A stretch of DNA of 64,000 nucleotides, taken from NCBI RefSeq assembly GCF_006716785.1, contig NZ_VFPQ01000002.1, positions 186,001 through 250,000 of the forward strand. The letters are read 5' to 3'. Source of the DNA: Thermopolyspora flexuosa. GTDB taxonomy: Bacteria; Actinomycetota; Actinomycetes; Streptosporangiales; Streptosporangiaceae. Both the position numbers and the translations under genes were made by a program. Positions 1 through 64,000 of this stretch are shown piece after piece (the stretch's first letter is position 1; each line of letters opens with the position of its first letter). The notes under the pieces were generated by a model, which saw only the letters and a program-made list of their open reading frames with translations, did not search any database and was not told the origin of the DNA.

Positions 1-619
1 GGGCGAGGTGCGCGTCCCACACCTCGAGCGTGCTCAGCACGTCCCCGGCGCCGGCCGCGGCCCACGCGGCCTCGTCCGCCGCCCGCCGCGCGCTGCGGCC
101 CCGGCCCGCCCGGGCGGCCGCGGCGGCGCGCAGCAGGGCGCCCCGCTGCTTGAGCACCCGCTCGTAGTCCGCCCGCACGCCCGCGAACCGGGGGGCGCGG
201 GCCACCAGCAGCTCGTCGAGGAAACGGCGCCGCTCGGCCGGGTCCCCCTTGACCATGGCGAGGTCCTCGGGCGCGAACAGCACCGAGCGCAGCAGGCCGA
301 GCACGTCGCGGGCGCGGGGGACGGGGGAGCGGTTGAGCCGGGCCCGGTTCGACCGGCCCGGGTTGATCTCCAGCTCGATGAGCGCGCGCCGGTCGTCGCG
401 CACCACGGCCGCGCGCACGATCGCGCGGGGGGCGCCGTGCCGTACCAGCGGGCCGTCGGAGGCGACCCGGTGGCTGGACTGGGTCGCCACGTAGCCCACC
501 GCCTCGACCAGGTTCGTCTTGCCGTGCCCGTTCGGCCCGACGAACGCGGTCACGCCGGGCTCCAGGTCGAGCTCGGCCGCCGGGTACGAGCGGAAGTCGG
601 TCAGCGACAGGTGGGCCAC
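1..619 (-). CDS. recF: RecF, DNA replication/repair protein (N-terminal part, cut by window edge)
   Basis: RecF is an SMC-like ATPase that helps load RecA at single-strand gaps. The visible 206 residues begin [13 protein letters not shown] and contain the Walker A motif GPNGHGKTN at about residues 28-36. The segment [19 protein letters not shown] is typical of the family. The GTG at 619 is preferred because GGGGGA lies 6 nt upstream; the GTG at 625 has no room for a ribosome binding site. The C-terminal part lies beyond position 1. It belongs to the same-strand series dnaA-dnaN-gnd-recF. A DnaA-box-bearing gap separates it from gnd. Confidence 0.95.
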
Positions 620-880
620 GTGCACTCCCCCGAGGGTAGCCGGACGGGCGGCCGCCCGGGTGATCGCGCGGCGCGGCCGACGGCGTCCGTCAGGGCGGCC
701 GGCGGGCGTCCGTCAAATCGGGCCCGGGGCCTTTGCCGGGGGCCTGCGGCCGTCCACAGCCTGGGGCGATTACCGTCCGCAGGCTGTGGATAACCTTTCG
801 GCCCAGGCCGTGAAAACGCCTGTCCTGCCTGGTCAGAAGGGGTTCCCGCCCACCTGTGGATATCTTCGCGAGCCTGTGGA
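620..880. promoter_or_regulatory. DnaA-box-bearing recF-gnd intergenic region
   Basis: This 261-bp gap carries a perfect DnaA box (TTATCCACA on the minus strand) at 785-793. Near matches lie at 855-863 (TGTGGATAT) and 875-883 (TGTGGATTA), the latter running into the gnd stop codon. All three point the same way and are spaced about 20-70 bp apart. No open reading frame of convincing codon use is present. The boxes lie about 2.2 kb from the dnaN-dnaA origin region, so they may titrate DnaA or extend the origin; that role is inferred. Confidence 0.6.
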
Positions 881-1825
881 TTACTTTTCGGTCTCAATCG
901 GCGGAGCCACGTCCGCGCCGGGGGAGTCGGCGCCCTTGGCCCGGCCGCCCTCGGCGCTCGTGACGGCGTGGCCGCCGAACTGGTTGCGCAGCGCCGCCAC
1001 CACCTTCATCGCCGGGGAGTCCGGCTGCCGGGAGGCGAAGCGGGCGTACAGGGCGGCGGTGATGACCGGCAGCGGCACCGCGTGCTCCACGGCGGCCTGG
1101 ACGGCCCAGCGGCCCTCCCCGGAGTCCTCGGCGTACCCCCGCAGCCGCGACAGCTCCTCGTCCTCCTCAAGGGCCCGCACGAGCAGGTCGAGCAGCCAGG
1201 ACCGGATCACCGTGCCACTGCGCCAGCTCCGGAAACAGCCCGCCACGTCGGTGACGAGATCGGAGGCCTCGAGCAGCTCCCAGCCCTCGGCGAGGGCCTG
1301 CATCATGCCGTACTCGATGCCGTTGTGGACCATCTTCGCGAAGTGGCCCGCGCCATGGCCGCCCGCGTGCACGAAGCCGTCCTCGCCCTCCGGCTTGAGC
1401 GTCTCGAAGATCGGCATCAGCCGCCGGACGTCCTCCTCGGTGCCGCCGACCATGAGCGCGTAGCCCTGGTGCAGCCCCCACACCCCGCCGCTCACGCCGA
1501 CGTCGACGAAGCCGATGCCCTTGGCGCCGAGCCGCTCGGCGTGGCCGCGGTCGTCAGCGTAGTGCGAGTTGCCGCCGTCGACGACGAGGTCGCCGGGGGA
1601 GAGGAGCTCGGCGAGCTCGGCCACGACGGCCCGGGTCGGCTCGCCGGAGGGCACCATCACCCACACCGTGCGCGGCGGCTGAAGCCGGTCGACCAGCTCG
1701 GCCAGGCTGCCGACGTCGCTCACCCGGGGATCCCGGTCGTAGCCGATCACCTCGTGGCCGCCGCGGCGCAGCCGCTCGGCCATGTTGCCGCCCATCCGGC
1801 CGAGCCCGACCATGCCGATGCGCAT
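881..1825 (-). CDS. gnd: 6-phosphogluconate dehydrogenase, decarboxylating (short form)
   Basis: The enzyme oxidatively decarboxylates 6-phosphogluconate to ribulose 5-phosphate in the pentose phosphate pathway. The 314-residue protein starts MRIGMVGLGRMGGNMAERL, with the dinucleotide-binding GLGRMG near residues 7-12. It has DGGNSHYADD, the substrate-binding GVSGGVWGL, and KMVHNGIEYGMMQ with the catalytic lysine. The length fits the short Gnd/YqeC-like family rather than the 470-residue form. The ATG at 1825 follows GTGAGG at good spacing; an in-frame upstream extension to 1879 lacks family similarity. Gnd between dnaN and recF is a common actinobacterial arrangement. Confidence 0.95.
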   Translation of the reverse strand: MRIGMVGLGRMGGNMAERLRRGGHEVIGYDRDPRVSDVGSLAELVDRLQPPRTVWVMVPSGEPTRAVVAELAELLSPGDLVVDGGNSHYADDRGHAERLGAKGIGFVDVGVSGGVWGLHQGYALMVGGTEEDVRRLMPIFETLKPEGEDGFVHAGGHGAGHFAKMVHNGIEYGMMQALAEGWELLEASDLVTDVAGCFRSWRSGTVIRSWLLDLLVRALEEDEELSRLRGYAEDSGEGRWAVQAAVEHAVPLPVITAALYARFASRQPDSPAMKVVAALRNQFGGHAVTSAEGGRAKGADSPGADVAPPIETEK

Positions 1826-1888
1826 CGGTCCCTCACCCCCTGTGGGTCGCCCTCGCGTGCCGGGCCCTTCCCCCGTCACGGGGCGAGC

Positions 1889-3022
1889 CTAGCCGGACAG
1901 CCGGATCGGCATGATCAGGTACCGGTAGTCCGGGACCTCCTCGTCCTCGGTGGTCTTGCCGCCGGTGAGGATGGCGGGCTTGGTCGCGGTGGTGAACTGC
2001 ATGCGGGCCACGTCGGAGTCGATCGCCTGCAGGCCCTCCAGCAGGAACTGGTGGTTGAACGCGATGTTGATGTCCTCGCCGTCGAACTCGGCGGGCAGCA
2101 CCTCCACGGCCTGGGCCTCGTCGCCGCTCGCGGCCTCCAGGACCACCTCGCCCTGGGTGAAGGCGAGCCGTACCGGGGTGTTGCGCTCGGCGACGAGCGC
2201 GACCCGCTTGACCGCCTCCACGAACGGGCCGGTGGCGAGGTCGGCCCGGGCGGAGAACTCGGTGGGCAGCAGCGACCGGTACTTGGGGAACTCGGGGTCG
2301 AGCAGGCGGGTGGTGGTGCGCCGCCCGCCGCTGGTGAACCCGATCATGCCCTCGCCGGTGCCGCCCGTGGAGCTGAGCGCGATCTCCACCTCGGCGCCCG
2401 TGGTGAGGGTCTTCGCCATGTCGGCGAGGGTCCGGCCGGGGATCATCGCGACCGCGGAGATGTCGGCGTCCTGCGGCTGCCACTTCAGCTCGCGTACGGC
2501 GAGCCGGTAGCGGTCGGTGGCGGCGAGGGTGATGGTGTCGCCCTCGATCTCCATGCGCACGCCGGTGAGCATCGGCAGCGTGTCGTCCTTGCCCACGGCG
2601 ACCGCGACCTGCGCGACGGCGGAGGCGAACACGTCGCTGCCCACGAGGCCCGCGGCCGGGGGCATGGCCGGCAGGGACGGGTACTCGTCCACCGGCATCG
2701 TCTGCAGGGTGAACCGCGAGTTGCCGCAGGTGACCACCGCCTTGCTGCCGTCCACGGTGAAGTCCACCGGGTGGGCGGGGAGCGCCTTGGTGATCTCGGC
2801 GAGCAGCCTGCCGGAGACGAGGACCACCCCGGGTTCACCGACCTGCGGCTCCAGCGTCACCTCGGCGGAGACCTCGTAGTCGAAGCTCGACAGCTTCAGC
2901 TGCTGCTCCTCGGTGACCTCCAGTCGCATGCCGGCGAGCACCGGCTGGGACGGTCGGGTCGGCAGCCTGCGGGCCGTCCATGCGACGGCCTCCGCGAGTA
3001 CGTCTCGGTCGACCCGGAACAT
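1889..3022 (-). CDS. dnaN: DNA polymerase III beta sliding clamp
   Basis: The ring-shaped dimeric processivity clamp tethers DNA polymerase III and many repair proteins to DNA. The 377-residue protein has three clamp folds. Conserved signatures are FDYEVSA, TMPVDEYPSLP, the ATDRYRL segment near residue 167 that lines the partner-binding pocket, and the C-terminal YLIMPIRL. An AGGAGG lies upstream; the ATG at 3022 is chosen, and the GTG immediately before it (3025) is equally possible. It is transcribed away from oriC, after dnaA and before gnd. A second, diverged clamp gene lies at 58.9 kb in this window. Confidence 0.97.
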   Translation of the reverse strand: MFRVDRDVLAEAVAWTARRLPTRPSQPVLAGMRLEVTEEQQLKLSSFDYEVSAEVTLEPQVGEPGVVLVSGRLLAEITKALPAHPVDFTVDGSKAVVTCGNSRFTLQTMPVDEYPSLPAMPPAAGLVGSDVFASAVAQVAVAVGKDDTLPMLTGVRMEIEGDTITLAATDRYRLAVRELKWQPQDADISAVAMIPGRTLADMAKTLTTGAEVEIALSSTGGTGEGMIGFTSGGRRTTTRLLDPEFPKYRSLLPTEFSARADLATGPFVEAVKRVALVAERNTPVRLAFTQGEVVLEAASGDEAQAVEVLPAEFDGEDINIAFNHQFLLEGLQAIDSDVARMQFTTATKPAILTGGKTTEDEEVPDYRYLIMPIRLSG

Positions 3023-3724
3023 CACGTGAATCCGCCTCCTGTGTCTCGCCCCTTCGGGCTGACCCGCCAACGGGCTCTGCGCCCCACAGAGTGCCCCACA
3101 GACGCTAGCGCCTCACGGCCCTCCTTGTGGACAACTCTCCAAGGTCGTGAGCGCGCGCGTGCCGGAGCCCTCCTATGAGGTTTGATTTCTTCCTAGAGAG
3201 AAAACACGGGTCTTCATCTTAGGGGCCGTGGATACTGTGGAGAACCACCGTTTCCGCAGGTCAGGGCCCTACTTTTATCCACGGGCGCTGTGCACGGCCG
3301 GTGGACGACCGCCGGGCGGCTGGGGATGACGCGGCGATCCACACACCCTGTCCCCAGCCTCGGGCCGCCTTGTCCACCGGATCCCCCAGGTTATCCACCA
3401 GGTTTCCACCGGTTATCCACTGGGTATATGTCCCTTTTGTCGATCGGCCCGGTCGCCGTGCACAGGGCATCCCCAGGTCAACCCCTGTTTTCCTCAGGTT
3501 ATCCCCAGCTTTTCCGCAGCTCTGTCCCCAGGATCCGGCCGGTTGTACACACCCGGGCGGCGCGACGGTGGGTACGGCCGGCCGTACCGCGGCGCCCGGG
3601 GCCCGGGCGGTCCGGGGCGCCGCGTCATCCACTCAAGTCCACAGGATGATCCACAGCGTTATCCACAGGCTGTGTATCAGTGGAGGTCAGCGTTGCTTTT
3701 CGAGCGTTGCATGCGGTGGGTTCG
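3023..3724. promoter_or_regulatory. oriC: Chromosomal replication origin oriC (dnaA-dnaN intergenic)
   Basis: This 702-bp region has the expected position and composition of an actinobacterial oriC. A perfect DnaA box TTATCCACA lies at 3659-3667. Near matches are at 3126-3134 (minus strand TTGTCCACA), 3275-3283, 3370-3378, 3391-3399, 3413-3421, 3499-3507 (TTATCCCCA), 3543-3551 and 3647-3655. Boxes are in both orientations and form two clusters. The stretch 3176-3221 is unusually AT-rich for this genome and is the best candidate for the DNA unwinding element. The region must also hold the dnaA terminator side and the dnaN promoter. No gene is present in it. Confidence 0.93.
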
Positions 3725-5614
3725 TCAGCCGTTGCGCGCCTGCTGCTTGATGCGGTTGGTGAGTTCGGTCACCTGGATGTAGACCGAGCGTCGTTCCGCC
3801 ATGAGCCGGCGGATCTTGCGGTCGGCGTGGATCACCGTGGTGTGGTCGCGCCCGCCGAACTGCTGGCCGATCTTGGGGAGGGACAGGTCGGTGAGCTCCC
3901 GGCACAGGTACATGGCGATCTGCCGGGCGATCACCAGCACCCGGGAGCGCGAGCTGCCGCACAGGTCCTCGACCGACAGGCCGAAGTAGTCGGCGGTCTG
4001 CGCCATGATCGTCGCGATCGTGATCTCGCCGCCGGAGTCCTCGGTGATGAGGTCCTTCAGCACGATCTCGGCGAGCTGCAGGTCCACCGCCTGCCGGTTG
4101 AGGCTGGCGAACGCGGTCACCCGGATCAGCGCGCCCTCGAGCTCGCGGATGTTCGTGGAGATCCGGCTGGCGATGTACTCCAGCACCTCGTCCGGCGCGG
4201 CGAGGCCCTCCTGCCTGGCCTTCTTGCGCAGGATCGCGATCCGGGTCTCCAGCTCGGGCGGCTGCACGTCGGTGATGAGGCCCCACTCGAACCGGTTGCG
4301 CAGCCGGTCCTCCAGCGTCACCAGCTGCTTGGGCGCCCGGTCGCTGGAGATGACGATCTGCTTGTTGGCGTTGTGCAGCGTGTTGAAGGTGTGGAAGAAC
4401 TCCTCCTGCGTCTGCTCCTTGCCCTCGAGGAACTGGATGTCGTCGACGAGCAGGATGTCCACGGCCCGGTAGCGGGCGCGGAACGCGTCGGCCTTGTGGT
4501 CGCGGATCGAGTTGATGAAGTCGTTGGTGAACTCCTCGGAGCTCACGTACCGCACCCGCGCCCCGTCGTAGAGGCTCTGCGCGTAGTGGCCGATCGCGTG
4601 CAGCAGGTGGGTCTTGCCCAGGCCGGAGTCCCCGTAGATGAACAGCGGGTTGTACGCCTTGGCCGGCGCCTCGGCCACGGCGACCGCGGCCGCGTGCGCG
4701 AACCGGTTGCTCGACCCGATGACGAAGGTCTCGAAGGTGTACTTCGGGTTGAGCCGGGCGGTCTCGCTCGTCCGCCCGCCCCGGCTCTCCCACCGGTTCG
4801 GCAGCGGGCTCGGCACCGGTGGACCGAACTTGTCGCCGTGCGGGGTCTGGGGACCGTCGGCCGTCCCGGCGTCGGCGCCGCCCGCCGTACCCTCGCCCGG
4901 CCCGGCGGGGCCGTCCCCGGCGTTCCCGGACTGACCGGTGGCGCCGGTGCCCGGGTTTCCACCGCCGTCCCCAGAGTTATCCACAGAACCGTCCACAGGG
5001 ACGTCGGCCCGGCCGCCGAGCGGCCCGCCCATCGCCCCCGGGTACGGCGCGGCGCCCGGCCCGCCGGACGGCGCTCCCGGATAGCCGGGCGTCCCCGGCC
5101 CATAGGAATAGGGATACCGCGCGACCTGTGGATGGAGCTGTGGATAGTCGGTGGATGACACGCCCTCGGCCGGCCGGTGCGGGCTCGCCGATCCCGTCCC
5201 GAACTGGGATCCCATGGGGTGGCCCGGTTGTCCACCCTGTGGATAATGCGGCGGCGCGGCCTGGGGAGAGTGGGGGTACGCGGCCGACGGGCCGGGCAGG
5301 CCCGGCTTGCCGGCCCCCTGGGCGCGGGACCGCTGCGGCTCCTCGCCGTCACCGGCGGCGGCCTGGTCGACCATGACCGCGACCCGCATCGGCCGGCCGA
5401 ACTCCTGGGAGAGCGCGTGGGCGATCAGCGGCCGCAGCTTGCTCTCCAGCACGTCCTTGGCGAACTCGTTCGGGGCCGCGAGCACGACGGTGTCGTTGAC
5501 CAGGCCGAAGGGACGAGTCATGGCGAGCCAGGCCCGCTGCTGCGACGGGACGCTCCCGTCGAGGAAGTTCTCCAGCGCGCGTGCCCATACCGCCCCGAGG
5601 TCGATGCTCTCCAT
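3725..5614 (-). CDS. dnaA: Chromosomal replication initiator DnaA
   Basis: DnaA is the AAA+ initiator that binds DnaA boxes and opens oriC. The 629-residue protein has domain I (residues 1-90), a very long Pro/Gly/Ser-rich domain II (about 90-285), and an AAA+ domain III starting at [11 protein letters not shown]. Walker A is GDSGLGKTH near 327 and Walker B is LLVDDIQFL near 385. C-terminal domain IV has the DHTTVIHA DnaA-signature helix near 589. The ATG at 5614 follows AAGGAGGGG; the GTG at 5620 overlaps that site. Length exceeds the 450-residue norm because of domain II, as in other filamentous actinomycetes. The domain II DNA itself contains DnaA boxes. Confidence 0.98.
4977..5246. promoter_or_regulatory. 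DnaA boxes inside the dnaA coding region (domain II)
   Basis: Within the linker-coding part of dnaA there are perfect TTATCCACA boxes at 4977-4985 (plus) and 5238-5246 (minus). Near matches are at 5127-5135 (TGTGGATGG), 5139-5147 (TGTGGATAG) and 5228-5236 (TTGTCCACC). They encode linker residues such as VDNSGD and YPQGG. Since domain II tolerates almost any sequence, these boxes could be maintained at the DNA level. Functional binding is inferred, not shown. Confidence 0.6.
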
Positions 5615-6219
5615 GATCACCCCTCCTTCCCTACGCGGCCCCCGGTCGCCCGCCGCGATCAGTTGTCCACAGGTCGCCCCTGAGTGGGCGCCGCCTTCGC
5701 TCCGGCGTCCGCATCACCCGCGCTCGCGCTTCCCGCAGGAACCCCTCCGTGATCCACATGGAATCCACACCGAATCCACATGGTGTGCACAGTCGGCGCG
5801 CGTCATATCCAGTACATCCACGCACGGGAGGGAAGGTTCTGGAGGGCCGACAGTAGCGTTGTGCACATCCCTGTTCAAGACGTTGTCCACAGCCTACTGG
5901 CAGCACGGGGGGCCGCGGGGCCGACTCTGTGGATGACGGTGGGATCGGTGGAAAACCGGCCTGTGGAATAGTGGATAATCACTGCACATCCCGGCCTCGG
6001 GCCGGGTGCCGCGTGCGGAGGGGGTGCGGAGCGAGGCGTCACTCCGGGGTGTGAACCACCACCGAGGGCCGGTTTGACCACGGTACGGGGCAACCCGTAA
6101 CGTACGAAGGTCGGCTCGTCAGGTGACGCTTCTGCATGCCCACTGACGGCCAACGGCAATCTGTAGCGACGTCAGCGTTCGCAGGGCCTGCGGACGCGTC
6201 TCAAGCATGGAGCCCACCC
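5615..6219. promoter_or_regulatory. dnaA-rpmH intergenic region with a second DnaA-box cluster
   Basis: This 605-bp divergent gap must contain the dnaA and rpmH promoters. It carries near-consensus DnaA boxes at 5663-5671 and 5883-5891 (both TTGTCCACA), 5750-5758 (TGATCCACA), 5928-5936, 5962-5970 and 5970-5978. No convincing coding sequence is seen. The arrangement suggests DnaA autoregulation and possibly a bipartite origin flanking dnaA. Both are inferences from box positions. Confidence 0.7.
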
Positions 6220-6357
6220 GTGAGCAAGCGTACTTACCAGCCGAACAATCGCCGCCGCGCGAAGACCCACGGCTTCCGGCTGCGCATGCGTACGCGCGCC
6301 GGTCGGGCGATCCTCGCCGCCCGGCGTCGCAAGGGCCGCAAGCGCCTGACCGTTTGA
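6220..6357 (+). CDS. rpmH: Ribosomal protein bL34
   Basis: This 45-residue basic protein of the large ribosomal subunit starts [18 protein letters not shown] and ends [10 protein letters not shown], the full family signature. The GTG start at 6220 has GGAG 7 nt upstream. It is the first gene of the rpmH-rnpA-yidD-yidC-jag series that runs away from oriC on the plus strand, the near-universal bacterial order. Upstream sequence is the DnaA-box-rich intergenic region. Confidence 0.98.
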
Positions 6358-6526
6358 CGGGCGGCCGAGCCTTCCGGTGTGGCCGGGCCGCCCGTCGGCG
6401 TACGCGGCGGGCGGCGACGGCGCCGGGGGAGTAGCCGGGAGAGGATCAGCCTGCTCCGGCCGGGCGCTTCCGCTCCGGGCACCGTCGCCGGCACCGGGTG
6501 GCACCTGTTGCCCCAGGAGGTCAGTC

Positions 6527-6913
6527 GTGCTGCCGTCCGCCTCCCGAATGCGGCGAAGCGAGGACTTCGCGGCCGCGATCCGACGGGGACGCCGGGCCGG
6601 GCGTCCCACTCTCGTCGTCCATCTGAACATCCGCACCGACGGCGACCAGCAGGCACCGCCGCTGGTCGGTTTTGTCGTGAGCAAGGCCGTGGGCGGCGCC
6701 GCCGTCAGGAACCGGGTGAAACGGCGCCTCAGACACCTGGTGCGGGACCGTCTCCACCGCCTCCCGCAAGGTAGCCTGCTTGTGGTACGCGCCAATCCAC
6801 CGGCCGCGTCCGCGCGAAGTGAGCAACTCGCCGCCGAACTCGACATCGCGCTCAATCGTGTACTCGGGCGGCGTGGGCCCGACCCACAGGCCCGAACGGA
6901 TGGACAGGCATGA
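6527..6913 (+). CDS. rnpA: Ribonuclease P protein component
   Basis: RnpA is the protein cofactor of RNase P, which matures tRNA 5' ends. The 128-residue protein has the N-terminal SRMRRSEDF motif and the hallmark RNRVKRRLR basic helix (from [18 protein letters not shown]). The start is the GTG at 6527, 6 nt after a perfect AGGAGG at 6515-6520, so upstream in-frame codons are excluded. Its stop overlaps the yidD start in an ATGA, indicating translational coupling. The C-terminal tail is slightly longer than in E. coli. Confidence 0.96.
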
Positions 6914-7191
6914 CGGCGCAACAGACCACCGGGATCAGCCCGGTCGCCCGGATCCTGACGGCGTTGATCAGGTTCTACCGGGCCTTCATCAGTCCGTTGC
7001 TCGGTCCCCGCTGCCGGTTCGCACCGTCGTGCAGTGCCTACGGGCTTGAGGCCATCACCGTGCACGGCGCGCTGCGCGGGCTCTGGTTGACGATCCGTCG
7101 GATTGGACGTTGCCACCCCTTCCACCCCGGAGGGTACGACCCGGTGCCACCCCGCCCGGTGCGGACCCACGACGAGACGCAAGGGAGCTAG
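6910..7191 (+). CDS. yidD: Membrane protein insertion efficiency factor YidD
   Basis: YidD is a small peripheral membrane protein that aids YidC-dependent insertion. The 93-residue protein has the family core [19 protein letters not shown], then [12 protein letters not shown] and [18 protein letters not shown], including the conserved cysteines. The start codon overlaps the rnpA stop (ATGA). It lies directly before yidC, its functional partner. Confidence 0.96.
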
Positions 7192-7195
7192 CTCA

Positions 7196-8146
7196 GTGGA
7201 GCTGTCCTGGCTGAATTGGCTCTATGAGGCTGTCGCCTTTGTGATCACATGGATCCACCGGGGCTACAGCACCTTCCTTCCCCCGGATGGCGGCCTGAAC
7301 TGGGCGCTGACCATCATCACGCTCACGGTGCTCATGCGCCTGTGCATCTTCCCGCTCTTCCTCAAGCAGATGCGCTCGTCGCGGAAGATGCAGGAGCTGG
7401 CCCCCAAGATCCAGGAGCTCCGCAGGCGGTACAAGAACGACCGCCAGAAGCTGAACGAAGAGGTGATGAAGGTCTACCAGACGGCGGGCGTCAACCCGCT
7501 GGGGGGCTGCCTGCCGATCCTGGCGCAGTTCCCGATCTTCATCTCCATGTTCACCGTGCTCCGGGCGATGGCCGAGGGGCAGGCCAAGTTCGGCATGACG
7601 AAGGAGCTGGTGGACAGCGCCCGTGCGGCCCACATCTTCGGCGCGCCCATCCCGGCGACCTTCTTCACCAGTGACGCGGACATCGCGGCTTTCGACGCCG
7701 ACCCGGTGATCACCCGAATCGTGCTCGGCATCTTCGTCGCGACGAGCTCCCTGACGACCTTCCTCACGGTCCGGCAGAGCGTGAAGCGGTCGATGGCCCA
7801 GATGCCGGACAACCCGATGGCGCAGTCGCAGAAGATGCTCATGTACATCTCGCCGCTGTTCGCCGTCTTCAGCCTGGGTTTCCCGCTCGGTCTGATCCTC
7901 TACTGGGTAACCACAAACCTGTGGACCCTCGGCCAGCAGCACTGGTTCTACAGCCGGTACCCGATGCCGCAGTTCGACGCGAAGGGCAACCCGGTGCCGG
8001 TGCAGCCCAAGCGCGGGGTGCTGGCGAGGATCCGTAAGAAGGCGCCCGAGCCGCCGCCGGAGCCGGCGAAGCCCAAGACTAAGATCATCCGTCAGCAGCC
8101 CAGCCGGCAGCCGCGGAGCAAGAGGACCGGTAGCAAGAAGTCATGA
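7196..8146 (+). CDS. yidC: Membrane protein insertase YidC (Oxa1 family)
   Basis: YidC inserts and folds inner-membrane proteins with or without SecYEG. The 316-residue protein has the Gram-positive layout: an N-terminal membrane segment, then a helix at ITLTVLMRLCIFPLFLKQM with the hydrophilic-groove arginine, the cytoplasmic charged hairpin (KIQELRRRYKNDRQ), NPLGGCLPILAQFPIF, and two further helices around FLTV and LFAVFSLGFPLGLIL. A basic Lys/Arg/Pro tail ends the protein, as in other actinobacteria, and may contact the ribosome. The GTG start at 7196 follows GGGAG by 8 nt. The stop overlaps an ATGA at the upstream end of the jag frame. Confidence 0.96.
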   Translation: MELSWLNWLYEAVAFVITWIHRGYSTFLPPDGGLNWALTIITLTVLMRLCIFPLFLKQMRSSRKMQELAPKIQELRRRYKNDRQKLNEEVMKVYQTAGVNPLGGCLPILAQFPIFISMFTVLRAMAEGQAKFGMTKELVDSARAAHIFGAPIPATFFTSDADIAAFDADPVITRIVLGIFVATSSLTTFLTVRQSVKRSMAQMPDNPMAQSQKMLMYISPLFAVFSLGFPLGLILYWVTTNLWTLGQQHWFYSRYPMPQFDAKGNPVPVQPKRGVLARIRKKAPEPPPEPAKPKTKIIRQQPSRQPRSKRTGSKKS

Positions 8147-8163
8147 CGAAGGAGAGGCGCGAC

Positions 8164-8691
8164 GTGACCGACGCTCAGACGCCTGCGGCCGCCACCGCCA
8201 CGGCCGACCCGGGCAAGTCCCGGCCGGTTCCGGACATCGCGCTCCTCGAGCAGGAGGGCGAGATCGCGGCCGACTACGTCGAAGGGCTGCTCGACATCGC
8301 CGATCTCGACGGCGACATCGACATGGACGTCGAGGGCGACCGTGCGGTCGTGTCCGTGGTGGGCATCAAGAGCACCGAGCTGGTGGGCCCACGGGGTGAG
8401 GTCCTCGAGGCCCTGCAGGAGCTGACCCGCCTCGCCGTACACCGGCGGACCGGCGAGCGCTCCCGGCTCATGCTCGACATCGCCGGTTACCGCGAGCGTC
8501 GCCGCCGCGAGCTCGGCAAGCTCGGCGCCTCGGTCGCCGAGGAGGTCAAGCGCACCGGCAAGCCGAAGTCGCTCGCGCCGATGACCCCGTTCGAGCGCAA
8601 GATCGTGCACGACGCCGTGGCCGCGGCCGGGCTGTACAGCGAGTCCGAGGGCGAGGAACCCAACCGCTACGTGGTGGTCTACCCCTCCTGA
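8164..8691 (+). CDS. jag: RNA-binding protein Jag/KhpB (KH and R3H domains)
   Basis: KhpB/Jag binds RNA through a KH and an R3H domain and in Gram-positives influences cell division and elongation. The 175-residue protein has a short acidic N-terminus, a KH-like region (VVGIKSTELVGPRGEVLEAL) and the R3H motif ending in RYVVVYPS, with R and H in ERKIVHDA. The Jag-N domain of firmicutes is absent, as usual in actinobacteria. The GTG at 8164 is preferred because AAGGAG (8149-8154) lies 9 nt upstream; an ATG at 8143 overlapping the yidC stop is the alternative. A hairpin terminator follows at 8724. Confidence 0.93.
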   Translation: MTDAQTPAAATATADPGKSRPVPDIALLEQEGEIAADYVEGLLDIADLDGDIDMDVEGDRAVVSVVGIKSTELVGPRGEVLEALQELTRLAVHRRTGERSRLMLDIAGYRERRRRELGKLGASVAEEVKRTGKPKSLAPMTPFERKIVHDAVAAAGLYSESEGEEPNRYVVVYPS

Positions 8692-8723
8692 CCCGCGCCG
8701 GCAGCTCCACCGGGTCCGCACCC

Positions 8724-8762
8724 AGGCCGCCGACCTCACCGGGTTGGGCGGCCTTCGCTTTT
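8724..8762 (+). terminator. Rho-independent terminator after jag
   Basis: A perfect 8-bp stem, AGGCCGCC (8724-8731) with GGCGGCCT (8747-8754), is followed by TCGCTTTT. It lies about 30 nt after the jag stop and closes the rpmH-jag transcription unit. Confidence 0.75.
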
Positions 8763-9272
8763 GCCGGATATCGATATGCCTGTGCCGATAACGCGCCGGA
8801 TGCGAGGGTCGGTGGATGGCGCTGCGGGCCTTCCCGGGCCTCGCCGCACCGAGACGGCACCCGGTGCCCGGTGGCGCACCCGCTCGACCGGCCCGGATCC
8901 CGGTACGGTCGCCTGTTGTCCACAGACTGTGGATAATGTGCCGTCCTCCTGTGCGTCATAGGCCGGGCCGCTGCCGCGAGGGGGATTTTCGCCGGTCGTT
9001 CCTCGTCCAGGCCCATCGCGGACGGCGGTCTGTGGGCGGGACAGGGTGGTGGACGGCTGTGGAAAGGTGGTACGGAGCCGGGCCCGGGCGGGCCGGTGCC
9101 GGAAACGTTGTCCACAGGATGTGGGGGAGCGCGGGACCGGATGGGTCCCGGGCGGCAGAGTGTGAGGAGGGCGGGACGTGGCAGGCGGACGGCCGACGTC
9201 GGCACGGGTGGTGCCGTGGAGGCGGGCGACCCAGGACTACGCTTACTCGCAGATCGTGATGACGAGTGTGTG
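8763..9272. promoter_or_regulatory. jag-rsmG intergenic region with paired inverted DnaA boxes
   Basis: No gene is visible in these 510 bp. Two DnaA boxes face each other at 8916-8924 (TTGTCCACA) and 8928-8936 (perfect box, minus strand), separated by only GAC. A third, TTGTCCACA, lies at 9108-9116. The rsmG-parA-parB promoter should lie downstream of these. The tight inverted pair recurs at 42.96 kb. Confidence 0.6.
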
Positions 9273-9995
9273 ATGGCGGAAACCAACGAACTTCCCGACG
9301 CGCCTGCGGTGGCACGCGAGATCTTCTCCGGCGACGCGTGGGCCAAGGCGCAGGCGTACGCGGAGCTGCTGGCCGGGCCCGGGGTGGTGCGCGGCCTGCT
9401 GGGGCCGCGCGAGGTGCCGCGGATCTGGGACCGGCACCTGCTCAACTGCGCCGTGGTGGCCGAGGCGGTTCCGGAGGGGGTACGGCTCGTCGACATCGGT
9501 TCCGGCGCCGGCCTGCCCGGGATCGTGCTCGCCATCATCCGGCCGGACATCACGGTGACCCTGCTCGAGCCGCTGCTGCGCAGGACCGTCTTCCTCGAGG
9601 AGTGCGTGGAGGCGCTCAAGCTCGACAACGCGGAGGTGCTGCGCGGCCGGGCGGAGGAGGTGGCGGGCACGCGCCTGTTCGACGTGGCCTGCGCCCGGGC
9701 CGTCGCTCCGCTCGACCGCCTGCTGCTGTGGTCGATGCCCCTGCTCGTCGAGGGCGGCCGGCTGCTCGCGGTGAAGGGGGAGCGTGCCGCCGAGGAGCTG
9801 GAGGCGGCAGGCGACGCGTTGCGGAAGACGGGGGCGCGCCGCGCCGAGCTGGTCACGGTCGGTCGCGGTAAGGTCGATCCACCCGCCACCCTCGTCCGTG
9901 TGTTCGCCGGGCGGACCGGCCCGGCGGGCGAACGCGGGGGAGGGCGGCGCGGGCCGGGCGGCCAGGACAAGCGGCGACGGAAGAGGCGGCGATGA
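9273..9995 (+). CDS. rsmG: 16S rRNA (guanine527-N7)-methyltransferase RsmG (GidB)
   Basis: RsmG methylates G527 of 16S rRNA using S-adenosylmethionine; its loss gives low-level streptomycin resistance in other bacteria. The 240-residue protein has PREVPRIWDRHLLNCAVV, the SAM-binding VDIGSGAGLPGIVLA, and LEPLLRRTVFLEE. The C-terminus is a basic tail, GGQDKRRRKRRR. The ATG at 9273 is chosen; an adjacent GTG would add one residue, and the ribosome binding site is weak. The stop overlaps the parA ATG (ATGA), a coupling typical of rsmG-parA-parB. Confidence 0.96.
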   Translation: MAETNELPDAPAVAREIFSGDAWAKAQAYAELLAGPGVVRGLLGPREVPRIWDRHLLNCAVVAEAVPEGVRLVDIGSGAGLPGIVLAIIRPDITVTLLEPLLRRTVFLEECVEALKLDNAEVLRGRAEEVAGTRLFDVACARAVAPLDRLLLWSMPLLVEGGRLLAVKGERAAEELEAAGDALRKTGARRAELVTVGRGKVDPPATLVRVFAGRTGPAGERGGGRRGPGGQDKRRRKRRR

Positions 9996-11056
9996 CCATC
10001 GGCCAGGGGACGGGACGACCGGCGGGCGGCGGTGCCGTACCGGACGGCCGCCCTTCCGGATCCGGTCGGCCCGCGGATACTGCCGCATCCGCACAAAAGC
10101 CGGTAGAAATGACGAGAAGCGATGCGCTGATTCCCCCGACCTCCGGCGATTCGCCACCGGTACGAGAGGCAATGAGTTCCGTGGTTTCACGTGAAACATC
10201 AACTCCGACTCCTCCATCCCCGTCCCTGGTCGGCTACTCCTCGCGTAGCCAGGAGGAGTGGCCGCGGCCGGCGCGACGTCGTGTGATCACGATCGCCAAC
10301 CAGAAGGGCGGCGTCGGCAAGACGACCACGGCGGTGAACCTCGCGGCGGCGCTCTCGATGCACAACCAGCGCGTCCTCGTCATCGACCTGGACCCGCAGG
10401 GCAACGCCTCCACGGCGCTGTCGATCGAGCACCGCGGCGACGTGCCGTCGGTCTACCAGGTGCTGATCGAGGGCATGCCGCTGGCGGAGATCGTGAAGCC
10501 GGTGCCGGACATGCCGAACCTCTACTGCGCACCCGCCACGATCAACCTCGCCGGTGCCGAGATCGAGCTCGTGTCGATGGTGGCCCGGGAGTCGCGCCTG
10601 CTGAAGGCGATCAACGAGTTCAAGGAGATCGAGCTCGACTACATCTTCATCGACTGCCCGCCCTCGCTCGGCCTGCTGACGGTGAACGCCATGGTCGCGG
10701 CGGCCGAGGTGCTGATCCCCATCCAGTGCGAGTACTACGCGCTGGAAGGGCTCAGCCAGCTGCTGCAGAACGTCGAGCTCGTCCGCGCCCACCTCAACCC
10801 GAAGCTCTCCGTCTCCACCGCGCTGCTCACCATGTACGACGGCCGGACACGGCTCGCCGCACAGGTCGCCGAGGATGTCCGGGCACACTTCGGTGATACG
10901 GTCCTCAGGACGGTGATCCCGCGAAGCGTACGGGTGTCCGAGGCGCCGAGCTACGGCCAGTCGGTCATCACCTACGACCCGGGGTCGAGCGGTGCGATGG
11001 CCTACGCCGACGCGGCCCGCGAGATCGCGTTCCGCGGCGCGAGCGTGACCGGCTGA
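9992..11056 (+). CDS. parA: Chromosome-partitioning ATPase ParA (Soj)
   Basis: ParA is a deviant Walker ATPase that coats the nucleoid and, with ParB-parS, moves sister origins apart. The 354-residue protein has a long, low-complexity N-terminal extension (about 100 residues), then ITIANQKGGVGKTTTAVNL with both signature lysines, FIDCPPSLG and the ECEYYALEGL-type switch region. The ATG at 9992 overlaps the rsmG stop and has GGAAGAGG upstream. Later in-frame ATGs exist, so the extension may be shorter. A parS site at 10183-10198 lies inside the extension, encoding VSRET. A decayed inverted copy of this 5' region lies at 13.6 kb. Confidence 0.96.
   Translation: MTIGQGTGRPAGGGAVPDGRPSGSGRPADTAASAQKPVEMTRSDALIPPTSGDSPPVREAMSSVVSRETSTPTPPSPSLVGYSSRSQEEWPRPARRRVITIANQKGGVGKTTTAVNLAAALSMHNQRVLVIDLDPQGNASTALSIEHRGDVPSVYQVLIEGMPLAEIVKPVPDMPNLYCAPATINLAGAEIELVSMVARESRLLKAINEFKEIELDYIFIDCPPSLGLLTVNAMVAAAEVLIPIQCEYYALEGLSQLLQNVELVRAHLNPKLSVSTALLTMYDGRTRLAAQVAEDVRAHFGDTVLRTVIPRSVRVSEAPSYGQSVITYDPGSSGAMAYADAAREIAFRGASVTG
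10183..10198. promoter_or_regulatory. parS: parS site 1, inside parA
   Basis: GGTTTCACGTGAAACA matches the consensus TGTTTCACGTGAAACA at 15 of 16 positions and keeps the palindromic core. It encodes the VSRET residues of the ParA N-terminal extension. ParB binds and spreads from such sites. Confidence 0.92.
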
Positions 11057-11135
11057 CCCGTCGACGCGCGCGGGGGACGCCGATCCACCAGCAGCATGAC
11101 GCTAGACGCGTGGGTGTTCCACGTGGGGAGGGCAA

Positions 11136-12107
11136 GTGAGTAACCGGCCGCGGCGTGGACTGGGGAAAGGGCTGGGGGCCCTCATCCCCACCGGTCCCAT
11201 CGTGCAGCCCATGGCGCAGCATGGGCCCGCCCAGGCGGGGGGCACCACCTCCGAGGCGGCGCCGGTCGCCGGGGCGTACTTCCAGGAGATCGACGTCGAG
11301 CTGATCGACCCGAACCCGCGGCAGCCGCGCGACAACTTCGATCCGGACGCGCTCGCCGAACTGGCGACCTCCATCCAGGAGGTCGGCCTGCTCCAGCCCG
11401 TGGTGGTACGGCCGAAGGACGGCGGCCGGTTCGAGCTCATCATGGGGGAACGCCGCCTCCGGGCCTGCAAGCTGGCGGGCCTGAAGCAGATCCCCGCGAT
11501 CGTGCGCAACACCCAGGACGACGAGATGCTCCGGGAGGCGCTGATCGAGAACCTGCAGCGGGAGCAGCTCAACCCGCTGGAGGAGGCTGCCGCCTACCGG
11601 CAGCTCCTCGACGACTTCGGGGTGACGCACGAGCAGCTCGCCCGCAAGGTCGGCCGCTCCCGCCCGCACATCACCAACATGCTGCGCCTGCTGACCCTGC
11701 CGCCGTCCATCCACAACCGCCTCGCCTCGGGTGTGCTGAGCGCGGGCCACGCCCGCGCCCTGCTCGCCCTCGACGACCCCGCGGCCCAGGAGCACCTCGC
11801 CAAGCGCATCGTGGCCGAAGGCCTCTCGGTACGCGCGGTCGAGGAGATCGTGCAGCTCGGCGAGGCCACCGCGGGCCCCACGCCGCGCCGCCGGCCCACC
11901 AAGCAACCACCACCGCCCGAGCTGAAGGAGCTCTCCGACCGCCTCTCCGACCTCTTCGAGACCCGGGTGAAGGTCGACCTCGGCAAGCGCAAGGGCCGCA
12001 TCGTCGTGGAGTTCGCCTCGGTGGAGGACCTCGAACGCATCCTCTCCTCGATGGCCCCCGACGCCCTCAACACCATGCGCACCTCCTCCGGCTCCACCTC
12101 CGGCTAG
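11136..12107 (+). CDS. parB: Chromosome-partitioning protein ParB
   Basis: ParB is a CTP-dependent clamp that loads at parS and spreads. The 323-residue protein starts [18 protein letters not shown]. It has the IDPNPRQPR box, the CTP-binding [12 protein letters not shown] segment, the [14 protein letters not shown] box II, and a helix-turn-helix around [19 protein letters not shown]. The C-terminal dimerisation region is [16 protein letters not shown]. The GTG start at 11136 follows GGGGAGG. It is the last intact gene of the rsmG-parA-parB unit; degraded mobile DNA follows. Confidence 0.97.
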
Positions 12108-12761
12108 GGGCGACTCGTCGCCACCCACGGCCTGCACCACCGAAACCCCGCCATCACCCTCCGGCCACCGGGGCCATCCCGGACACGCGCGCGGCAGCGC
12201 GCCTTCGGGGTACCGGGGCAAGGCCGGTGCGACCATCGGCACCCACGTCACCCGGAGAATCCCACGCGGCGATCGTCGGCACCGAGCCCTGTTTCAGTGC
12301 GACCAGGGCAGCGCACCCGAGGCACCGGGTAGCCACGTCACCGCCGCAGCCCTCGAGAGGGGGACTCGGGTGCGCCGCCCAGCGCACGGGTCACCATCCC
12401 TCTTCTTGAGGAGGGGCATCCCGCTTTCGGAAGAGGGGTACGAAGCTCGGCCCGCTGGCCGCGAGCACGTACCGCATGGCGGCAGGCGCGGATACGCGTA
12501 CGGCCGGCACCCGGACCCTGTCCGCCTGGACGCCCCTGGGCTTCTCTTGCTGACGCCGTTCGCCATGCGCTCGCACGGCACAGGGAGGCTCGGTGGCTCC
12601 TGGCGGCTACGTCCTTGAGATCTGGTCAGGCACTGCAATACAGCCTGGCGCAACGATGGCCGCCCTCCGCGACGATCACGGCCGAGGGCGTTCGACGGCA
12701 TCATGGCGTCTCACGTGTCGCCCGATCACCTGGGCGAGTATTTCCGAACCCGGTCGAAGTT
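12108..12761. other. Non-coding region after parB
   Basis: No open reading frame here has convincing codon bias or a recognisable product, although several frames are open by chance. No strong terminator is visible after parB. The base composition is somewhat less GC-rich than neighbouring genes, consistent with decayed DNA. It leads into the C-terminal end of the IS982-type transposase remnant. Confidence 0.5.
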
Positions 12762-13201
12762 CTAGGCGATCAGCGGACGGGAAAAAGGCGCGCCCGTGGC
12801 CCGGTTGTTCCAGATCGCCGCGCTCAGAGCCAGAATGCGCTCGGCGACGCCCACCGCGACGCGCAGCGGCGTCCTGCCGCCGTGCAGCTCCAGATCAAGC
12901 TGTCCTTCGAGGGTGTCGTTGACCGACTCGAGGAGCTGCCGGACCGGTTTGAGGTACCGCTCGCCGGGATGGAGGCGTCAAGGTCTGTTGCCGCACGCGG
13001 ATCGCCGGCATCCTTCGGCGTGTTGGCAGCCCGCCCCGAAGCGACGTAGGACCTAATCGTCTAGGGCCGGTCTGCAACGCCTGTGCGGTACGCCGGACGC
13101 GTCGGACCCGCGAGGGACGCGTCGATGGCGGCACTCCGCATACGTCCGCGCGCCCGAGGCTCTCCACGGTTGGCGACCTCCGTGCACCCCAGCGGGGGAG
13201 T

Positions 13202-13217
13202 GGTTTCACGTGAAACA
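13202..13217. promoter_or_regulatory. parS: parS site 2
   Basis: GGTTTCACGTGAAACA is identical to the site in parA. It lies within the IS982 remnant and is preceded by GGGGGAGT, the same flank as at the 15505 site. Confidence 0.9.
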
Positions 13218-13559
13218 TAGCGTCCGGAGCAGGAGCGGTAAGCGCCCGGGAGCCGGTTGGCCCTTTGTGGACGTCCGCACAGGTCGGCCACCGGGCGGTG
13301 GATGGCGCCGAACCCGGACCCTGCACCCGGTCCTCCGCCGGGCGAAGCCTGCACCCGTTCCCCGGCGACCCGGCGAACGCGGTCTCGGCCTGGTTTGACG
13401 CGGTCGGCTCCTGCGACGGCACGCAATGTCGGGACCGAGATGACGGCGGTGCGGCACCCGTACCCTTCGATGCGACGGTGGCATCGTCGGCTTTGGCAGC
13501 TGACAACGGCCCTCCCGGCTTCGCCTCCGGTGCAAGCAGGGCGGACGCGTGGCGGTGTC

Positions 13560-13690
13560 CACTCCTCCGAGCTACGCGAGGAGCGCCAATCGCGGCGGGG
13601 AGGAGTCGGAGTTGATGTTTCACGTGAAACCGCGGAACCCGTTGCCTCTCGTATCGCTGGCGAGGCGCCGGAGGTCGATGTCCTGACGGC
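13560..13690 (-). repeat. Degenerate inverted copy of the parA 5' coding region
   Basis: The minus strand here matches parA around 10130-10260. Shared blocks include GACCTCCGGCG, ATACGAGAGGCAA, the parS core with its CATCAACTCCGACTCCTCC flank, TCCTCGCGTAG and GGAGGAGTGG. In the parA frame it reads STSGASPAIREATGSAVSRE, then STPTPPRRDWRSSRSSEEW, compared with PTSGDSPPVREAMSSVVSRE and STPTPPSPSLVGYSSRSQEEW in ParA. The match stops before the P-loop. It is too short and diverged to make protein. Confidence 0.8.
13616..13631. promoter_or_regulatory. parS: parS site 3, in the inverted parA copy
   Basis: TGTTTCACGTGAAACC differs from the consensus only at the last base. It is the copy of the parA-internal site carried by the inverted duplication, 215 bp from site 4. 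Confidence 0.92.
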
Positions 13691-13830
13691 TCTTCTTCAT
13701 CCTCGTCGAGAGCGAGCCCGCGTCTTACTGCGACTGCCCGGCCGTCATGCCGCGGCGACGTTGGGTGCTGGGCATTGTGCCGGCACGGCGAGGACTCATC
13801 CGATCGCCGCTCCGGACTGGGATAAGGAGT

Positions 13831-13846
13831 TGTTTCACGTGAAACA
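13831..13846. promoter_or_regulatory. parS: parS site 4, perfect consensus
   Basis: TGTTTCACGTGAAACA is an exact 16/16 parS palindrome. It lies between the parA-like duplication and the N-terminal remnant of the IS982-type transposase. Confidence 0.96.
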
Positions 13847-14141
13847 GGGGCGAGGAGGGGAGCTTGCCCTGTTGCGGTAGTGGCAGTCCGCCGCCGCCCA
13901 TGTGGCCGCTGTGGCCTCTCGTAGAGCCGCAGCCACCGGGTTTCGGAGCGGATGCCGGGCAGGGCTTGGGCCACGGCCAGGGTGAGCGGTTCGGCGTCGG
14001 TGAGCTTGAGTGGGCGCCCGGTTCGGGGCGGGTGGCCGAGCCCAGTCGTCAATCTTGACGACGGTGCGGTCAGAAGGGCGTCGGGGTCTGTCGTCACAAA
14101 CGATCGTGGGGACCTTCGTCGTCCTGGCAGCCCCGAGCGAC

Positions 14142-15110
14142 CTAGGTGTGCTGTTCGGACAGGTTAGTGACGCGGCTGGCTGGGGTCTGACCTCCGATGC
14201 CGGTGTGGGGCCGGTGGTAGTTGTACCAGTCCAGCCAGTCGCCGAAAGCCGCCTGCCGTTCGGACTCTGAGAGATAGGGCCGGTGGTAGCCCACTCCTCC
14301 AGCAGGGTGCGGTGGAATCGCTCGACCTTGCCGTTGGTCTGGGGCCGCCGCGACCGGGTCCGGCACGGGCGGATGCCCAGCCGGGCACAGGCCGACAACC
14401 AAGTGGTTTTCGAATAGGCCCAGGCGTTGCCGGTCAGGACACGCGTGATGGTGATCCCGCGGGCGGCGAACCAGGTCGTGGCACGGGGCAGGAAGGCGGC
14501 GCAGGTGGCGGCGGTCTCGTCCGGCAGGGCTTCGGTGTAGGCCAGGCGGGAGTGGTCGTCGAGGGCGGTGTGCAAATACCGGTAGCGCTGCCGTCCCGGT
14601 GCCGGTTGGCACGGCCGATGGCCCGCCCGAACGCCTTATGCCCGCCGCCATCGGGATTCGGCCGAGCTTTTGGACGTCAATGCAGACCAGGTCCCCGGGG
14701 TGGGGGTGCTCATAGCGGCGGACGGGCTCGCCGGTGGCCCGGTCGCAGGCCGACAGTGGTGGCAGGCCGTTGCGGGTCAAGATGCGGTGAGCGGTGGAGG
14801 AGGCGATGCCGACACGGGCGGCCGGCCTGGCCGGGCCGATGCGTGTGCCCTGCGCAGGGCGATCACCTGTGCCTCGACCTGCGGTGCCGTACGCCGAGGG
14901 CTGCGATGAGGGCGGCTGGAGCGGTCGAGCATGCCGGCGGCGCCCAGTTGCCGACACGGGCGGCATATCGTGCAGCGGTGGTGTGGCTTACGCCGAAGCG
15001 TTCGGCGGCCCGTCGCAGCGGCCGGCCGTCTTCCACGACACACCGGCCAGGCGCAGGCCATATCGCCAGACGGCAGAAGCGGGTGCCATAGTCGCAGGGA
15101 CTGCCAGACC
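14142..15110 (-). pseudogene. IS481-family transposase, degraded by frameshifts
   Basis: Successive pieces in different frames make up an almost complete IS481 transposase on the minus strand. They are: the N-terminal helix-turn-helix RCVVEDGRPLRRAAERF (about 15060); AGMLDRSSRPHRSPRRT (about 14930); STAHRILTRNGLPPLS with RATGEPVRRYEHPHPGDL and IDVQKLGRIP (about 14790-14650); the rve integrase core ALDDHSRLAYTEALPDETA (about 14560) and RRPQTNGKVERFHRTLLEEW (about 14330); and finally WLDWYNYHRPHTGIGG and RVTNLSEQHT, ending at 14142. At least three frame changes are needed to join them, so it is dead. The length (about 970 nt) equals an intact family member. Confidence 0.88.
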
Positions 15111-15151
15111 TTCCGAGGCTTGCCCAGACTGGCTGCAGGCAGCACCCAGAC

Positions 15152-15167
15152 GGTTTCACGTGAAACA
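15152..15167. promoter_or_regulatory. parS: parS site 5
   Basis: GGTTTCACGTGAAACA lies between the IS481 and IS256 remnants. The flank ATGGATAGGCC following it recurs, inverted, beside site 7. Confidence 0.92.
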
Positions 15168-15182
15168 TGGATAGGCCGATGA

Positions 15183-15470
15183 GGGTGCGGTCAATGCCAA
15201 CGGGCAGCGGAGATTCTCGGCACGGAGGTCACAAGCCGCGAGGATGGGGCCGGTTGGCTTTCGTTCCTGCGCGACCTGGTCGCCCGCGGCCTGTCGGGCG
15301 TGCGGCTGGTGGTCTCCGACGTCCACGTCGGTCCTGTAGAGGCGATCGGAGCCGCGCTGCCCGGCGCCGCCCGGCAGCGCTGCCGCACCCGCTACTTGCG
15401 CCATCTCCTGACCACGGTCTCAGTCGACCCAGCCCTGGGCGGCCACGCTGGTACGCACGCTCTTTGACTG
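15183..15470 (+). pseudogene. IS256-family (Mutator-type) transposase fragment
   Basis: On the plus strand, ILGTEVTSREDGAGWLSFLR is followed by DLVARGLSGVRLVVSDVH, GPVEAIGAALPGAARQRCR and YLRHLLTTVSVD. This is the central catalytic part of IS256-type transposases, where the normal text is VVSDAHxGL...AAIxATLPGAxWQRCRTHY...NLL. An upstream VNANGQR is one frame off. A stop (TGA) follows GTHAL near 15467. Roughly 95 of some 400 residues remain, with no start codon or C-terminus. Confidence 0.85.
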
Positions 15471-15504
15471 CGGAGAGCCGCGGAGGCAAGGGCGGTGGGG
15501 GAGT

Positions 15505-15520
15505 GGTTTCACGTGAAACA
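15505..15520. promoter_or_regulatory. parS: parS site 6, beside the threonine aldolase stop codon
   Basis: GGTTTCACGTGAAACA ends 12 bp before the aldolase stop. Its left flank GGGGGAGT is shared with site 2 and its right flank ATGGGTGGGCGAT resembles that of site 5. Confidence 0.92.
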
Positions 15521-15531
15521 TGGGTGGGCGA

Positions 15532-16569
15532 TCAGATGGCCTTGAGGGCGGCGGCGATGTCGGCGGCGAAGGCGTCGACGCTCTCGGGGGTGGTGTCGAA
15601 GGCGGTCATCCAGCGGACGACGCCCTCGGTGTGGTCCCAGACGTGGAAGGTGTAGCGGGTCTGGAGTTCGCGGATGACGTCGTGGGGGAGGGCGGCGAAG
15701 ACGGCGTTGGACTGGACCGGCCAGCGGAGGGTGATGTGGGGGAGGCCGGCGATGCCGTCGGCGAGGCGGCGGGCCATGGCGTTCGCGTGTTCGGCGTTCT
15801 TCCGCCAGAGGTCGTCGGTGAGCAGGGCGGTGAGTTGGGCGGAGATGAAGCGGGTCTTGGAGGCCAGCTGCAGGGACTGGCGGATGAGGAAGGGAACCTT
15901 CGCGGCGAGCTCAGGGCGGAGCACGACGAGGGCTTCGGCGAACACCGCGCCGTTCTTGGTGCCGCCGAAGCCGACCACGTCCACGCCGGCATCCGTGGTG
16001 AGAGCGCGCAGCGAGCAGCCGAGGTACGCGGCGGCGTTGGCGAGCCGAGCGCCGTCCATGTGGAGCAGGAGGCCGTGCGCGTGGGCGACCTCGGCGATCG
16101 CGGCCACCTCATCGGGCGTGTAGCAGGTGCCGACCTCGGTCGCCTGGGAGATGGAGACGACCTTGGGCTGGACCTCGTTCGGGACGCCCAGGCCGTGCAG
16201 ACGCGAGGTCACGTCGTCGGGGGTGAGCTTGCCGTCGGCGGTGGGGACGGTGATGAGCTTCGTGCCGAGCTGGCGTTCGGCGGCACCGCCCTCGTGGGTG
16301 GCGATGTGCGCCGACTCGGGGCAGATCACCGCCTCGTAGCGGTTCCCGAGCAGCAGCGAGAGGCCGAGGATGTTGGCGCCCGTGCCGTTCAGCACGGCGA
16401 AGCCGGTCGCCTCGTCCCCGAACTCCTCCTTGATGCGTTCGCGGAAGGTCGCCGTCCAGGGGTCGTCGCCGTACGAGGGCGTGTATCCGGTGTTCGCCGC
16501 GGCGATCGCGGCCATCACCGCGGGGTGCGCACCGGCGTGGTTGTCACTCGCGAAGTCGGTGTTGAGCAC
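15532..16569 (-). CDS. Low-specificity L-threonine aldolase (PLP-dependent)
   Basis: The enzyme cleaves threonine or allo-threonine to glycine and acetaldehyde. The 345-residue protein is fold-type I. Features are SDNHAGAHPAVM at the N-terminus, YGDDPWT, LNGTGANILGLSLL, the HMDGARLANAAAYL segment and the PLP-lysine motif GFGGTKNGAVFAEA. The C-terminal WDHTEGVVRWMTAFDT is also typical. The GTG at 16569 has GGGAGGG 10 nt upstream; an ATG at 16602 has none. It is intact with normal GC-rich codon use, although decayed transposase remnants and parS sites lie on both sides. A threonine aldolase near parB is known in related actinobacteria, so the gene is probably ancestral and the debris accumulated around it. 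Confidence 0.92.
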   Translation of the reverse strand: MLNTDFASDNHAGAHPAVMAAIAAANTGYTPSYGDDPWTATFRERIKEEFGDEATGFAVLNGTGANILGLSLLLGNRYEAVICPESAHIATHEGGAAERQLGTKLITVPTADGKLTPDDVTSRLHGLGVPNEVQPKVVSISQATEVGTCYTPDEVAAIAEVAHAHGLLLHMDGARLANAAAYLGCSLRALTTDAGVDVVGFGGTKNGAVFAEALVVLRPELAAKVPFLIRQSLQLASKTRFISAQLTALLTDDLWRKNAEHANAMARRLADGIAGLPHITLRWPVQSNAVFAALPHDVIRELQTRYTFHVWDHTEGVVRWMTAFDTTPESVDAFAADIAAALKAI

Positions 16570-17657
16570 GGCGACCGATCCCTCCCGAGACGGGTGACCC
16601 ATCCATCGATCCGATCTCAGGCCAGGCTACGCCGTGGGGCCGCACGCGCCTCAACCGCATCCCTGCACAGGACGCGGTCGGCACCGGGGCACCGCTTCCG
16701 GCGCAGTGGAGATGCCATCGGCGGGGTGAGGCCGAAGGCCAGACGCAGGAGCCGGCAAGGCTTCCCGATCGCCGAACCCTGAGGGCATCGGTTCCAGCGT
16801 CCACTGACACCCGAACGCTCCCCGTCCCCAGAGGGGTGACGTCAGGGTTCTCTTCCGGCTCCCGCCGACGAAGGTGACATCGACCGGGATCGCCCCCATT
16901 GGCCTATCCATGTTTCACGTGAAACCACTGGGGGCGCTGCCGGCAGGTATAGCGTCGGGCCAAGGCCCCCGGAGGTCCAGCTATCGCGGCCGGCGGACGT
17001 CGCCTCCTCGCCTGACGAACCGCTCACGTTGGGGACACCTTCTCGCCGATCTGTTTTTGGAGTCCGCATGCACGGGCCGGACGTGCAGAGCCTCATCCGG
17101 GAGGTCGGCCCGCCACAGTGGCTGCAGGACGATCGGAGCCGAGGACGAGATGGCGGTGTCCGGGCGTCGCTGACTCGAGTGCCGGAGCGGGGCGGCACAT
17201 GACGGAGGGCGCACGTATCCGGGTAGCGAGATGCGCTGACCGTACATCGGGGTCAATGGGCGATCACCCGGTCCGGGACCACCATTGCGTAGCGCCCGTA
17301 AGCGATCGGTGACGGAGGAACTCGCTGATATGGACCGGAGACGGCGGGGACCGACTTGCGGACAGGCGGCGGGTCGTGAATTCGCTGTCTGCCCGGGCCG
17401 TATGCCACCCGGTGGGGCCGATCTGCAATGCCTCTGGACACAGGCGCCGTCCGCATCCTGTGTCGTCACTCCGCCATGGTCGCCCGCTCGCACGCGCGCT
17501 TCGCGGATGGCGCCTACTGCGCCGGGCCGTACCCGGCCTGCCCTGTCGTGGCGGCCGGCGTGGGGACGCTCGTCGTCGCGGTCGGCGTCAGACCGGCTTG
17601 CTCGGGGGAATCCGAGGGGCCGAGGTACGGCCTGGCGCGTCGGGTGGGCGGGGGAGG
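16570..17657. other. Long non-coding region with parS site 7
   Basis: This 1.1-kb stretch holds no gene I can support; open frames in it lack coherent codon bias or recognisable motifs. Codon-like periodicity is absent and the GC content is lower than in flanking genes. The only clear element is the parS site at 16911-16926. It looks like further decayed mobile DNA whose origin can no longer be read by eye. Confidence 0.55.
16911..16926. promoter_or_regulatory. parS: parS site 7
   Basis: TGTTTCACGTGAAACC matches the consensus at 15 of 16 positions. Read on the minus strand it is followed by ATGGATAGGCCAATG, nearly the same as the flank of site 5. Confidence 0.92.
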
Positions 17658-18608
17658 TCAGCCGCGGGCGGCGGCGATCTCCAGGAGGCGGGTGCAGAGG
17701 GTGCCGAGGTCGCGGTCGGCGGCCTCGGCGGCCATGGGGAACAGCGAGGTCTCGGTCATGCCGGGGGCGACGTTGACCTCGAGGAAGTGCGGGTTGCCGT
17801 CGTGGTCGACGATGATGTCGGTGCGGGAGATGTCGCGGAGGCCCAGGGCCTCGTGGGCGGCGACCGCCATGGCGAGACAGGACTCGGCCACCTCGGGGCG
17901 CAGCCGGGCGGGGGCGAAGAACTCGGTCTGGCCCGCGGTGTACCGGGCGGCGTAGTCGTACACGCCCCCGTCGGGCACGATCTCCACCGGGGGCAGGGCG
18001 ACCGGGCCGTCCCCGAGGTCCACCACGGAGACCGCGACCTCCACACCCTCCACGTACTTCTCGATCAGGGCGGTGTCGCCGTAGGCGAAGCAGCCGACCA
18101 TCGCGGCGGGCAGCTCCTCGGCCTTGCGCACGATCGACGCGCCGAGGGCCGAGCCGCCCCGGGACGGCTTGACGAACAACGGCAGGCCGAGACGCTCCAC
18201 GATCCGGTCGAGCACCGCCGACGCGCCCAGGTCGTGGAAGGTCTCCTTCGGCAGGGCCACCGAGTCGGGAGTACGCAGGCCCCAGGAGCGCACCACCGCC
18301 TTGGCGGTCGGCTTGTCGTACGCCACCCGGCAGGCGTCCGGCCCGGCCCCGACGTAGGGCACCGACAGCAACTCCAGCACCGAGCGGATCGCCCCGTCCT
18401 CGCCGCTGCCGCCGTGCAACGTGACGAACACGGCGTCCGGCGGGTCGGCGAGGATCGACGGCACCAGGGTCGCGTCGGTGTCCCTCGTCTCGACCTCGAC
18501 TCCCTTCGACCGCAGCACCTCGGCTACCCGGCGGCCCGAGCGGAGGCTGACCTCGCGCTCGTAGGAAAGCCCGCCGGCCAGCACCAGCACATGGCCGAGA
18601 TCACTCAT
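17658..18608 (-). CDS. ddl: D-alanine--D-alanine ligase (ATP-grasp)
   Basis: Ddl makes the D-Ala-D-Ala dipeptide of peptidoglycan stems. The 316-residue protein has the N-terminal LAGGLSYEREVSLRSG, VTLHGGSGEDG, and YDKPTAKAVVRSWGL. The ATP-grasp core has LFVKPSRGGSALGASIV and LIEKYVEGVEVAVSVV. The metal-binding end is SRTDIIVDHDGNPHFLEVNVAPGMTETS. The ATG at 18608 follows AAAGG by about 8 nt; ten extra upstream in-frame residues are not needed. It is on the minus strand, 74 bp after the aminotransferase, with which it may be co-transcribed. Confidence 0.93.
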   Translation of the reverse strand: MSDLGHVLVLAGGLSYEREVSLRSGRRVAEVLRSKGVEVETRDTDATLVPSILADPPDAVFVTLHGGSGEDGAIRSVLELLSVPYVGAGPDACRVAYDKPTAKAVVRSWGLRTPDSVALPKETFHDLGASAVLDRIVERLGLPLFVKPSRGGSALGASIVRKAEELPAAMVGCFAYGDTALIEKYVEGVEVAVSVVDLGDGPVALPPVEIVPDGGVYDYAARYTAGQTEFFAPARLRPEVAESCLAMAVAAHEALGLRDISRTDIIVDHDGNPHFLEVNVAPGMTETSLFPMAAEAADRDLGTLCTRLLEIAAARG

Positions 18609-18682
18609 CGGGGGAGCCTTTCTTGTGTCGCTGACCAATGTACGGCTGACGCCCTACCCTAAGGCGTCAGCCGTACCGGTTG

Positions 18683-20008
18683 TCAGGCCAGGTCCGGACC
18701 GGGCGTGTCGACTCCGGGCCGGTGCCGCCCGGCGCCGGCGCCGAACGTGTCGCGGACCTCCAGCTCCTGTTCGATCACGCTGCCGAGCCGGCGCACGCCC
18801 TCGCGGATGCGGTCGGGCTCGGGGTAGCAGTACGAGAGCCGCATCTGCCGGGTGCCCTGCCCGTCGGCGTAGAAGCCGGTGCCCGGGACGAAGGCGACCC
18901 GGGCCGCCACGGCGCGGGGCAGGATCGCCTTGGAGTTGAGCCCTTCCGGCAGCGTGACCCAGACGAAGAAGCCGCCGGCCGGCCGGGTCCAGGTACAGCC
19001 CTCGGGCAGGAACTTCGGCAGCGCGTCGAGCATCGCGTCGCGCCGCTCGCGGTACAGCTCGCGGAACGCCTTGATCTGCTCGCGCCACGGCTGCGTCTCC
19101 AGGTACCGCCCCACGGCGAGCTGGGCGAACGTGGAGTGCGACAGCACCGCCGACTCCATCGCGAGGATGAGCTTGTCCCGGATGGCGTGCGGGGCGAGCG
19201 CCCACCCGACCCGGAAACCGGGGGCGAGGGTCTTGGAGAACGAGCCGAGGTAGACCACGCCGTCCGGGTCCTCGGCGCGCAGCGCCCGCATCGGCTCGCC
19301 GTCGAACCCGAGCAGGCCGTACGGGTTGTCCTCGACGACGAGCACGCGGGCCCGCCGGCAGATCTCCAGCACCCGGGCGCGCCGCTCGGCGGAGAGCGTG
19401 ACCCCGGCCGGGTTCTGGAAGTTCGGGATCGTGTAGAGGAACTTCACCCGCTGCCCGGCCCGCGCGCAGGCCTCGATCGCCTCGGCGAGCGCCTCGGGGA
19501 TCAGCCCCTCGTCGTCCATGTCCACGTGGACGACCTTCGCCTGGTAGGCGGCGAAGGTGCCGAGCGCGCCGACGTACGAGGGACCCTCGGCGAGGATCAC
19601 GTCGCCCGGGTCGATGAAGATGCGGGTGATCAGGTCGAGTGCCTGCTGGGAGCCGACGGTGACGACCACGTCGTCCGGGCCCGCCTCGATGCCTTCCAGC
19701 CGCATGACCTCGCAGATCTGCTCACGCAGCTGCGGGTCACCCTGGCCGGAGCCGTACTGGAGCGCGACCGGGCCCCGGTCCGCCACCAGCTCGGCGACGA
19801 GTTCGCCGACCGCGTCGAGAGGAAGGGCCGTGACGTAGGGCATGCCGCCGGCGAGCGAGACCACCTCGGGCCTCGACGCGACGGCGAAAAGAGCTCGGAC
19901 CTCGGAGGCGACCATCCCGGTAGCTCGGGCTGCGTACCGGTCGACGTAGGCGTCAATGCGCGACCCGTGGGTCGCGGTCGTCCGACCGTGATCCTGCTCA
20001 GTTGTCAC
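18683..20008 (-). CDS. PLP-dependent aminotransferase, class I (2-aminoadipate-aminotransferase-like)
   Basis: The 441-residue protein is a fold-type I aminotransferase of the MocR/LysN/ARO8-related group without a DNA-binding domain. It shows VVSLAGGMPYVTALPL, LQYGSGQGDPQLREQI, VTVGSQQALDLITR, and YTIPNFQNPAGVTLS. VVEDNPYGLLGF and GSFSKTLAPGFRVGW supply the cofactor lysine and phosphate contacts. The GTG start at 20008 has GAGGAGGTGGG upstream. The exact amino-acid substrate cannot be read from sequence; aromatic or aminoadipate-type amino donors are usual in this family. It lies immediately upstream of ddl on the same strand. Confidence 0.9.
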   Translation of the reverse strand: MTTEQDHGRTTATHGSRIDAYVDRYAARATGMVASEVRALFAVASRPEVVSLAGGMPYVTALPLDAVGELVAELVADRGPVALQYGSGQGDPQLREQICEVMRLEGIEAGPDDVVVTVGSQQALDLITRIFIDPGDVILAEGPSYVGALGTFAAYQAKVVHVDMDDEGLIPEALAEAIEACARAGQRVKFLYTIPNFQNPAGVTLSAERRARVLEICRRARVLVVEDNPYGLLGFDGEPMRALRAEDPDGVVYLGSFSKTLAPGFRVGWALAPHAIRDKLILAMESAVLSHSTFAQLAVGRYLETQPWREQIKAFRELYRERRDAMLDALPKFLPEGCTWTRPAGGFFVWVTLPEGLNSKAILPRAVAARVAFVPGTGFYADGQGTRQMRLSYCYPEPDRIREGVRRLGSVIEQELEVRDTFGAGAGRHRPGVDTPGPDLA

Positions 20009-20362
20009 GGTCCCACCTCCTCGGTGATCGCTCTACGCGTACAGCGCTGGATACTCCAGAGTACGCCAGGGGTTCTCATGCCTTTTCAGGCCGGTGTGCC
20101 GCACGAGGCGCCGGACGGGCCCGTGACGCCGGCGCGGCGAGCCGGGCCTCTCAGCTACCGCCATCTCGCCCCCTTTAATCCCAAGGCACCGAAAAGCGCC
20201 GTCGTGCAGTGATTCGGACACCGGCGCACCCTCGCGCGGATTCCGCTTCTCGCGCTGGGTACTCGGTTACGATGCCACGGGGAGACGCCGATTTCGCGTG
20301 CTTTTCCGGAACGGACGTGCGTTCGGGCCAAAGAACGTCTCCACCAGGATGGGGGACCAGAG
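20009..20362. promoter_or_regulatory. Divergent promoter region, aminotransferase and GNAT gene
   Basis: These 354 bp separate genes transcribed outwards and must hold both promoters. No gene, repeat or strong operator is evident; a weak inverted CTGGATACTCCAGAG lies near 20048. Confidence 0.4.
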
Positions 20363-20980
20363 GTGTCGCGTCGGCTTGTCAACGTCACTTTGGACAACCT
20401 GGACGACCTCCCTCGCCGGTGCCGGCGGTGCGTGTTCTGGGAGCTCGATCCGGTGAGCGGCGAGCGGGCGCAGCAGAGCGGGGACCCCGCCCTGGAGAAG
20501 GAGGCGTGGGTCTCGTCGGTGCTCCTCGAGTGGGGGAGCTGCGGCAAGATCGTCTACGTGGACGGCGTGCCCGCGGGGTTCGTCCTGTACGCGCCCCCGG
20601 CGTACGTCCCCCGGTCGGTGGCGTTCCCGACGTCCCCGGTCAGCTCGGACGCGGTGCTGCTGATGACCGCCCACATCGTGCCGGAGTTCGCCGGGGGCGG
20701 GCTCGGCCGCATGCTGGTGCAGGGGGTGGCGAAGGACCTCACCCGGCGCGGGGTGCGCGCCATCGAGGCGTTCGGCGACCTGAAGTGGGAGGAGCCGGGC
20801 TGCCTGCTCCCCGCCGAGTACCTGCTCGCCGTCGGCTTCAAGACGGTACGTCCGCACCTGCGGTATCCGCGGCTGCGGCTGGAGCTGAAGACCGCGCTCT
20901 CGTGGCGTGAGGACGTCGAGGTGGCCCTGGAGCGCCTCCTCGGCTCGATGAGCCCGGAGCGGGCGCTACGGCCCGTCTGA
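20363..20980 (+). CDS. GNAT-family N-acetyltransferase
   Basis: The 205-residue protein has the GNAT core, with LMTAHIVPEFAGGGLGRMLVQ providing the acetyl-CoA pyrophosphate loop (a Q/R-x-x-G-x-G/A variant: GGGLGRM). A preceding segment, CGKIVYVDGVPAGFVLYAP, forms the central strands. The N-terminus contains a CRRCVFWELDP motif with two close cysteines. The GTG at 20363 follows GGGGGA. Genes of this type recur near parB-trxA in streptomycetes and relatives; the substrate is unknown. Confidence 0.85.
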   Translation: MSRRLVNVTLDNLDDLPRRCRRCVFWELDPVSGERAQQSGDPALEKEAWVSSVLLEWGSCGKIVYVDGVPAGFVLYAPPAYVPRSVAFPTSPVSSDAVLLMTAHIVPEFAGGGLGRMLVQGVAKDLTRRGVRAIEAFGDLKWEEPGCLLPAEYLLAVGFKTVRPHLRYPRLRLELKTALSWREDVEVALERLLGSMSPERALRPV

Positions 20981-21076
20981 GGCCCGGCCGTACCCGGCTG
21001 CGCGGGCCGGGGCGGGTACGGCCGGCCGTACCCGCCCCAGGCGGCCGCGTGCGGGGTCACGGCCGCCGGCACGGAA

Positions 21077-21107
21077 GAAGCCCTTCACCGGCATGGCGAA
21101 GGGCTTC
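21077..21107. terminator. Hairpin between convergent GNAT gene and trxA
   Basis: A perfect 10-bp stem GAAGCCCTTC / GAAGGGCTTC encloses an 11-nt loop midway between the two convergent stop codons. There is no T tract, as is common in high-GC actinobacteria, so it is a probable bidirectional terminator. Confidence 0.65.
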
Positions 21108-21186
21108 CCACCACACGCCCGCCTCAGGCGGGCCGACGGGTACGGCGTGCCGCGACGGCGGCGGCCGGTCGGCTCGGTCGCCGGGG

Positions 21187-21510
21187 TCAGATGATGCCCT
21201 CGAGCTCCCGCAGCAGCTGGGCCTTGGGCTTGGCGCCGATGATCTGCTTGACGACCTCGCCGTTCTTGTAGACGTTCAGGGTCGGGATCTTGAGCACACC
21301 GGCGTCCCGGGTGGTGTTCGGGTTCTGGTCGGTGTTGAGCTTCACGACCTTCAGCTTGTCGGCCTGCTCGGCCGCGATCTCCTCCAGGATCGGGGCGATC
21401 TGGCGGCACGGCCCGCACCACTCGGCCCAGAAGTCGACCAGCACCGGCTTGTCGCTCTTCAGGACCTCGGCCTCGAAGGAGGCGTCGGTCACTTCCTTGA
21501 CGGCACCCAC
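21187..21510 (-). CDS. trxA: Thioredoxin
   Basis: This 107-residue cytosolic disulfide reductase has the active site WCGPC with cysteines at residues 32 and 35. It also has the usual [16 protein letters not shown] and the cis-proline region [12 protein letters not shown]. It lies downstream of trxB on the same strand with about 190 bp between them, and probably shares its SigR-type promoter. Its stop codon faces the convergent GNAT gene across a hairpin. Confidence 0.97.
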
Positions 21511-21703
21511 GGTTCTCTCACCTCGTTGTTCGTCGGATCGGAAACGCCCGGCCCACTGCCGCCGGGGCGGGCGCCGGCCGTCTTCGTCCGGCCGGTGGTT
21601 CGGTTTCGATGGTCACACAGGTCTCGGTCGGCGGACCCCGCCGCCCGCCGCCGCGCCGTACCCGAGGAAGGCGTGCGCGGCCCTGCGGCGGATGGGCCGC
21701 CGG

Positions 21704-22636
21704 TCAGTCCTCCTGGTCGGCGAGCCAGCGCTCGGCGTCGAGCGCGGCGGCGCACCCGCTGCCCGCGGCGGTGATCGCCTGGCGGTAGATGCGGTCCACC
21801 ACGTCGCCCGCGGCGAACACGCCGGGGATGTTGGTCCTGGTGGTCGGCCACTGCACCTTGATGTACCCGTCCTCGTCGAGCTCGAGCTGCCCCTTGAACA
21901 GCGAGCTGCGCGGGTCGTGGCCGATCGCGATGAACACGCCGCTCACCGCGAGGTCGCGCTCCTCGCCGGTCTGGGTGTCGCGCAGCCGGATGCCGGTCAC
22001 CCGGTCCTCGCCGTGGATGTCGACGACCTGGCTGTTCCACGCGAAAGTGATCTTCTCGTTGGCGAACGCCCGGTCCTGCATGATCTTGCTCGCCCGGAGC
22101 TTGTCCCGCCGGTGCACCACGGTGACCGACCGCGCGAACCGGGTGAGGAACGTCGCCTCCTCCATCGCCGAGTCGCCACCGCCGACCACCGCGATGTCCT
22201 GGTCGCGGAAGAAGAAGCCGTCACAGGTGGCGCACCAGGACACGCCGTGGCCGGACAGACGCTTCTCGTTGGCGAGCCCGAGCTCCCGGTACCCCGAGCC
22301 GGTCGCCACGATCACCGCCTTGGCGTGATAGGTGTCGGTGGCGGTGCGCACCACCTTCGGCGTGGCCGTCAGGTCCACGGACACCACGTCGTCGGCGACG
22401 AGCTCGGCGCCGAACCGCTCGGCCTGCTTGCGCAGGTTGTCCATGAGGTCCGGACCCATGATCCCGTCCGGGAAGCCGGGGAAGTTCTCCACTTCGGTGG
22501 TGTTCATGAGCGCGCCGCCGGCGGTCACGGATCCCTCGAAGACCAGCGGGCGCAGGTCAGCACGCGCGGTGTAGATGGCAGCCGTGTAGCCGGCCGGCCC
22601 CGAGCCGATGATGATCACATTCCGGACGTCGCTCAC
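21704..22636 (-). CDS. trxB: Thioredoxin reductase
   Basis: The flavoenzyme reduces thioredoxin with NADPH. The 310-residue protein has the FAD motif GSGPAG near residues 11-16, the redox-active CATC pair near 136-139 (SWCATCDG), the NADPH motif [10 protein letters not shown], and the FAD-binding [10 protein letters not shown] end. The GTG at 22636 follows AAAGGCGAG; upstream in-frame codons to 22672 fall within the leader. It is preceded by a GGGAAT-18-GTT promoter, matching SigR control known for trxBA in Streptomyces. Confidence 0.97.
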
Positions 22637-22670
22637 AGTCTCGCCTTTCGCGTCGGATTGCAGTGGCGTC

Positions 22671-22697
22671 AACAGATCCTAGGCACGAGACATTCCC
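22671..22697 (-). promoter_or_regulatory. SigR-type promoter of trxB-trxA
   Basis: On the minus strand GGGAAT (22697-22692) is followed after exactly 18 nt by GTT (22673-22671), the consensus recognised by the thiol-stress sigma factor SigR in Streptomyces. The predicted transcript start is about 25 nt upstream of the trxB GTG. Confidence 0.7.
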
Positions 22698-22734
22698 GGC
22701 CACCGGTGGTGCTCCAAGGGATGGAAGACGAAAT

Positions 22735-22771
22735 GAAAAAACCCTCCGCGGAGCGCCACGGAGGGTCTTTT
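22735..22771. terminator. Bidirectional terminator after the anti-sigma gene
   Basis: The stem ACCCTCCG (22741-22748) / CGGAGGGT (22759-22766) has CTTTTT on its plus-strand side and AAAAAA before it, giving a T tract on the minus strand too. It ends the sigM-anti-sigma transcript about 95 nt after its stop, just upstream of the trxB promoter. Confidence 0.82.
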
Positions 22772-22860
22772 TCCGTCCGGTCACCGGCCCTGGAACCGGG
22801 CCTCGGGCCGGAGCCCGGACCCCGCCCGGACGGGCTCGGTCCGGCCCCGGCACGCGACGA

Positions 22861-24090
22861 TCAGTTCCAGGTCGCCAGGCCCGGCTTGCGCAGGTTCTTG
22901 CACTCGGGGCTGACCACCCGCACCTTCACCAGGTCCTGGCTCCGGTTGTGCCAGAAGAGCATGATGAGGGCCTCGTTGCCGTTGTAGTAGGCCCGGTCGA
23001 TGCCGATCGGGTCGCTCTTCTCCGCCGCCACGAGCTTGCTGATGCAGCGGTTGAGCTTGGCGTCGCCCGACGCGCTGCCGCCGCTCGGCATGGAGCCGAA
23101 GTACGCCACCAGGTTCGCCTTGAGCTCGGCGTCGGCGTAGTTGTAGCCGCTCTCGCCGATGACGAACCGGGAGCCGCGCTCCTGCTGCCCGCCGACGTCC
23201 GCGGAGAGCGTCTCCTGGGTCGGCTCGGTGCGCTCGGCCGGAGCCGACGCGGACGGCGCCGCGACGGCGTGCTGCGGGGTGCTCTGCCCGCCCCCGGCGA
23301 GCACGGTGTTCGTCACCGTGACGCCGCCGGCCACGACGGCCGCGGCGGCCGCCACGGAGGACAGCGAAACCAGCCACCGGCGCCGGGCCGAGCCCGTGCG
23401 CCGCTTCGGCGCGACGATGCTCCCGTCCTCGGCGACCACGCCCAGCGCGGGCCGCTTGGTGGACGCGTCGTCGGCGGAGGCCGCCTCCGGCGCGGCGGTC
23501 TGCGGGCGCTCGTCCGCCGCCGGCCCGTCAAGCCGCTTGGCGGACGCGAGCAGCGGCACCACGGTGCCGGACTCCTCGTCGGCCGGGGACTCCGGCCGGT
23601 GCGAGCCGTTCACCTTCGCCGGACCCGAGGCACCGGCCACCGGCGCGCCGTCGAGCGAGGCCTCGTCGGCCGACGCGGTGGCGGCGAGCGGAACCAACCG
23701 CGGGGACTCGAGCGGCGGGAGGTCCGCCACCCGCTCCCCGGCCGCCGCGGGCTCCTCCCACGGCGCTCCGGTCTCCCAGGGCGCGTCCGCCATGATGCGG
23801 TCCCAGTCGGGTTCCGGGAAGGTCGGCCCGGGGTCGAGGGGCGCGCCGGCACGGCGGCGCTCGGCCTCCGCGGCGAGAGCCTTGTCGACTCGCAGCGCGA
23901 CACCCAGCGGCATCGCCGGCACCGGCATGGCCGCGAGAACCTCACGGACCCCGGCGAGATCGGCGAGCGCCTCCCCACAGGGATCGCAGATCGCGAGATG
24001 GTCCCGGACCTGCTGAGCCGTGGCGTCATCCAGGAGGCCCTCGGCCAACTCGGCCAAGGTCTCCAGGTCGTAATGCGTGTCACCCGTCAC
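22861..24090 (-). CDS. Anti-sigma factor with zinc-finger domain (SigM partner)
   Basis: The 409-residue protein begins with an anti-sigma zinc-finger domain: LAELAEGLLDD, then HLAICDPCGEAL with the HxxxCxxC metal ligands. This is followed by a long acidic, Ala/Pro-rich cytoplasmic region, one membrane helix around SVAAAAAVVAGGVTVTNTVL (about residue 245) and an extracytoplasmic domain of about 140 residues. It overlaps the sigma factor gene by 11 bp, so the two are translationally coupled. Position matches the SigM anti-sigma gene of mycobacteria and streptomycetes, but the protein is considerably longer than the mycobacterial one. It presumably sequesters the sigma factor until an envelope signal arrives. 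Confidence 0.85.
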   Translation of the reverse strand: MTGDTHYDLETLAELAEGLLDDATAQQVRDHLAICDPCGEALADLAGVREVLAAMPVPAMPLGVALRVDKALAAEAERRRAGAPLDPGPTFPEPDWDRIMADAPWETGAPWEEPAAAGERVADLPPLESPRLVPLAATASADEASLDGAPVAGASGPAKVNGSHRPESPADEESGTVVPLLASAKRLDGPAADERPQTAAPEAASADDASTKRPALGVVAEDGSIVAPKRRTGSARRRWLVSLSSVAAAAAVVAGGVTVTNTVLAGGGQSTPQHAVAAPSASAPAERTEPTQETLSADVGGQQERGSRFVIGESGYNYADAELKANLVAYFGSMPSGGSASGDAKLNRCISKLVAAEKSDPIGIDRAYYNGNEALIMLFWHNRSQDLVKVRVVSPECKNLRKPGLATWN

Positions 24091-24727
24091 GAAGTCTTGC
24101 TCCCTTCGCGGATGAGACGCGAGCTCGCTCAGATCGGTTCCGCAAATGCGAAAGAATCGGAACGAGTTTGGCCCGTCCGCGTGCGCATCTGCTCTTCACG
24201 GTGCCGCTCGGTACCTCGAGCACCGCGGCGGCGTCCTCGACGGAGTAGCCCATCATGTCGACGAGCACCAGCGCGGCGCGCTGGTCGGGCGGCAGCAGCC
24301 GGAGCGCCGCCGAGACCTCCAGCGACACCTCGCGGTCGCCGGTGTGGTCCGGCAGCGGCGTGTCGCGTTCCGCCGCCTCGATGAGCTCGTCGTCCGCGAC
24401 CGGCCGCACCGCCTTGCGGCGCATCCGGTCGAGGCAGGCGTTGACCACGATGCGGTGGAGCCACGTTGTGACGGCCGCCTCGCCGCGAAAGCTCTCCGCC
24501 TTGCGGTAGGCGGAGACGAACGCGTCCTGCACGGCGTCCGCGGCCTCGTCGGCATCGCCCAGCGTGCGCAGCGCGACCGCCCACATGCGGTCCCGGTGCC
24601 GCCGGACGAGCTCGCTGAACGCCTGCGGATCGCCGTTGATATGTCTATGGAGGAGGTCGGCGTCGGACAACGCGGACCGCGCCACGTGCCCTGCCGGGGA
24701 GGTTCGATTATCTGCTTGAGGGTTCAC
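24080..24727 (-). CDS. sigM: ECF RNA polymerase sigma factor, SigM-like
   Basis: The 215-residue protein has sigma region 2 (FSELVRRHRDRMWAVALRTL, DADEAADAVQDAFVSAYRK, TWLHRIVVNACLDRMRR) and region 4 (LRLLPPDQRAALVLVDMMGY, SVEDAAAVLEVPSGTVKSR), with no region 3. The GTG start at 24727 has AGGA 8 nt upstream. It sits between the pseudokinase gene (13 bp gap) and its overlapping anti-sigma gene. Synteny with mycobacterial sigM next to mviN and trxB supports the name. Its targets are likely envelope-stress genes. Confidence 0.92.
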   Translation of the reverse strand: MNPQADNRTSPAGHVARSALSDADLLHRHINGDPQAFSELVRRHRDRMWAVALRTLGDADEAADAVQDAFVSAYRKAESFRGEAAVTTWLHRIVVNACLDRMRRKAVRPVADDELIEAAERDTPLPDHTGDREVSLEVSAALRLLPPDQRAALVLVDMMGYSVEDAAAVLEVPSGTVKSRCARGRAKLVPILSHLRNRSERARVSSAKGARLRDG

Positions 24728-24740
24728 AAGGCGTGTCCTG

Positions 24741-26264
24741 CTATGCCGATCCGGGGGTATGCACCACTACGTCATAGATGGTGCCACGAAAGCCCCCTTC
24801 GAATGGCGGAAGCCGCGTAAACCAGATCAAAACGTAGCGACCGCTCACCTCCTTCGAGGGGGTGAGCGTGACCTTCCCGGAGGTGTTGTTCTTCTCGGCG
24901 ACGGTCTTCAGCGCGTCCAGTTTGTCGGAATCGCCCACCTTGAGCTCGATCGACGACCCCTTGGGCCCGCCGAGCGAGACCACCACGTTGGCGATCCGCG
25001 TCGACTTGCCCATGTCGAGCAGCAGGCCGACGCCCTTCTTCAGCCGGCCGAAGTCCGCGCTCGTGTACGAGTCGGTGTGCCAGTCGGTGGAGTCCTTGCC
25101 GTCGATCGCGTCGGCCGCGATCTCCGGGTGCTCCCTCCGGTCGCCGAGCGGGTCGAAGCCCCGGGCCCGCACCGGCTTCACCACCTCGAGCGACTCCGGC
25201 TCGGCGCTCTTCGACGCGGTCGGGGTCGGCGCCTGCGCCTGCGGCGTCTCGGGCTGGGCGAGGTTGCGGCCCATGGTCCACGCGCCCAGGCCCACCGCGA
25301 TCATCACGACGGCCACGATGCCGATCACCAGGGCGCGGCTCATCGAGGTGCCGCCGGAGGACGGGGTGGCGGCCGTGGCGAACTGCGGGGCGGGCTGCAC
25401 CCCGGTGGTGCGCATCCCGGGCGGGGCGCCGATCCGGGTCACCGACCCGTCGGCGGACTCGCCGGGCAGCGGGACCGCGGGCGGCGTGGCGGCCGGGACC
25501 GGCATGGGCCGCGGCACGTGGGCGAGCGCCGCGGCGATCTCGGCCGGGGTGGTGAGCGCCGGGTGGCCCTTGTACGGCTCCTGCAGCACGGCCCGGATGG
25601 TCAGCGAGTCGAGCCAGCCGGGGATGCCCGCCCGCACCTGCCGCGGCGGGCACGGCTTGCCGTCCTCGGTCGTCGGCGCGGGCGGCAGCCCGCACTCCTC
25701 CTCGCCGGGCCAGGTGCCGGTGAGCGCGGCGTACAGCAGCCGGCCGAGCCCGCGGGCGTCCTCCGCCTCGGGCTCGTCGCTCGTCGTGCCGGTGAGCGCG
25801 GCGTCGACCCCGAGGCCGAGCACCTTTACCGTTCCACCCCCGGTCCACACCAGGCGGTCCGGGGTGAGCATCAGGTGGGCCAGCCCGGCCTCGTGCGCGT
25901 GCGTGAGCGCCTCGGCCGCCTCGGCGACGAGCCCGGCCGCCCGCTCGGGCTCCAGCGGCCCGCCGGCGAGCAGGTCGATCAGCGACTCGCCGGTGACCCA
26001 CTCGGTCACCACGTACGCGGTGTCGCCGTCGTCGGCGGCGTCGAAGACCTGGGTGAGCCGCGAGTCGGTGAGCCGCCCGGCGGCGCGGGCGGCGGTCACC
26101 ACCTCGTCGATGCGCTCGAAGTCGCGGGAGAAGGTGTGCACCGCCACCGGACGGGCCAGTACCTCGTCCGTGGCCTTCCACAGCGTCGCCCCGCCGGCCT
26201 GGTGGACACGGTCCTCCAGCAGGAAGCGATCCGACAGGCGCGCACCGGGTTCAACGGCCGACAT
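24741..26264 (-). CDS. Membrane-anchored pseudokinase with C-terminal discoidin-like domain
   Basis: The 507-residue protein starts with a protein-kinase fold (residues about 10-265). The ATP-binding lysine is replaced (RPVAVHTFSRD where VAVK is expected), the catalytic loop reads LAHLMLTPDRLVW instead of HRDxKPxN, and DFG is LGLGVD. It is therefore a pseudokinase. A proline-rich linker, a membrane helix (ALVIGIVAVVMIAVGLGAW, about residue 325) and an extracellular discoidin-like domain follow (DPLGDRREHPEIA, DSTDWHTDSY, YVLIWFTRLPP). In mycobacteria the equivalent modules are fused to MurJ and bind FhaA; here the gene is separate and next to murJ. The ATG at 26264 has GGGAGGG 9 nt upstream; the ATG at 26270 is too close. 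Confidence 0.88.
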   Translation of the reverse strand: MSAVEPGARLSDRFLLEDRVHQAGGATLWKATDEVLARPVAVHTFSRDFERIDEVVTAARAAGRLTDSRLTQVFDAADDGDTAYVVTEWVTGESLIDLLAGGPLEPERAAGLVAEAAEALTHAHEAGLAHLMLTPDRLVWTGGGTVKVLGLGVDAALTGTTSDEPEAEDARGLGRLLYAALTGTWPGEEECGLPPAPTTEDGKPCPPRQVRAGIPGWLDSLTIRAVLQEPYKGHPALTTPAEIAAALAHVPRPMPVPAATPPAVPLPGESADGSVTRIGAPPGMRTTGVQPAPQFATAATPSSGGTSMSRALVIGIVAVVMIAVGLGAWTMGRNLAQPETPQAQAPTPTASKSAEPESLEVVKPVRARGFDPLGDRREHPEIAADAIDGKDSTDWHTDSYTSADFGRLKKGVGLLLDMGKSTRIANVVVSLGGPKGSSIELKVGDSDKLDALKTVAEKNNTSGKVTLTPSKEVSGRYVLIWFTRLPPFEGGFRGTIYDVVVHTPGSA

Positions 26265-26493
26265 GCTCATGCACCCTCCCCGCCCAGCGGCTCAACGGCG
26301 CATTCGCACAGTACGCGATGCCGGGTGGATCCGCCCACGCCCTCCTGCTTCCACTCGCTTGATTCGGGCCGTTTCCGGCCCCCGTGGCGCACCATCGTAG
26401 TGCGGCGCCGCCTCGCTCGTACTCCCGGTGGATCTCCGCGTTGAAGACGCGCGAAACGGACCTTTGGTCTACCGCCTCAGCGAGTCTTTTCGG

Positions 26494-28113
26494 TCACCGG
26501 GCCAGCCGCCCGGCGACCATGCCGACGATCGACTTCACCTCGGGGATCCGCATGCGGTTGGCGAGCACGAAGTAGACGCCCGCGCCGAGGCCGCCCCCCG
26601 CCGCGAGCATGACGATCGCGCCCACGGCGTCGAGGCCGAGCAGGCCGCGGGTGGCCCACAGCACGCCCAGCGCGAGCGCCGCGCACGGCACCGCCGCGCC
26701 GTACATGCGGCCGAGCCCGTCGAGCACGTGCCGCCCGCCGAGGCCGCCCACCCGGCGGCTCGCCAGCATCCAGGTCACCGCCGAGGAGACCACGTAGGTG
26801 ACGGCGAACGACAGCGCCAGCCCCAGCACCGTGTACCTGGCGGGCAGCACCAGGTACAGCAGCACGCTCAGCGTCGCGTTGAACGTGGCGTTGCCCGCCG
26901 CGATGAACGCCGGGGTGCGGGTGTCGCCGAGCGCGTAGAACACCCGCAGCAGCAGCTGGAAGAGCGAGAACGGCACGAGCGCCAGCCCGAACACCTGGAG
27001 CACGTTGCCGATGTAGATCGCGTCCTCGGTCGAGTTCGCCCCGTGCGAGAAGATGAGCACGGTGACCGCCGGGCCGAGCACCATGAGCAGCACGCCGCCC
27101 GGCACGATCAGCGAGCAGACCGTGCGCACCCCGGAGGCGAACTCCTCGCGCACGCTGTCGAACCGCCCCTCGGCGGCGAACCGGCTCATCCGGGGCAGCA
27201 TCGCGGTGATCACGGAGACCGCGATGATCCCGTACGGGAGCTGGAAGAGCTGGTAGGCGTAGTTGTACGGGGTCCACCCGGCGCCGTAGTCCGCGCCCTC
27301 GGCGGCCGCCCGCACGCCCGCCGCGGTGGCGAGGTTCGTGGTCACCACGAAGCCGACCTGGTAGACCGCGACGTACGCCAGGGCCCAGCCGCCGAGCCTG
27401 GCCAGCTCGCCGAGCCCGCTGCCGCGGAAGTCGAACCGCGGCCGGAACCGGAACCCGGCCCGGTGCAGCGCGATCACCAGCGCGATCGACTGGGCCACGA
27501 TGCCCGCCGTGGTGCCGAGGCCGAGCAGGGCGAGCTCGCCCGCGGTCACCTCGTTGATGTCGTCGGTGCCGCCGACGATCACGATGTAGGTGAGCCCGAC
27601 CCCGATCACCACGAGGTTGTTGAGCACGGGTGCCCACATCGGGGCGGCGAACCGGTCCCGGGTGTTGAGGATCGCGCCCGCGATCGCCCCCAGCCCGAAG
27701 AACGCGATCTGCGGGAGGATGTACCGGGCGAGCGTGGCCGCCACCTCGACCCCGCGCGGCGTCAGGTCGCTGGTGTACAGCTCGATGATCGGCCGGGCGA
27801 GCAGCACCCCGAGCGTCGCGACCGAGACGAGCAGCAGCAGCGCGAGCGTCATGAGCCGCTGCTCGTAGGCGACGCCGCCGTCCGGGTCGCGCTGCTGGGC
27901 GCGCACGATGCTCGGCACGATGACGCTGCTGAGCATGCCGCCGATCAGCAGGTCGAACAGGATGAAGGGGATCTGGTAGGCGACGTTGTAGGCGTCGCCG
28001 AGCAGCGTGGTGCCGATCGCGGCGGCGATCACCGCGGTGCGCAGGAAGCCGGTCACCCGCGACACCATCGTGCCGGCGGCCATGATCGCCCCGGCGCGCA
28101 GCAACCGGTTCAT
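26494..28113 (-). CDS. murJ: Lipid II flippase MurJ (MviN)
   Basis: MurJ flips lipid II across the membrane for peptidoglycan synthesis. The 539-residue MOP-superfamily protein has about 14 membrane helices. It starts NRLLRAGAIMAAGTMVSRVTG and has the conserved GDAYNVAYQIPFILFDLL and RVFYALGDTRTP, with basic residues in the central cavity. The ATG at 28113 overlaps the upstream gene's stop (ATGA). Unlike the mycobacterial protein, it lacks the C-terminal pseudokinase, which is encoded by the next gene, 229 bp downstream. Confidence 0.95.
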   Translation of the reverse strand: MNRLLRAGAIMAAGTMVSRVTGFLRTAVIAAAIGTTLLGDAYNVAYQIPFILFDLLIGGMLSSVIVPSIVRAQQRDPDGGVAYEQRLMTLALLLLVSVATLGVLLARPIIELYTSDLTPRGVEVAATLARYILPQIAFFGLGAIAGAILNTRDRFAAPMWAPVLNNLVVIGVGLTYIVIVGGTDDINEVTAGELALLGLGTTAGIVAQSIALVIALHRAGFRFRPRFDFRGSGLGELARLGGWALAYVAVYQVGFVVTTNLATAAGVRAAAEGADYGAGWTPYNYAYQLFQLPYGIIAVSVITAMLPRMSRFAAEGRFDSVREEFASGVRTVCSLIVPGGVLLMVLGPAVTVLIFSHGANSTEDAIYIGNVLQVFGLALVPFSLFQLLLRVFYALGDTRTPAFIAAGNATFNATLSVLLYLVLPARYTVLGLALSFAVTYVVSSAVTWMLASRRVGGLGGRHVLDGLGRMYGAAVPCAALALGVLWATRGLLGLDAVGAIVMLAAGGGLGAGVYFVLANRMRIPEVKSIVGMVAGRLAR

Positions 28114-30209
28114 GACGTCCCTTCGCGAGTCCCGTCGGCGCGCTGTCTCCGTCTCGTCCGGGTGCGCAGGATGCGCAGCACCACCGCGGCGAGCATGACG
28201 GTGAGCGCGCCCCCGACGATCACCGCGGCGATCCCGGTGTAGCCGGTGGCGCTCACCTTGAGCACCACCGGGTCCCCGTACGGCACGCCGTTCCGGGTGG
28301 CGAGCTGCACGGTGATCTGCGCGTCACCGCCGTTCGGCGCGCGCATCGGGACCTGGATCGTGGTGGTGTTCCCGTCCTCGATCGAGATCTCCCGGCGGTA
28401 GGTGTCGATCACCAGGCGCCGGGGATCGTTCGACCTCACGTCGATGCTGAGCTCGACCCGGCGGCCGATGCGGTTCTGCACGCTGATCGCCACGTTGCCG
28501 TTCGTGCCGGCGAGCAGCCGCGGCTGGCCCTTGCCGGTGATCGAGATCTTGCCCATCTGGGCGTTCACCGCCTGGCGGACCTGCTCGACGTACGCGCGCG
28601 CCTCCCGGCCGCGCCCCCGCCACGCCGAGGAGCCGAGCCGGAGCAGCGCGGCCTCGAACGGCTTGGCCGAGGCGTGGGTGACGGTGCGGATCAGCCCGGC
28701 CTTCGCCGACAGGTCGCGCACGTGGCGCAGGTAGGCCCGGCTCAGCTCGCCCCGGCGCTGCCGCGCGCCGTACACCAGGTCGCCGCGCGCCGGCGGGCGC
28801 TTGCCGGGCTTGATCTGGTCGAGGGTGACCTGGCGCAGCCAGGGCAGCGAGCCCGCGACCTCGAGCAGCTCCTGCACCGCCTTGGGGTCGGGGTCCCAGC
28901 GGCGGCGCGGCGCGGCGACCACGGTGCGGGCCCGCTTCGGGTCCTCCGCCGTGATCACCGCGGTCTCGGCGACGAACCGGCGCAGCGCCGCCGGATTGCC
29001 GCCCTGCGCCGTGGCGTCGACGAGCGCGCTCAGCGTCGGGTCGGCGAGCAGCACGGTCACCTTCCCGGAGACCGCGTCGATCGTGGTGGCCGCGTCCGGC
29101 GTGGTCGCCGTGGGGGACTCCAGCGGCAGCGCGTTGCCGCTGAGCAGCAGCGTGCGCACGCCGCTCACCGCGAGCTCGTCGAGCGCGTCCCGGTCGAGCA
29201 CCCCGCCGTACGGCCAGTTCGTGGTGGCCGGCACGGTACGGCCGAGCAGTGTCCCGGCGAGCTGGGCGCCCCGGGCGATCGCCTCGCCGGTGGCGTCGTC
29301 GATGCCGTTGTGCACGAGCGCGGCCACGTCCGGGTCGGCGTACGGCGTGGCCACGGCCGGCGCCTCGGCGAGCGCGGTGCGCAGGCCGGCGAGCCAGGTG
29401 CCCGCGGCCGGGTCGGCGGGCCGGGTCTGCACGTCGTCGCCCTTGCGCAGCGTGTAGGAGCGGGTGGTGCGCTGCACGTCGTCGAGGAGCGCCGGGTCGA
29501 CGAACCAGGTCACGCCCTTGGGCTGCTGCTGGGCGATGCGCAGCAGCCGGGCGAGCCGCCCGTTGCCGGACAGCGACTGGCGCAGCCCGTCGTCCATGAA
29601 GGTGCCGTCGTCGGCCCGCCGCGGCTGGTCGATGATCGGCATGGCGAGCGCGAGCCTGGTGCGGGTGAGCCGCTCGCCCCTGGGGGCGTAGGTGATGAAG
29701 GTGCGCTCGACCGCGACCTGCTGCTCCACCAGGTCGATGATCTCGACGGTGAGCGGGTAGGCGCCGAACCGCGACATCTTCAGCTCGGCCGGGGTGACGG
29801 TCACCTCGAAGGTGGCCTTGCCGCCGGGCTCCACCCGCTCGATCGGCGTGAACGTGTTGAAGCTCGGGTCGAACTCGCCCTGACCGGCGAGGTACGCGCT
29901 CATGTCGGCGCGCCGCTCGAACGGCCGCGCCGAGTAGTGCAGCCGCACCCGCAGCCCGGTGAGCGCGGTGTTCCCGGTGTTCGTCACCGTGCCGACGATC
30001 TTGATCGGCGTGGTGGGCTCACGCGGCACCGCGGGGGTGATCTGGTCCACGGTCACCCCGACCGCGGCACGCGCGACCTGCCGGGCCGGGGCGGCGGCAC
30101 CCGAGCCCGCCTGGGCCGCGGCGGCACGCGGAATGCTCGCGAGACCCGCCTCCGCGGGGACGAGCATGGCGGAGGCGAGCGCGACGATCAACGCTGCTCT
30201 ACGGATCAC
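28110..30209 (-). CDS. Exported membrane-anchored protein, DUF6049 family
   Basis: The 699-residue protein has an N-terminal signal segment (RRAALIVALASAMLVPAEAGLA) and an Ig-like region with VTNTGNTALTGLRVRLHY. A long extracytoplasmic domain includes WFVDPALLDDVQ and NIRTLLLSG-like motifs. A C-terminal membrane helix (IAAVIVGGALTVMLAAVVL) and a basic cytoplasmic tail complete it. It corresponds to the gene next to mviN in mycobacteria (Rv3909-like) and streptomycetes, and overlaps murJ by 4 bp. Coupling to MurJ suggests a role in wall synthesis, but no biochemical function is known to me. The GTG at 30209 has only a weak ribosome binding site. Confidence 0.85.
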   Translation of the reverse strand: MIRRAALIVALASAMLVPAEAGLASIPRAAAAQAGSGAAAPARQVARAAVGVTVDQITPAVPREPTTPIKIVGTVTNTGNTALTGLRVRLHYSARPFERRADMSAYLAGQGEFDPSFNTFTPIERVEPGGKATFEVTVTPAELKMSRFGAYPLTVEIIDLVEQQVAVERTFITYAPRGERLTRTRLALAMPIIDQPRRADDGTFMDDGLRQSLSGNGRLARLLRIAQQQPKGVTWFVDPALLDDVQRTTRSYTLRKGDDVQTRPADPAAGTWLAGLRTALAEAPAVATPYADPDVAALVHNGIDDATGEAIARGAQLAGTLLGRTVPATTNWPYGGVLDRDALDELAVSGVRTLLLSGNALPLESPTATTPDAATTIDAVSGKVTVLLADPTLSALVDATAQGGNPAALRRFVAETAVITAEDPKRARTVVAAPRRRWDPDPKAVQELLEVAGSLPWLRQVTLDQIKPGKRPPARGDLVYGARQRRGELSRAYLRHVRDLSAKAGLIRTVTHASAKPFEAALLRLGSSAWRGRGREARAYVEQVRQAVNAQMGKISITGKGQPRLLAGTNGNVAISVQNRIGRRVELSIDVRSNDPRRLVIDTYRREISIEDGNTTTIQVPMRAPNGGDAQITVQLATRNGVPYGDPVVLKVSATGYTGIAAVIVGGALTVMLAAVVLRILRTRTRRRQRADGTREGTS

Positions 30210-30448
30210 GGGCCGGCCAGGGGTGAGGTTCGGCGCACGCCCAGAATGCTATCGACGAATTCGAACGCACCGGCGCGTCGTGGCGCACGCCGTGCGCCCC
30301 GCCCGGCGTTTGCCCAGGTCCGCGCGCCGGGTACGGCCTGCCCGGGGCCGCGCCCGGGTTCCGGCGGCCGGGGCGCCCGGGAGCGGGCGGGGCGGTTTTC
30401 GGGCTCGCCGTACCCGCTCGGACGCCGGGCCGGATCCGGTGGCCCGGG

Positions 30449-30958
30449 TCAGCGGTCCGGGGCGAGCGACCCGGGGCGCAGCTCGACCCGCTCGCCCGCG
30501 ACCAGCGCGAGCAGGTCCCGCGCCGCCAGGCACAGCGCGGTCGCCCGCTCCCCGGTGGTCGTGTAGACCGCGAGGTCCGGGTCGAGCCCGTCGGCGAGCC
30601 GCCGGTCGACGAGCACGGTGAGCTCCGCGGGCAGCAGCAGCGGGCAGACCAGCCCGGACGCGTAGTCGGTGACCGTGTTGACCAGGAACGCGGGGGCGGG
30701 CCGTACCTCGGCCGCGCCGACCGCCGCGGCGACACGCCGGGGGTCGGGGGGATGCGCCACCGAGGCGACCACCGCGACGGGTTCGGCGCCGGACGCGTAC
30801 GCCGCCTCGAAGACCGCTACGCTGACGCACGTTTCGGAAGGCACCCCAAGCGCCTCCGGCAGGTCTTCGGCCCCCGAGAGCGATCGCGGAAGACGTAGGA
30901 TTTCATGATGGACCTGGTGTGCGAGGAGCCAGCGGTGGATCGCGAGAGCGTCTTTCAT
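30449..30958 (-). CDS. YbaK/EbsC-type aminoacyl-tRNA deacylase-like protein
   Basis: The 169-residue protein resembles the YbaK/ProX editing domain that hydrolyses mischarged tRNA. Features are the N-terminal IHRWLLAHQVHHEILRLP, and a central SVAVFEAAYA followed by PVAVVASVAHPPDPRRVAAA. The G-x-x-x-P-like loop is TDYASGLVCPLLLP. The usual catalytic lysine of YbaK (in a VxKTLV motif) is not evident, since SETCVSVAVFEA stands there, so enzymatic activity is doubtful. It is divergent from the CCA-adding enzyme gene. The 239 bp between it and the DUF6049 gene hold no gene I can support. Confidence 0.75.
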   Translation of the reverse strand: MKDALAIHRWLLAHQVHHEILRLPRSLSGAEDLPEALGVPSETCVSVAVFEAAYASGAEPVAVVASVAHPPDPRRVAAAVGAAEVRPAPAFLVNTVTDYASGLVCPLLLPAELTVLVDRRLADGLDPDLAVYTTTGERATALCLAARDLLALVAGERVELRPGSLAPDR

Positions 30959-31096
30959 CGCCGGATCTCCTCGCCTCGTCCCATCGCCTCCGGACCCACG
31001 ACCGGCCGGACCACGAGGGCGCGCCGGTAGCGGCCGGCGGCTCGCCGGGCACGCGTTCCGGGGAACCTGTCTCCTGACCGAAGGACCTACCCAGCC

Positions 31097-32620
31097 TTGT
31101 CCGTTTCACATCTCACTGACAGTCAGCAGCGGGCGGTGGCCGACCTGTTCCGCCGCATCGCGCCCGTCGTCGACGAGCTCGGGGAGCTGTTCGCCAAGGG
31201 CGGGCACCGGCTCGCCCTGGTCGGGGGCTCGGTCCGCGACGTCTTCCTCGGCCGCATCGGGCACGACCTCGACCTCACCACGGACGCGCGCCCCGAGCGG
31301 GTGCTCGAGATCGTACGGCCGTGGGCCGACGCCGTCTGGACGGTCGGCATCGAGTTCGGCACCGTCGGCGTGCGCAAGGGCGACTGGCAGCTGGAGATCA
31401 CCACCTATCGCAGCGAGTCGTACGACCCGAAGTCCCGCAAGCCCGAGGTGATGTACGGCGACACGCTCGAGGGTGACCTGGAGCGGCGGGACTTCACGGT
31501 GAACGCGATGGCGGTGCGGGTGCCCGGCCACGAGTTCGTCGACCCGTACGGCGGGCTCGCCGACCTGGGCGCGAAGGTGCTGCGCACCCCGGGCCCGCCG
31601 GAGCGGTCCTTCGACGACGACCCGCTGCGCATGCTGCGCGCGGCCCGGTTCGCCTCCCAGCTCGGGTTCCGGGTGGACCAGAAGGTGCGCGAGGCGATGA
31701 CCCGGATGGCCGACCGCATCGAGATCGTGTCGGCCGAGCGCATCCGCGACGAGCTCGACAAGCTGATCTGCGGCGCGCACCCGCGCGCGGGCCTCACCCT
31801 GCTGGTGGACACCGGCCTCGCCGAGCGGGTGCTGCCCGAGCTGCCCCGGCTGCGGCTGGAGATCGACGAGCACCACCGGCACAAGGACGTCTACGAGCAC
31901 ACGCTCACCGTGCTGGAGCAGGCGATCGCGCTGGAGACGTCCGGGCCGGACCGGGTGCTGCGCTGGGCGGCGCTCATGCACGACGTGGGCAAGCCGAAGA
32001 CCCGGCGGCTGGAGCCGGGCGGGCGGGTCTCGTTCCACCACCACGAGGTGGTCGGCGCCCAGATGACCCGCAAGCGGCTGAGCGCGCTGCGTTTCCCCAA
32101 GGACGTGGTGGCGGACGTGTCCCGGCTCGTCGAGCTGCACCTGCGGTTCCACGGGTACGGCACGGGCGAGTGGACCGACAGCGCGGTGCGGCGGTACGTG
32201 CGCGACGCGGGCCATCTGCTCGACCGGCTGCACAAGCTCACCCGGGCCGACTGCACCACCCGCAACAAGCGCAAGGCGCAGGCGCTGTGGCGCACCTACG
32301 ACCACCTGGAGCAGCGCATCGCCCGGCTGGCCCAGGAGGAGGAGCTCGCCAAGATCCGGCCGGAGCTCAACGGCAACGAGATCCAGGAGATCCTCGGCAT
32401 CAAGCCCGGCCCGCTGGTGGGCAAGGCCTACCGCTTCCTGCTCGACCTGCGGCTCGACCGCGGCGTGATCGGCAAGGAGGCGGCCCGCGAGGCCCTGCTC
32501 GCCTGGGCGCGGGAGAACGGCGTGCTCCCGGCGGACTCCGCCGAACCGGCGGCCGAGCCCGGCGAGCAGGCCGAGCCGACCGAACAGGACGATTCGTCCG
32601 CCCAGGCGGAACAGGCGTAG
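31097..32620 (+). CDS. CCA tRNA nucleotidyltransferase (class II, with HD domain)
   Basis: The enzyme adds or repairs the 3'-CCA of tRNAs; actinobacterial members are often annotated pcnA. The 507-residue protein has the nucleotidyltransferase signature LVGGSVRDVFLGRIG and metal ligands in HDLDLTTDA. The ERRDFTVNAMAV motif and RFDDDPLRMLRAARFASQL-type head region follow (here SFDDDPLRMLRAARF). An HD domain (LMHDVGKPKTRR, HHHEVVGAQ) lies near residue 300. The start is an unusual TTG at 31097, with AAGGA about 11 nt upstream; no better start exists in frame. An acidic Glu/Ala-rich tail ends the protein. Next to murJ-DUF6049 it matches actinobacterial gene order. Confidence 0.93.
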   Translation: MSVSHLTDSQQRAVADLFRRIAPVVDELGELFAKGGHRLALVGGSVRDVFLGRIGHDLDLTTDARPERVLEIVRPWADAVWTVGIEFGTVGVRKGDWQLEITTYRSESYDPKSRKPEVMYGDTLEGDLERRDFTVNAMAVRVPGHEFVDPYGGLADLGAKVLRTPGPPERSFDDDPLRMLRAARFASQLGFRVDQKVREAMTRMADRIEIVSAERIRDELDKLICGAHPRAGLTLLVDTGLAERVLPELPRLRLEIDEHHRHKDVYEHTLTVLEQAIALETSGPDRVLRWAALMHDVGKPKTRRLEPGGRVSFHHHEVVGAQMTRKRLSALRFPKDVVADVSRLVELHLRFHGYGTGEWTDSAVRRYVRDAGHLLDRLHKLTRADCTTRNKRKAQALWRTYDHLEQRIARLAQEEELAKIRPELNGNEIQEILGIKPGPLVGKAYRFLLDLRLDRGVIGKEAAREALLAWARENGVLPADSAEPAAEPGEQAEPTEQDDSSAQAEQA

Positions 32621-32629
32621 CCGCCCTGG

Positions 32630-33961
32630 TCAGGTGACCGGGCCCTCGGCGTGGGCGCGCGGGGTCCGGTCGCCCTTCGCCGGGCCGGCGGACGCCGTCA
32701 CGACGCGGTAGGCGACCGCGGAGAGCAGGTAGCCGGCCGCGATCACGACGACCGCGAGGTGCGAGCGGCCGTCGGCGGGCAGGAACAGCGCGGACACCGC
32801 GGCCGCGGCCACGGTCATGCCGTTGAACAGCATGTCGTAGAGGGAGAAGACCCGGCCGAGGTAGGGGTCGTCGACGTCGCGCTGCACCACGGTGTCGGCG
32901 CAGATCTTCACCGACTGCCCGGCGAGCCCGAGCACGAAGCCCGCGACGAGGAAGCCCCATTCCGTGAACGGCAGGCAGAGCGCGAGCTCCAGGATCCCGG
33001 CGGCGGCGAGCGCGACGGTGACCCAGGTCCGGATGGCCATGCGCTCGGTCACCCACGGGGTGACGAACGCGGCGGCGAAGTAGCCGACGCCCGAGGTCGC
33101 CACCACCCCGCCGGCGTGCAGGAGCCCGGCCTCGGCGTCGCCGTCGGTGAAGTAGAAGCGGTAGAGCATCGCCGCCATCACCAGCGCGATGCCGTACCAG
33201 AACCGGTGCGCCGCCATGCTGCCGAGCGCGGCCGCCGCGGTGCGCCGCCGGGCCACGTGCCGGGCCCCGTCGACCAGCCCGCGCAGCACGTTCCGCACCG
33301 CCTCGCGCGCCTGCGGCCGGTTCGGGTCGTACGACGGGCCGAGCAGCGAGCGCTCCATCGTGCTCGCCACCAGCGCGCTCATGCCGAACACCACGCCGGA
33401 CACCACGAGCAGCAGCGCGGTGCCGTTCGTCCCCGGCCCGAACAGCAGGCGCAGCAGGAACCCCGCCCCGGCGCCGAGGAACGTCGCCACCGTGCCCGAG
33501 GTGGGGGTGACCGAGTTCGCCATCATCAGCCGATCCGCGGGCACCACGTGCGGCAGCGAGGCCCCGAGCGCGGCGAGGAAGAACCGGTTGACGCCGAGCA
33601 CGGCGAGCGCGACCGCGTAGAAGTACCCGTCCGGCGCCCCGGCCGCGAGCAGGGCCGCGGCGAGCGCGAGCAGCGCCCCGCGGACGAGGGGGCCGATCAC
33701 CAGGATCTGCCGCCGTGGCCAGCGGTCGATGAAGACGCCGACGAACGGCCCGAGGATCGAGTACGGCAGCAGCAGCACCGCGAACGCCGCCGCGGCCTCG
33801 GCCGCGCTGGTCTGGTTCTCCGGGGTGAAGAACGCGTACCCGTAGACCGCGAACTGGAAGATGCCGTCGGAGAACTGGGAGACCAGGCGGGTGCCGAACA
33901 GGCGTCTGAAGTCCCGACCTCGCAGGACGACACGCAGATCGGAGACGAAGGACACGCGCAC
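32630..33961 (-). CDS. Major facilitator superfamily transporter
   Basis: The 443-residue protein has 12 predicted membrane helices and the MFS loop GVFIDRWPRRQIL between helices 2 and 3. The N-terminus, FRRLFGTRLVSQFSDGIFQFAVYG, resembles the DHA3/enterobactin-exporter-like group often seen next to pcnA or idi in actinomycetes. A helix-6/7 cytoplasmic loop carries many arginines. The substrate is unknown. The GTG at 33961 is taken; the GTG at 33955 is equally possible and neither has a strong ribosome binding site. It converges with the CCA enzyme gene (9 bp apart) and diverges from idi. Confidence 0.88.
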   Translation of the reverse strand: MRVSFVSDLRVVLRGRDFRRLFGTRLVSQFSDGIFQFAVYGYAFFTPENQTSAAEAAAAFAVLLLPYSILGPFVGVFIDRWPRRQILVIGPLVRGALLALAAALLAAGAPDGYFYAVALAVLGVNRFFLAALGASLPHVVPADRLMMANSVTPTSGTVATFLGAGAGFLLRLLFGPGTNGTALLLVVSGVVFGMSALVASTMERSLLGPSYDPNRPQAREAVRNVLRGLVDGARHVARRRTAAAALGSMAAHRFWYGIALVMAAMLYRFYFTDGDAEAGLLHAGGVVATSGVGYFAAAFVTPWVTERMAIRTWVTVALAAAGILELALCLPFTEWGFLVAGFVLGLAGQSVKICADTVVQRDVDDPYLGRVFSLYDMLFNGMTVAAAAVSALFLPADGRSHLAVVVIAAGYLLSAVAYRVVTASAGPAKGDRTPRAHAEGPVT

Positions 33962-34037
33962 AGCCTAGTGGCCCCCGGTACCCGCCCGGGCACAACGCGC
34001 TCGACGCGGTCTCGTGACGGCCTACCCTCGAGGTGTG

Positions 34038-34670
34038 ATGACCGAGGAACGGGTCGTGCTCGTCGACGCCGCGGGACAGGCGGTCGGCAGCGCGCCGAAG
34101 AGCGCCGTGCACGGGCCGCGGACGCCGCTGCACCTGGCCTTCTCGTGCTACGTGTTCGACGACGACGGCCGGGTGCTGCTGAGCCGCCGTGCGCACCACA
34201 AGATCACATGGCCCGGGGTGTGGACGAACAGCTGCTGCGGCCACCCCCTGCCGGGCGAGCCGGTGGCGGCCGCGGTCGCCCGGCGGCTCGCGTTCGAGCT
34301 GGGGCTCGAGGCGAGGTCGCTCGACCTGCTGCTGCCCACCTTCTCGTACCGGGCGACGATGGAGAACGGCACCGTCGAGCACGAGCTGTGCCCGGTCTAC
34401 CGGGCGGTCACCTCGGGCACGCCGCGGCCGAACCCCGCGGAGGTCGCGGACGTGCGGTGGCTGCCCTGGGCGGAGTTCGCGGCCGCGGTGCGCACCGGCG
34501 TGCTCGCCCCGCCCGCGGACGGGACCGGGCCCGCCCCCGAGGCGGCGCCGGTCTCCCCGTGGTGCCGGCGCCAGGTGCCGCTGCTCGACCGGCTCGGGCC
34601 GGACCCGCTCGCCTGGCCGGTCGCGGACGAGTCCGCGCTGCCGCCCGCGGCCCGGGCCGGCCTCGGCTGA
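34038..34670 (+). CDS. idi: Isopentenyl-diphosphate delta-isomerase, type I
   Basis: Idi interconverts IPP and DMAPP for isoprenoid synthesis. The 210-residue Nudix-fold protein has the active-site cysteine in TNSCCGHPLPGE (about residue 65), metal ligands in HHKITWPGVW, and the acidic ATMENGTVEHELCPVYRA with the catalytic glutamate. ADVRWLPWAEF is also typical. The ATG at 34038 follows GAGG closely; upstream in-frame codons lack similarity. It lies alone between the divergent MFS gene and convergent ino1. Confidence 0.93.
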   Translation: MTEERVVLVDAAGQAVGSAPKSAVHGPRTPLHLAFSCYVFDDDGRVLLSRRAHHKITWPGVWTNSCCGHPLPGEPVAAAVARRLAFELGLEARSLDLLLPTFSYRATMENGTVEHELCPVYRAVTSGTPRPNPAEVADVRWLPWAEFAAAVRTGVLAPPADGTGPAPEAAPVSPWCRRQVPLLDRLGPDPLAWPVADESALPPAARAGLG

Positions 34671-34718
34671 ACCGCCGCAGGCGCCCGCGGCGGCCGTGCC
34701 GTACCGGCACGCGAAAGG

Positions 34719-34750
34719 GCCCCGGCCGCGCGCGGCCGCGCGACCGGGGC
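34719..34750. terminator. Hairpin between convergent idi and ino1
   Basis: GCCCCGG (34719-34725) pairs with CCGGGGC (34744-34750), and the stem continues as CGCGCG/CGCGCG after one mismatch around a CGGC loop. Its position between two stop codons suggests a bidirectional terminator. Confidence 0.65.
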
Positions 34751-34801
34751 ACGGGCTTGGTCACGGCGGCCGGGCTCACCGGCGCGCCGGGACGCGGAAG
34801 G

Positions 34802-35881
34802 TCAGCGCTCGACCTCGCCGCGGATGAACTTCTCCACGGCCTCGAGGGCCTCGTCGTCGGAGTACTGGATCGGCGGCGACTTCATGAAGTACGCGGAGGC
34901 GGACAGCAGCGGGCCGCCGATGCCGCGGTCCTTGGCGATCTTCGCCGCGCGGATGGCGTCGATGATGACGCCCGCCGAGTTCGGCGAGTCCCACACCTCG
35001 AGCTTGTACTCCAGGTTGAGCGGCACGTCGCCGAACGCGCGGCCCTCCAGGCGCACGTAGGCCCACTTGCGGTCGTCGAGCCACGGCACGTGGTCGGACG
35101 GGCCGATGTGCACGTCCGCCTTCTTCATCTCGTGCGGGATCTGCGAGGTGACCGACTGGGTCTTGGAGATCTTCTTCGACTGGAGCCGCGAGCGCTCCAG
35201 CATGTTCATGAAGTCCATGTTGCCGCCGAAGTTGAGCTGGTACGTGCGCAGCAGCTCAACGCCGCGGTCCTCGAAGAGCTTGGCCAGCACGCGGTGCGTG
35301 ATCGTGGCGCCGACCTGGGACTTGATGTCGTCGCCCACGATCGGCACGCCGGCCTTGGTGAACTTGTCGGCCCACTCCGGGTCGGAGGCGATGAACACCG
35401 GCAGCGCGTTCACGAACGCCACACCGGCGTCGAGGGCGCACTGGGCGTAGAACCGGGTCGCCTCCTCCGAGCCGACGGGCAGGTAGCAGACGAGCACGTC
35501 GGTCCGCGTCTCCTTGAGCACCTTGACGACGTCGACCGGGTCCTCGTCCGATTCGTCGATGACCTGGCGGTAGTACTCGCCGAGGCCGTCATAGGTGTGG
35601 CCGCGCTGCACCGGCACCCCCAGCGGGGGCACGTCACAGATCTTGATGGTGTTGTTCTCCGAGGCGACGATGGCCTCGGAGAGGTCACGACCGACCTTCT
35701 TGGCGTCCACGTCGAACGCGGCGACGAACTCGACGTCGCCCACGTGGTAGTCGCCGAACCGCACGTGCATCAGGCCCGGTACCCGGGTGCCCGGGTCGGC
35801 GTCCTTGTAGTAATGCACGCCCTGCACCAGCGACGCGGCACAGTTGCCGACGCCGACGATGGCTACGCGCACCGAACCCAT
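34802..35881 (-). CDS. ino1: myo-Inositol-1-phosphate synthase
   Basis: Ino1 converts glucose 6-phosphate to inositol 1-phosphate, the first step toward phosphatidylinositol and mycothiol. The 359-residue prokaryotic-type enzyme has the NAD-binding [47 protein letters not shown], and [19 protein letters not shown]. The C-terminus is [18 protein letters not shown]. It is followed on the same strand, 27 bp upstream, by its PadR-family neighbour, so the two probably form one operon. Confidence 0.95.
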
Positions 35882-35908
35882 CGCACTCGCTCCTTAATGG
35901 TCATCGTG

Positions 35909-36601
35909 TCAATCGGAATTGGGTGCCTCTGCACCATCTGGTGGTGACGGGAGTCCCTGCCGATCACTGGGCCGCTCCTCGGCCCGCCGATCCCGCCCGT
36001 CCCGGGTGCCGGCCTCCTCGGAGGTGTGCGCGGCGTCGTCCTTGCGCTCGGCGCCCTGCTGCCGCTCGGTCGCGATGAGTTCGTTCAGCCAGCGCACCTC
36101 GCGCTCAACGGACTCCAGACCGTGCCGGTGCAGTTCGAGCGTGTAGCTGTCGAGGCGCTCACGGGTCCGGGCGAGAGCCGTGCGGACGCTGTGCAGACGT
36201 TCCTCGAGGCGGCTGCGGCGGCCCTCCAGGATGCGCAGCCGTACCTCGGCCTCGGTGTGGCGGAAGAAGGCGAAGCGAACGCCGAAGCCCTCGTCCTCCC
36301 AGGCCGACGGGCCGGACTGGGTGAGCAGCTCGTGCAGGCGTTCCTTCCCCTCCGCGGTCAGCTTGTAGACGATCTTCGAGCGGCGGCCGGTGAGTGGCGG
36401 GGCGTCGGCCGGGCGCTCCTCGGCGATCAGCCCTTTGGCGAGGAGCTGCCGTAGGCACGGATAGAGCGACCCATAAGAGAAGGCACGGAACATACCGAGC
36501 AGCGCGTTCAGACGTTTACGCAGCTCATAGCCGTGCAGGGGGGTCTCGTGCAGGCACCCGAGCACGGCCAGCTCCAGCACCTCGCTTCGCGCGCCGGCCA
36601 C
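35909..36601 (-). CDS. PadR-family transcriptional regulator (upstream of ino1)
   Basis: The 230-residue protein has a PadR winged helix: LELAVLGCLHETPLHGYELRKRL, then FSYGSLYPCLRQLLAKGLI and RSKIVYKLTAEGKERL. A Vir_act_alpha-like coiled region (about residues 110-190) and an acidic, disordered tail follow. The GTG at 36601 is chosen, 8 nt after GGGAGG; the annotated-length alternative at 36610 overlaps that site. It precedes ino1 in a likely two-gene operon, as in other actinobacteria where it regulates inositol synthesis. Palindromes at 36641 and 36666 are probable autoregulatory operators. Confidence 0.9.
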   Translation of the reverse strand: MAGARSEVLELAVLGCLHETPLHGYELRKRLNALLGMFRAFSYGSLYPCLRQLLAKGLIAEERPADAPPLTGRRSKIVYKLTAEGKERLHELLTQSGPSAWEDEGFGVRFAFFRHTEAEVRLRILEGRRSRLEERLHSVRTALARTRERLDSYTLELHRHGLESVEREVRWLNELIATERQQGAERKDDAAHTSEEAGTRDGRDRRAEERPSDRQGLPSPPDGAEAPNSD

Positions 36602-36640
36602 TGGAACCACCTCCCGCCTCGTGCTCGGCCTATCCTCCCG

Positions 36641-36686
36641 ATGTATCGCCCTGATACATCACGAGGATACGTCGGGCCGACATATC
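36641..36686. promoter_or_regulatory. Probable PadR operators
   Basis: A perfect inverted repeat ATGTATC-5-GATACAT lies at 36641-36659. A second, imperfect palindrome (GATACGTCGG / CCGACATATC type) lies at 36666-36686. The first matches the ATGT-8-ACAT pattern bound by PadR proteins. Both lie upstream of the padR-ino1 operon. Confidence 0.75.
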
Positions 36687-37146
36687 GCGCAATCATGGTT
36701 TAGGGCAGGGCGCGGGGCGCACACGGGGTTCCGAGATCACTTCTTTGCCCGGCGGAGCGCGGGAAGAACGTGACGTACGACACTCGGGAGCACCTTTCGG
36801 TCATTTCCGTCGTGGCGGGTGCCCCGTGATCACCGATCGCGTCCGGAGCGCTACGGTACGGCTCACCTGCGGCCTTGCGACGGCGGGACGGCCTGCGAAT
36901 CCCCTGAATTCCCCGGCCTGCGGTCCCGGCGTCTGCCAATGTTGTTCTCGGCACAACTGACGTTCTCATCCATCCTCGGCGGGGGCGGGCCCGCCGGGCC
37001 GCGACGGAGCGGGCCGGAGGACCGGGCCCGAGGCGGAGGATCGCGGAGGATCCTTTCCTGTCTCACAGGCCCGGTTTGTCGGGGTACGCTCTCGCCCTGC
37101 CGAGTGATGTGGTGACCGCAGACCGCCAAGGACCGAACGAGGACCC
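36687..37146. promoter_or_regulatory. Upstream region of the penicillin-binding protein gene
   Basis: No gene is visible in these 460 bp between the padR operators and the PBP start. It presumably carries the PBP promoter and perhaps the start of the padR transcript. I see no strong repeats or terminators. Confidence 0.4.
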
Positions 37147-40122
37147 GTGAGTTACAACAGCTACGGCCCCGAGCCGAGCGGGCGCCCCGGCCACGTCGAG
37201 GGGCGGCCCGGTGCGTCGGCACCTGCGGGGCGGCGCCGTCGCCCGCCCCAGGGATCCACGACGAGCCAGCCGTACGGCGGTGAGCAGCCGATGTACCCCC
37301 GCACCGCCGGTCCGGCGCCGCGCCAGGCAGGCCCCGCCGGGGGCCGTGCCGTCACGGGTTCGCCCGGCGCGCCGCGGCCGCAGCAGCAGCGGCGGCCCGA
37401 GGCGGCCTACGAGGACACCCAGGCGATGGCCGCGGTCCCCGACTCCGGACCGGTGCGCGGCGGCGCGCCTGGCCGCGCCCCCCAGGCGCCGCCGCCGGGC
37501 CGCGCGCCCATGGCGGGCGCCCCGGCGGGCCGCAGGGCTGCCCCCGGCGCACCGGCGGCGGACCCCGGCGCCCAGGCGACCCAGGTGATGCGGCACGGGG
37601 CGGGCGGCAGGCCCGGCCCGGCGGCGGACCCCGGCGCCCAGGCGACCCAGGTGATGCGGCACGGGGCGGGCGGCAGGCCCGGCCCGGCGGCCGACCCGGG
37701 CGCCCAGGCCACGCAGGTGATGCGGCACGGCGCCGAGGGGCGGACCGTTCCGGGGCGGCGGCGCGCCAACGCGATGGACGGCCCAGGCGGCCCGCACGGA
37801 CCGGACGGCCCGGGCCGGGGCCGCGGCGGCCGGGGCGGCGGCGGTGGCGGGTTCGGCGGTGACGACGGGTTCGACGACGAGCTCGACGACGAGCCGCGCC
37901 GTACCGGCTGGCGCCGGTTCATTCCGAGCTGGAAGATCGTGCTCGCCTCGATCGCGGTGCTCGTCGCCGGCGTGTTCGGCATGGTCGCGGTCGCCTACGC
38001 CAACACGCCGCTCCCGGTGGTGAAGCAGGAGCAGGCGCTCGCGCAGGGCTCGATCATCTACTACCGGGACGGCAAGACCGAGATCGCGCGGCTCGGCCGT
38101 AAGCGGGAGATCGTGCCGATCAGCAAGGTCCCGCTGCACGTGCAGGACGCGGTGATCTCCGCGGAGAACCGGTCCTTCCGCACCGACGCCGGCATCGACC
38201 TCAAGGGCATCGCCCGGTCGGTGTGGATGACGGTCACCGGCCAGCAGATCCAGGGTGCGTCGACCATCACCCAGCAGATGGTCCGCAACTACTACGACGG
38301 CCTCAGCCAGGAGCGGTCGGTGACCCGGAAGATCAAGGAGATCTTCGTCGCGATCCGCGCCGACCGCGAGATGACGAAGGACGAGATCCTTCAGAACTAC
38401 CTCAACACCATCTACTTCGGCCGCGGCGCGTACGGCATCCAGGCCGCCGCCCAGGCCTTCTTCAAGAAGGACGTCAGCAAGCTCACCGTCGCCGAGGGCG
38501 CGTACCTCGCGGGCCGCATCCAGAACCCCGACCGGTTCGACCGCGCCGAGCAGTCGGGCAACTGGGCGCCGACCAAGGAGCGGTTCGAGTACGTCATCAA
38601 GGGGATGGCGACGGACGTCGACCCGCAGAAGTACGGCAACCTGCTCAACACGGCGAAGTTCCCGAAGATCGCGAAGAAGGACGACACCGAGATCTACCGC
38701 GGCATCCGCGGCTACATGATCGACATCGTCAAGCGGGAGCTGAAGGAGCGCGCCTCGATCTCCGAGGAGGACCTGCACACCGGCGGCTACCGCATCGTCA
38801 CCACCTTCGACCGGCGGCTGATGAAGGCGGCGAAGGAGGCCGTCGAGAAGAACCTCAAGCCGCTCGGCGACAAGTACGTGCGCGCGATCATGGCCGCGGT
38901 CGACCCGAACAACGGCCGCGTGATCGCCTTCTACAGCGGCCGGGACTACCTGAACAAGCGGTACGGCTTCGTCAACAACGCCTTCGACGCGCAGAAGCAG
39001 GCGGCCTCGGCGTTCAAGCCGTACGTGCTCGCCGCCTGGCTCGAGGCGGGCTACAGCGTGCGCAGCTACGTGTCCGGCAAGGGCCCGGTGGAGCTCCCCG
39101 GCACCCGGCCGATCAAGAACTCGCACGACGTCGGCCCGGCGGTCCGCATCGACAAGGCCACCGCCGAGTCGGTGAACACCGCGTTCGCCACGATGGCCCA
39201 GGAGGTCGGCCTCGACGCGGTGATCAAGATCGCCGAGCAGGCGGGCCTCAGCCGGAAGAACCTCGAGCAGGCCCGCCGGGACCACTCCTACGCGCTGTCC
39301 ATCGGCTCGAACCTCGTCACGCCGGTGCAGCAGGCGGGCGGCTACAGCATGTTCGTCAACGGCGGCAAGCACTACGCCCCGCACGTGGTCATCTCGGTGA
39401 AGACGGTCGACGGCAAGGTCGCCTACAAGGAGAACATCCCGGCGACCCAGGTGATCAGCCCGGACACCGCCGCCGACGTGACGTACGCGCTGAAGGAGGT
39501 CGTCAAGTCCGGCACCGCCCGGGGCCTGACCGTGCCGGGGCACGAGATCGCGGGCAAGACCGGTACCAACGACGACAGCAAGGAGGCCTGGTTCGTCGGG
39601 TACAGCGCCCACGTCTCCGCCGCGGTCGGCATGTACAAGGAGGTGCCGCAGACCGACCCGAAGACCGGCAAGGTGCTCCGCGACGCCAACGGCGTCCCGC
39701 TGCCGAAGGAGGTGCCGCTGCCCGGCGGCATCGCCGGTGGCGGCACGCCGTCCCACATCTGGCGGGACTTCATGATCGCGGCGATGGCGAACAAGGAGCC
39801 CAAGCCGCTGCCCACGGCCGTGTTCGCGGGCGAGGAGCACAACCTGGTGGCGAAGCCCGAGCCGAAGCCGACCCCCGATCCGGAGGACCCGTTCGGCGAC
39901 CCCGGCGGCACGGAGTGCCTCCCCGGCGACTTCGGCTGCACCGGCGGTGGCGGCGGCAACGGTGGCTTCGGCGGCGACGACGGCTTCGGCGACCCCGGCT
40001 TCGGCAACGACAACTTCGGCGACCAGCCGGGATCGCCGGAGGACGGTACGTTGATGGACGGCGGCCTGCTCAACAACGCCGGTCCGGCGGGGCACGAGGC
40101 ACGGCCGGCCGGCGAAGGGTGA
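37147..40122 (+). CDS. Class A penicillin-binding protein (transglycosylase-transpeptidase)
   Basis: The 991-residue bifunctional enzyme polymerises and cross-links peptidoglycan. A cytoplasmic N-terminus of about 260 residues is rich in Pro/Gly/Arg and holds three 22-residue repeats. One membrane helix follows (IVLASIAVLVAGVFGMVAVAY, about 264-286). The GT51 domain has the catalytic glutamate in SAENRSFRTDAG (about 340) and QGASTITQQMVRNYY. The transpeptidase has SAFK (about 621), SVN and KTGTNDDSKEAWFVGY. A Gly/Pro/Asp-rich tail ends it. The GTG at 37147 follows GAGGA. Confidence 0.95.
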   Translation: MSYNSYGPEPSGRPGHVEGRPGASAPAGRRRRPPQGSTTSQPYGGEQPMYPRTAGPAPRQAGPAGGRAVTGSPGAPRPQQQRRPEAAYEDTQAMAAVPDSGPVRGGAPGRAPQAPPPGRAPMAGAPAGRRAAPGAPAADPGAQATQVMRHGAGGRPGPAADPGAQATQVMRHGAGGRPGPAADPGAQATQVMRHGAEGRTVPGRRRANAMDGPGGPHGPDGPGRGRGGRGGGGGGFGGDDGFDDELDDEPRRTGWRRFIPSWKIVLASIAVLVAGVFGMVAVAYANTPLPVVKQEQALAQGSIIYYRDGKTEIARLGRKREIVPISKVPLHVQDAVISAENRSFRTDAGIDLKGIARSVWMTVTGQQIQGASTITQQMVRNYYDGLSQERSVTRKIKEIFVAIRADREMTKDEILQNYLNTIYFGRGAYGIQAAAQAFFKKDVSKLTVAEGAYLAGRIQNPDRFDRAEQSGNWAPTKERFEYVIKGMATDVDPQKYGNLLNTAKFPKIAKKDDTEIYRGIRGYMIDIVKRELKERASISEEDLHTGGYRIVTTFDRRLMKAAKEAVEKNLKPLGDKYVRAIMAAVDPNNGRVIAFYSGRDYLNKRYGFVNNAFDAQKQAASAFKPYVLAAWLEAGYSVRSYVSGKGPVELPGTRPIKNSHDVGPAVRIDKATAESVNTAFATMAQEVGLDAVIKIAEQAGLSRKNLEQARRDHSYALSIGSNLVTPVQQAGGYSMFVNGGKHYAPHVVISVKTVDGKVAYKENIPATQVISPDTAADVTYALKEVVKSGTARGLTVPGHEIAGKTGTNDDSKEAWFVGYSAHVSAAVGMYKEVPQTDPKTGKVLRDANGVPLPKEVPLPGGIAGGGTPSHIWRDFMIAAMANKEPKPLPTAVFAGEEHNLVAKPEPKPTPDPEDPFGDPGGTECLPGDFGCTGGGGGNGGFGGDDGFGDPGFGNDNFGDQPGSPEDGTLMDGGLLNNAGPAGHEARPAGEG
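37561..37740 (+). repeat. Tandem 66-bp repeats in the PBP N-terminal tail
   Basis: Units begin at 37561, 37627 and 37693; the third is diverged and incomplete. Each codes for DPGAQATQVMRHGAGGRPGP-type sequence, 22 residues per unit. An earlier EDTQAMAAVP near residue 95 resembles the TQVM core. Confidence 0.9.
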
Positions 40123-40186
40123 CGGGCGGGAACGCGCCCCGCGGCGGGTGGCCGCCGCGGGCCGAGAGCCACCGGGGAGGCCGGGC

Positions 40187-41572
40187 ATGAGCGAGACGGA
40201 GCGGGGGACGTCGACCGTGCGGTCCGACGGCCCCCGGCCGGCCGTTCCGTGGTCGCGGCGGCTCGCGCCGTACCTGCCGTTCGGCATCTTCGCCGTGCTC
40301 GGCGCGCTGCTCGCGTACCTGTGGAAGGCGCCGTGCCGGTACGGCGGGGCGTGGAACGACAACGCCGGGCAGTTCCTCAACTTCTGCTACACGGACATCT
40401 ATCCGCTGTGGTGGAACGAGCGGCTCGCCGAGGGCGCCGTGCCGTACTTCGGCCACCCGGTCGAGTACCCGGTGGGCATCGGCTTCGTGATGGAGCTCGG
40501 CCGCCGGATCGTCGGCCTGCTGCACACCCCGACGGCCGCCGACCCGGCCGGCGGCGTGCTGTTCTACGACGTCACCGCGTTCCTCATGGCGGTCTGCCTG
40601 CTGGCGGGCGTGCTGCTCACCGCGGCGCTCGCCGGGCCGGGGCGGCGGAGCGACGCGCTGTGGTTCGCGCTCGCGCCCGGCGTGATCCTCACCGCGTACA
40701 TCAACTGGGACCTGCTGTGCGGCGCGCTCACCCTCGGCGGCCTGTTCGCCTGGTCGCGCCGCCGCCCGCTGCTCGCCGGGGTGCTGCTCGGCCTCGCGGT
40801 GGCGACCAAGTTCTACCCGCTCGTGCTGTTCGGGGCGCTGCTCGTGCTCACCATGCGCACCCGGCTGTGGCGGCCGTTCCTGACCGCGCTCGGCGGCGCG
40901 GCCGGGGCCTGGCTGCTCGTCAACCTGCCGATCGCGCTGCTCGCCTTCGACGGCTGGAAGCGGTTCTACGTGTTCAGCGAGGAACGGCCCGCCGACTGGG
41001 GGTCGCTGTGGTACTTCTTCCAGAACAAGAACTGGCCGATCCTCGGTGACCCGGAGCTGCTCGACACGCTCGGCGTGGTCTCCCTCGCGCTGCTGTGCAC
41101 GGGGATCGCGGTGCTCGGGCTCGCCGCGCCCCGGCGGCCCCGGCTGGCGCAGCTGTGTTTCCTCGTGCTCGGCGCGTTCCTGCTCACCAACAAGGTGTGG
41201 TCGCCGCAGTTCGTGCTGTGGCTGGTGCCGCTCGCGGTGCTCGCCCGGCCGAACCGGGGGCCGCTGGTGCTGTGGCAGCTCGCCGAGATCTGGTACTTCC
41301 TGGCGATCTGGCTCTACCTCGTCGCGCTCTCCCCGGAGCAGGAGGCCCTCGGCATCAGCGCCGACACGTACTTCACCGCGGTGTGGGCCCGCGCGCTCGC
41401 CGTCGCGTTCCTCATGGCGCTCGTGGTGCGGGACATCCTGCACCCCGAGCGGGACCTGGTACGGCAGGGCGGCGTGGACGATCCGTGGGGCGGGGTGTTC
41501 GACCGGGCCGAGGACCGGTTCGTGCTCGACCTGGCGTCCGGCCGGGCGGTGTACCCGGCGGCGCGCTGGTGA
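40187..41572 (+). CDS. Polytopic glycosyltransferase, GT87/DUF2029-like
   Basis: The 461-residue protein has about 10-12 membrane helices. After the first helix (FGIFAVLGALLAYLW) comes an outer loop with YGGAWNDNAGQFLNFCYTD and YFGHPVEYPVG, with acidic residues in the place expected for the catalytic site of a lipid-phosphate-sugar-dependent GT-C enzyme. AVATKFYPLVLFG and NKVWSPQFVLWLVPL are typical of actinobacterial GT87-like mannosyltransferases. The ATG at 40187 follows GGGGAGG by 6 nt. It lies 64 bp after the PBP gene and 18 bp before another glycosyltransferase, so wall or lipoglycan synthesis is likely. The acceptor is unknown. Confidence 0.85.
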   Translation: MSETERGTSTVRSDGPRPAVPWSRRLAPYLPFGIFAVLGALLAYLWKAPCRYGGAWNDNAGQFLNFCYTDIYPLWWNERLAEGAVPYFGHPVEYPVGIGFVMELGRRIVGLLHTPTAADPAGGVLFYDVTAFLMAVCLLAGVLLTAALAGPGRRSDALWFALAPGVILTAYINWDLLCGALTLGGLFAWSRRRPLLAGVLLGLAVATKFYPLVLFGALLVLTMRTRLWRPFLTALGGAAGAWLLVNLPIALLAFDGWKRFYVFSEERPADWGSLWYFFQNKNWPILGDPELLDTLGVVSLALLCTGIAVLGLAAPRRPRLAQLCFLVLGAFLLTNKVWSPQFVLWLVPLAVLARPNRGPLVLWQLAEIWYFLAIWLYLVALSPEQEALGISADTYFTAVWARALAVAFLMALVVRDILHPERDLVRQGGVDDPWGGVFDRAEDRFVLDLASGRAVYPAARW

Positions 41573-41590
41573 GCCGGAGGCGGACCGCGG

Positions 41591-42901
41591 GTGGGGCTCG
41601 GCGACCGGCGGCGGGCGATGCGGTGGCGAAGGGTCGGGTGGCCGTATGTGGATCGGTTGCGCGAGCCGGACTGGGAGGCGCTGCTGCTCTGGCTGGCGAC
41701 CCGGCTCGGCGTCATCGTGCTCGGCACGGTGGGCGCGGCGATGCTCTTCCAGGACCAGCGGCTTCCGCCGTTCCTCGACCGGCTGCGACGGTGGGACGCC
41801 GAGCACCTCATCGAGATCGCGCGGTTCGGGTACGGCGGTGACCCGGCGCAGCCGCCGGACGCCGGCCTGCCCGCGTTCTTCCCGGGCCAGCCGCTCGCGC
41901 TCCGGGCGGTGCACGTGATCGTGCCGGACTGGGTGCTCGCCGGGGTGCTCATCTCGCTCGTCGCCGGGGGCGTGGCGATGGTCGCGCTGTCCCGCCTCGG
42001 CGAGCTGGCCGGGCCGCCCGGCACCGGGCGGTGGGCGGTGCTCGCGCTGTTGCTCTGCCCGACCTCGGTGTTCCTGTTCGCCGGGTACAGCGAGGCGCTG
42101 TTCCTCGCGTTCGCGATCCCGGCCTGGCTCGCGGCCCGGCAGGACCGGTGGCGGCTCGCCTGCCTGCTCGCGGCCGGGGCCTCGTGCGTGCGCATCACCG
42201 GGCTGTTCCTCGGCTGCGCGCTGATCGTCGAGTACGTGGCCGCCGGGCGGCGGCGGGCGGCGCAGGCGGCGGTGGCCGCCACCGCCGGTGCGCGGCGGCC
42301 GCTGCGCGTGGGGTCGGCGCCGGGCGGGGCGACAGCCGTACCGGTGGGGGAGGGCGAGCCGGGGGCGGCCGGGGAGCCGAGGGCCGCCGCGGGGGCCTGG
42401 TGGCGGCGGGCCGGGGGCGGGCCCGGCTGGCTGGTGGTGCCGTTCGTGCCGCTCGTGCTCTACTCGGCCTACCAGTACCTGCGGACCGGGGACCTGCTCG
42501 CCTGGAAGCACGCCCAGGAGGCGGGGTGGGGCCGGACGCTGGTGTGGCCGTGGGAGTCGTTCCTCACCACCTGGGAGCAGGCCACCGCGGACGGGCGGTT
42601 CGCCTGGGCGTTCCGGATGGAGATCGCCGGGGCCGTGGTGGGCGTGGCGGTCCTCGTCTGGCTGCTCGTGCTGCGGCGGTGGAGCGACGTCGTGTACGTC
42701 GGGCTGCAGCTCGCCGCGCTGCTCTGCTCGGCGTACTACCTGTCGATCCCGCGGTCGATGCTGCTGTGGTGGCCGGTGTGGATCGCGGTCGGCCAGGTGG
42801 CGGCGCGGCGCCCATGGGTCATGGCGGTGTACGGCGCGGTCGCCGCGCCGCTCATGGTGCTGAACACGCTGGCCTTCCTGCAGGGCGCCTGGGCGGGATG
42901 A
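41591..42901 (+). CDS. Integral membrane mannosyltransferase-like protein (PIG-V type)
   Basis: The 436-residue protein has about 9 membrane helices. The first outer loop has the WDAEHLIEIARFGYGG signature, with the acidic pair (RWDAEH) seen in PIG-V-type GT-C enzymes. It also has FFPGQPLALR, LLLCPTSVFLFAGYSEALF, and SIPRSMLLWWPVWI near the C-terminus. A Gly/Ala-rich cytoplasmic loop (about residues 215-275) is poorly conserved. The GTG start at 41591 follows GGAGG by about 10 nt; an ATG at 41618 is possible. It is coupled in position to the preceding GT87-like gene. Confidence 0.82.
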   Translation: MGLGDRRRAMRWRRVGWPYVDRLREPDWEALLLWLATRLGVIVLGTVGAAMLFQDQRLPPFLDRLRRWDAEHLIEIARFGYGGDPAQPPDAGLPAFFPGQPLALRAVHVIVPDWVLAGVLISLVAGGVAMVALSRLGELAGPPGTGRWAVLALLLCPTSVFLFAGYSEALFLAFAIPAWLAARQDRWRLACLLAAGASCVRITGLFLGCALIVEYVAAGRRRAAQAAVAATAGARRPLRVGSAPGGATAVPVGEGEPGAAGEPRAAAGAWWRRAGGGPGWLVVPFVPLVLYSAYQYLRTGDLLAWKHAQEAGWGRTLVWPWESFLTTWEQATADGRFAWAFRMEIAGAVVGVAVLVWLLVLRRWSDVVYVGLQLAALLCSAYYLSIPRSMLLWWPVWIAVGQVAARRPWVMAVYGAVAAPLMVLNTLAFLQGAWAG

Positions 42902-43034
42902 GGTGCCCGGATCCGCGGGATCCGCGCGATCGTCCACGGCCGGTGCGTAACAATCCAGAGAAGTTATCCACAGACTGTGGATCTTCGGGTGTGTAATTCC
43001 ACAGGGACCCGTATCGCCCGGGCGCGCCCGTGGG
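42902..43034. promoter_or_regulatory. Convergent intergenic region with inverted DnaA boxes
   Basis: A perfect DnaA box at 42964-42972 (plus) faces TGTGGATCT at 42977-42985, four bases apart. The core TCCACAGACTGTGGAT is identical to the pair at 8918-8934 near rsmG. It could also serve as a hairpin between the convergent genes. Confidence 0.55.
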
Positions 43035-43793
43035 CTAGCCCAGACGCTCGCGGAGGAACGCGATGTCCGCGGCCTGGCCGGGGCCGGGCGTCTCCACCAC
43101 GATCGGCGCCCCCGCGGCCCGGCACACCGCGACGATCAGCTCGGGGTCGATCGTGCCCTTCCCCAGGTTCGCGTGCCGGTCGGCGCCGGAGCCGAACGCG
43201 TCGCGCGAGTCGTTGCAGTGGATCAGGTCGATCCGGCCGGTGATCGCCTTCACCCGGTCGACCACGTCGGCCAGGTCCTCGCCGCCCGCGTGCGCGTGGC
43301 AGGTGTCGAGGCAGAAGCCCACGTCGAAGCCGTCGAGCGCGTCCCACAGGCGGGCGATGCGGTCGAGCTTCCGCGCCATCGCGTTGCCGCCGCCCGCGGT
43401 GTTCTCGATGAGCACCGGGATCGGGCACTCCATGCGCTCGAACACCTTGCGCCAGTTGTCGAACCCGACCTGCGGGTCGTCGTCCTTGCCGACGTGCCCG
43501 CCGTGCACCACGAGGCCCTTCGCGCCCAGCGCGGCGGCGGCCTCGAGGTGCGCCGCGAGCAGCTTGCGGCTGGGGATGCGGATGCGGTTGTTCGCCGTCG
43601 CCACGTTGATCACATAGGGCGCGTGGATGTAGACGTCGACGTCGGACGCCCGGATCGCGTCGGCCGTGGCCGGGAGCACCGGCCCCTTCCAGCCCTGCGG
43701 GTCGCCGAGGAAGAACTGCACGACCTCGGCCCCGCGCTCGGCCGCCTGCCCCAGCGGGTCGTCCTGATCGACATGAGCCCCAATGCGCACCAT
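43035..43793 (-). CDS. nfo: Deoxyribonuclease IV (AP endonuclease, Nfo family)
   Basis: Endonuclease IV cuts 5' to abasic sites in base-excision repair. The 252-residue TIM-barrel protein starts MVRIGAHVDQDDPL. It shows the zinc ligands of the family: HAPYVINVAT, VVHGGHVGKD, ENTAGGGNAMARK, CLDTCHAHAGG, HCNDSRDAFGSGADRHANLGKG and VVETPGP. The end is close to that of short actinobacterial forms (about 250-280 residues). It converges on the PIG-V-like gene. Confidence 0.93.
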   Translation of the reverse strand: MVRIGAHVDQDDPLGQAAERGAEVVQFFLGDPQGWKGPVLPATADAIRASDVDVYIHAPYVINVATANNRIRIPSRKLLAAHLEAAAALGAKGLVVHGGHVGKDDDPQVGFDNWRKVFERMECPIPVLIENTAGGGNAMARKLDRIARLWDALDGFDVGFCLDTCHAHAGGEDLADVVDRVKAITGRIDLIHCNDSRDAFGSGADRHANLGKGTIDPELIVAVCRAAGAPIVVETPGPGQAADIAFLRERLG

Positions 43794-43921
43794 GCCCCCA
43801 ACCTAGCCCTCCGGGCCGCCCCGCGCCCACCCGGCGCGGCGCACGTCCCGGCGGGTCCGCCGCCGGTCCCGGCCGGCCGCCCCGGCCCGCCGTACCGTCC
43901 GGTGGGCCGGGGCGCGGTGGG

Positions 43922-44230
43922 TCACGGGAAGAAGCCGCCGTGGTAGATGCCGAGCGCCGCGCCGACGAACGAGCCGACGAGGCCGATCACGTTGAGGCTG
44001 CGCTCGGTCGTGGTCACCGAGATGTACTGGGCGTACAGGCCGGTCGGGAAGCCGAGCACGCCCGCCCACGAGGCGATGACGTGCAGGTCGACGATGGGCC
44101 CGGTGACCAGGGCGAGCACGCCGAGCACGAACGCGGTGACCGACAGCGCGTTCTCGATCGGGTGGCGCCGGTCGTCGGTGTTGAAGTGGACCCGGAACCT
44201 GCGGCGCGGCCGGTCGGTGGTGCGAGCCAC
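43922..44230 (-). CDS. Small membrane protein, function unknown
   Basis: The 102-residue protein has a basic N-terminus (ARTTDRPRRRFRVHFN), then three predicted membrane helices: VTAFVLGVLALVTGPIVDL, HVIASWAGVLGFPTGLYAQY and LNVIGLVGSFVGAALGIYHGG. The GTG at 44230 is chosen because GAAAGAGG lies 9 nt upstream; the GTG at 44239 abuts that site. I recognise no family. It is divergent from rpsF. Codon use matches neighbouring genes, so it is probably a real, conserved-type actinobacterial protein. Confidence 0.78.
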   Translation of the reverse strand: MARTTDRPRRRFRVHFNTDDRRHPIENALSVTAFVLGVLALVTGPIVDLHVIASWAGVLGFPTGLYAQYISVTTTERSLNVIGLVGSFVGAALGIYHGGFFP

Positions 44231-44497
44231 GGAGGTCACCCTCTTTCCTGATCCCCGCGTTCCCTGTGGTCTGCGCGGACCGCCGTCCGCGTTCCCCGCG
44301 ACTTCCCGGGGATGCGGCCGGGAAACCCGCGCGGACCGGCATCGCCTGCGGAAACTGGTACGCTGAACCGGCTGCGTCCGGCGTGCTCGTGGCACGCCCG
44401 CGGCGCCGCCCGAGAGCGGGCGGGCCGCGTCAGTGCAGCGTCCTCCTGTCACGGCACCGTGTCGTGGCCGCGAAAGTCCAAAGGAGGTTTGGAGTCC

Positions 44498-44788
44498 ATG
44501 CGTCGCTACGAAGTGATGGTCATCCTGGACCCGTCCCTCGACGAGCGCACGGTCGCGCCGTCGCTCGACCAGTTCCTCGGCGTCGTCCGCGAGGACGGCG
44601 GCCAGGTCGAGAAGGTCGAGGTGTGGGGCCGGCGGCGGCTCGCCTACGACATCAAGAAGAAGTCGGAGGGCATCTACGCCGTCATCGACCTGAACTGCTC
44701 GCCCGCCGCGGTGAAGGAGCTGGACCGTCAGCTCAACCTGAACGAGGGCGTGCTGCGCACCAAGGTCATCCGTCCCGACGTGCACTGA
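44498..44788 (+). CDS. rpsF: Ribosomal protein bS6
   Basis: This 96-residue 30S protein starts [17 protein letters not shown] and ends [12 protein letters not shown], with [20 protein letters not shown] in the middle. AAGGAGG lies upstream of the ATG at 44498. It heads the rpsF-ssb-rpsR-rplI cluster found in almost all bacteria. About 240 bp without a gene separate it from ssb. Confidence 0.97.
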
Positions 44789-45031
44789 GACGTGCACCGA
44801 GCGCACTGAGCCACGGGGGCGACGCCCGGGCCGCGGCGTCGGACCCGGTGTGGTCGGACCCGGTGCATCGGACACGGCGGCACGCACGAGTACGGATCGC
44901 CCGGAACGGGTGGCCGGAAACCGTGGGAACGCCGTCCGATCCCCGGCGAGCGGCGGAAACCGTCCGACTTTGTCGGCCGCTGGCCGTACCCTGTGCCCTG
45001 ACCGAGCAAGCAGTGCAGGAAGGCGCCACTC

Positions 45032-45532
45032 ATGGCAGGCGACACCATGATCACCATCGTCGGCAACCTCGTCGACGACCCCGAGCTGCGCTTCACCCCC
45101 ACGGGGCAGGCGGTGGCCCGGTTCCGCATCGCGTCCACTCCGCGGTACATGGACCGCCAGACGGGCGAGTGGAAGGACGGCGAGGCGCTGTTCCTCACCT
45201 GCAACATCTGGCGTCAGGCGGCGGAGAACGTCGCGGAGAGCCTGACGCGCGGCATGCGGGTGATCGTCTACGGTCGGCTCAGGCAGCGTTCGTACGAGAC
45301 CAAGGAGGGCGAGCGCCGCACCGTCTACGAGGTCGAGGTCGACGAGGTCGGCCCGTCGCTGCGCAACGCCACCGCGAAGGTCAACAAGACCACGCGGCAG
45401 GGCGGCGGCTTCGGCGGGGGGCCGGTCGACGACCCGTGGGCGACCGCCACGCCCGCCCCGCCCGGCTCCTACGGGCCGCAGGGCGGTGGCGGCGGCTTCG
45501 GCGGTGACCTGAGCGACGAGCCGCCCTTCTAG
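45032..45532 (+). CDS. ssb: Single-stranded DNA-binding protein
   Basis: SSB coats single-stranded DNA in replication and repair. The 166-residue protein has an OB fold starting [21 protein letters not shown]. It contains the aromatic-rich [20 protein letters not shown] and a Gly-rich linker, and ends in the acidic tip GDLSDEPPF that recruits partners. It lies in the rpsF-ssb-rpsR cluster. Confidence 0.97.
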
Positions 45533-45640
45533 GCCCGGCACCACCCCGACAACCGAGTCCGCGCCCCACCGGGGCGCACGTCCGACCAGCAACCGAGCGA
45601 CCATTCCCGCCCTGGTGCGGGGCTCTCACGAAGGAGCACC

Positions 45641-45880
45641 ATGATGGCGAAGCCGGCACTGCGCAAGCCGAAGAAGAAGGTTTGCCTGTTCTGCCACGAA
45701 AAGATCGCCTACGTCGACTACAAGGACACGACGCTGCTGCGGAAGTTCATCTCCGACCGCGGCAAGATCCGTGCCCGCCGGGTGACCGGTAACTGCACCC
45801 AGCACCAGCGCGACGTGGCGACGGCGATCAAGAACGCGCGCGAGATGGCCCTGCTGCCGTACACGAGCACGGCTCGCTGA
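45641..45880 (+). CDS. rpsR: Ribosomal protein bS18
   Basis: The 79-residue protein has [17 protein letters not shown], then [20 protein letters not shown] and [23 protein letters not shown]. The CxxC and later C/H residues mark a zinc-binding (C+) form; many actinobacteria also carry a C- paralogue used under zinc limitation elsewhere. The ATG at 45641 follows AAGGAG; the next ATG (45644) would remove one residue. It is 17 bp before rplI. Confidence 0.96.
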
Positions 45881-45897
45881 CAGGAGGTCTCTGGGAT

Positions 45898-46344
45898 ATG
45901 AAGCTCATTCTCACCAACGAGGTCTCCGGCCTCGGCGCGCCCGGCGACGTGGTTGAGGTCAAGGACGGCTACGGCCGGAACTACCTGCTGCCGCGCGGCT
46001 ACGCGATCCGCTGGACCCGCGGCGCCGAGTCCCAGATCGCCTCCATCCGCAAGGCCCGCGAGGCGCGGGCCATCCGCGACCTCGGCGCCGCCCAGGAGGT
46101 CGCCGAGCAGCTCGGCCGGCTGCAGGTCAAGCTGGCGATGCGGGCCGGCGAGGGCGGCCGGCTGTTCGGCTCGGTGACCACCAAGGACATCGTCGAGGCC
46201 GTGAAGGCCGCGGGCGGCCCCGAGCTCGACCGCCGCCGCATCGAGATCGGCAACCCGATCAAGAGCCTGGGCCGGCACACCGTCTCGGTCCGCCTCCACC
46301 CGGAGGTCTCCGCGAACATCGAGATCGAGGTCGTCGCCGCCTGA
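45898..46344 (+). CDS. rplI: Ribosomal protein bL9
   Basis: The 148-residue 50S protein has the N-terminal domain [19 protein letters not shown], with [21 protein letters not shown] connecting helix and the C-terminal RNA-binding domain ([14 protein letters not shown]) follow. The ATG at 45898 follows AGGAGGT. It is the last gene of the cluster, with a GC hairpin after it. Confidence 0.97.
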
Positions 46345-46411
46345 CGTGCTCGGTCGTCCGGCCGGGGCCACCGGTCCCGGCCGAGCCTCTCAGACAAGGC
46401 TCTGCACCGCC

Positions 46412-46441
46412 GCGCCCCCTTCCCGCCCGGGGAGGGGGCGC
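46412..46441. terminator. Hairpin between rplI and the convergent permease gene
   Basis: GCGCCCCCT (46412-46420) pairs perfectly with AGGGGGCGC (46433-46441) around a 12-nt loop, with a short CGCGCGTTTC run after it. Its place between two convergent stop codons suggests a shared terminator. Confidence 0.65.
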
Positions 46442-46461
46442 CGCGCGTTTCCGGGTGCGGA

Positions 46462-48219
46462 TCAGCGGCGGTGCCGGCCGCGACCGGGACGGCGCGGCGG
46501 GGGAGGGCCGGAGCGCCCGCCGCCCGGCGGGGTGCCGGGCCCGTGGCCGGAACCGGGTCCGTACCCGGATCCGGGGCCGGGTCCGTACCCGGGGTCGGGG
46601 CCATAGCCGGGACCGGGGCCATGGCCAGGGTCGGAACCGAGGCCGTAGCCGGGGCCACGCGGGGACCGCCGCCAGGGCTCGGGCCGCGGCCGGGGCTCGG
46701 GCGGCGGCTCGTGGTAGGCGCCCGGGGCGAGCATGCTGTGCCGCCTGCCGTACGCGAGGTAGATGAGCAGGCCGGCCGCCATCCACACGGCGAAGGCGAG
46801 CCAGGTGAACACCTGGAGGTTGAGCATGAGCCACAGCGTCGTGGCGGCCGAGAGCGCGGGCACGAACGGCTGCATCGGGGTGCGGAAGCCGCGCGGCAGG
46901 TCGGGCATGCTGCGGTTCATCGCGATCACCCCGATCGCGACGAACAGGAACGCGAACAGCGTGCCGATCACCACGAGCTGCTCGAGCGCGAACACCGGCA
47001 CGGTCTGGGCGAGCACCATCGCGCAGCCGCCGAGCACGAGGGTGGCGGTGGACGGGCTGCGCCAGCGGCTGAGCCGGCTCAGCGAGCGCGGCAGCAGGCC
47101 GTCCCGGGCCATGGAGAACACGATGCGGGTCTGGCCGACGAGCAGCACGAGGATGACCGTGGTGAGGCCGAGCACGCCGCCGATGTTGATCACGTGGACC
47201 ATGAAGTCGTCGCCGACCAGCCGGAACGCGGAGGCGAGCGGCGTCTCGGGGTCGATCCTGGTGTACGGCACCATGCCGACCATGACCACGGCCACCGCGA
47301 TGTAGATGACCGTGGTGAGCACGAGGCTGCGGATCATGCCCTCCGGCATGGTACGGCGGGGCTCGATCGTCTCCTCCGCCGCGGTGGCGACGATGTCCCA
47401 GCCGATGTAGGCGAACACGATCGCGGGCGTGGCGGCGAGGATGCCGTACCAGCCGAACGCGTCGGTCTCGCCGACGAGCAGGCCGATGATCGTGGTGTGG
47501 AGCGTGTCCCGGGCCTCCTCGGGCGCGGGGGCCTCCGGGGCCGGGATCGCCGCGAGGTTGGCGGGGTCGATGTGCCGCACGCCGAAGACGATCACGCCGC
47601 CGATCGCGATCAGTTTCAGGCACACGATCAGCCACAGCGTGCGCAGGCCGAACCGGGCGCCGAGCGCGACGATCCCGGTGAGCAGGGCAAGGATGACCAG
47701 GCTCGGCAGGTCGAACCCCTCGACCTGCCCGACGACGCCGGCGAGCGGCGCGGGCACGGCGACATTGAGATCGGTGAGAAACCGTCCGAAGATCAGCGAC
47801 CACGCGCGCGCCACCACGCTGGCGGCGAGCATCATTTCGAGGATCAGCGACCAACCGATCACCCACGCCCACAGCTCACCGAAAATCACGTAGGTGAACG
47901 TGTAGGCGCTGCCGGACGCCGGGATCGTCGAGGTGAGTTCGGCGTAACAGAAAGCGGCGAGCAGGCTGCAAATGCCCGCGATCATGAATGAAAGGATCAC
48001 GCCCGGGCCCGCCATGGAGGCGGCCTGCCGTCCGGCGATGGTGAAGATGCCGGCGCCGATCATGACGCCGAGTCCGAGCACGATGAGGTCGCGCCGGTGG
48101 TAGATCGTGACGAGGCGGTGGCGGGCCCCCGTCCGCTTCCCGGTCGCCTCGCTCGCGGGGAGACGGCGCAGTAATGAGGTTGAGGGGTGGGTCGATTCGC
48201 GGCGCAACGGGCAAATCAC
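46462..48219 (-). CDS. APC-family amino acid permease (cationic amino acid transporter-like)
   Basis: The 585-residue protein has about 12-14 membrane helices, starting DLIVLGLGVMIGAGIFTIAG, the substrate-binding GAGIF motif of the APC fold. AFCYAELTSTIPASGSAY and IVFAYIGWDIVATAAEET are typical of CAT-type cationic amino acid transporters. The last 75 residues form a Gly/Pro/Tyr-rich cytoplasmic tail with GPGYGPDPG-type repeats. The GTG at 48219 is taken; its ribosome binding site is weak. Its substrate is unproven. It lies on the minus strand and converges with rplI. Confidence 0.88.
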   Translation of the reverse strand: MICPLRRESTHPSTSLLRRLPASEATGKRTGARHRLVTIYHRRDLIVLGLGVMIGAGIFTIAGRQAASMAGPGVILSFMIAGICSLLAAFCYAELTSTIPASGSAYTFTYVIFGELWAWVIGWSLILEMMLAASVVARAWSLIFGRFLTDLNVAVPAPLAGVVGQVEGFDLPSLVILALLTGIVALGARFGLRTLWLIVCLKLIAIGGVIVFGVRHIDPANLAAIPAPEAPAPEEARDTLHTTIIGLLVGETDAFGWYGILAATPAIVFAYIGWDIVATAAEETIEPRRTMPEGMIRSLVLTTVIYIAVAVVMVGMVPYTRIDPETPLASAFRLVGDDFMVHVINIGGVLGLTTVILVLLVGQTRIVFSMARDGLLPRSLSRLSRWRSPSTATLVLGGCAMVLAQTVPVFALEQLVVIGTLFAFLFVAIGVIAMNRSMPDLPRGFRTPMQPFVPALSAATTLWLMLNLQVFTWLAFAVWMAAGLLIYLAYGRRHSMLAPGAYHEPPPEPRPRPEPWRRSPRGPGYGLGSDPGHGPGPGYGPDPGYGPGPGSGYGPGSGHGPGTPPGGGRSGPPPPRRPGRGRHRR

Positions 48220-48315
48220 TCCGATTGGTGACGGTGCGATTTACCCTGCCTCAGCTGCGCGTTTCTGACAAGCCTTTCGGTGTCACGTGCGCGTTGCGCC
48301 GTGAAAAAACCTCAG

Positions 48316-49641
48316 TCACGCGCCGGTGACCAACCACGCGGTACCCCGCGCCCGTGCGGAAAGCGCGATCAAACGTGCGATCATCCAGATTCCCAGCGCC
48401 ACCCAGAGCGAGACGAGCCCGGTGCCGAGCACGACCACGAGCAGTACGGCGGGCAGGAAGGCCACGGCCGCGGCCACCTGGGCCCAGGCGAGGAAGCGCT
48501 GGTCGCCCGCGCCGATGAGCACGCCGTCGAGCACGAAGACCACGCCCGCCACCGGCTGGAGCAGGGCGACGAGCCACAGCACCGCGAGCAGCTCCTCGGT
48601 GACCGCGGCGTCGGCGTCGAACAGCCCGGGGATCCACGGCCGCGCCACGCAGAGCACGACGCCGAACACGACGCCCGCGCCGATGCCCCAGGTGACCATG
48701 CGGGCGGTGGCGGCCCGGGTCGCCGCGACGTCCCCGGCGCCGAGGGTGCGCCCGGTGATCGCCTGCCCGGCGATCGCGATCGCGTCGAGGGCGTAGGCGA
48801 GCAGTGTCCACACCTGGAAGGCGATGCCGTGCGCGGCGACCGGGGCGTCGCCCATGCGGGCGGCCACCGCGGTCGCGAGCGCGAGCACCACGCGCAGCCC
48901 GACGGTGCGGATGAACAGCGCGAACCCGGCCGCGCCCGAGGTGCGCACCCCCGCGAGCCGGGGCCGCAGCGGCACGCCCTCCCGCCGCGCCCCGCGCAAC
49001 ACCACGACGAGGTAGGCGGCGGCGGAGAGCACCTGCGCGATCACCGTGCCCCACGCCGACCCGGCGATGCCCCAGCCGAGGCCGAGCACGAACCACGCGT
49101 TGAGCGCCGCGTTCAGCGTGAACCCGGCGATCGACACCACGAGCGGGGTGAGGGTGTCCTGCAGGCCGCGCAGCACCCCGGTGCCCGCGAGCACGAGCAG
49201 CATCGCGGGGGTGCCGAGCAGGCTGATCCGCAGGTAGGTGACCGCCTCGGCGGCGAGCTCGGGGGACGCGCCGAACGGCTCGACGAGCGCGGGGGCGAAC
49301 GGCACGCCGAGTACGGCGAGCACGATCCCGATGGCCGCGGCGAGCCACAGCCCGTCGATGCCCCAGCGCAGGGCCTCGCGCCGGTCGCCCGCGCCGATCC
49401 GGCGGGCCACCTGGGCGGTGGTCGCGTAGGCGAGGAAGACGCACAGGTTGACGAGCGTGGTGAGCACGGTGCCGGCCACCCCGAGGGCACCGAGTGCGAC
49501 GGTGCCGAGGCGGCCCACGATCGCGTAGTCGGCGAGGAGGAAGAGCGGCTCGGCGACGAGCGCGCCGAACGCGGGGATCGCGAGGCGCAGGATCTCCCGG
49601 TCGTGGACGCGTCCGCCGCCCTTGGGGGCGGTACCAGGCAC
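48316..49641 (-). CDS. MATE-family multidrug efflux transporter
   Basis: The 441-residue protein has 12 membrane helices in two similar halves. EILRLAIPAFGALVAEPLFLLAD and VGRLGTVALGALGVAGTV form the MATE signature, and the second half starts near AGFALFIRTVGLRVVLALA. It belongs to the DinF-like branch. The GTG at 49641 is the only reasonable start before the first helix; the ribosome binding site is poor, and longer in-frame starts run into low-complexity sequence and the DnaA-box region. It diverges from dnaB. Confidence 0.85.
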   Translation of the reverse strand: MPGTAPKGGGRVHDREILRLAIPAFGALVAEPLFLLADYAIVGRLGTVALGALGVAGTVLTTLVNLCVFLAYATTAQVARRIGAGDRREALRWGIDGLWLAAAIGIVLAVLGVPFAPALVEPFGASPELAAEAVTYLRISLLGTPAMLLVLAGTGVLRGLQDTLTPLVVSIAGFTLNAALNAWFVLGLGWGIAGSAWGTVIAQVLSAAAYLVVVLRGARREGVPLRPRLAGVRTSGAAGFALFIRTVGLRVVLALATAVAARMGDAPVAAHGIAFQVWTLLAYALDAIAIAGQAITGRTLGAGDVAATRAATARMVTWGIGAGVVFGVVLCVARPWIPGLFDADAAVTEELLAVLWLVALLQPVAGVVFVLDGVLIGAGDQRFLAWAQVAAAVAFLPAVLLVVVLGTGLVSLWVALGIWMIARLIALSARARGTAWLVTGA

Positions 49642-50013
49642 CCGAGCATTGTGGCCGGTCGCGCGGCGTGCTCTCCACCGGTTTATCGCTCGGTGCGCCC
49701 TCTGTCCCCAGGTGTCTCCCCGGGTGCCGCGGGAGGGCCGGCGGCGCCCGGCGGCGGCGTTCCGGCGTGTCGCCCGACTTTCTTTCATCCACAGGCGGTG
49801 GATGAAGTTTTCGCAGGTCATCACGGCTTTGTGGATCCGCCCGCCGAGTTATCCCCAGCCTTGTCCCCAGGCTGCCCACACCTGTGGCGCGGAAGCTCAC
49901 AGGTTATCCACAGCTTCTCCACAGCGGGGCTTTGCCGCGCGCCCGGGGGGTTCGGAAAACTGTCACACCGGTCCGCTAGATCTGGGGGGCGGCCTGTTCG
50001 GGAGGGGGTTGAG
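49642..50013. promoter_or_regulatory. DnaA-box cluster upstream of dnaB
   Basis: This 372-bp divergent gap carries a perfect DnaA box at 49904-49912. Near matches are at 49785-49793 (TCATCCACA), 49797-49805, 49829-49837 (TTGTGGATC type), 49849-49857 (TTATCCCCA) and 49861-49869 (TTGTCCCCA). The density is similar to that of oriC. It presumably contains the dnaB promoter and may couple dnaB transcription to DnaA. Confidence 0.65.
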
Positions 50014-51366
50014 ATGAGCATCGCGGAGCCTCCTGTCTACGACACGTCGTTCGAGCGAACGCCACCCCACAACATCGAGGCCGAACAGTCCGTGCTCGGC
50101 GGCATGCTGCTGTCCAAGGACGCGATCGCCGACGTCATCGAGGTGCTGCGGTCCGAGGACTTCTACCGCCCGGCCCATCAGATCATTTACGACGCCATCG
50201 TCGACCTGTACGCCCGGGGCGAGCCGGCCGACGTGGTCACCGTCTTCGACGAGCTGGCCAGCCGCGGGGAGGTCACCCGTATCGGCGGCGCGCCGTACCT
50301 GCACACGCTCACCGCCGTCGTGCCCACGGCCGCGAACGCGGGCTACTACGCGAAGATCGTGCGCGAGCAGGCGATCCTGCGCCGCCTCATCGAGGCGGGC
50401 ACCCGCATCGTCTCGTACGGCTACGGCGGGCAGGGCCAGGACGTCGACGAGCTGGTCGACCGTGCCCAGGCCGAGATCTTCAAGGTCACCGAGCGCCGCA
50501 CCTCGGAGGACTTCCTCCCGCTCTCCGAGATCATGCCCGGCGCGCTCGACGAGATCGAGGCGATCGGCAGCCGCAGCGGCCAGCTCTCCGGGGTGCCCAC
50601 CGGGTTCGCCGACCTCGACGCGCTCACCAACGGCCTCCACCCGGGCCAGATGATCGTGGTGGCCGCGCGGCCCGCGATCGGCAAGTCGACGCTCGGCCTC
50701 GACTTCGCCCGCTCCGCCGCGATCAAACACGGCCTGACCACCGTGGTGTTCTCGCTGGAGATGTCGCGGAACGAGATCACCATGCGGCTGCTGTCGGCCG
50801 AGGCGAAGGTCCCGCTGCACACCATGCGGTCGGGCATGATGAACGACGACGACTGGACGCGGCTCGCCCGCCGGATGAGCGAGGTCGCCGACGCCCCGCT
50901 CTTCATCGACGACTCGCCGAACATGTCGATGATGGAGATCCGGGCGAAGTGCCGCCGCCTCAAGCAGAAGCACGACCTGCGCTTCGTCATCGTCGACTAC
51001 CTCCAGCTCATGAGCTCCCCGAAGAAGGTGGAGAGCCGGCAGCAGGAGGTCTCCGAGATCTCCCGTGCCCTCAAGCTGCTCGCCAAGGAGCTGGAGGTCC
51101 CGGTCGTCGCGATCTCCCAGCTCAACCGCGGCCCGGAGCAGCGCACGGACAAGCGCCCGCAGGTGAGCGACCTGCGCGAGTCGGGCTCGATCGAGCAGGA
51201 CGCGGACGTGGTCATCCTGCTGCACCGCGAGGACGCCTACGAGCGGGAGTCGCCGCGGGCGGGCGAGGCCGACCTCATCGTCGCCAAGCACCGCAACGGC
51301 CCCACGGCCACCGTGACCGTCGCCTTCCAGGGCCACTACAGCCGGTTCGTCGACATGGCGCACTGA
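50014..51366 (+). CDS. dnaB: Replicative DNA helicase DnaB
   Basis: DnaB is the hexameric 5'-3' helicase loaded at oriC by DnaA. The 450-residue protein has the N-terminal PPHNIEAEQSVLGGMLLS, the RecA-like core with Walker A AARPAIGKSTLGLD (about 218), FSLEMSRNEITMR, and the DnaB-specific IVDYLQLM. AISQLNRGPEQR, LRESGSIEQDADVV and a C-terminal KHRNGPTATV follow. No intein is present. The ATG at 50014 follows GGAGGGGG. Its DnaA-box-rich upstream region is unusual. A GC-rich palindromic stretch (51382-51426) after the stop may be its terminator. Confidence 0.97.
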   Translation: MSIAEPPVYDTSFERTPPHNIEAEQSVLGGMLLSKDAIADVIEVLRSEDFYRPAHQIIYDAIVDLYARGEPADVVTVFDELASRGEVTRIGGAPYLHTLTAVVPTAANAGYYAKIVREQAILRRLIEAGTRIVSYGYGGQGQDVDELVDRAQAEIFKVTERRTSEDFLPLSEIMPGALDEIEAIGSRSGQLSGVPTGFADLDALTNGLHPGQMIVVAARPAIGKSTLGLDFARSAAIKHGLTTVVFSLEMSRNEITMRLLSAEAKVPLHTMRSGMMNDDDWTRLARRMSEVADAPLFIDDSPNMSMMEIRAKCRRLKQKHDLRFVIVDYLQLMSSPKKVESRQQEVSEISRALKLLAKELEVPVVAISQLNRGPEQRTDKRPQVSDLRESGSIEQDADVVILLHREDAYERESPRAGEADLIVAKHRNGPTATVTVAFQGHYSRFVDMAH

Positions 51367-51447
51367 CAGCGCCTCCCCACGGGCCGCCCGCGGGGCGCGC
51401 CGGGCCCGCGCGCGGGCGGGCGGCCGGGCGTCTCGCGCGGTGCCTGC

Positions 51448-52203
51448 TCAGGCGGTGGCGCCGCCGTCGAGCACGAGGTCATGGCCCACGGTGAACGCGG
51501 ACTCGGGGGAGGCGAGGTGGCGGACCGCGGCGGAGAACTCGGCGAGCGAGCCCACCCGCCCGGCGGGCAGCTCGCGCCTGACCCGCTCGGCGCGGTCCGC
51601 CTCGGTCTCGCCGGGGCGCAGCGACATCGGGGTGTCCATCGGGCCCGGCGTGACCGCGTTGATCCGCACCCCGTCGCGGATGTACTCGAGCGCGGCGGTG
51701 CGGGTGAGCGCGCTGACCGCCGCCTTGGCCGCGCCGTACGCGGCCATGCCGGGCACCCGGAGGTACGGGCCGACGACCGAGCTTACGTTGACGATCGTCC
51801 CGCCGCCGGGCTGGGCGCGCATCGCGGCGATCTCGTACTTCATGCAGAGGAAGACGCCGTGCACGTTGGTGTCGAACACCGCCCGCCAGTCCTCCTCCGG
51901 CATCTCGGCCACCGGGCCCGCGAACAGCACGCCCGCGTTGTTGACCGCGACGTCGAGCCTGCGGTGCCGCCGGACGATCCGGTCGACGAGGGCGGCGACG
52001 TCCGCGGCCCGGCGCACGTCGGCGACGATCGCCTCGGCCCGGCCGCCCTCGGCCTCGATCGCCTTGACGGTGCCGTCGAGCGTCTCCGCGGTCCGTCCGG
52101 CGACGACCACGGTGGCGCCCTCCCGGGCGAAGTCCTCGGCGAGGACCCGGCCCGCGCCGGTCCCGCCCCCGGTGATCAGCACGATCCTGTCGGTGAACCT
52201 CAT
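51448..52203 (-). CDS. Short-chain dehydrogenase/reductase
   Basis: The 251-residue protein is a classical SDR. It has the cofactor motif TGGGTGAG near the N-terminus (a variant of TGxxxGxG), NNAGVLFAGP, the catalytic serine in VNVSSVVGPY, and the YGAAK active-site pair. VTPGPMDTPM and the C-terminal VGHDLVLDGGATA are also typical. The arginine after the first strand (VVVAGRTAE) suggests NADP(H). Its ATG overlaps the stop of the upstream MFS gene (ATGA). The substrate is unknown. It is probably regulated with the MFS gene by the TetR protein. Confidence 0.88.
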   Translation of the reverse strand: MRFTDRIVLITGGGTGAGRVLAEDFAREGATVVVAGRTAETLDGTVKAIEAEGGRAEAIVADVRRAADVAALVDRIVRRHRRLDVAVNNAGVLFAGPVAEMPEEDWRAVFDTNVHGVFLCMKYEIAAMRAQPGGGTIVNVSSVVGPYLRVPGMAAYGAAKAAVSALTRTAALEYIRDGVRINAVTPGPMDTPMSLRPGETEADRAERVRRELPAGRVGSLAEFSAAVRHLASPESAFTVGHDLVLDGGATA

Positions 52204-53645
52204 CCGGCGACCTCCTTGCGGTGCGCATCGGTGTTCCTGTCCGGGGTCCTGGTGATCGCGGCGAACGCCGCGACGAGGAGGAAGGCGGCGCCGATCGTCC
52301 CGAAGGCGAGCGCGTAGCCGCCCGTCACGGCCGCCGCGCCGCATCCGGCGGCGACCCCGCCCGGGCAGCCGAGCGCCGCGGTGCGGGCCGAGGCGATCGC
52401 CACGAGTACGGCGAGCCCCACGGTCGGCCCCACCTCCATCGCGGTGTTGATCAGCCCTCCGGCGAGCCCGGCCCGGTGCGGCGGGGTGCCGGACATGCCG
52501 ATGACCGTCGCCCCGGCGAGGGCGAGTCCGGAGCCGGCGGCGAACAGCGGCAGCGCGACGAGCACGATCGCGGGCCACGGGGTGCCCGGGGCGAGGGTGG
52601 CGAGCGGCGGCATCGCGGCCGCCGCGATCAGCAGCCCGGCGACCGTGGCGGCGCGCGGCCCGAACCGGCCGATCGCCCGGGCCGCGGCCGGGCCGGTGCC
52701 GAGGACGAGCAGGTTGGGCAGGAACGCGGCGCTGGTCTGCGCCGCCGACATGCCGCGGACCTGCTGGAAGTAGAGCGAGAGGAAGAACATGGTGGCCGCG
52801 CTCGCCGCCGCGGTGACCAGGATCACCGGCAGCGCGACCCGACGGGCCCGGTCGACGAGCATGCGCGGCGGCAGCAGCGGCCGGGCCGTACGGGACTCGA
52901 CGGCCGTGAAGGCGGCGAGCAGGGCGAGCCCGGCGACGGCCGGGGCCGGGCCGGTCGCGGTGAGCAGGCCGTGGCCGAGCAGCACGAGGCCGCCGGTGCC
53001 GAGCAGCGCCCCGGGCAGGTCGAGCCGTTCCCGGTCTCCCCCGGCGGCGCCGGGGGAGACCGCCGCGGGGGCGCCGGCGTGGCGGACCGACCGGGACAGC
53101 AGGCCGGCGGCGGCGACCGCGACCGGGAGGAGCAGGCACCAGCGCCACGAGGCGACGCTCGCGACCAGGCCGGACAGCAGGCTGCCGCCGACCGCGCCGC
53201 TCACCGAGAGCGTGCCCCACACCGCGAGCGCCCGGGCCCGGCGCGGCCCCTCCGGGTGGAGACGGGTGACCAGCGCCAGCGCGGCGGGCGCGGCGAGCGC
53301 GGCCCCGGCGCCCTGGGCGAGCCGGGCGGCGAGCAGCACGCCGAAGGCCGGGGCGAGCGCCCCCGCGAGCCCGGCCGCGCCGAAGAGGGCGAGGCCGGCG
53401 CGGAGCGTGCGGTGCGCGCCGCGCAGGTCGGCGAGCCTGCCGCCGAGCAGCAGCAGGCCGCCGAACGCGAGGCCGTACCCGGAGCTGAGCAGCGCGAGCT
53501 CGCCCTGGGCGAGGCCGAACTCGCGCTGGATCGCGGGCAGCGGTACGGCGAGCAGGGTGATCGCGGCGATCAGCGTGACCTGCACCGCGCCGAGCAGCGG
53601 GAAGACGACGCGGTGGGCCCGCGCGCGGGTGGTCGTCGACGTCAT
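52200..53645 (-). CDS. MFS drug exporter, DHA2-like
   Basis: The 481-residue protein has about 14 membrane helices, and GGRLADLRGAHRTLRAG forms the conserved loop between helices 2 and 3. The helix-5 antiporter motif appears as SVSGAVGGSLLSGLV (gxxxGPxxGG-like). This places it in the EmrB/QacA-type exporters. It overlaps the SDR gene by 4 bp and lies 57 bp after the TetR gene on the same strand. The three probably form one TetR-controlled operon. Confidence 0.87.
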   Translation of the reverse strand: MTSTTTRARAHRVVFPLLGAVQVTLIAAITLLAVPLPAIQREFGLAQGELALLSSGYGLAFGGLLLLGGRLADLRGAHRTLRAGLALFGAAGLAGALAPAFGVLLAARLAQGAGAALAAPAALALVTRLHPEGPRRARALAVWGTLSVSGAVGGSLLSGLVASVASWRWCLLLPVAVAAAGLLSRSVRHAGAPAAVSPGAAGGDRERLDLPGALLGTGGLVLLGHGLLTATGPAPAVAGLALLAAFTAVESRTARPLLPPRMLVDRARRVALPVILVTAAASAATMFFLSLYFQQVRGMSAAQTSAAFLPNLLVLGTGPAAARAIGRFGPRAATVAGLLIAAAAMPPLATLAPGTPWPAIVLVALPLFAAGSGLALAGATVIGMSGTPPHRAGLAGGLINTAMEVGPTVGLAVLVAIASARTAALGCPGGVAAGCGAAAVTGGYALAFGTIGAAFLLVAAFAAITRTPDRNTDAHRKEVAG

Positions 53646-53702
53646 CCGGCGTCCTAAGTTACCCGACAGTTCATTCCAGAATCAGCGCACAAAAAGGCGG
53701 GA

Positions 53703-54284
53703 CTAGGCGAGCAGGCGCAGCGCCTGCGCGGCCGCGTCCCGCAGCCGGGCCGGATCGGGCGAGCCCTTGGCCATGATCCGCAGCCCCTGGAGCACGACGA
53801 GGAGGAAACGCCCCAGCGCCACCGGGTCGCTGTCCGGGCCGATCTCCCCCTGGGCCTTGGCGCGGTAGAGCGCCGAGGTCAGCGCGGTCTCCAGCGCCGC
53901 CCAGCTCGACTCGACGAACCGGGTCACGCTCGGGTCCTTCGGCAGCAGCTCGGCCGCGGCGTTGACGATCATGCAGCCCCGCCGCCGGGAGTCCGCGACG
54001 CCCTCCTCGGCGTACAGCTCGACCAGGGCCCGGATGGCGGGCAGCGCCGGCCCCGGCCGGGACAGCGCCTCGATCGGGTTGGGGGAGCGGGTCCGCAGGT
54101 AGCGGTTGAGCGCCGCCAGGTACAGGTCGTGCTTGTTGCCGAAGGTGGCGTACAGGCTGGCCCGCGCCACCCCCAGGTGCTCGACCAGGTCGGCCATGCT
54201 GGTCGCCTCGTACCCGCGCTCCCAGAACAGCTCCAGCGCGGCGTCGAGCGCGGCCTCGGGATCGAACTCCTTGCTCCTCGCCAC
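53703..54284 (-). CDS. TetR-family transcriptional regulator
   Basis: The 193-residue protein has an N-terminal helix-turn-helix: ALDAALELFWERGYEATSMADLVEHLGVARASLYATFGNKHDLYL. The C-terminal ligand domain contains RRGCMIVNAAAELL, typical of the TetR_C group with a conserved cysteine. The GTG at 54284 lies only a few bases after the predicted transcription start, so the transcript is likely leaderless. It is first in a presumed tetR-MFS-SDR operon on the minus strand, and probably represses it in the absence of the exporter's substrate. Confidence 0.9.
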   Translation of the reverse strand: MARSKEFDPEAALDAALELFWERGYEATSMADLVEHLGVARASLYATFGNKHDLYLAALNRYLRTRSPNPIEALSRPGPALPAIRALVELYAEEGVADSRRRGCMIVNAAAELLPKDPSVTRFVESSWAALETALTSALYRAKAQGEIGPDSDPVALGRFLLVVLQGLRIMAKGSPDPARLRDAAAQALRLLA

Positions 54285-54291
54285 GGCCCGA

Positions 54292-54320
54292 CGCTAACAC
54301 TTACTGGAACGATCGGTCAA
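54292..54320 (-). promoter_or_regulatory. Promoter and operator of the tetR-MFS-SDR operon
   Basis: On the minus strand TTGACC (54320-54315) and TTAGCG (54297-54292) are separated by 17 nt, a good housekeeping -35/-10 pair. An imperfect palindrome centred on CGATCG (GAACGATCGGTC) overlaps the -35 element and is a likely TetR binding site. The predicted start is at or within 2 nt of the GTG at 54284. Confidence 0.55.
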
Positions 54321-54374
54321 ATATGGCGGCGGGCCACGCCTCCCCGCCGTGGCCCGCCGCCCGCCGTGCCGTAC

Positions 54375-55169
54375 TCACTCCCAGCGGAACAGCCGGACCG
54401 CGAGCCCGGCGGCGACGAGCAGCCAGGCGGCGAGCACCAGCACCGCCTCCGCCGGGATCGCCGCGCCGCTCCAGGCGGCGTGCAGCGACTCGCCGAACGG
54501 GCCGGTGGGCGAGAACCGGCTGATCACGGCGAGCGCCTCCGGCATGCTCTGCCGGGGCACCCACACGCCGCCGAGGAAGAGCAGCGGGAACATGGCCGCG
54601 GCCCCGATGCCGGGGGCGGCGCGCCCGCTCGGCGCGAGCGAGCCGAGCAGCAGCCCGATCGTGTACAGCGTGGCCATGCCGAGCAGCACGATCCCGGCGA
54701 AGGCGAACGGCCGCTCGGGGATCCTGGCGTCGAGCACGAGGTGGCCGCCGACGACCATCGCGGTGAGCGCGACGACGCCCATGCCGAGCGACACGATCAG
54801 CTGGGCGGCGATCATGCGCGCGGGGCCGACCGGGGTGGTGGACATGCGGCGCAGCACGCCGGTCTCCCGGTAGGTGGCGAACACGGACGGCAGCAGCGAG
54901 GTGCCGATGATGGCGATCGACAGCAGCGCCATCATCGCCGGGTAGTAGGCGTCGATCAGCCGAGCCCCGCCGAGCTCCGGCAGCGGGCGGTTGAAGTCGG
55001 GGATGGCGCCGCCGAGGATGAGCAGCAGTGCCAGGGGCAGCAGCAGCGGCAGCCCGACCGCCATCGGGTCGCGGAGGATCAGCTTCGCCTCGACCGCGAC
55101 GAGCGTCGGCAGGGGCCGGGCCGGGCGGGGCGGCGTGGCGGTGGCCGTGACGGTGGACGGGTGACTCAT
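54375..55169 (-). CDS. ABC-2 type transporter permease
   Basis: The 264-residue protein has six membrane helices in the ABC-2 arrangement. It starts with a cytoplasmic tail and VAVEAKLILRDPMAVGLPLLLP, then YRETGVLRRMSTTPVGPARM and FPLLFLGGVWVPRQSMPEAL, the conserved segment before the last helix. The ATG at 55169 follows GGAAGG. The matching ATP-binding protein is encoded 353 bp upstream on the same strand. The pair probably exports a drug or lipid. Confidence 0.88.
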   Translation of the reverse strand: MSHPSTVTATATPPRPARPLPTLVAVEAKLILRDPMAVGLPLLLPLALLLILGGAIPDFNRPLPELGGARLIDAYYPAMMALLSIAIIGTSLLPSVFATYRETGVLRRMSTTPVGPARMIAAQLIVSLGMGVVALTAMVVGGHLVLDARIPERPFAFAGIVLLGMATLYTIGLLLGSLAPSGRAAPGIGAAAMFPLLFLGGVWVPRQSMPEALAVISRFSPTGPFGESLHAAWSGAAIPAEAVLVLAAWLLVAAGLAVRLFRWE

Positions 55170-55522
55170 GTCGGCCTTCCGGTGGTCGAACGGTGGGTGT
55201 GGGCGCAGCGAGCGCCGCGGTGAGCGAGGGTCAGGCCCGGCGGGGGACGTACGGCACGCCCGGGCGGGCGCGGAGCCGGTGGATGGACCGGTACGGCTGG
55301 ACCGGTACGGCTGGATCGGTATGGCGGGATCGGTACGGGCCGGATCGCGGTACGGCGACGTCCGAGTGCGGCTGAAAGAGGGGGCGAGGGTCGAGGTTCG
55401 GCCCGTGGATCCGTGACGCGGATCCGGCGGGCCCGGCCGTGATCGCGCCGCCCTTGCGGAAGCGGCCTCGGGGCGGCGGCGGGCCGGTGATCGGTACGGC
55501 GGCGCCCGGTGACGTGGAGGGC
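55170..55522. other. Gap between ABC genes with short degenerate repeats
   Basis: No gene is visible in these 353 bp. From 55288 to about 55358 there are five imperfect copies of a 14-15 bp unit, CCGGTACGGCTGGA and variants. Confidence 0.55.
55288..55358 (+). repeat. Degenerate 14-bp tandem repeat
   Basis: Two identical units of CCGGTACGGCTGGA (55288-55301, 55302-55315) are followed by TCGGTATGGCGGGA, TCGGTACGGGCCGGA and TCGCGGTACGGCGA. The unit contains GTAC, a palindrome common in this genome. Confidence 0.65.
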
Positions 55523-56437
55523 TCAGGCGGCCTCGGCCGGGGCGCCGGTGAGGGCGAGGAAGGCGGCGTCGAGGGTGGGACGCTCGACCCGCAGGTCGGT
55601 GACGCGCACGCCGGCCCCGGCGAGCTCGGCCACGACCGTGCCGGTCACGTCGACGTCGCCGGTCACCACGACGCGCCCGCGCCGGTCGACGACCACCTCG
55701 CGCACGCCGTCGAGCCCGCTGAGCACGTCCCGATCCACGGGCGCCGAGGGCGTGAACGTGACCCGCTCGCCGACCCCGGCCCGCCGGATCAGCCCGGCGG
55801 GAGTGTCGAGCGCCGCGACCACCCCGCCGTGGATGAGGGCGACGCGGTCGCACAGCCGCTCGGCCTCCTCCATGAAGTGGGTGACGAGCACGACGGTGAT
55901 GCCCTGGTCGCGGATCTGCTCGATCAGCTCCCAGGTGTCCCGCCGCGCCTGCGGGTCGAGGCCGGTGGTCAGCTCGTCGAGGATGGCCACGCGCGGTGCG
56001 CCGACCAGGGCGAGCGCGATCGACAGCCGCTGCTTCTGGCCGCCGGAGAGCCGGCCGTACCGGGCGTCCCGCTTCTCGCCGAGGCCCACCTGCTCGATGA
56101 GCGCGTCGGCGGAGACGCGGTGGCCGTGGAAGGAGGCGAACATGCGCACCGCCTCGCGCACCGTGATCCTGTCCGGCAGGGCGCTGCTCTGCAGCTGCAC
56201 CCCGAGGCGGCGGGTGAGCTCGGCGCGGTCCTCGCGCGGGTCGAGGCCGTCGACGACGATCGTGCCGGAGTCGGGCCGCCGCAGCCCGGCCACGCACTCC
56301 ACGGTGGTGGTCTTGCCGGCCCCGTTGCGGCCCACGATCCCGAAGATCTCGCCCTCCGCCACGGAGAACGAGACGTCGCGTACGGCGACGTGCTCGCCGT
56401 ACCGCTTGGCCAGGTGGGTGACTTCGATAATCGGCAT
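55523..56437 (-). CDS. ABC transporter ATP-binding protein
   Basis: The 304-residue protein has Walker A GRNGAGKTTT, the Q loop LGVQLQSSALPD, the signature RLSGGQKQRLSIALAL, Walker B VAILDELTTGLDP and the H-loop VTHFMEEAE. The C-terminal 80 residues resemble the accessory domain of DrrA/CcmA-like ATPases. The ATG at 56437 is chosen. It pairs with the ABC-2 permease downstream. It is divergent from a sensor kinase-response regulator pair, an arrangement often used to control such exporters. Confidence 0.92.
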   Translation of the reverse strand: MPIIEVTHLAKRYGEHVAVRDVSFSVAEGEIFGIVGRNGAGKTTTVECVAGLRRPDSGTIVVDGLDPREDRAELTRRLGVQLQSSALPDRITVREAVRMFASFHGHRVSADALIEQVGLGEKRDARYGRLSGGQKQRLSIALALVGAPRVAILDELTTGLDPQARRDTWELIEQIRDQGITVVLVTHFMEEAERLCDRVALIHGGVVAALDTPAGLIRRAGVGERVTFTPSAPVDRDVLSGLDGVREVVVDRRGRVVVTGDVDVTGTVVAELAGAGVRVTDLRVERPTLDAAFLALTGAPAEAA

Positions 56438-56568
56438 GCCGCTCACGGTAGGTGGCCGACCGGGCCGGGCGCGTTGGCGCAAGGGACACTTCCGGGGTGG
56501 GGTTATCCCCACCCCTCCGGGCACCCAGCTGCAGTGACGCACCGTCCCGCGGCCCGCAGACTGAAGGC

Positions 56569-58143
56569 ATGGACGAAAAGGCGAGCACCCCGCGGTCGGG
56601 ACAGAACCTTGCGAACCGGCCGGCCGTGCGCCTCGCCCGCTGGTGCGGCAAGGTGGTCTCCGCGATCGGGAACGGCCTGGCCATGTTCGCCCTCGGGATC
56701 GTGCAACTGCCGATCACCGCGGTCGTCATGCTCGCCGTGGTGCTCACCTACGGCTTCGGCCTGGTCTTCCTCTTCCCCCCGGCGATCCTGCTCTCCCGCC
56801 GGTGGCTCGCGATCGCCCGCCGCCGCGCCGAGGCCTGGTCGGGGGTGCGCATCGAGGACCCCTACCAGCCGCCGCCCCCGCCGCCGGTCCCGCAGCCCGA
56901 CGGCTGGTACCGGGAGGGCCGCACCCTCTACCGGTCGCCCCGGTTCCCGGCCTGGAGCCGCCGCCTCAACTGGCTGACCAAGGACCCGGCCACCTGGCGG
57001 GACCTCGTCTGGCTGGTGCTCCACCCGATCACCGGCGCCCTGATCGCCGTGCTCCCGCTGCTGCTGATCGGGTACGGCGCCCACCTGGCCGTCACCGGCG
57101 CCTGGCCCGTCCCGCTCGCCGGCCCCGTGTTCGCCGCCGCCGGCCTGGTCGCCGCGCCGTACGTGCCCCGCCTGTACGGGCTGTGGACCCGCGCGCTGCT
57201 CGGCCCCACCGAGCGGGCCCGGCTCGCCCGCCAGGTCAGCCACCTCGCCCGCACCCGCACCGAGGCGGTGGACGCCCAGGCCGCCGAGCTGCGCCGGATC
57301 GAGCGCGACCTGCACGACGGGGCACAGGCCCGGCTGGTGGCGATGGGCATGACGCTCGGCGCCGCCGAGCGGCTCGTGGACACCGACCCGGCCGCGGCGA
57401 AGGCGCTCATCGCCAAGACCCGGGAGGCGTCCGCGGACGTGCTCGCCGAGCTGCGGCGGCTGGTGCGCGGCATCTACCCGCCGGTGCTCGCCGAGCGCGG
57501 CCTCGGCGACGCGGTGCGCGCGCTCGCCCTCGACTGCCCGCTCAAGGTCACCGTCGAGGTGGACCTGCCCGACCGCCCGCCCCCGCCGGTGGAGGCGGCC
57601 GCCTACTTCGCGGTGAGCGAGCTGCTCACCAACGCGGCCCGGCACTCGGGCGCCCGCGAGGTGACGATCGACATCGGCCGGCGCGGCGGCGACCTGCGCA
57701 TCACGGTCACCGACGACGGCGTCGGCGGCGCGGACCCGGCGCGCGGCAGCGGCCTGCGCGGGCTGGAGCGCCGGATCGCCGCGTTCGACGGGGTGCTCGC
57801 CGTGCACAGCCCGCCCGGCGGCCCCACGGTCGCCGTCATCGAGATCCCCCGGGTGCTGCCGGCGGGCGAACGCCCCAAGGCCACGATGCCGCGCCGCAAG
57901 GTCGTGCTGATGGGCCTGTGCATGGGGTTCTCCTGGCTGCCGCTGTTCCCGCAGGGCATCGTCGCGCTGATCATGAAGGTCATCGACGCGCCGCGGAGCT
58001 GGTTCCTCGCGCTCTACCTGCCCGACCCGCTCTCCTGGATCACGGCGATCGCGTTCATCAACCTCGGCGTGGCCATGCTCGTCTACGGCCGCTACCTCGC
58101 GGCCGAGTACGAGCGGTCCAAGTCGTCCCCCGCGTGCTCCTAG
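56569..58143 (+). CDS. Sensor histidine kinase, NarL/DesK-type, with C-terminal membrane helices
   Basis: The 524-residue protein has an N-terminal sensor with four membrane helices (about residues 30-75 and 145-205). A HisKA_3 dimerisation helix with the phosphorylated histidine in RDLHDGAQARL (about 247) follows. The HATPase domain has SELLTNAARHSG (N box) and VTDDGVGGADPARGSGLRGLERR. After the ATPase there are two further helices (LMGLCMGFSWLPLFPQGIV and ITAIAFINLGVAMLVYG), which is unusual. It is followed 10 bp later by its response regulator and is divergent from the ABC exporter. Confidence 0.9.
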   Translation: MDEKASTPRSGQNLANRPAVRLARWCGKVVSAIGNGLAMFALGIVQLPITAVVMLAVVLTYGFGLVFLFPPAILLSRRWLAIARRRAEAWSGVRIEDPYQPPPPPPVPQPDGWYREGRTLYRSPRFPAWSRRLNWLTKDPATWRDLVWLVLHPITGALIAVLPLLLIGYGAHLAVTGAWPVPLAGPVFAAAGLVAAPYVPRLYGLWTRALLGPTERARLARQVSHLARTRTEAVDAQAAELRRIERDLHDGAQARLVAMGMTLGAAERLVDTDPAAAKALIAKTREASADVLAELRRLVRGIYPPVLAERGLGDAVRALALDCPLKVTVEVDLPDRPPPPVEAAAYFAVSELLTNAARHSGAREVTIDIGRRGGDLRITVTDDGVGGADPARGSGLRGLERRIAAFDGVLAVHSPPGGPTVAVIEIPRVLPAGERPKATMPRRKVVLMGLCMGFSWLPLFPQGIVALIMKVIDAPRSWFLALYLPDPLSWITAIAFINLGVAMLVYGRYLAAEYERSKSSPACS

Positions 58144-58153
58144 GGTGGTGGCC

Positions 58154-58807
58154 GTGAGAGTCGTGCTCGCCGAGGACCTGTACCTGCTGCGGGAGGGCCT
58201 GGTGCACCTGCTGCAGGCGCACGGGTTCACCGTGGTCGCGGCCGTGGAGACCGGCCCCGAGCTGCTGCGCGCGCTCGTCGAGGAGCGCCCGGACGTCTCG
58301 ATCGTGGACGTACGGCTGCCGCCCACGTTCACCGACGAGGGCCTGCAGGCGGCGCTCGAGGCGCGCCGGCGGATTCCGGGGCTGCCGGTGTGCGTGCTCT
58401 CCCAGCACGTGGAGCAGCTGTACGCGCGCGAGCTGCTCGCCGACGGCTCGGGCGGGGTCGGCTACCTGCTCAAGGACCGGGTGTTCGATGCGGCGCAGTT
58501 CGTGGACGCGCTGCGCCGGGTCGCCGCGGGCGGCACCGCGATGGACCCGGAGGTGATCGCCAAGCTGCTCGCCGGCAACGCCCGCAACGAGCCGCTCGCC
58601 CGGCTCACCCCGCGCGAGCGCGAGGTGCTCGCGCTCATGGCCGAGGGCCGCTCCAACGCCGCCATCTGCCAGCAGCTCTACCTGAGCGAGAGCGCGGTCG
58701 GCAAGCACGTGGCGAACATCTTCACCAAGCTCGGCCTCATGCCCTCCGACGACGACAACCGGCGCGTGCTCGCCGTACTCGCCTACCTCAACGCGCAGCG
58801 CTCCTGA
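58154..58807 (+). CDS. Response regulator, NarL/FixJ (LuxR) family
   Basis: The 217-residue protein has a receiver domain beginning MRVVLAEDLYLLREGL, with the phospho-acceptor aspartate in SIVDVRLPPTFTDEG (about 51) and the lysine in GYLLKDRVF. The LuxR DNA-binding domain is LTPREREVLALMAEGRSNAA and LSESAVGKHVANIFTKLGL. The GTG at 58154 gives the normal receiver start; in-frame GTGs at 58145 and 58148 are alternatives. It probably controls the neighbouring ABC exporter in response to its kinase. Confidence 0.92.
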   Translation: MRVVLAEDLYLLREGLVHLLQAHGFTVVAAVETGPELLRALVEERPDVSIVDVRLPPTFTDEGLQAALEARRRIPGLPVCVLSQHVEQLYARELLADGSGGVGYLLKDRVFDAAQFVDALRRVAAGGTAMDPEVIAKLLAGNARNEPLARLTPREREVLALMAEGRSNAAICQQLYLSESAVGKHVANIFTKLGLMPSDDDNRRVLAVLAYLNAQRS

Positions 58808-58926
58808 ACGGCCCTCAGGACGGCCACCACAGGTGAGGCCAGGGCACCTTCCTGTCGGTACGTGCGGCTACCTTTTCGTACATACCGTCGAGCGAGAACG
58901 TCGAAGTCGAAAGGGGATCGGTCGGG

Positions 58927-60024
58927 ATGAAACTTCACGTGAACCGTGATGTGCTGGCCGACGCGGTCGCGTGGACCGCCCGGATCCTGCCCAGCCGGCC
59001 TGCCGTTCCGGTGCTCGGCGGCATCCTGCTCGACGCGCACGGCGAGGACCTGACGCTGTCCGCGTTCGACTACGAGGTGTCGGCCCGGGCCACGGTGGAG
59101 GCGCAGGTCGCCGAGCCGGGGCGGACGCTGATCCCCGGGCGGGTGCTCGCGGAGATCACCAAGAGCCTGCCCGACCACCCGGTCGAGATCGTCACCGACG
59201 GGGCGGAGGCGATCCTCACCTGCGGCAGCGCGGAGTTCGGGCTGCACACCATGCCGGTCGACGAGTTCCCCGCGCTGCCGGAGATGCCCCCGAGGATCGG
59301 CGCGGTGGGCGGGGGTCTGCTCGCCACGGCGGTCGCGCAGGTGGCGCCCTCGGCGAGCCGCGACGACACGCTGCCGATGCTCACCGGCATCCGCATGGAC
59401 ATCTCCGGCCACAACGTGACGCTGGCGGCCACCGACCGCTACCGGATCGCCGCCCGGGAGTTCCTGTGGCACCCCGAGCGGCCGGACGTGACCGCGGCGG
59501 CGATGGTGTCCGCCCGGGTGCTGGTGGACATCGCGCGCACGCTGCGCGCGGGCGAGGTGTCGATCGCGCTCGGCGACGGGGTGATCGGGTTCGAGAGCGT
59601 CGGCCGCCGGACCACGGTGCGGCTCATGGACGAGCAGTTCATCGACTACCGGTCCCGGCTGGCGAACACCCCGGCGATCTGGGCGACCGTCCCGGTCGCG
59701 CCGCTGGTCGAGGCGATCCGGCGGGTGTCGCTGGTGGCCGACCGGAACCCGGCGGTGCGGCTGTCGTTCGGCCGCGACCAGGTGCTCGTGCAGGCGGGCG
59801 GCGGCGACATCGGCCGGGGCGCGGAGGTCGTCGCGGCCGAGCTCGAGGGCGACGGGATCCAGATCGCCTTCCAGTCGCACTTCCTGCTCGACGGTCTGTC
59901 GGGCCTGGAGACCGAGCGGGTGCGCATCGGCATGGACACCCCCACCCGTCCCGCGCTCATCACCGACGACGCCGACGACCCGACCTTCCGCTACCTGGTG
60001 ATGTCCCTGCGCCTGGGGTCGTAG
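58927..60024 (+). CDS. Second DNA polymerase III beta-clamp homologue
   Basis: The 365-residue protein is a complete DnaN paralogue. It starts MKLHVNRDVLADAVAWTAR and aligns along its whole length with DnaN of this window, including FDYEVSA, TMPVDEFPALP, LAATDRYRI and QSHFLLDGLSGL. Differences include the partner-binding C-terminus YLVMSLRL, where DnaN has YLIMPIRL. The pocket proline (E. coli Pro363 position) is therefore serine. AAAGGGG lies upstream of the ATG at 58927. It is not in an origin context, sitting next to a two-component system. It could be an alternative clamp for repair or specialised replication; that is inferred. Confidence 0.9.
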   Translation: MKLHVNRDVLADAVAWTARILPSRPAVPVLGGILLDAHGEDLTLSAFDYEVSARATVEAQVAEPGRTLIPGRVLAEITKSLPDHPVEIVTDGAEAILTCGSAEFGLHTMPVDEFPALPEMPPRIGAVGGGLLATAVAQVAPSASRDDTLPMLTGIRMDISGHNVTLAATDRYRIAAREFLWHPERPDVTAAAMVSARVLVDIARTLRAGEVSIALGDGVIGFESVGRRTTVRLMDEQFIDYRSRLANTPAIWATVPVAPLVEAIRRVSLVADRNPAVRLSFGRDQVLVQAGGGDIGRGAEVVAAELEGDGIQIAFQSHFLLDGLSGLETERVRIGMDTPTRPALITDDADDPTFRYLVMSLRLGS

Positions 60025-60265
60025 CAAGGCCGTGCCGTGACCGTGCCCGGCGCGGGCGTCCGCGGCGGGCGGGCCGGTGCGGAAACGACGACGCGTCCCG
60101 GCGCGGCGGCGGTACGGCGCGCGTGCGCGGGACGCGGCGGGAGGGCGGGCACGGGGCGGCGGTTGGCCGTCCCGGACGGGCCGCGGCGGGGCGGTACGGT
60201 CGGCACCGGTGCCGCCGCGATCGATGGGGCTCGGGTGGCGCGGCCGTGCGGGTCCGCGCCCGGGG

Positions 60266-60952
60266 TCAGGACAGCTCGGCCGACTCGGTGAGGGACGCAA
60301 GGATGCGCTCCATGCACTCCAGGCCGGCGCGCTCGGCGGCGGACGCGTCCCCGGCGGCGATCGCCTCGTAGATGCCGTCGTGCGGGATGTAGGTCTTCTC
60401 CAGCGGCACGCCGGCGGCGGTGATGTTGGCGCGCAGCGCGGCGGAGAAGTCGTTGTAGATGTCGATCAGCACCCGGTTGTGCGTGGCCGCGGCGACCGCC
60501 ATGTGGAAGGCGAGGTCGGTCTCGACGAACGCGGCGGAGTCGCGCGCGGCCCAGGCCCGCTCCCGCTCCTCGAGCGCGGCCTTGATCGCCTTGATGTCCT
60601 CCTCGGTACGGCGGCTCGCGGCGAGCCGGGCGGCCTCGACCTCGAGCGCCCGCCGTACCTCGAAGATCTCCAGGTGCTCGGCGGCGCGCAGGCGGCGGAG
60701 CATCGCGCCGGACAGCTCGCTGGTGGCGCGCACGTAGGTGCCGTCGCCCTGGCGGCACTCGAGCAGCCCCGCGTGGGTGAGGGCGCGGACGGCCTCGCGC
60801 ACGGTGTTACGGCCCACGCCGAGCTGCTCGGCGAGCACGGTCTCGGTGGGAATCTTGCCGTGCAGCGGCCACGCCCCGGAGACGATCTGCTCCTTGAGCT
60901 GATCGATCACCTGGTCGACGAGCGAGGCCCGTTGGGCCGTGCGCAGACTCAC
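60266..60952 (-). CDS. GntR-family regulator, FadR subfamily
   Basis: The 228-residue protein has a GntR winged helix: VIDQLKEQIVSGAWPLHGKIPTETVLAEQLGVGRNTVREAVRALTHAGLL. The all-helical FCD effector domain contains metal-ligand-type residues (ETDLAFHMAVAAATHN and HDGIYEAIAAGDA). The GTG at 60952 follows GGAGGAGGG; upstream in-frame residues are not needed. A GGTCGACC palindrome lies at 61003-61010 upstream. FCD regulators respond to carboxylic acids; the ligand here is unknown. The 241 bp between dnaN2 and this gene hold no gene I can support. Confidence 0.9.
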   Translation of the reverse strand: MSLRTAQRASLVDQVIDQLKEQIVSGAWPLHGKIPTETVLAEQLGVGRNTVREAVRALTHAGLLECRQGDGTYVRATSELSGAMLRRLRAAEHLEIFEVRRALEVEAARLAASRRTEEDIKAIKAALEERERAWAARDSAAFVETDLAFHMAVAAATHNRVLIDIYNDFSAALRANITAAGVPLEKTYIPHDGIYEAIAAGDASAAERAGLECMERILASLTESAELS

Positions 60953-61518
60953 AGTCCGCCCTCCTCCACAGGTCGAGCACAATCATCCTACGAGCCAATG
61001 ATTGGTCGACCCTAATTATTCCGGAGACTTTCTCCAAATCAGAGGTGCACGGTGCACCGGAATCGGCGGACACGCGCTGGAAGGGCGCCGCCGTTCCATC
61101 CTTCGGCACGCCACCCGCGCCTGCGGGATCCGTTTCGACCGTACCTGACCACCGGGTAACGACCTGCGGCCGGGTCCCCTGTTAACGCCGGCGGCGCGAC
61201 CGGACGCGCACGGCGGAGATCCGGAATTCCCCGCGCCGCACCGGCACGGCATACGACGAAGAACGACCGGTCTCCGGGCGGGCGGCACCGGGTACGGCCG
61301 GGCACGCCGGCGACGCCGGAGCACGGCGAAACGACGGAAACAAGGGAGACAAGGGAAACGAGGAAAGCCGACGGAAACGCGCGGGCGCGTCCCCGCCCTG
61401 CGGGACCCCGCCTCCCCGGAGCGGCGCGCGCTCGCATGCCGGCCGCGTGCGGCGGCCGTGAACGCGGTCTCGCCCCTGGGACGGCCGTGCACGCGGCCGT
61501 CCCAGGGGGTGTCGAACC
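60953..61518. other. Intergenic region with GntR operator-like palindrome and long hairpin
   Basis: No gene is supported in these 566 bp. GGTCGACC at 61003-61010, inside an ATTGG/CCTAAT context, resembles a FadR-type operator. A perfect 15-bp stem lies at its far end (61473-61508). Confidence 0.5.
61473..61508. terminator. 15-bp perfect hairpin after the XRE/TPR gene
   Basis: CCCCTGGGACGGCCG (61473-61487) pairs without mismatch with CGGCCGTCCCAGGGG (61494-61508) around TGCACG. It begins 11 nt after the XRE/TPR stop codon. There is no T tract, but the position fits a terminator for that gene. Confidence 0.7.
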
Positions 61519-62862
61519 CTAGTGGGTGAGGACGGCCGGCGTGGTGGTCCCGGGCATGTTCGCCCGGATGCCGACGGCCTCCAGCGCCCTGCGGTACGCG
61601 CTGAACTGCTCGTGCCGCGAGCCGGACCGACCCCACAGGTCGCCGAGCTCGCGCCACACCCGGGCGGCCTCGCGGTCGGGGCCGCTGGTCGCCTGGGCGC
61701 CCTGGAGCAGCTCCTGCGCCTTCATCAGCAGCGGTACGACCTCGCCTTCGGACCGTGCCAACGCGACGTGAGCGTAGATGAGGTGGGCCGACGCCGCGAT
61801 GACGCCCTGCGTGTCGCCGAGCCGCTCGAGGGTGCGGTCGGCGAGCTCGTGGGCGGCGGCGTGGTCGCCGGCCCGCAGCTTCACGTGGGCCAGCACGGTG
61901 AGGCCGCGCGCGTGCTCGAGGCGCTCGGCGGGGAAGACCCCGAGGACGTCGGTCGCCTGCTCGGCGAGCTCGGCGGCGCGCTCGAACTCCTCGTTCACGG
62001 TCGGCCGGGCGGTGACGATCCGCGCCCACTGCAGGGCGACCTGGGACGTGCGCACCGCGAGGCGGCCGGGCCGCCCGGCGGCGAGCGCGTCGTCGGCGAG
62101 GATCACCGCGAGCGCGGAGTCGTCGCCCTCCGCGGCCTTGACGCTCGCGTCCCACAACGCGCGGATCTCATTGGTGCGGTCCACAACGTCGTGGGGGAGG
62201 CCGACCGCGTCGAGCACCCGCTCCACGTACGGCAGACCGGTCTCGGTCTCCGCGAGGATGGCGGCGAGCTCGACGGCCACGTCACCGTGGACCAGCGAGA
62301 GCTTCTCGGCCTGGGCGAGCGCGTGCGCCCCCAGGTCCTTGGCCCGCAGCAGGTCCCCGGCACGCTGGTAGCAGCGGCACAGCGCCACGGCGAGCGGGAG
62401 GTCGGCGAGCCGCTCGGGGTGGGCGGCCGCCTCCTTCCGCAGGCGTTCGTACGCCTCCACCGCACGACCCACCTTGCCCTGACGCTCCAGTGCCCGGGCC
62501 CGGCCCAGCCGGGCCTGCGCCGCCAGCATGACGTTGTCCTCGTCGGCGGCCTTGATGATCTCGCCGAAGCGCTCCGCGGCGACCGCGGGGTCGCCGTGGT
62601 ACAGCTCCAGCTCCGCGTGGCGCAGCCCCAGCTCGGTGTCGATGCGCTGACGCGGCTCTATCCCGTGCAGCAGGTACTCGGTCGTGCAGCCGAGCCGCTC
62701 TGCCAGCAGGCGCGCGACCACCGGGGTCGGCGTCCGCTTGCCGGATTCGATGAGCGAGACATAACTGTCTGAGAGGTCGGGCCCGGCCAGCTGGGCCTGG
62801 GACATCCGTCTGCTCAGCCGTAAACCGCGGACGCGGTCACCGATGGATCCCTGACTCGGCAT
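61519..62862 (-). CDS. XRE-family regulator with TPR repeats
   Basis: The protein (447 residues from the ATG at 62862) has an N-terminal XRE helix-turn-helix: IGDRVRGLRLSRRMSQAQLAG, SDSYVSLIESGKRTPTPVV and LAERLGCTTEYLL. About 350 residues of tetratricopeptide-like repeats follow (for example AAQARLGRARALERQGKVGRAVEAYE, LADLPLAVALCRCYQRAG and ELGDLWGRSGSRHEQFSAYRRAL). The GTG at 62874 is an alternative; GAGAG before the ATG is a weak ribosome binding site. Such proteins often respond to peptides or act in development in streptomycetes; no target is visible. Confidence 0.85.
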   Translation of the reverse strand: MPSQGSIGDRVRGLRLSRRMSQAQLAGPDLSDSYVSLIESGKRTPTPVVARLLAERLGCTTEYLLHGIEPRQRIDTELGLRHAELELYHGDPAVAAERFGEIIKAADEDNVMLAAQARLGRARALERQGKVGRAVEAYERLRKEAAAHPERLADLPLAVALCRCYQRAGDLLRAKDLGAHALAQAEKLSLVHGDVAVELAAILAETETGLPYVERVLDAVGLPHDVVDRTNEIRALWDASVKAAEGDDSALAVILADDALAAGRPGRLAVRTSQVALQWARIVTARPTVNEEFERAAELAEQATDVLGVFPAERLEHARGLTVLAHVKLRAGDHAAAHELADRTLERLGDTQGVIAASAHLIYAHVALARSEGEVVPLLMKAQELLQGAQATSGPDREAARVWRELGDLWGRSGSRHEQFSAYRRALEAVGIRANMPGTTTPAVLTH

Positions 62863-62994
62863 CTGATCTCTCACGGCGGGGGATTGGTCAATGGTGTCGC
62901 CATGATGGCACGAACAGGCCGAATCGGGTAACCCTCAGTTAAGATCTGAGTGGCCGAAGTAGGCCACAAGCCTGAGAATCCCGGACATTCGGCC

Positions 62995-63522
62995 TCAATC
63001 GTCATCGTCTTTGCCGGGGAAAATCAGTTGGCACACCTCGAGGTACAGCGTCTCGGGGTAGGGCAGGTAATCGACCTGCCGCAGAGCCTGGTCCTGACCG
63101 GCCGATTCGGTGATGAACGACCCGTACCCGAGCAGGCGACCGAGCAGGGACCGCTCGAAGCGCATGTCGGTGACCTTGCTGAGCGGCAGCATGTTCACCT
63201 GCCGGGTGATCAGCCCGTGCGTGGAGATCATGCGCTGGTTGGTCACCACGAAGTAGTCGACCGACCACTCCGCCACCTTCCACACGAAGCGGATCAGCAG
63301 CAGCAGCCAGGCCCACCAGACGACCAGCAGCAGGTTGCCCTGGCCCTGGTCGTTGAGCCACTTGCTCAGCAGCCCCGCGACGATGAGGCCGCCGAAGATC
63401 TCCGCCACCGGGCGCAGCAGCACCGCCGGGTGGTGGCGGACCATGATGACGGAGGTTTCGTGGGGGAGGAGGTACCGGCTGACCGACGCCGGGGTGGACT
63501 CTCCGTGGGTGACCAGTCTCAT
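62995..63522 (-). CDS. PH-domain membrane protein (bPH_2/DUF304 type)
   Basis: The 175-residue protein has a basic N-terminus (VSRYLLPHETSVIMVRHHPAVLL) and two membrane helices (EIFGGLIVAGLLSKWL, LLLVVWWAWLLLLIRFV). A bacterial pleckstrin-homology-like domain includes DYFVVTNQRMISTHGLITRQ and VNMLPLSKVTDMRFERSLLG. The C-terminus ends GKDDDD. Its ATG overlaps the stop of the 52-residue gene upstream (ATGA), so the two are translationally coupled. The function is unknown. Confidence 0.87.
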   Translation of the reverse strand: MRLVTHGESTPASVSRYLLPHETSVIMVRHHPAVLLRPVAEIFGGLIVAGLLSKWLNDQGQGNLLLVVWWAWLLLLIRFVWKVAEWSVDYFVVTNQRMISTHGLITRQVNMLPLSKVTDMRFERSLLGRLLGYGSFITESAGQDQALRQVDYLPYPETLYLEVCQLIFPGKDDDD

Positions 63523-63677
63523 GTCAATGCCGAGAAGAATTGCGCGAGTGAATCGGCCGCCCCAAGCACGGTGTCCAGCGCGCCTCTGACGGCGCTGGCC
63601 GCGTCACCGGGTCTGGTGAACAGGTAGAACGCCACAAAGGCGATACCCGTATACTGGAGCACCTTCTTTACTTGCAC
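63519..63677 (-). CDS. Small membrane protein coupled to the PH-domain gene
   Basis: This 52-residue open reading frame starts with a GTG at 63677 after GAGGGGC and reads MQVKKVLQYTGIAFVAFYLF, followed by TRPGDAASAVRGALDTVLGA and ADSLAQFFSALT. It has one hydrophobic segment (residues 9-20) and an amphipathic second half. Its stop overlaps the ATG of the PH-domain gene (ATGA). The ribosome binding site, overlap and third-position GC bias support a real gene. I recognise no family beyond small actinobacterial membrane proteins. Confidence 0.72.
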   Translation of the reverse strand: MQVKKVLQYTGIAFVAFYLFTRPGDAASAVRGALDTVLGAADSLAQFFSALT

Positions 63678-63893
63678 TGCCGCCCCTCTCGCCCTTGGAC
63701 ACCCACCGATCTACATTACCCGCGCCATAGCCGGGGTAAAGCGCGACACAGCGCCCAGTATGCGTTCGTCATGCGCCCCTTACCAGACCGCCAAGGATGG
63801 TTGTGCGTGACCTGCGGGAACGGCCCGCGTTCGGGCGGCGTTCCGTCAGGCACACCCCGCCTCGGCAGTACCCGGGGTCACAGTCCCGGAAAC

Positions 63894-63998
63894 TCACCGC
63901 CGGCCGGTCGCCCCCATGGCGAGCACCTGTAGGTGCCTGCGCGCGATGCGCTCGACGAGCACGGGGTGAGCGTGGCCGACCACCTCCAGCGCGCCGTA
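63894..63998 (-). CDS. C-terminal end of an unidentified gene (cut by window edge)
   Basis: On the minus strand, entering from the right edge, the frame reads YGALEVVGHAHPVLVERIAR and RHLQVLAMGATGRR, then stops at 63894. Third codon positions are almost all G or C, as in real genes here. Only 34 residues are visible, too few to name it. Confidence 0.5.
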   Translation of the reverse strand, partial: YGALEVVGHAHPVLVERIARRHLQVLAMGATGRR

Positions 63999-64000
63999 CC

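What the first reader, a model, noticed from the sequence alone, without database searches (positions are those of the whole stretch)
13560..13690. Inverted, decayed copy of the parA 5' end carrying parS
About 130 bp on the minus strand match parA 10130-10260, including the parS and its flanks. The translated frame still reads like ParA residues before and after VSRET, but stops before the P-loop. This is direct evidence that a parS was multiplied by duplication of parA coding DNA.
Basis: seen in the sequence. Interest (0 to 1): 0.7.

Follow-up and report, generated by a model that had tools for sequence, protein, structure and literature searches.

The report
Extra centromere copied from parA gene
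A filamentous-type bacterium (an actinomycete) carries a worn, backwards copy of about 130 bases from the start of its chromosome-sorting gene parA, and that copy brought along one of the short "centromere" signals (parS), showing one way such signals can multiply.

Summary
Window 13551-13677 (minus strand) is homologous to parA 10137-10269 (127 against 133 bp), far beyond the parS; with cores masked the match is still E=1.6e-16. The copy lies in an intergenic interval with a transposase relic. Its substitutions show no codon bias (7/7/3 at positions 1/2/3) and hit positions that relatives' parA conserves, yet the parS core is intact. Direction is parA to intergenic: 140 of 144 loci keep a parS inside the parA frame, while a second match occurs only in this genome among 341 family genomes (two candidates scored per genome), and the gap-free syntenic interval of the one congener lacks it. 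Shared states weakly favour an origin after the split from that congener. Duplication of parS with flanks recurs: 14 of 144 loci (30 scores against 0.08 expected), mostly direct repeats; only here is the parA-internal parS involved. How the DNA was copied, and whether ParB uses the copy, is inferred. My paper searches showed no account of this. A solid, modest finding: a new variant of an ordinary process.

The parts
13551..13677 (-). inverted, decayed copy of parA 5' coding DNA
   Evidence: alignment to 10137-10269
13617..13630 (.). intact 14-bp parS core inside the copy
   Evidence: exact match GTTTCACGTGAAAC
10137..10269 (+). source segment in parA
10184..10197 (.). parS inside the parA reading frame (VSRET)
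   Evidence: a parS in this frame in 140 of 144 loci
9992..11056 (+). parA
   Evidence: ORF; Pfam AAA_31 2.8e-59
11136..12107 (+). parB
   Evidence: ORF; Pfam HTH_ParB and ParB_N
13203..13216 (.). parS, shares left flank with 15506; probable orthologue of the congener's site at 7221 of reversed L020
13832..13845 (.). parS without significant flank sharing in the window
15152..15185 (+). parS plus flank, one arm of a second inverted parS duplication
   Evidence: I2, 94% over 34 nt with 16893-16926
16893..16926 (-). other arm of the second inverted parS duplication
15506..15519 (.). parS beside the 3' end of the beta-eliminating-lyase family gene; syntenic in the congener
14180..14573 (-). frameshifted integrase-core (rve) transposase relic, about 500 bp from the copy
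   Evidence: Pfam rve/rve_3 matches on two overlapping frames; coordinates computed from the matched residues

Best explanation
A piece of about 130 bp of the parA coding sequence, containing the parS that this group keeps inside parA, was copied in inverted orientation into the hypervariable interval downstream of parB. The piece does not behave as coding DNA there: its protein-coding constraint vanished and its flanks decayed, while the palindromic parS core stayed intact and most likely still nucleates ParB, so that the origin-proximal cluster gained one site. Shown: the homology, direction, loss of coding constraint, intact core, restriction to this genome among those searched. Inferred: that ParB binds it; that copying happened through break repair or template switching (the genome encodes Ku, and such intervals are rich in repeats); that selection keeps the core. 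The stated confidence is for the duplication from parA; for ParB use of the copy I would say about 0.65.
For: Core-masked homology E=1.57e-16. Substitutions 7/7/3 by codon position; six of the seven left-flank changes hit positions where 56 to 68 of 68 relatives carry the parA base. parA-internal parS in 140 of 144 loci. Two matches in the own genome, one (parA itself) in the congener, and two matches in no other of 341 family genomes at E<=1e-6 (two candidates scored per genome) or of 60 relatives at E<=0.001 (up to 14 scored). Gap-free syntenic interval in the congener lacks it. At the fourth base after the core, own parA and the copy have A, the congener C, and 0 of 68 relatives A; of five parA-parA differences in columns without a gap the copy sides with own parA at 3, the congener at 1, neither at 1. 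Duplication of parS with flanks recurs: 14 of 144 loci, 30 scores at or above 12.5 against 0.08 expected; in 11 non-independent duplicate alignments spanning a core the partner core is intact in 10, against 3.5 expected at flank identity. Ku present, E=1.4e-55.
Against: Core retention in this copy alone is not significant (0.85^14 is about 0.10), and the adjoining 18 nt on one side are also unchanged. The one search test is biased because an intact core helps a duplicate to be found, and several of its rows come from one locus. Most local duplications in these loci carry no parS on both sides (7 of 128 core-masked pairs do, 1.1 expected), so the parS may only have hitch-hiked. Dating is loose: 0.150 change outside the core against 0.163 at four-fold sites between the two species would by itself suggest an event as old as, or older than, the split, with loss in the congener.
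Confidence: 0.85

Rival explanations
1. Passive debris: the interval downstream of parB collects short duplications of any kind, and this one happened to include a parS; the core is intact only because the copy has not yet been hit there. (Compatible with copying from parA; it denies the function.)
For: 128 core-masked self-duplications in 42 of 144 loci, 121 of them without parS on both sides; retention in this copy alone has probability about 0.10 under neutrality (from 17/113); 18 nt beside the core are unchanged too.
Against: Both parS-bearing duplications of the window keep intact cores at 82-85% flank identity, and 10 of 11 alignments do so overall; the test is biased as stated.
Confidence: 0.35
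2. Gene conversion: an older parS already stood at 13617, and break repair seeded by the shared palindrome copied parA flanks over it.
For: Homology extends on both sides of the core (47 and 72 nt), as repair seeded at the core would give; the palindrome would explain the inverted orientation.
Against: No trace of the older site; no empty site can be aligned in the congener.
Confidence: 0.2
3. Remnant of a larger parA or parAB duplication, or a fragment carried in by a transposable element, later eroded to 130 bp.
For: An integrase-core transposase relic lies about 500 bp away, and DNA on both sides of the copy (12990-13045 and 13928-14141) matches one and the same congener stretch, so the interval has been rearranged.
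Against: No similarity beyond 10137-10269 is detectable although the remaining part is still 85% identical outside the core; no terminal repeats were seen by eye.
Confidence: 0.12
4. Foreign origin: the copy is a piece of another strain's parA.
For: None positive.
Against: Own parA scores highest among the genomes searched, the congener's parA close behind (129 against 123 bits), and the copy shares the A that 0 of 68 relatives have.
Confidence: 0.03

Closest known systems
Chromosomal ParABS centromere clusters of actinomycetes (Streptomyces: 22.8 parS on average, range 11-65, biased to the right of oriC; PMC8743542, passages seen)
   Same: Multiple parS sites clustered beside parAB near oriC
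   Different: The passages seen describe numbers and positions, not how sites arise. Here one site is traceable to parA coding DNA.
Tandem parS arrays in relatives (L028: 187-bp units; L023: 29-bp units; L177)
   Same: parS multiplied together with flanking DNA
   Different: Direct repeats outside parA, not an inverted copy of parA coding sequence
Partial gene duplications / pseudogene fragments in bacteria (general knowledge)
   Same: Short decayed copy of a gene's 5' part
   Different: It carries a protein-binding site whose function would not depend on the gene

Membership tests
parS site of a chromosomal ParABS system | GTTTCACGTGAAAC palindrome core | tested here: met
   exact; 7 sites in the window, all exact, where 0.02 are expected with up to 2 mismatches
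parS site of a chromosomal ParABS system | near parAB and oriC | tested here: met
   1.4 kb downstream of parB; nearness to oriC rests on the ORF at 3725-5620, recognised as DnaA from recall, no family search was run on it
parS site of a chromosomal ParABS system | bound by ParB | not testable with these tools
   needs ChIP-seq or in vitro binding
Decayed partial copy of parA | homology beyond the shared motif | tested here: met
Decayed partial copy of parA | loss of coding constraint | tested here: met
   substitutions 7/7/3 by codon position (small numbers); no parA/parB-like three-base G+C pattern in 12108-15500
Decayed partial copy of parA | absent at the same place in relatives (derived state) | tested here: met
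   one congener only, and the exact empty site cannot be aligned
Transposon-carried fragment | terminal repeats or target-site duplication at the ends | tested here: inconclusive
   no such arms among the 25 longest inverted repeats shown of 355; ends judged by eye only

The most novel reading that the evidence does not exclude
The parS kept inside parA acts as a protected reservoir: it can hardly be lost without touching ParA, and break repair or template switching in the origin region repeatedly seeds new parS sites from existing ones into a fast-changing landing zone downstream of parB, where selection keeps the cores and lets the flanks decay. Centromere clusters would then turn over by birth and decay of copies rather than by point-mutation convergence.
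Probability: 0.3. Interest if true: 0.6.

Novelty: new variant of a known kind. Interest (0 to 1): 0.42.

Why it matters
Exact parS sites number from 0 to 22 per genome in 81 genomes of this family, and how sites arise was not addressed in the papers I saw. A site traceable to coding DNA gives a roughly datable event and a testable model: duplication with flanks followed by decay around a retained core. It also warns that flank similarity between parS sites can reflect descent rather than an extended ParB recognition sequence.

Tried and rejected
Parallel cases in relatives: in four genomes (L141, L149, L160, L163) DNA near parAB recurs downstream of parB, but it lies in the gap between the parA stop and the parB start and is one repeat shared among the four, not parAB coding DNA. 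First survey counted neighbouring cores as flank similarity; it was redone with all cores masked. A naive count of parS-bearing duplications (54 of 169 against 0.9 expected) is mostly seeded by the core itself; the masked count (7 of 128 against 1.1) replaces it. Dating by four-fold sites was not decisive. Paper searches: eight on parS with duplication, distribution, gain/loss, position in parA, or ectopic parS and recombination and one on templated insertion; only listings with starts of abstracts were seen, and passages of PMC7022226 and PMC8743542; none of what I saw describes parS arising by duplication. The survey of parS distribution 10.1128/JB.01239-07 is not held, so it may discuss this.

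The short excerpts L001-L019 and L109-L114, and L021-L022 (own genome upstream of the window), were not surveyed. Of the roughly 150 parA places listed I fetched 60 further genomes, the best-scoring first with some skipped, so the survey leans to nearer relatives. Nine further loci chosen for high or known parS counts were surveyed separately and are not in the 144.

Full report
What is there. The window lies in an actinomycete genome of 5.77 Mb; its best named ParA matches are Sphaerisporangium (75 and 74% identity) and Streptosporangium (71%). parA (9992-11056) and parB (11136-12107) have their Pfam domains. Seven exact parS cores stand between 10184 and 16925; 0.02 are expected by chance with up to two mismatches. 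The genome holds eight. Among 81 family genomes of at least 98% completeness, own included, the median is 4 exact sites and nine have eight or more.

The copy. Window 13551-13677, read on the minus strand, aligns to parA 10137-10269: 17 substitutions in 113 columns outside the core, and gaps of 4, 1 and 1 nt, so that the ParA frame is shifted briefly and regained. With every core masked, BLAST still gives E=1.57e-16, and an anchored comparison against 100,000 random anchor draws from the same region gives the smallest p possible. The first script's masking was faulty (N matched N) and is not relied on.

It does not look coding. Changes fall 7/7/3 on codon positions 1/2/3. The interval 12108-15500 lacks the strong third-position G+C pattern of parA and parB. 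On the left flank seven positions differ from both parA genes; in the parA of 68 relatives the base of the window's parA is present in 65, 36, 56, 68, 66, 67 and 67 of 68. The 400-aa minus-strand ORF over it has no Pfam match at E<=0.001.

Direction and age. A parS with at most one mismatch sits in the open frame ahead of the P-loop in 140 of 144 loci, 127 of them as VSRET (the frame was walked back to the preceding stop, start codons were not verified). The congener G001 (about 92% DNA identity) has parA with its parS but no second copy, and its parB-to-lyase interval of 4,048 bp holds no N. G001 is only 78% complete, but this locus is on one contig. In 341 family genomes only the window's own has a second match at E<=1e-6; that search scored two candidates per genome, and since the query is this species' sequence, a comparable copy of a diverged parA in a distant relative could be missed. 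The same query over 60 relatives, with up to 14 candidates scored, also found a second match only in the own genome, and the self-comparison of 144 loci found no other parA-derived copy. Of the five sites in ungapped columns where the two parA genes differ in the segment, the copy agrees with its own parA at 3, with G001 at 1 and with neither at 1 (alignment-dependent). At the fourth base after the 14-bp core, own parA and copy have A, G001 C, and 68 relatives G 32, C 25, T 11, A 0. This favours, weakly, an event after the split. Four-fold sites differ by 181 of 1113 between the species; the copy's 0.150 is large for one branch of that length, so an older event with loss in G001 is not excluded.

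Is it part of a pattern? In 144 loci with 611 sites, 30 pair-and-orientation tests of 2394 reach a score of 12.5 or more against 0.08 expected from shuffled flanks; they lie in 14 loci. The strongest besides the window's are direct and often tandem: L028 (four units of 187 bp), L172, L023 (29-bp units), L138, L038, L136. Weak ones near the threshold (L093, L173, L145, L134, L127) rest on short or one-sided flanks. Only the window pair involves the parA-internal site. In nine further loci picked for high or known parS counts, five had a pair of at least 12.5 (L176, L177, L181, L183, L184); the L184 pair is the L173 pair again, seen in the same genome. None of the pairs in L176, L177, L181 and L183 uses the site next to the P-loop of parA; L184 does not contain parA. 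The other four (L178, L179, L180, L182) had no pair of 10 or more although they hold four to seven sites, so many parS clusters show no trace of duplication. The window has three further pairs with flank similarity: 15153/16912 inverted, 13203/15506 direct and 15506/16912 inverted (Bonferroni 0.0009, 0.0017, 0.014).

Does selection keep the cores? Eleven duplicate alignments with a core and at least 36 other columns have an intact partner core in 10; 3.5 would be expected at flank identity. The rows are not independent (three come from one tandem array) and an intact core helps detection, so this is suggestive only. Against it, local duplications are common in these loci and most have no parS on both sides: 7 of 128, in five loci, with 1.1 expected. 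For this copy alone, retention has a neutral probability of about 0.10, and the 18 nt beside the core are unchanged too.

Mechanism. The recipient interval contains a frameshifted integrase-core transposase relic, and anchors shared with G001 are few and rearranged: a landing zone of low constraint. The genome has Ku, so insertion of a copied neighbour fragment during break repair is possible; template switching, or repair seeded by the palindromic core, is as possible. Junctions cannot be read because no empty site aligns. This step is inference.

Literature. Passages of PMC8743542 give 11-65 parS per Streptomyces chromosome (mean 22.8) with a bias to the right of oriC; passages of PMC7022226 state that one site near oriC is enough for positioning and segregation of oriC and that several may add robustness. 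A listing entry (PMC3519483, title and start of abstract) concerns repeat-driven instability in mycobacteria. None seen describes parS arising from parA coding DNA; the searches are listed under Tried and rejected.

Verdict. The event is a clear instance of a parS-bearing stretch of coding DNA copied to a new place; the broader turnover model and any function remain to be tested.

Noticed in passing
window 10137-10200 and its equivalents in 70 family loci: The DNA just ahead of the parA-internal parS is conserved at codon level as well as in peptide (consensus PGDSPLVREALSSVVSRET): CGA in 67 of 68 arginines at -21, GTG in 68 of 69 valines at -3, TCG in 63 of 66 serines at -33. A DNA-level constraint beyond the parS core, or a promoter, is possible.
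   Followed up: partly
L028 5215-5789 (G013), L023 4808-4961 (G010), L177 10185-12577 (G073): parS arrays: four 187-bp units about 97-99% identical, 29-bp units, and a dense array in a genome with 16 exact sites.
   Followed up: partly
L141, L149, L160, L163: A repeat of about 100 nt occurs between parA and parB and again, inverted or direct, downstream of parB in four genomes of one genus (g72).
   Followed up: partly
window 12990-13045 and 13928-14141: Both match the same stretch of the congener (6873-6927, and 6708-6927, of reversed L020), so other DNA of this interval was duplicated or rearranged around the parS copy.
   Followed up: no
family genomes G072, G026, G073 against G002, G079, G355: Exact parS counts range from 22, 18 and 16 to none at all in genomes of 98% or more completeness; the zero genomes may use a variant site.
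   Followed up: no
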